Shown: positions 1-5,718 of the stretch, piece after piece
Layout of the letters: every line of letters starts with the position of its first letter
Numbering within the stretch: the stretch's first letter is position 1
Assembly (NCBI GenBank): GCA_030608985.1
Contig: JAUWDC010000096.1
Coordinates: 1-5,718, forward strand
Origin: Desulfobia sp.
GTDB lineage: Bacteria > Desulfobacterota > Desulfobulbia > Desulfobulbales > SURF-16
DNA length: 5,718 bases
Direction: 5' to 3'
Made by a program: the position numbers and the translations under genes
Notes under the pieces: generated by a model
The model's input: the letters and a program-made list of their open reading frames with translations, nothing else
The model's database searches: none
What the model was told of the DNA's origin: nothing

Positions 1-67
1 TATTTTTTACTTTAATTACAGCATGTTATAAAAAAATAACAAAAAAAATTCAGCCACTGGACAAACG

Positions 68-83
68 TGGCACTTCAGTTGCA
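68..83 (+). promoter_or_regulatory. sigma-54 (RpoN) -24/-12 promoter
   Basis: The + strand reads TGGCAC at 68-73, a five-base spacer, then TTGCA at 79-83. This matches the sigma-54 consensus TGGCAC-N5-TTGCA at every conserved position, and the invariant GG (69-70) and GC (81-82) are exactly 10 bases apart as required. Transcription would begin near position 94. RpoN promoters need an upstream enhancer-binding protein. The only symmetrical site seen upstream is GTTAT-N6-ATAAC at 25-40, which is too weak to assign to a regulator. Downstream there is no + strand protein gene, only a terminator about 100 bases away, so the promoter probably drives a small RNA. One such match can occur by chance in AT-rich DNA, but the fit and the terminator make that less likely. 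Confidence 0.7.
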
Positions 84-93
84 ATAATTAAAA

Positions 94-217
94 AGCAAGA
101 ATGATAAACTTTGAGGGTTTAACATAATAAAAAATAATAAAAATTAAGAGAGAAACCGCTCAATAGTTATTTATTCCATAAGGGGAGCAGGGTCTGACGA
201 TCCTGCTCCCCTTTTTG
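94..217 (+). ncRNA. candidate sigma-54-dependent small RNA
   Basis: This is an inferred transcript of about 125 nt, bounded by the RpoN promoter (68-83) and the intrinsic terminator (179-216). Its body is very A-rich and looks unstructured (roughly 118-170, many AAU/AAA runs), followed by a GC-rich 3' hairpin and U tail. That is the general architecture of Hfq- or ProQ-type trans-acting small RNAs. The only ATG-led frame inside is eight codons (101-127) without a ribosome binding site, so it is unlikely to be an mRNA. It converges on the radical SAM gene ending at 229 and would be antisense to any read-through from that gene. I recognise no known RNA family; it does not resemble Qrr or GlmY/GlmZ sequences as I recall them. 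The alternative is that the terminator simply ends a long 3' untranslated region of a gene left of the window. Confidence 0.5.
179..216 (+). terminator. Rho-independent terminator
   Basis: A perfect 11-bp stem, AGGGGAGCAGG (181-191) against CCTGCTCCCCT (202-212), encloses a 10-base loop. It can be extended by A-T pairs at its base (179-180 with 213-214). A T run follows on the + strand (212-216, then GTTT), so its orientation fits ending a + strand transcript. On the minus strand the hairpin is followed only by TTATGG, so it would be a weaker terminator for the radical SAM gene, which ends 13 bases away. Confidence 0.87.
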
Positions 218-228
218 TTTACTAGCAC

Positions 229-1743
229 CTATTTTACCGTATTGAAAAAAGGCGCATGATTGGAAGTAAAAAAAGGAGGATCACGAGTAATGATTGATGC
301 TACTGCAGGGTGCCTCTTAAATTCCTTATCAAGAAAACGTCTCACTTCTTTACGGTTCCACCCCTGAGGATGTTGAAAGTCGGTATACAGGCCAAGATCC
401 CCTTCATAAAAGTTGTTCACCTCCAGGCTTGAGGACTCCGAACTATTGATTGGCATATTAAATACAGCAAGGTTGAGAAAGCTAATCTCATCATGGTGCT
501 TTATGACAAACTCAAGTGTATGGCGTGCTTCATTAAGCGATTCAGCCGGTGTTCCAAAAAGAAGATACACATAGGTTTCAATACCTGCTTTCCTGAGAGC
601 CCTTAAACTTTTCGACACCATTCCCAGATTGATGCCTTTCTCCATCTTATCCAACACACCCTGATCACCCGATTCCAATCCAAGTTTGAGCATGACGCAC
701 CCTGAATTACGCAAAGATTTACAAAATTCTTCATCTGCAAGGTCGTTATTCACTCTGGCAAATCCGTACCAGTTTACGCCTGGTGGATTTGTTATCATAT
801 AGTGCATCAGAGAAGGACTGATAGCGTTATCGAGAAAGTGAAGTAAGGAGGGTGAGTATTGAGATTTCAAATACTGAATTTCATGCCCTACACAATCTGA
901 AGGCAATGACACGTATGAATTCCCCTCAGCCGTTTCAGGGCAAAAGGAGCATTTATTCCAATAACAACCATAAGATGCGGCATACGGAAGAATAAAACCA
1001 GGAGAAAGATACTCTGAAAGAGGAAAATCGCCATAACACGGCGGGAGACTCTTTCCTTCATTTTCTTTCTTCATCAAGGCCAGTAAGCTGTCTTCACCGG
1101 GACCGGCAACAAGGTGATCAACAAGTCCTGCAAAAGGATTCTCCCATGTCGGATTTCTCATCCAGGAGGTAATCAGGCCACCACCAATGACAATTGGCAA
1201 CCGGGGATACATTCTTTTAACAAAGCCAACCATGGCAAATGTACAGGGAGCCTGACTCAGATAATTCAAGGAGAAACCTATCATTTCCGGCTGCCTGGAC
1301 TCTATAACCGAGACAAGGCGATCTGAAAAATAGGGATAAAAAATGTTACCCTCAGGAAATGATGCCGATTTTACAAGATCATCACTTTGAATAGATGAAC
1401 TATCGGGGTCCTGATAGTTAACCAGGCTCAACGACAAGCCATACTCCTGACCAACTACACCAATAATCCGATTTAACTCGGTTACCGCTTTTTTATAAGC
1501 GTCTGCATTCTTATAAATCCTGGAATTTCGAATGGCATCAAGGTTTGCTTCTCTATTTTTATAGGCACGTTTTCCCCATGTATCTTTTGGCTGTCTCGCC
1601 ATCTTCAACAGGTAATGCATTCCTTCAAGATTACAATCAAGTACATCACAGGGAATATTGTGACCTCGAAGGACACCGGTCAGGCGAGCAATACCTGCTG
1701 GAGGTTCACATGGTTTTGCAACAGGTGGATAAATAAGTAACAT
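229..1743 (-). CDS. B12-binding-type radical SAM protein
   Basis: A 504-residue protein with the two-part architecture of cobalamin-type radical SAM enzymes. Residues 1-250 resemble a degenerate B12-binding Rossmann region: an MLLIYPP start, PPAGIARLTGVLRGHN near 14-29, IGFSLN near 155-160, IGGG near 186-189 and VAGPGEDSLLAL near 212-223. The usual DxHxxG cobalamin-ligand motif is not seen, so cobalamin binding is uncertain. The radical SAM core follows. Its [4Fe-4S] cysteines are C260, C265 and C268, in a CX4CX2C spacing (GCYWNKCSFC) rather than the classic CX3CX2C. Further family motifs are GLESGDQGVLDKMEKG (355-370) and YLLFGTPAES (392-401). The substrate is unknown; relatives include methyltransferases and enzymes of RiPP, lipid or cofactor modification. 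The gene is transcribed alone, diverging from the PilZ operon. The ATG start has no clear Shine-Dalgarno. No precursor-peptide gene is visible beside it. Confidence 0.88.
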   Translation of the reverse strand: MLLIYPPVAKPCEPPAGIARLTGVLRGHNIPCDVLDCNLEGMHYLLKMARQPKDTWGKRAYKNREANLDAIRNSRIYKNADAYKKAVTELNRIIGVVGQEYGLSLSLVNYQDPDSSSIQSDDLVKSASFPEGNIFYPYFSDRLVSVIESRQPEMIGFSLNYLSQAPCTFAMVGFVKRMYPRLPIVIGGGLITSWMRNPTWENPFAGLVDHLVAGPGEDSLLALMKKENEGKSLPPCYGDFPLSEYLSPGFILPYAASYGCYWNKCSFCPETAEGNSYVSLPSDCVGHEIQYLKSQYSPSLLHFLDNAISPSLMHYMITNPPGVNWYGFARVNNDLADEEFCKSLRNSGCVMLKLGLESGDQGVLDKMEKGINLGMVSKSLRALRKAGIETYVYLLFGTPAESLNEARHTLEFVIKHHDEISFLNLAVFNMPINSSESSSLEVNNFYEGDLGLYTDFQHPQGWNRKEVRRFLDKEFKRHPAVASIITRDPPFFTSNHAPFFNTVK

Positions 1744-1791
1744 CTGACAATAGCGTAATTTCGAAATGACTTAGAATATCAAAAGATAATA

Positions 1792-1800
1792 TGTTATGAT
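1792..1800 (+). promoter_or_regulatory. probable extended -10 promoter of the PilZ operon, in the divergent region
   Basis: TG-T-TATGAT (1792-1800) is a good extended -10 element, placing a start near 1807 and a leader of about 40 bases before the PilZ ATG. The -35 position (about 1772-1777, TAGAAT) is poor, which extended -10 promoters tolerate. The shared intergenic region also holds a perfect 10-bp palindrome ATTTCGAAAT (1758-1767) and two CGTCA copies (1803-1807 and 1816-1820), all possible operator sites. For the opposite gene only a loose candidate is seen: TTGACG read on the minus strand at 1816-1821 with a suboptimal -10 after a long spacer. All of this is by eye. Confidence 0.4.
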
Positions 1801-1846
1801 TGCGTCATGCGAATACGTCAAATATTAAACATTAAAAAAAACAATC

Positions 1847-2212
1847 ATGTCTCGCGAACGCAGAAAAAATAATAGAATCAAGGTTACCTCCAACTCCTTA
1901 GCATTCATTTCAAATAATGTCACAGAATATGCTGCTGCCTTTTCAGCAGCCATTCTCGATGTAAGTGAGGGAGGTGTTGGTTTCGTCTATATCACTGACC
2001 AGCAGCATGACGATATCAGCTGCACAATGGAGCTCATTGATGACACTATGCACATAGAGAATATCCCTATCTCAATGACATACAATATCTCTTTTGACGG
2101 CTATGAGCCGTTCGGGAAAAAATGTGGGGCATCCTTTCAGCAATTAACAGATGACCAGAAAAAAAGTATACAAGAGTTTATCCAACGTCAAAATTTGCCG
2201 CAGAATGAATAA
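1847..2212 (+). CDS. PilZ domain protein, c-di-GMP receptor
   Basis: A 121-residue protein consisting of one PilZ domain. Both halves of the c-di-GMP binding signature are present: RxxxR near the N-terminus (R6-KNN-R10, within RERRKNNR) and DxSxxG (D38, S40, G43, in ILDVSEGGVGF). A beta-barrel-like stretch and a C-terminal segment with a helical tail (QLTDDQKKSIQEFIQRQ) follow. Single-domain PilZ proteins are cytoplasmic adaptors that change partner binding on sensing c-di-GMP, often in motility, exopolysaccharide or secretion; the partner here is unknown. It is the first gene of a tight three-gene operon, and the next gene begins 6 bases after its stop. There is no purine-rich Shine-Dalgarno, only an A-rich leader. 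The complete motifs argue that it still binds the ligand. Confidence 0.93.
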   Translation: MSRERRKNNRIKVTSNSLAFISNNVTEYAAAFSAAILDVSEGGVGFVYITDQQHDDISCTMELIDDTMHIENIPISMTYNISFDGYEPFGKKCGASFQQLTDDQKKSIQEFIQRQNLPQNE

Positions 2213-2218
2213 ACGATA

Positions 2219-2383
2219 ATGAAAAAAAGCGATCTTACCTTGCTTCTGTTGGCCCTTGCTCTTATACTCGCAGCGATCATTACTCTTATGCGAGGAGGCG
2301 AGAAAAGCAGGCACGGTATTGGTCAAATGAGCACAGGCACAATCCTGGCCCATGTGACACCTCCTCATCAAAACAAAACATGA
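2219..2383 (+). CDS. 54-aa single-span membrane protein (hypothetical)
   Basis: A short open frame of 54 codons begins 6 bases after the PilZ stop and ends in an ATGA overlap with the thioredoxin gene (TGA at 2381-2383, next ATG at 2380-2382). The protein starts MKKSD and has one clear hydrophobic helix (about residues 6-24, LTLLLLALALILAAIITLM). A basic stretch (RGGEKSRHG, 25-33) and a short polar tail ending PPHQNKT follow. It could be a small inner-membrane protein or an uncleaved signal anchor. I recognise no family. The gapless fit between two real genes and the four-base overlap, typical of translational coupling, support its being coding. There is no obvious Shine-Dalgarno, so re-initiation after the PilZ gene is the likely mode. 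It may act with the downstream lipoprotein at the membrane, which is inference only. Confidence 0.68.
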   Translation: MKKSDLTLLLLALALILAAIITLMRGGEKSRHGIGQMSTGTILAHVTPPHQNKT

Positions 2384-2964
2384 ATAAAATGAAAAACTTC
2401 AGGAACACCCCGCAGGTATCTTTTCCAATCGCACGTTGTAAACACTACTTTCTGTTTTGCATCATCTTAATCCTGATGGCAGGCTGCAGTAAAGACAATG
2501 AGGCTGTAGTCACAAAGGCAGAGTTAAACAAATCAGCTCCCGATTTCACTCTCGTCGACTTGCATGGCAAAACCTGGCAACTTTCCAGCCTCCGCGGCAA
2601 AGTCGTATTCATTAATTTCTGGGCAACATGGTGCCCACCATGCCTTGAAGAAATGCCATCCATGCAGGAGCTCCATGAGAATATGACCAATGCCCCTTTC
2701 CAAATGCTGGCTATCCTCAGCAATGACAAACCGGAATTTGCTCAGCTGATGGTTGATAAAAGCGGGTTGACCTTCCCCATACTGATTGATCCGGAATCAG
2801 AAACATCAACTCATTATGGACTTACCGGAGTTCCTGAAACTTTCATTGTCGATCCTCAAGGAATACTGCGGGAAAAATTTCTTGGCCCCCGGCCATGGAA
2901 TTCACAAGGGGCACTGGACATGATAAAGAAATATCTGCCCCAGTCAGGCTCTACTATAAAATAA
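2380..2964 (+). CDS. TlpA/ResA-like thioredoxin-fold lipoprotein
   Basis: A 194-residue extracytoplasmic thiol-disulfide protein. A lipoprotein signal covers about residues 19-36: hydrophobic HYFLFCIILILMAG, then lipobox cysteine C36, with S37 at +2. The n-region is unusually long, and a second ATG at codon 4 (2389) is possible. The AhpC/TSA-redoxin-type domain follows: APDFTLVDLHGKTWQLSSLRGKVVFINFWATWCPPC, with redox cysteines C85 and C88, and the cis-proline loop GVPETF (P152). Proteins of this type reduce or oxidise periplasmic cysteines, for example in cytochrome c maturation or peroxide defence; no cytochrome biogenesis genes are in view. It is the last gene of the PilZ operon, overlapping the 54-aa gene by 4 bases. 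Its TAA stop (2962-2964) lies inside the left target duplication of a transposable element that inserted just downstream. Confidence 0.93.
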   Translation: MNKMKNFRNTPQVSFPIARCKHYFLFCIILILMAGCSKDNEAVVTKAELNKSAPDFTLVDLHGKTWQLSSLRGKVVFINFWATWCPPCLEEMPSMQELHENMTNAPFQMLAILSNDKPEFAQLMVDKSGLTFPILIDPESETSTHYGLTGVPETFIVDPQGILREKFLGPRPWNSQGALDMIKKYLPQSGSTIK

Positions 2965-2968
2965 TACT
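2961..2968. repeat. left 8-bp target-site duplication ATAATACT
   Basis: A perfect 8-bp direct repeat of 3124-3131, immediately outside the left terminal repeat of the 155-bp element. It includes the tlpA stop codon. Eight base pairs is the duplication length typical of IS66-family transposition. Confidence 0.8.
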
Positions 2969-3123
2969 GTAAGAGTTCACCAGCACCTCATCTTCGTCCA
3001 TTTTGGCCTGTCTCACATAGAAGGGCTATAGTTCGAAGTCCCAAACGAACAAATCTAAGGCACTGGTAACCTCCTACAGCTTCGAGTTTCACCTAAAGTT
3101 TATAGCCCCTGGTGAACTATTAC
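2969..3123. mobile_element. 155-bp IS66-type miniature inverted-repeat element
   Basis: The ends are GTAAGAGTTCACCAG (2969-2983) and, read inward from the other side, GTAATAGTTCACCAG (3109-3123), identical at 14 of 15 positions. A perfect 8-bp direct repeat flanks them. IS66-family elements begin with GTAA and duplicate 8 bp, so the assignment rests on both features. The element has no transposase frame and is far too short to be autonomous. Internally, GGGCTATA (3023-3030) pairs with TATAGCCC (3101-3108), and TCGAAG (3033-3038) with CTTCGA (3080-3085), so a transcript from either strand could fold into a long hairpin. It sits between the convergent tlpA and mut7C genes, where that fold may now help end transcription. 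Its right end carries two in-frame stops (TAA, TAG) used by mut7C. Confidence 0.8.
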
Positions 3124-3923
3124 ATAATACTTTTTGTTTCCCGGCACATTCCCAGGACAGCCTGAAGGTTTGCTTCCATTCCCGATCGATGCGAGCCCTG
3201 CCAATAAACCTGACAGCATGTGTTACATTGATGAAAAACAGTGTAATATTTTCTCGTTAAAGGCTCCAAAAGATGGTCTACCTTTTCTTTTTCCACCCTC
3301 AGCAATTGTCCGTTACACCTGAGACAACGCCTATAAGGCTGAATGAGTCTCTCCAACTGAAATAACTGTACAACATCGACAATTTGCTCAATGGGATCAT
3401 TTACCCTGACAAGATGGCCCCATATTACCTTTTTTCGCTTTAAGAGATTGCAATCCTTACTCAACAGTATACGCTGAGTCTTAGATGCCATCTCGGCCAA
3501 TTCATCATCTTCGAAATTATTTTCGTAAACAGTATCAAAACCGAAAATCCTTAGCCATCGTGCAAGTTTTCCAACATTGACGTCACACATAAACTTAAAA
3601 CCATGGGGTAATGCGGGACGAATCCGAGAGGGGGAGAAAAAATCAGTCTGGCTGGAAACAGGATACACCTTGATCCTGTCTGCCGGCATTACAATATAGG
3701 AAAAATCAACCTTATTGGCATTATTAACAATTATACGATCAATTTCTGTGTGTGGAACTCCTAGTGATTCTATGAGATCTTTAATTGATGTTTTTCGCTC
3801 AAGCTCATAAAGCAGATCCGATTGCCCTCTGAATGTCCTTGAAAGCAGTTGCGGTAGATAGCCGTGAAATGAGAGCTCAACAGAAGAACTATCTATTTCA
3901 GATGCATTTTTCTTGAGAGACAT
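3120..3923 (-). CDS. Mut7-C family RNase with ubiquitin-like N-terminal domain
   Basis: A 267-residue protein of three parts. Residues about 14-90 form a beta-grasp, ubiquitin-like domain of the kind fused to Mut7-C proteins (VELSFHGYLPQLL ... IKVYPVS). Residues about 108-190 are the Mut7-C PIN-like nuclease core, with FMCDVNVGKLARWLRIFGFD (acidic D114, then K119, R122, R125), the DDEL cluster (D139, D140, E141) and LLSKD (D157), which would coordinate metal. A zinc ribbon with C200xxC203 and C233xxC236 follows and ends in YWQGSH. The family is predicted to act in RNA metabolism; the substrate is unknown. The gene follows the pseudouridine synthase gene on the same strand but is separated from it by a 150-bp repeat-bearing gap. 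Its ATG has no Shine-Dalgarno. The stop codon comes from the inserted miniature element; before insertion the protein would have ended Ile-Ile-Leu instead of Ile-Met. Confidence 0.9.
   Translation of the reverse strand: MSLKKNASEIDSSSVELSFHGYLPQLLSRTFRGQSDLLYELERKTSIKDLIESLGVPHTEIDRIIVNNANKVDFSYIVMPADRIKVYPVSSQTDFFSPSRIRPALPHGFKFMCDVNVGKLARWLRIFGFDTVYENNFEDDELAEMASKTQRILLSKDCNLLKRKKVIWGHLVRVNDPIEQIVDVVQLFQLERLIQPYRRCLRCNGQLLRVEKEKVDHLLEPLTRKYYTVFHQCNTCCQVYWQGSHRSGMEANLQAVLGMCRETKSIM
3124..3131. repeat. right 8-bp target-site duplication ATAATACT
   Basis: The second copy of the 8-bp direct repeat, directly abutting the right terminal repeat. Read on the minus strand it encodes the last complete codons of mut7C (AGT ATT and the first two bases of the final ATG). 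Confidence 0.8.
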
Positions 3924-3934
3924 AGGATGAAGTC

Positions 3935-4049
3935 GTAAAAACTATAAATTAACCACAGAGCACACAGAGACCACAGAGAAATTTTTTTCATTACAAGCAG
4001 TTGCCTCTGTGATCTCTGTGTGCTCTGTGGTGAGAAAAAGACTTTTTAC
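3935..4049. repeat. long palindrome of tandem 9-bp CACAGAG units
   Basis: Two 27-bp arms (3952-3978 and 4005-4031) are complementary at 26 of 27 positions around a 26-base loop. Each arm is three tandem 9-mers: ACCACAGAG, CACACAGAG and ACCACAGAG on the left, and their complements with one substitution on the right. A further 7-bp inverted pair, GTAAAAA (3935-3941) and TTTTTAC (4043-4049), lies outside and may mark the ends of the unit. From memory, CACAGAG-rich palindromes are dispersed between genes in many environmental bacteria, so this is probably a REP- or MITE-like element. It fills nearly all of the gap between the pseudouridine synthase gene and mut7C. RNA from it would form a very stable hairpin but has no U run after it, so attenuation or mRNA stabilisation is more likely than clean termination. 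Confidence 0.85.
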
Positions 4050-4074
4050 AGGTTAATCATAGAACATATCACTA

Positions 4075-5019
4075 TTATGAATGTTTTCTTAAGGTATCAA
4101 GAATGACCTGCATGTCTGGCCACAGGTTTGAGGAGAACAGCATCCTTTCACCTGTTCTGGGGTGATCGAGAGAAAGCGTTGAGGAGTGAAGACATTGCCT
4201 GTCAATCTTGAGCAGACCACTATTCTTTTTACCGTACAGTTGGTCTCCGGCGACTGGGCAGCCCATGGAAGCCATATGGACACGAATCTGATGTGTCCTT
4301 CCTGTTTCCAGACGAAGTTTCACAAAAGAATAGGAACCAAAAACTTCTTTAACTTCCCAAAGAGTGACGGCATGCTTCCCGCCATTCTCCAACACAGCCA
4401 TTTTTTTCCTCTTCACAGGGTGCCGGCCAATGGCTGACTCTATTTTTCCAGAGGTGACTCGAGGGACACCTGCAAGGATAGCATGGTATATTTTTTCAAC
4501 AGATCTGCTCTGGAACTGTTGCGCCAGTCGATGATGAGATAGATCATTTTTTGCTGCAACCATGACCCCGGACGTATCCTTATCGAGCCGGTGGACTATC
4601 CCTGGCCGCAGTTCCCCGCTAATACCAGACAGGTTACAACAATGATAAAGCAATGCATTGACCAGGGTACCTGAATCATGACCATTAGCAGGATGAACGA
4701 CAAGTCCAGGTGGCTTGGATACGGCAATTAAATCATCATCTTCATAGAGAATATCAAGAGAAATACTCTCAGGTAAGAGAGAAACTGCTTGAGGGGGAGG
4801 AATTGTGATGATTACCGTATCATCACATTGGAGTTGATAGCCGCTTTTTTTTTCCTGATCGTTGACCAGAATATTCCCAGCGCGAATGAGTTTCTGAATT
4901 CTGGAGCGAGTAAGAGATAAAAATTCGTCCAGATCAGCTACAAAAAGATCAAGCCGCTTACCTTTTTGATGGGGAGTGATGCGAAAAAGATACTTTTCCT
5001 CAGGCAAAAACTTTATCAA
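4075..5019 (-). CDS. rluD: RluA/RluD-family 23S rRNA pseudouridine synthase
   Basis: A 314-residue protein of normal RluD length. An S4 RNA-binding domain occupies about residues 18-75 (KRLDLFVADL ... RSRIQKLIRAGNILVND). The catalytic domain has LIAVSKPPGLVVHP (97-110), the signature HRLDKDTSG (143-151) with catalytic aspartate D146, and the RTHQIRVH motif (241-248). RluD makes the pseudouridines in helix 69 of 23S rRNA; other RluA-family targets cannot be excluded, so the symbol is by family resemblance. The likely start is TTG at 5017-5019, which lies 20 bases inside the carD coding region. The frame has an in-frame TAG only four codons upstream and no ATG or GTG until well within the protein. 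A short-spaced GAGG (5023-5026) lies 3 bases before it. Translation is probably coupled to carD. A second TTG at 5005-5007 is the alternative. Confidence 0.92.
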   Translation of the reverse strand: MIKFLPEEKYLFRITPHQKGKRLDLFVADLDEFLSLTRSRIQKLIRAGNILVNDQEKKSGYQLQCDDTVIITIPPPQAVSLLPESISLDILYEDDDLIAVSKPPGLVVHPANGHDSGTLVNALLYHCCNLSGISGELRPGIVHRLDKDTSGVMVAAKNDLSHHRLAQQFQSRSVEKIYHAILAGVPRVTSGKIESAIGRHPVKRKKMAVLENGGKHAVTLWEVKEVFGSYSFVKLRLETGRTHQIRVHMASMGCPVAGDQLYGKKNSGLLKIDRQCLHSSTLSLDHPRTGERMLFSSNLWPDMQVILDTLRKHS

Positions 5020-5479
5020 TATCCTCTTCTACCTGTTCTTTTTTAATATGATTTGCAATCGCAATCTCGGTCATCAGAAGACTCTTGGCAGTATCCATCA
5101 TCTTTCTTTCACCAAAGGAGAGTTCCTTATCTTCCTTTAATAAATAAAGATCACGTAATACCCCTGCTATTTCATATAAAGAACCTGTTTTTATCTTTTC
5201 CATGTATTTGCGATAACGCTGATTCCAAGGACGTGCCTCAATTTCAGTGCCTTTTTCTTTCAATATATCGAATACCCTGCTCACTTCGTCAGAGGCGATA
5301 ATCTCTCGAAGCCCTACACTGTCGGAACTTACTGTCGGAACCATGACAGTCATATTTGAATCCAGTATATGCATCACATAAAAGGCCTGCTCTAGATCCC
5401 CAATTTTTTTGGTTTCAATATTTGTTATTTCGCCTACGCCATGGGCTGGATAGACAGCCATGTCACCTTTATTAAACAA
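5000..5479 (-). CDS. CarD/CdnL-family RNA polymerase-binding regulator
   Basis: A 159-residue protein matching the length and plan of CdnL-type CarD proteins. The N-terminal RNA polymerase-interaction (Tudor-like) domain is FNKGDMAVYPAHGVGEI ... YVMHILDSNMTVMVPT (2-49). A helical DNA-contact domain follows, with the conserved tryptophan W85 in ARPWNQRYRKYMEK and the LLKEDKELSFGERKMMDTAKSLLMTEIA helix region (113-140). Such proteins bind the RNA polymerase beta subunit and stabilise open complexes, especially at rRNA and growth-related promoters. The start is TTG at 5477-5479, chosen because the family begins MFxxGD and because AGGGGG (5486-5491) sits an ideal 6 bases upstream. An ATG at codon 7 (5461) would delete the conserved first strand. 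It leads a minus-strand set with the pseudouridine synthase, overlapping it by 20 bp. Confidence 0.93.
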   Translation of the reverse strand: MFNKGDMAVYPAHGVGEITNIETKKIGDLEQAFYVMHILDSNMTVMVPTVSSDSVGLREIIASDEVSRVFDILKEKGTEIEARPWNQRYRKYMEKIKTGSLYEIAGVLRDLYLLKEDKELSFGERKMMDTAKSLLMTEIAIANHIKKEQVEEDIDKVFA

Positions 5480-5485
5480 TTTACG

Positions 5486-5491
5486 CCCCCT
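5486..5491 (-). promoter_or_regulatory. ribosome binding site supporting a TTG start of carD
   Basis: On the minus strand AGGGGG is followed by CGTAAA and then TTG. The 6-base spacing is ideal and fixes the non-ATG start at 5479, which restores the usual CarD N-terminus. Confidence 0.72.
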
Positions 5492-5577
5492 GTTGGTCTT
5501 AACTGGTAAAAACTATTTCAATTTATACCATGTGGTAAGAGCCTATTTTTAATTTTTATCTTTTTTGCACGGAACGC

Positions 5578-5606
5578 ATAGTAACATATTTTTAATATTA
5601 TTTAAA
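5578..5606 (-). promoter_or_regulatory. possible housekeeping promoter for carD
   Basis: Read on the minus strand, TTTAAA (5601-5606) and TACTAT (5578-5583) are separated by 17 bases, each matching four of six consensus positions. Initiation near 5570 would give a leader of about 90 bases. Within that leader lies an interrupted palindrome TACCA-TG-TGGTA (5526-5537), a possible operator. The surroundings are so AT-rich that other -10/-35 pairs are possible. Confidence 0.3.
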
Positions 5607-5618
5607 CCTAATCAATTT

Positions 5619-5709
5619 AGTGCCTTATCAGTAATTTTCGTGTTATTTATGGCAAGAAATTAAAAAACTGATATATTTTCAAATAGTTACGGTCTGCGTT
5701 TAAGGCACT
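5619..5709. repeat. long-range inverted repeat upstream of carD
   Basis: AGTGCCTTA (5619-5627) and TAAGGCACT (5701-5709) are perfect 9-bp inverted repeats 73 bases apart. Nested inside, TATCAGT (5626-5632) pairs with ACTGATA (5667-5673). The DNA between is AT-rich with no coding frame of note; the whole 5480-5718 stretch contains no supportable gene. It could be a folded leader or 3' region of something to the right, or the remnant of a small element. No flanking direct repeat is seen, and the window ends nine bases after the right arm. Confidence 0.5.
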
Positions 5710-5718
5710 TATACCCCT

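Follow-up and report, generated by a model that had tools for sequence, protein, structure and literature searches.

A candidate genus-restricted, multi-copy family of sigma-54-driven small RNAs in Desulfobia

Does an exact sigma-54-type promoter that leads into an intrinsic terminator, with only an eight-codon reading frame between them, mark the gene of a small RNA? The question is raised by the left end of a 5,718-nucleotide stretch (the window) that makes up a whole contig (G000:C107) of the draft Desulfobia genome G000 (1.69 Mb in 327 contigs, 70.5% complete), which we compared with relatives including G001, a 3.0-Mb sister genome of the same genus. From these sequence comparisons we judge it probable, at roughly 0.75, that window positions 94 to 217 (+ strand) encode a ~124-nt member of a genus-restricted, multi-copy family of sigma-54-driven small RNAs that likely act in trans. 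This extent draws on two covariance models (R1 and R2, below), with the ends placed from promoter spacing and a T run.

The contig starts 67 bases before the -24/-12 site, leaving the left flank outside it, and the candidate unit sits within 228 bases left of the stop codon of a B12-binding radical SAM gene (229 to 1743, - strand; PF04055 and PF02310), a convergent neighbour that lies outside the RNA. The frame list and Pfam place beyond it genes for PilZ (1847-2212, +), a thioredoxin-like protein (2380-2964, +), Mut7-C (3120-3923, -), pseudouridine synthase (4075-5019, -) and CarD (5000-5479, -). A MITE-like stretch at 2974-3118 has terminal inverted repeats AGTTCACC/GGTGAACT, and a DNA search turned up many similar copies of part of it across this genome and its relatives. 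At 3945-4040 stands a long inverted repeat in which ACAGAG units abound and whose Rfam microRNA-precursor matches, on both strands, all fall below the gathering score. Searches with the radical SAM protein returned none among viral contigs and one match among named genomes, labelled a Nitrospirae MAG; metagenomes hold proteins 84-94% identical to it. The source names of its homologues put the genome near Desulfobulbaceae: P0005, labelled 'Desulfobulbaceae bacterium', agrees with the G001 protein over 150 residues compared by eye.

The exact RpoN-type promoter motif claimed by the sequence-only reading is present at 68-83 (+), with TGGCAC at 68-73, the spacer TTCAG at 74-78 and TTGCA at 79-83; the C of the -12 GC falls at 82, so that +1 is expected at ~94. 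We gauged how often such a site arises by chance. Within the window, 2 matches with up to two mismatches to the motif compare with an expectation of 1.9, which leaves the exact match as the sole informative one there. Genome-wide, exact TGGCACN5TTGCW occurs 4 times in G000 and 10 times in G001, against 0 for a reversed-pattern control in each, and TGGCAYN5TTGCW with up to one mismatch, counted on both strands, gives 129 sites in G000 (36 for the reversed control) and 244 in G001 (67 for the control). Exact sites in G001 precede genes with ammonium transporter, nitrogenase-type oxidoreductase and flagellar rod Pfam domains, which suggests that the motif marks plausible RpoN genes; for the nitrogenase-type gene the mechanically called frame begins before the site and an ATG comes after it. 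A TGGCAT site in the same genome precedes a small frame and a sodium:solute symporter gene. Some exact matches are no promoters: open frames contain 2 of the 4 in G000 and, of the 10 in G001, those on C134 and C211. RpoN (PF04552) was found in 24/24 genomes searched, G000 and G001 among them.

A DNA search of 58 genomes gave a single convincing match, in G001 (E 6.3e-24); the runner-up, in another genome, reached E 0.002 over 24 bases. This orthologue (G001:C14:237-379), 79% identical, retains promoter, body and terminator, and adjoins an orthologue of the radical SAM gene whose protein is 67% identical; the start of its contig (L003:1-60) resembles a group II intron end. Covariance model R1, made from the window and G001:C14 transcripts with the promoter left out and run on 257 genomes of the order, then recovered three paralogues: G001:C28:5750-5869 (E 1.4e-11), G000:C155:3135-3260 (3.7e-8) and G001:C2:275-400 (8.4e-8). 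On sequence, the co-conservation check proposed earlier came out positively, with promoter, body and terminator kept together in the orthologue and in the three paralogues that the promoter-free model recovered. The family thus counts five members in two same-genus genomes, two in G000 and three in G001. C155 and C2 form an orthologous pair, with a penicillin-binding protein gene ending beside either copy, and the C28 copy lies near a cation efflux gene; the five loci represent three different neighbourhoods, and two orthologue pairs plus one single copy indicate three lineages and two subfamilies. For three of the copies a contig end is less than 300 bases away. G001:C28:5346-5467 (L161), upstream of the C28 member, holds a degenerate-looking extra unit (22.4 bits) with a hairpin GAGCC...GGCUC, an A-rich loop, a terminator and GG-N9-GC; left out of the member count, it is possibly a decaying tandem copy.

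Conservation around the site is concentrated in the promoter core. GG-N10-GC is present in 5/5 members, with GG 24-25 bases upstream of the covariance-model start (24 at the sites of C28, TGGCACAACGGTTGCA, C155, TGGCATAACCCTTGCT, and C2, TGGCGCACTGCTTGCA), and GGC and TTGC are the sole invariant runs of at least 3 bases within 81 around the site. In gapless, site-anchored alignment, mean pairwise identity among the five is 1.00 for TTGC, 0.77 for TGGCAC and 0.40 for the spacer, with 0.33 for the 52 bases upstream and 0.46 for the 14 bases after the site. The G001:C14 site, CGGCAT-ACCAG-TTGCA, departs from TGGCAYN5TTGCW at one position and may be a weak promoter.

The five members share a predicted fold: a basal stem, in which a GAAUAA-type strand pairs with UUAUUC, then an upper stem, a loop of 28-32 nt and a terminator. 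In the window (+ strand throughout) the basal stem pairs 99-104 with 171-176, with 100% of cells paired across the five members, and the upper stem pairs 113-120 with 153-161, with two pairs changed on both sides. The apical loop between them (121-152), predicted unpaired and a likely contact site, is 69% A in the window and 48-69% A across the five members, has 17% G+C and starts with AAC in 5/5. The predicted intrinsic terminator (180-217) was described by the sequence-only reading as perfect-stemmed; its same-strand 15-pair hairpin (180-213, 9 pairs G-C, loop of 4) and T run (212-216, then G, then TTT) stand, but one pair is by eye a G.U wobble. Folding z-scores were -7.2, -6.8, -7.1, -6.0 and -4.1, with 0/200 shuffles as stable for each, much of the folding energy coming from the terminator. 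In an alignment of the five (A5), 92.7% of 150 cells are standard pairs, against 47-58% when slid by 1-3 columns; the structure tested here was derived from those same five sequences, which biases the outcome in its favour. Both partners differ in eight pairs, of which five belong to the terminator and three (17-72, 25-62 and 26-61) do not. The covariation score (0.383; shuffled mean 0.246) was matched by 0/500 shuffles, the count of pairs changed on both sides by 11/500 and that of further pair types by 114/500. The eight-codon frame noted earlier does lie between promoter and terminator (101-127, MINFEGLT and stop, the only ATG frame), but it is not conserved: its ATG is missing from the other four members, orthologue included, and we reject it as coding.

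Upstream of the promoter, the window carries a candidate dyad, ATTAC-N5-GTTAT, at 15-29 (+; -79 to -65), a pattern match that could be an activator or DNA-bending site. Every member has ATNAC-N5-GTNAT with its start between -82 and -79 (mismatches 0, 1, 2, 0 and 0), and the pattern is absent at that position from 10 other RpoN-type sites. Shuffles have it there with up to one mismatch in 0.3-0.6% of trials and with up to two in 3-6%, so that the C28 dyad, at two mismatches, is weak by itself; the pattern was picked after the sequences were seen, and orthologues are non-independent. Inverted TGGGNGAT-type sites near -170 and -135 are common to the orthologous C2 and C155 loci (L164:1-280 and L162:3255-3560), in a stretch that is otherwise poorly conserved, and C28 has the one near -135; two blocks conserved between C2 and C155 lie at ~-170 (TGGGNGATATGNCGC) and ~-140 (GGGGATTNTCNCCCA). 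These sites and blocks are candidate activator sites on sequence grounds. De novo comparison of the upstream regions stayed mostly at chance level, the best shared 16-mers having 11-14 identical positions against 11-13 in shuffles.

How far does the family extend? Model R2, built from all five members, scored the three paralogues at 112-124 bits, the best other place in the 257 genomes reaching 43 bits, and the covariance models gave no convincing member in the other 255 genomes of the order, under Infernal's stricter filters, which lose weak matches; a search labelled as class-wide covered the same number, 257, and probably added no breadth. A wider distribution was considered, with R1 matches at E<=1 in 42/257 genomes and R2 matches in 31/37, and rejected, as no inspected match had a site at -24. 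Among 15 R1 places inspected outside the genus, 4 had GG-N10-GC within 70 nt, the nearest GG lying at -26 without TTGC; among 24 R2 places (13 within the genus, a further one in C28 and 10 elsewhere) 4 had it, the nearest at -35; and three weak R2 matches (E 1.2e-5 to 9.2e-4) had no site at the right place. By eye, the inspected weak model matches are mostly terminators behind genes. A pattern search and quick look at 28 other loci beside the radical SAM gene in other genera (30 fetched) found nothing of the kind; the pattern matched once, as CGGCAAACCGGTTGC in L031, within apparent coding sequence. A plasmid search with the RNA region gave just two 32-base matches, both to Paenibacillus (E 0.04).

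Three other explanations of the locus were weighed. The same small RNA could be transcribed from an ordinary sigma-70 promoter, the -24/-12 match being coincidental or secondary, and the window does contain TGGACA-N19-AATAAT, which matches at 10/12 positions, ends at -5 and fits the spacing. Across the five members, however, the best sigma-70 matches agree at 10, 8, 7, 9 and 5 of the 12 positions, their spacers being 19, 18, 16, 17 and 19; such matches are unconserved whereas GG-N10-GC is kept throughout, and we regard sigma-70 transcription as improbable. Still less probable is that there is no small RNA gene at all, the hairpin being the terminator of the convergent radical SAM gene, whose stop codon is 15 bases from the hairpin end, or of a left-hand gene that could hide beyond the nearby contig start, with the promoter motif there by chance. 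The T run lies 3' of the hairpin on the + strand, and the terminator scan lists none there on the - strand; body and stems are conserved, beyond the hairpin alone; and the entire promoter-body-terminator unit recurs at the 3' end of the penicillin-binding protein gene and near the cation efflux gene. An outcome that the sequence-only reading had named as speaking against it, a terminator that ends a left-hand gene while the -24/-12 motif is lost, is not what we see: the core is retained, and terminator and promoter also occur together next to other genes. A mobile or repeat element that carries promoter and hairpin by chance might finally be suggested by several diverged copies, three of which are close to contig ends, in a genome with dispersed repeats such as 2974-3118. 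Yet the copies differ, upstream of the site and the dyad excepted, about as much as unrelated DNA would, two loci have orthologues in both G000 and G001, terminal inverted repeats of the unit were not seen by eye, and pairs covary, so that this reading is the least credible of the three.

Under the preferred reading of a sigma-54-driven small RNA family, RpoN polymerase is predicted to transcribe from the site at 68-83 and to stop at the hairpin at 180-213, giving an RNA with a two-part stem, an A-rich loop and a terminator. One promoter plan among different neighbours suggests one activator and one function in several copies: a single enhancer-binding protein would activate all copies at once, perhaps by way of the dyad near -72. 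Action in trans is likely, and the exposed loop would then make the contact. Hfq and ProQ are the usual partners of small RNAs. Pfam models, which could miss distant homologues, found Hfq (PF17209) and ProQ (PF04352) in 0/24 genomes, namely the window's own and relatives, 20 of them >=90% complete and <=5% contaminated; control positives were 5/14 and 1/14 named genomes, respectively. These absences weaken the standard base-pairing model. A variant compatible with the preferred reading, which we think possible but unlikely, is that the loop decoys an RNA-binding protein; CrcZ, for comparison, is longer than the present RNA. The high A content of the loop in all five members would suit a decoy, as would the precedent of CrcZ, CrcY and CrcX of Pseudomonadaceae, which are described as RpoN-dependent and paralogous with A-rich motifs, several per RNA, that capture Hfq-Crc (PMC6292655, in excerpt); here, by contrast, Hfq is among the proteins not found, and there is one loop per RNA against six A-rich motifs named for CrcZ/Y in that excerpt. 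On balance we lean modestly towards an RNA that pairs with U-rich leaders of mRNAs rather than one that captures an RNA-binding protein.

The covariance-model search against Rfam that had been proposed for the unrecognised RNA gave nothing in the window above gathering score; the highest-scoring match to overlap the small RNA region was to a Bacteroides sRNA model on the opposite strand, at 29.9 bits where 80.4 are required. At three paralogue loci and three loci of the second RNA described below, one match had E<=0.1, likewise on the opposite strand (34.7 bits, with 60 required). Rfam includes a model for Qrr, an RNA that needs Hfq, and Qrr was absent from the 18 Rfam matches with E<=5 in the window and from the E<=0.1 matches at the three paralogue loci. 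The Qrr RNAs of Vibrio share with the present family a sigma-54-type promoter, on which their transcription depends (PMC10162802), and multiple copies, four or five in some species (PMC5568312), as given in excerpts of these papers; the Rfam model sets them apart, as does their work with Hfq, found in 0/24 genomes here. Pxr of myxobacteria, in excerpts of PMC5568312, likewise combines an apparent sigma-54 promoter, a stem-loop RNA (108-nt gene) and paralogues, each with its own sigma-54 promoter in Cystobacter, but its description (mostly three stem-loops and a fixed place beside nla19) differs from one two-part stem with a large A-rich loop at dispersed loci, with no nla19-type regulator among the neighbours in sequence. 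CrcZ/CrcY (PMC6292655) and, apparently, Pxr (PMC5568312), as excerpted, also count against the earlier statement that few RpoN-dependent small RNAs are known outside enterobacteria and vibrios. Dv_sRNA2 of Desulfovibrio vulgaris, compared by description only, is a sulfate reducer's small RNA under a response regulator, DVU0679, and differs in lying downstream of its own regulator gene (PMC3333781, in excerpt). FopS of Bacteroides, associated with RbpB, is a small RNA family in several paralogous copies that differs in sigma factor, copy number (14) and length (~65-70 nt) (PMC11697453, in excerpt). The main text of the D. vulgaris sigma-54 regulome (PMC4641369) lacks the words sRNA, small RNA and noncoding, and our literature search returned no description of such RNAs in Desulfobulbaceae among the matches listed, in the excerpts they offered.

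A second sigma-54-type RNA came to light beside exact sites at G000:C8:13226 and G001:C47:6163, each followed by a terminator-like hairpin within 60 bases. Unrelated to the first and ~80 nt long, it was traced at G000:C8:13226-13330 (L158:1227), G001:C47:6163 (L159:1164) and L229-L242. A DNA search of 58 genomes matched its promoter-RNA part in many genomes, most other matches hitting a dispersed repeat at the query's far end. Fourteen loci picked by eye among the matches listed, with the two genus copies, gave 16, spanning at least nine genera and three families. TGGCA stands in 16/16, followed at the usual spacing by TTGC (11), TTGT (3), ATGT (1) or GTGC (1), and after the site all 16 have the core CTC[T/A]TATCTCCTTTCTCC and an apparent hairpin (two were folded). 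In the RNA this core, CUC[U/A]UAUCUCCUUUCUCC, is complementary to the Shine-Dalgarno sequence, with one variable position in 16/16 aligned loci. Frames read by eye place it beside fliL/fliM in several loci and an aconitase-like gene in others, and Rfam gave no match at the three loci tested. The fliL genes carry an identical sigma-54-like site, TGGCATACTATTTGCC, at G000:C8:12734-12749 (-) and G001:C47:5641-5656 (-), which points divergently from the second RNA. Tentatively, and with slightly less than even confidence, we propose that an order apparently without Hfq and ProQ (0/24) has a sigma-54-run small RNA layer made up of the A-rich-loop family and this anti-Shine-Dalgarno RNA of at least nine genera; if so, promoters would tie both RNAs to the sigma factor of motility and nitrogen.

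The candidate family adds an RNA without an Rfam match to the short list of sigma-54-driven small RNAs, and its data on site, stem, loop and spacing yield direct predictions for RNA-seq and reporter tests. Its occurrence in a lineage without detected Hfq or ProQ raises the question of how base-pairing or decoy RNAs work without their usual partners, and its diverged copies, with one promoter plan among different neighbours, offer a natural experiment on small RNA duplication.
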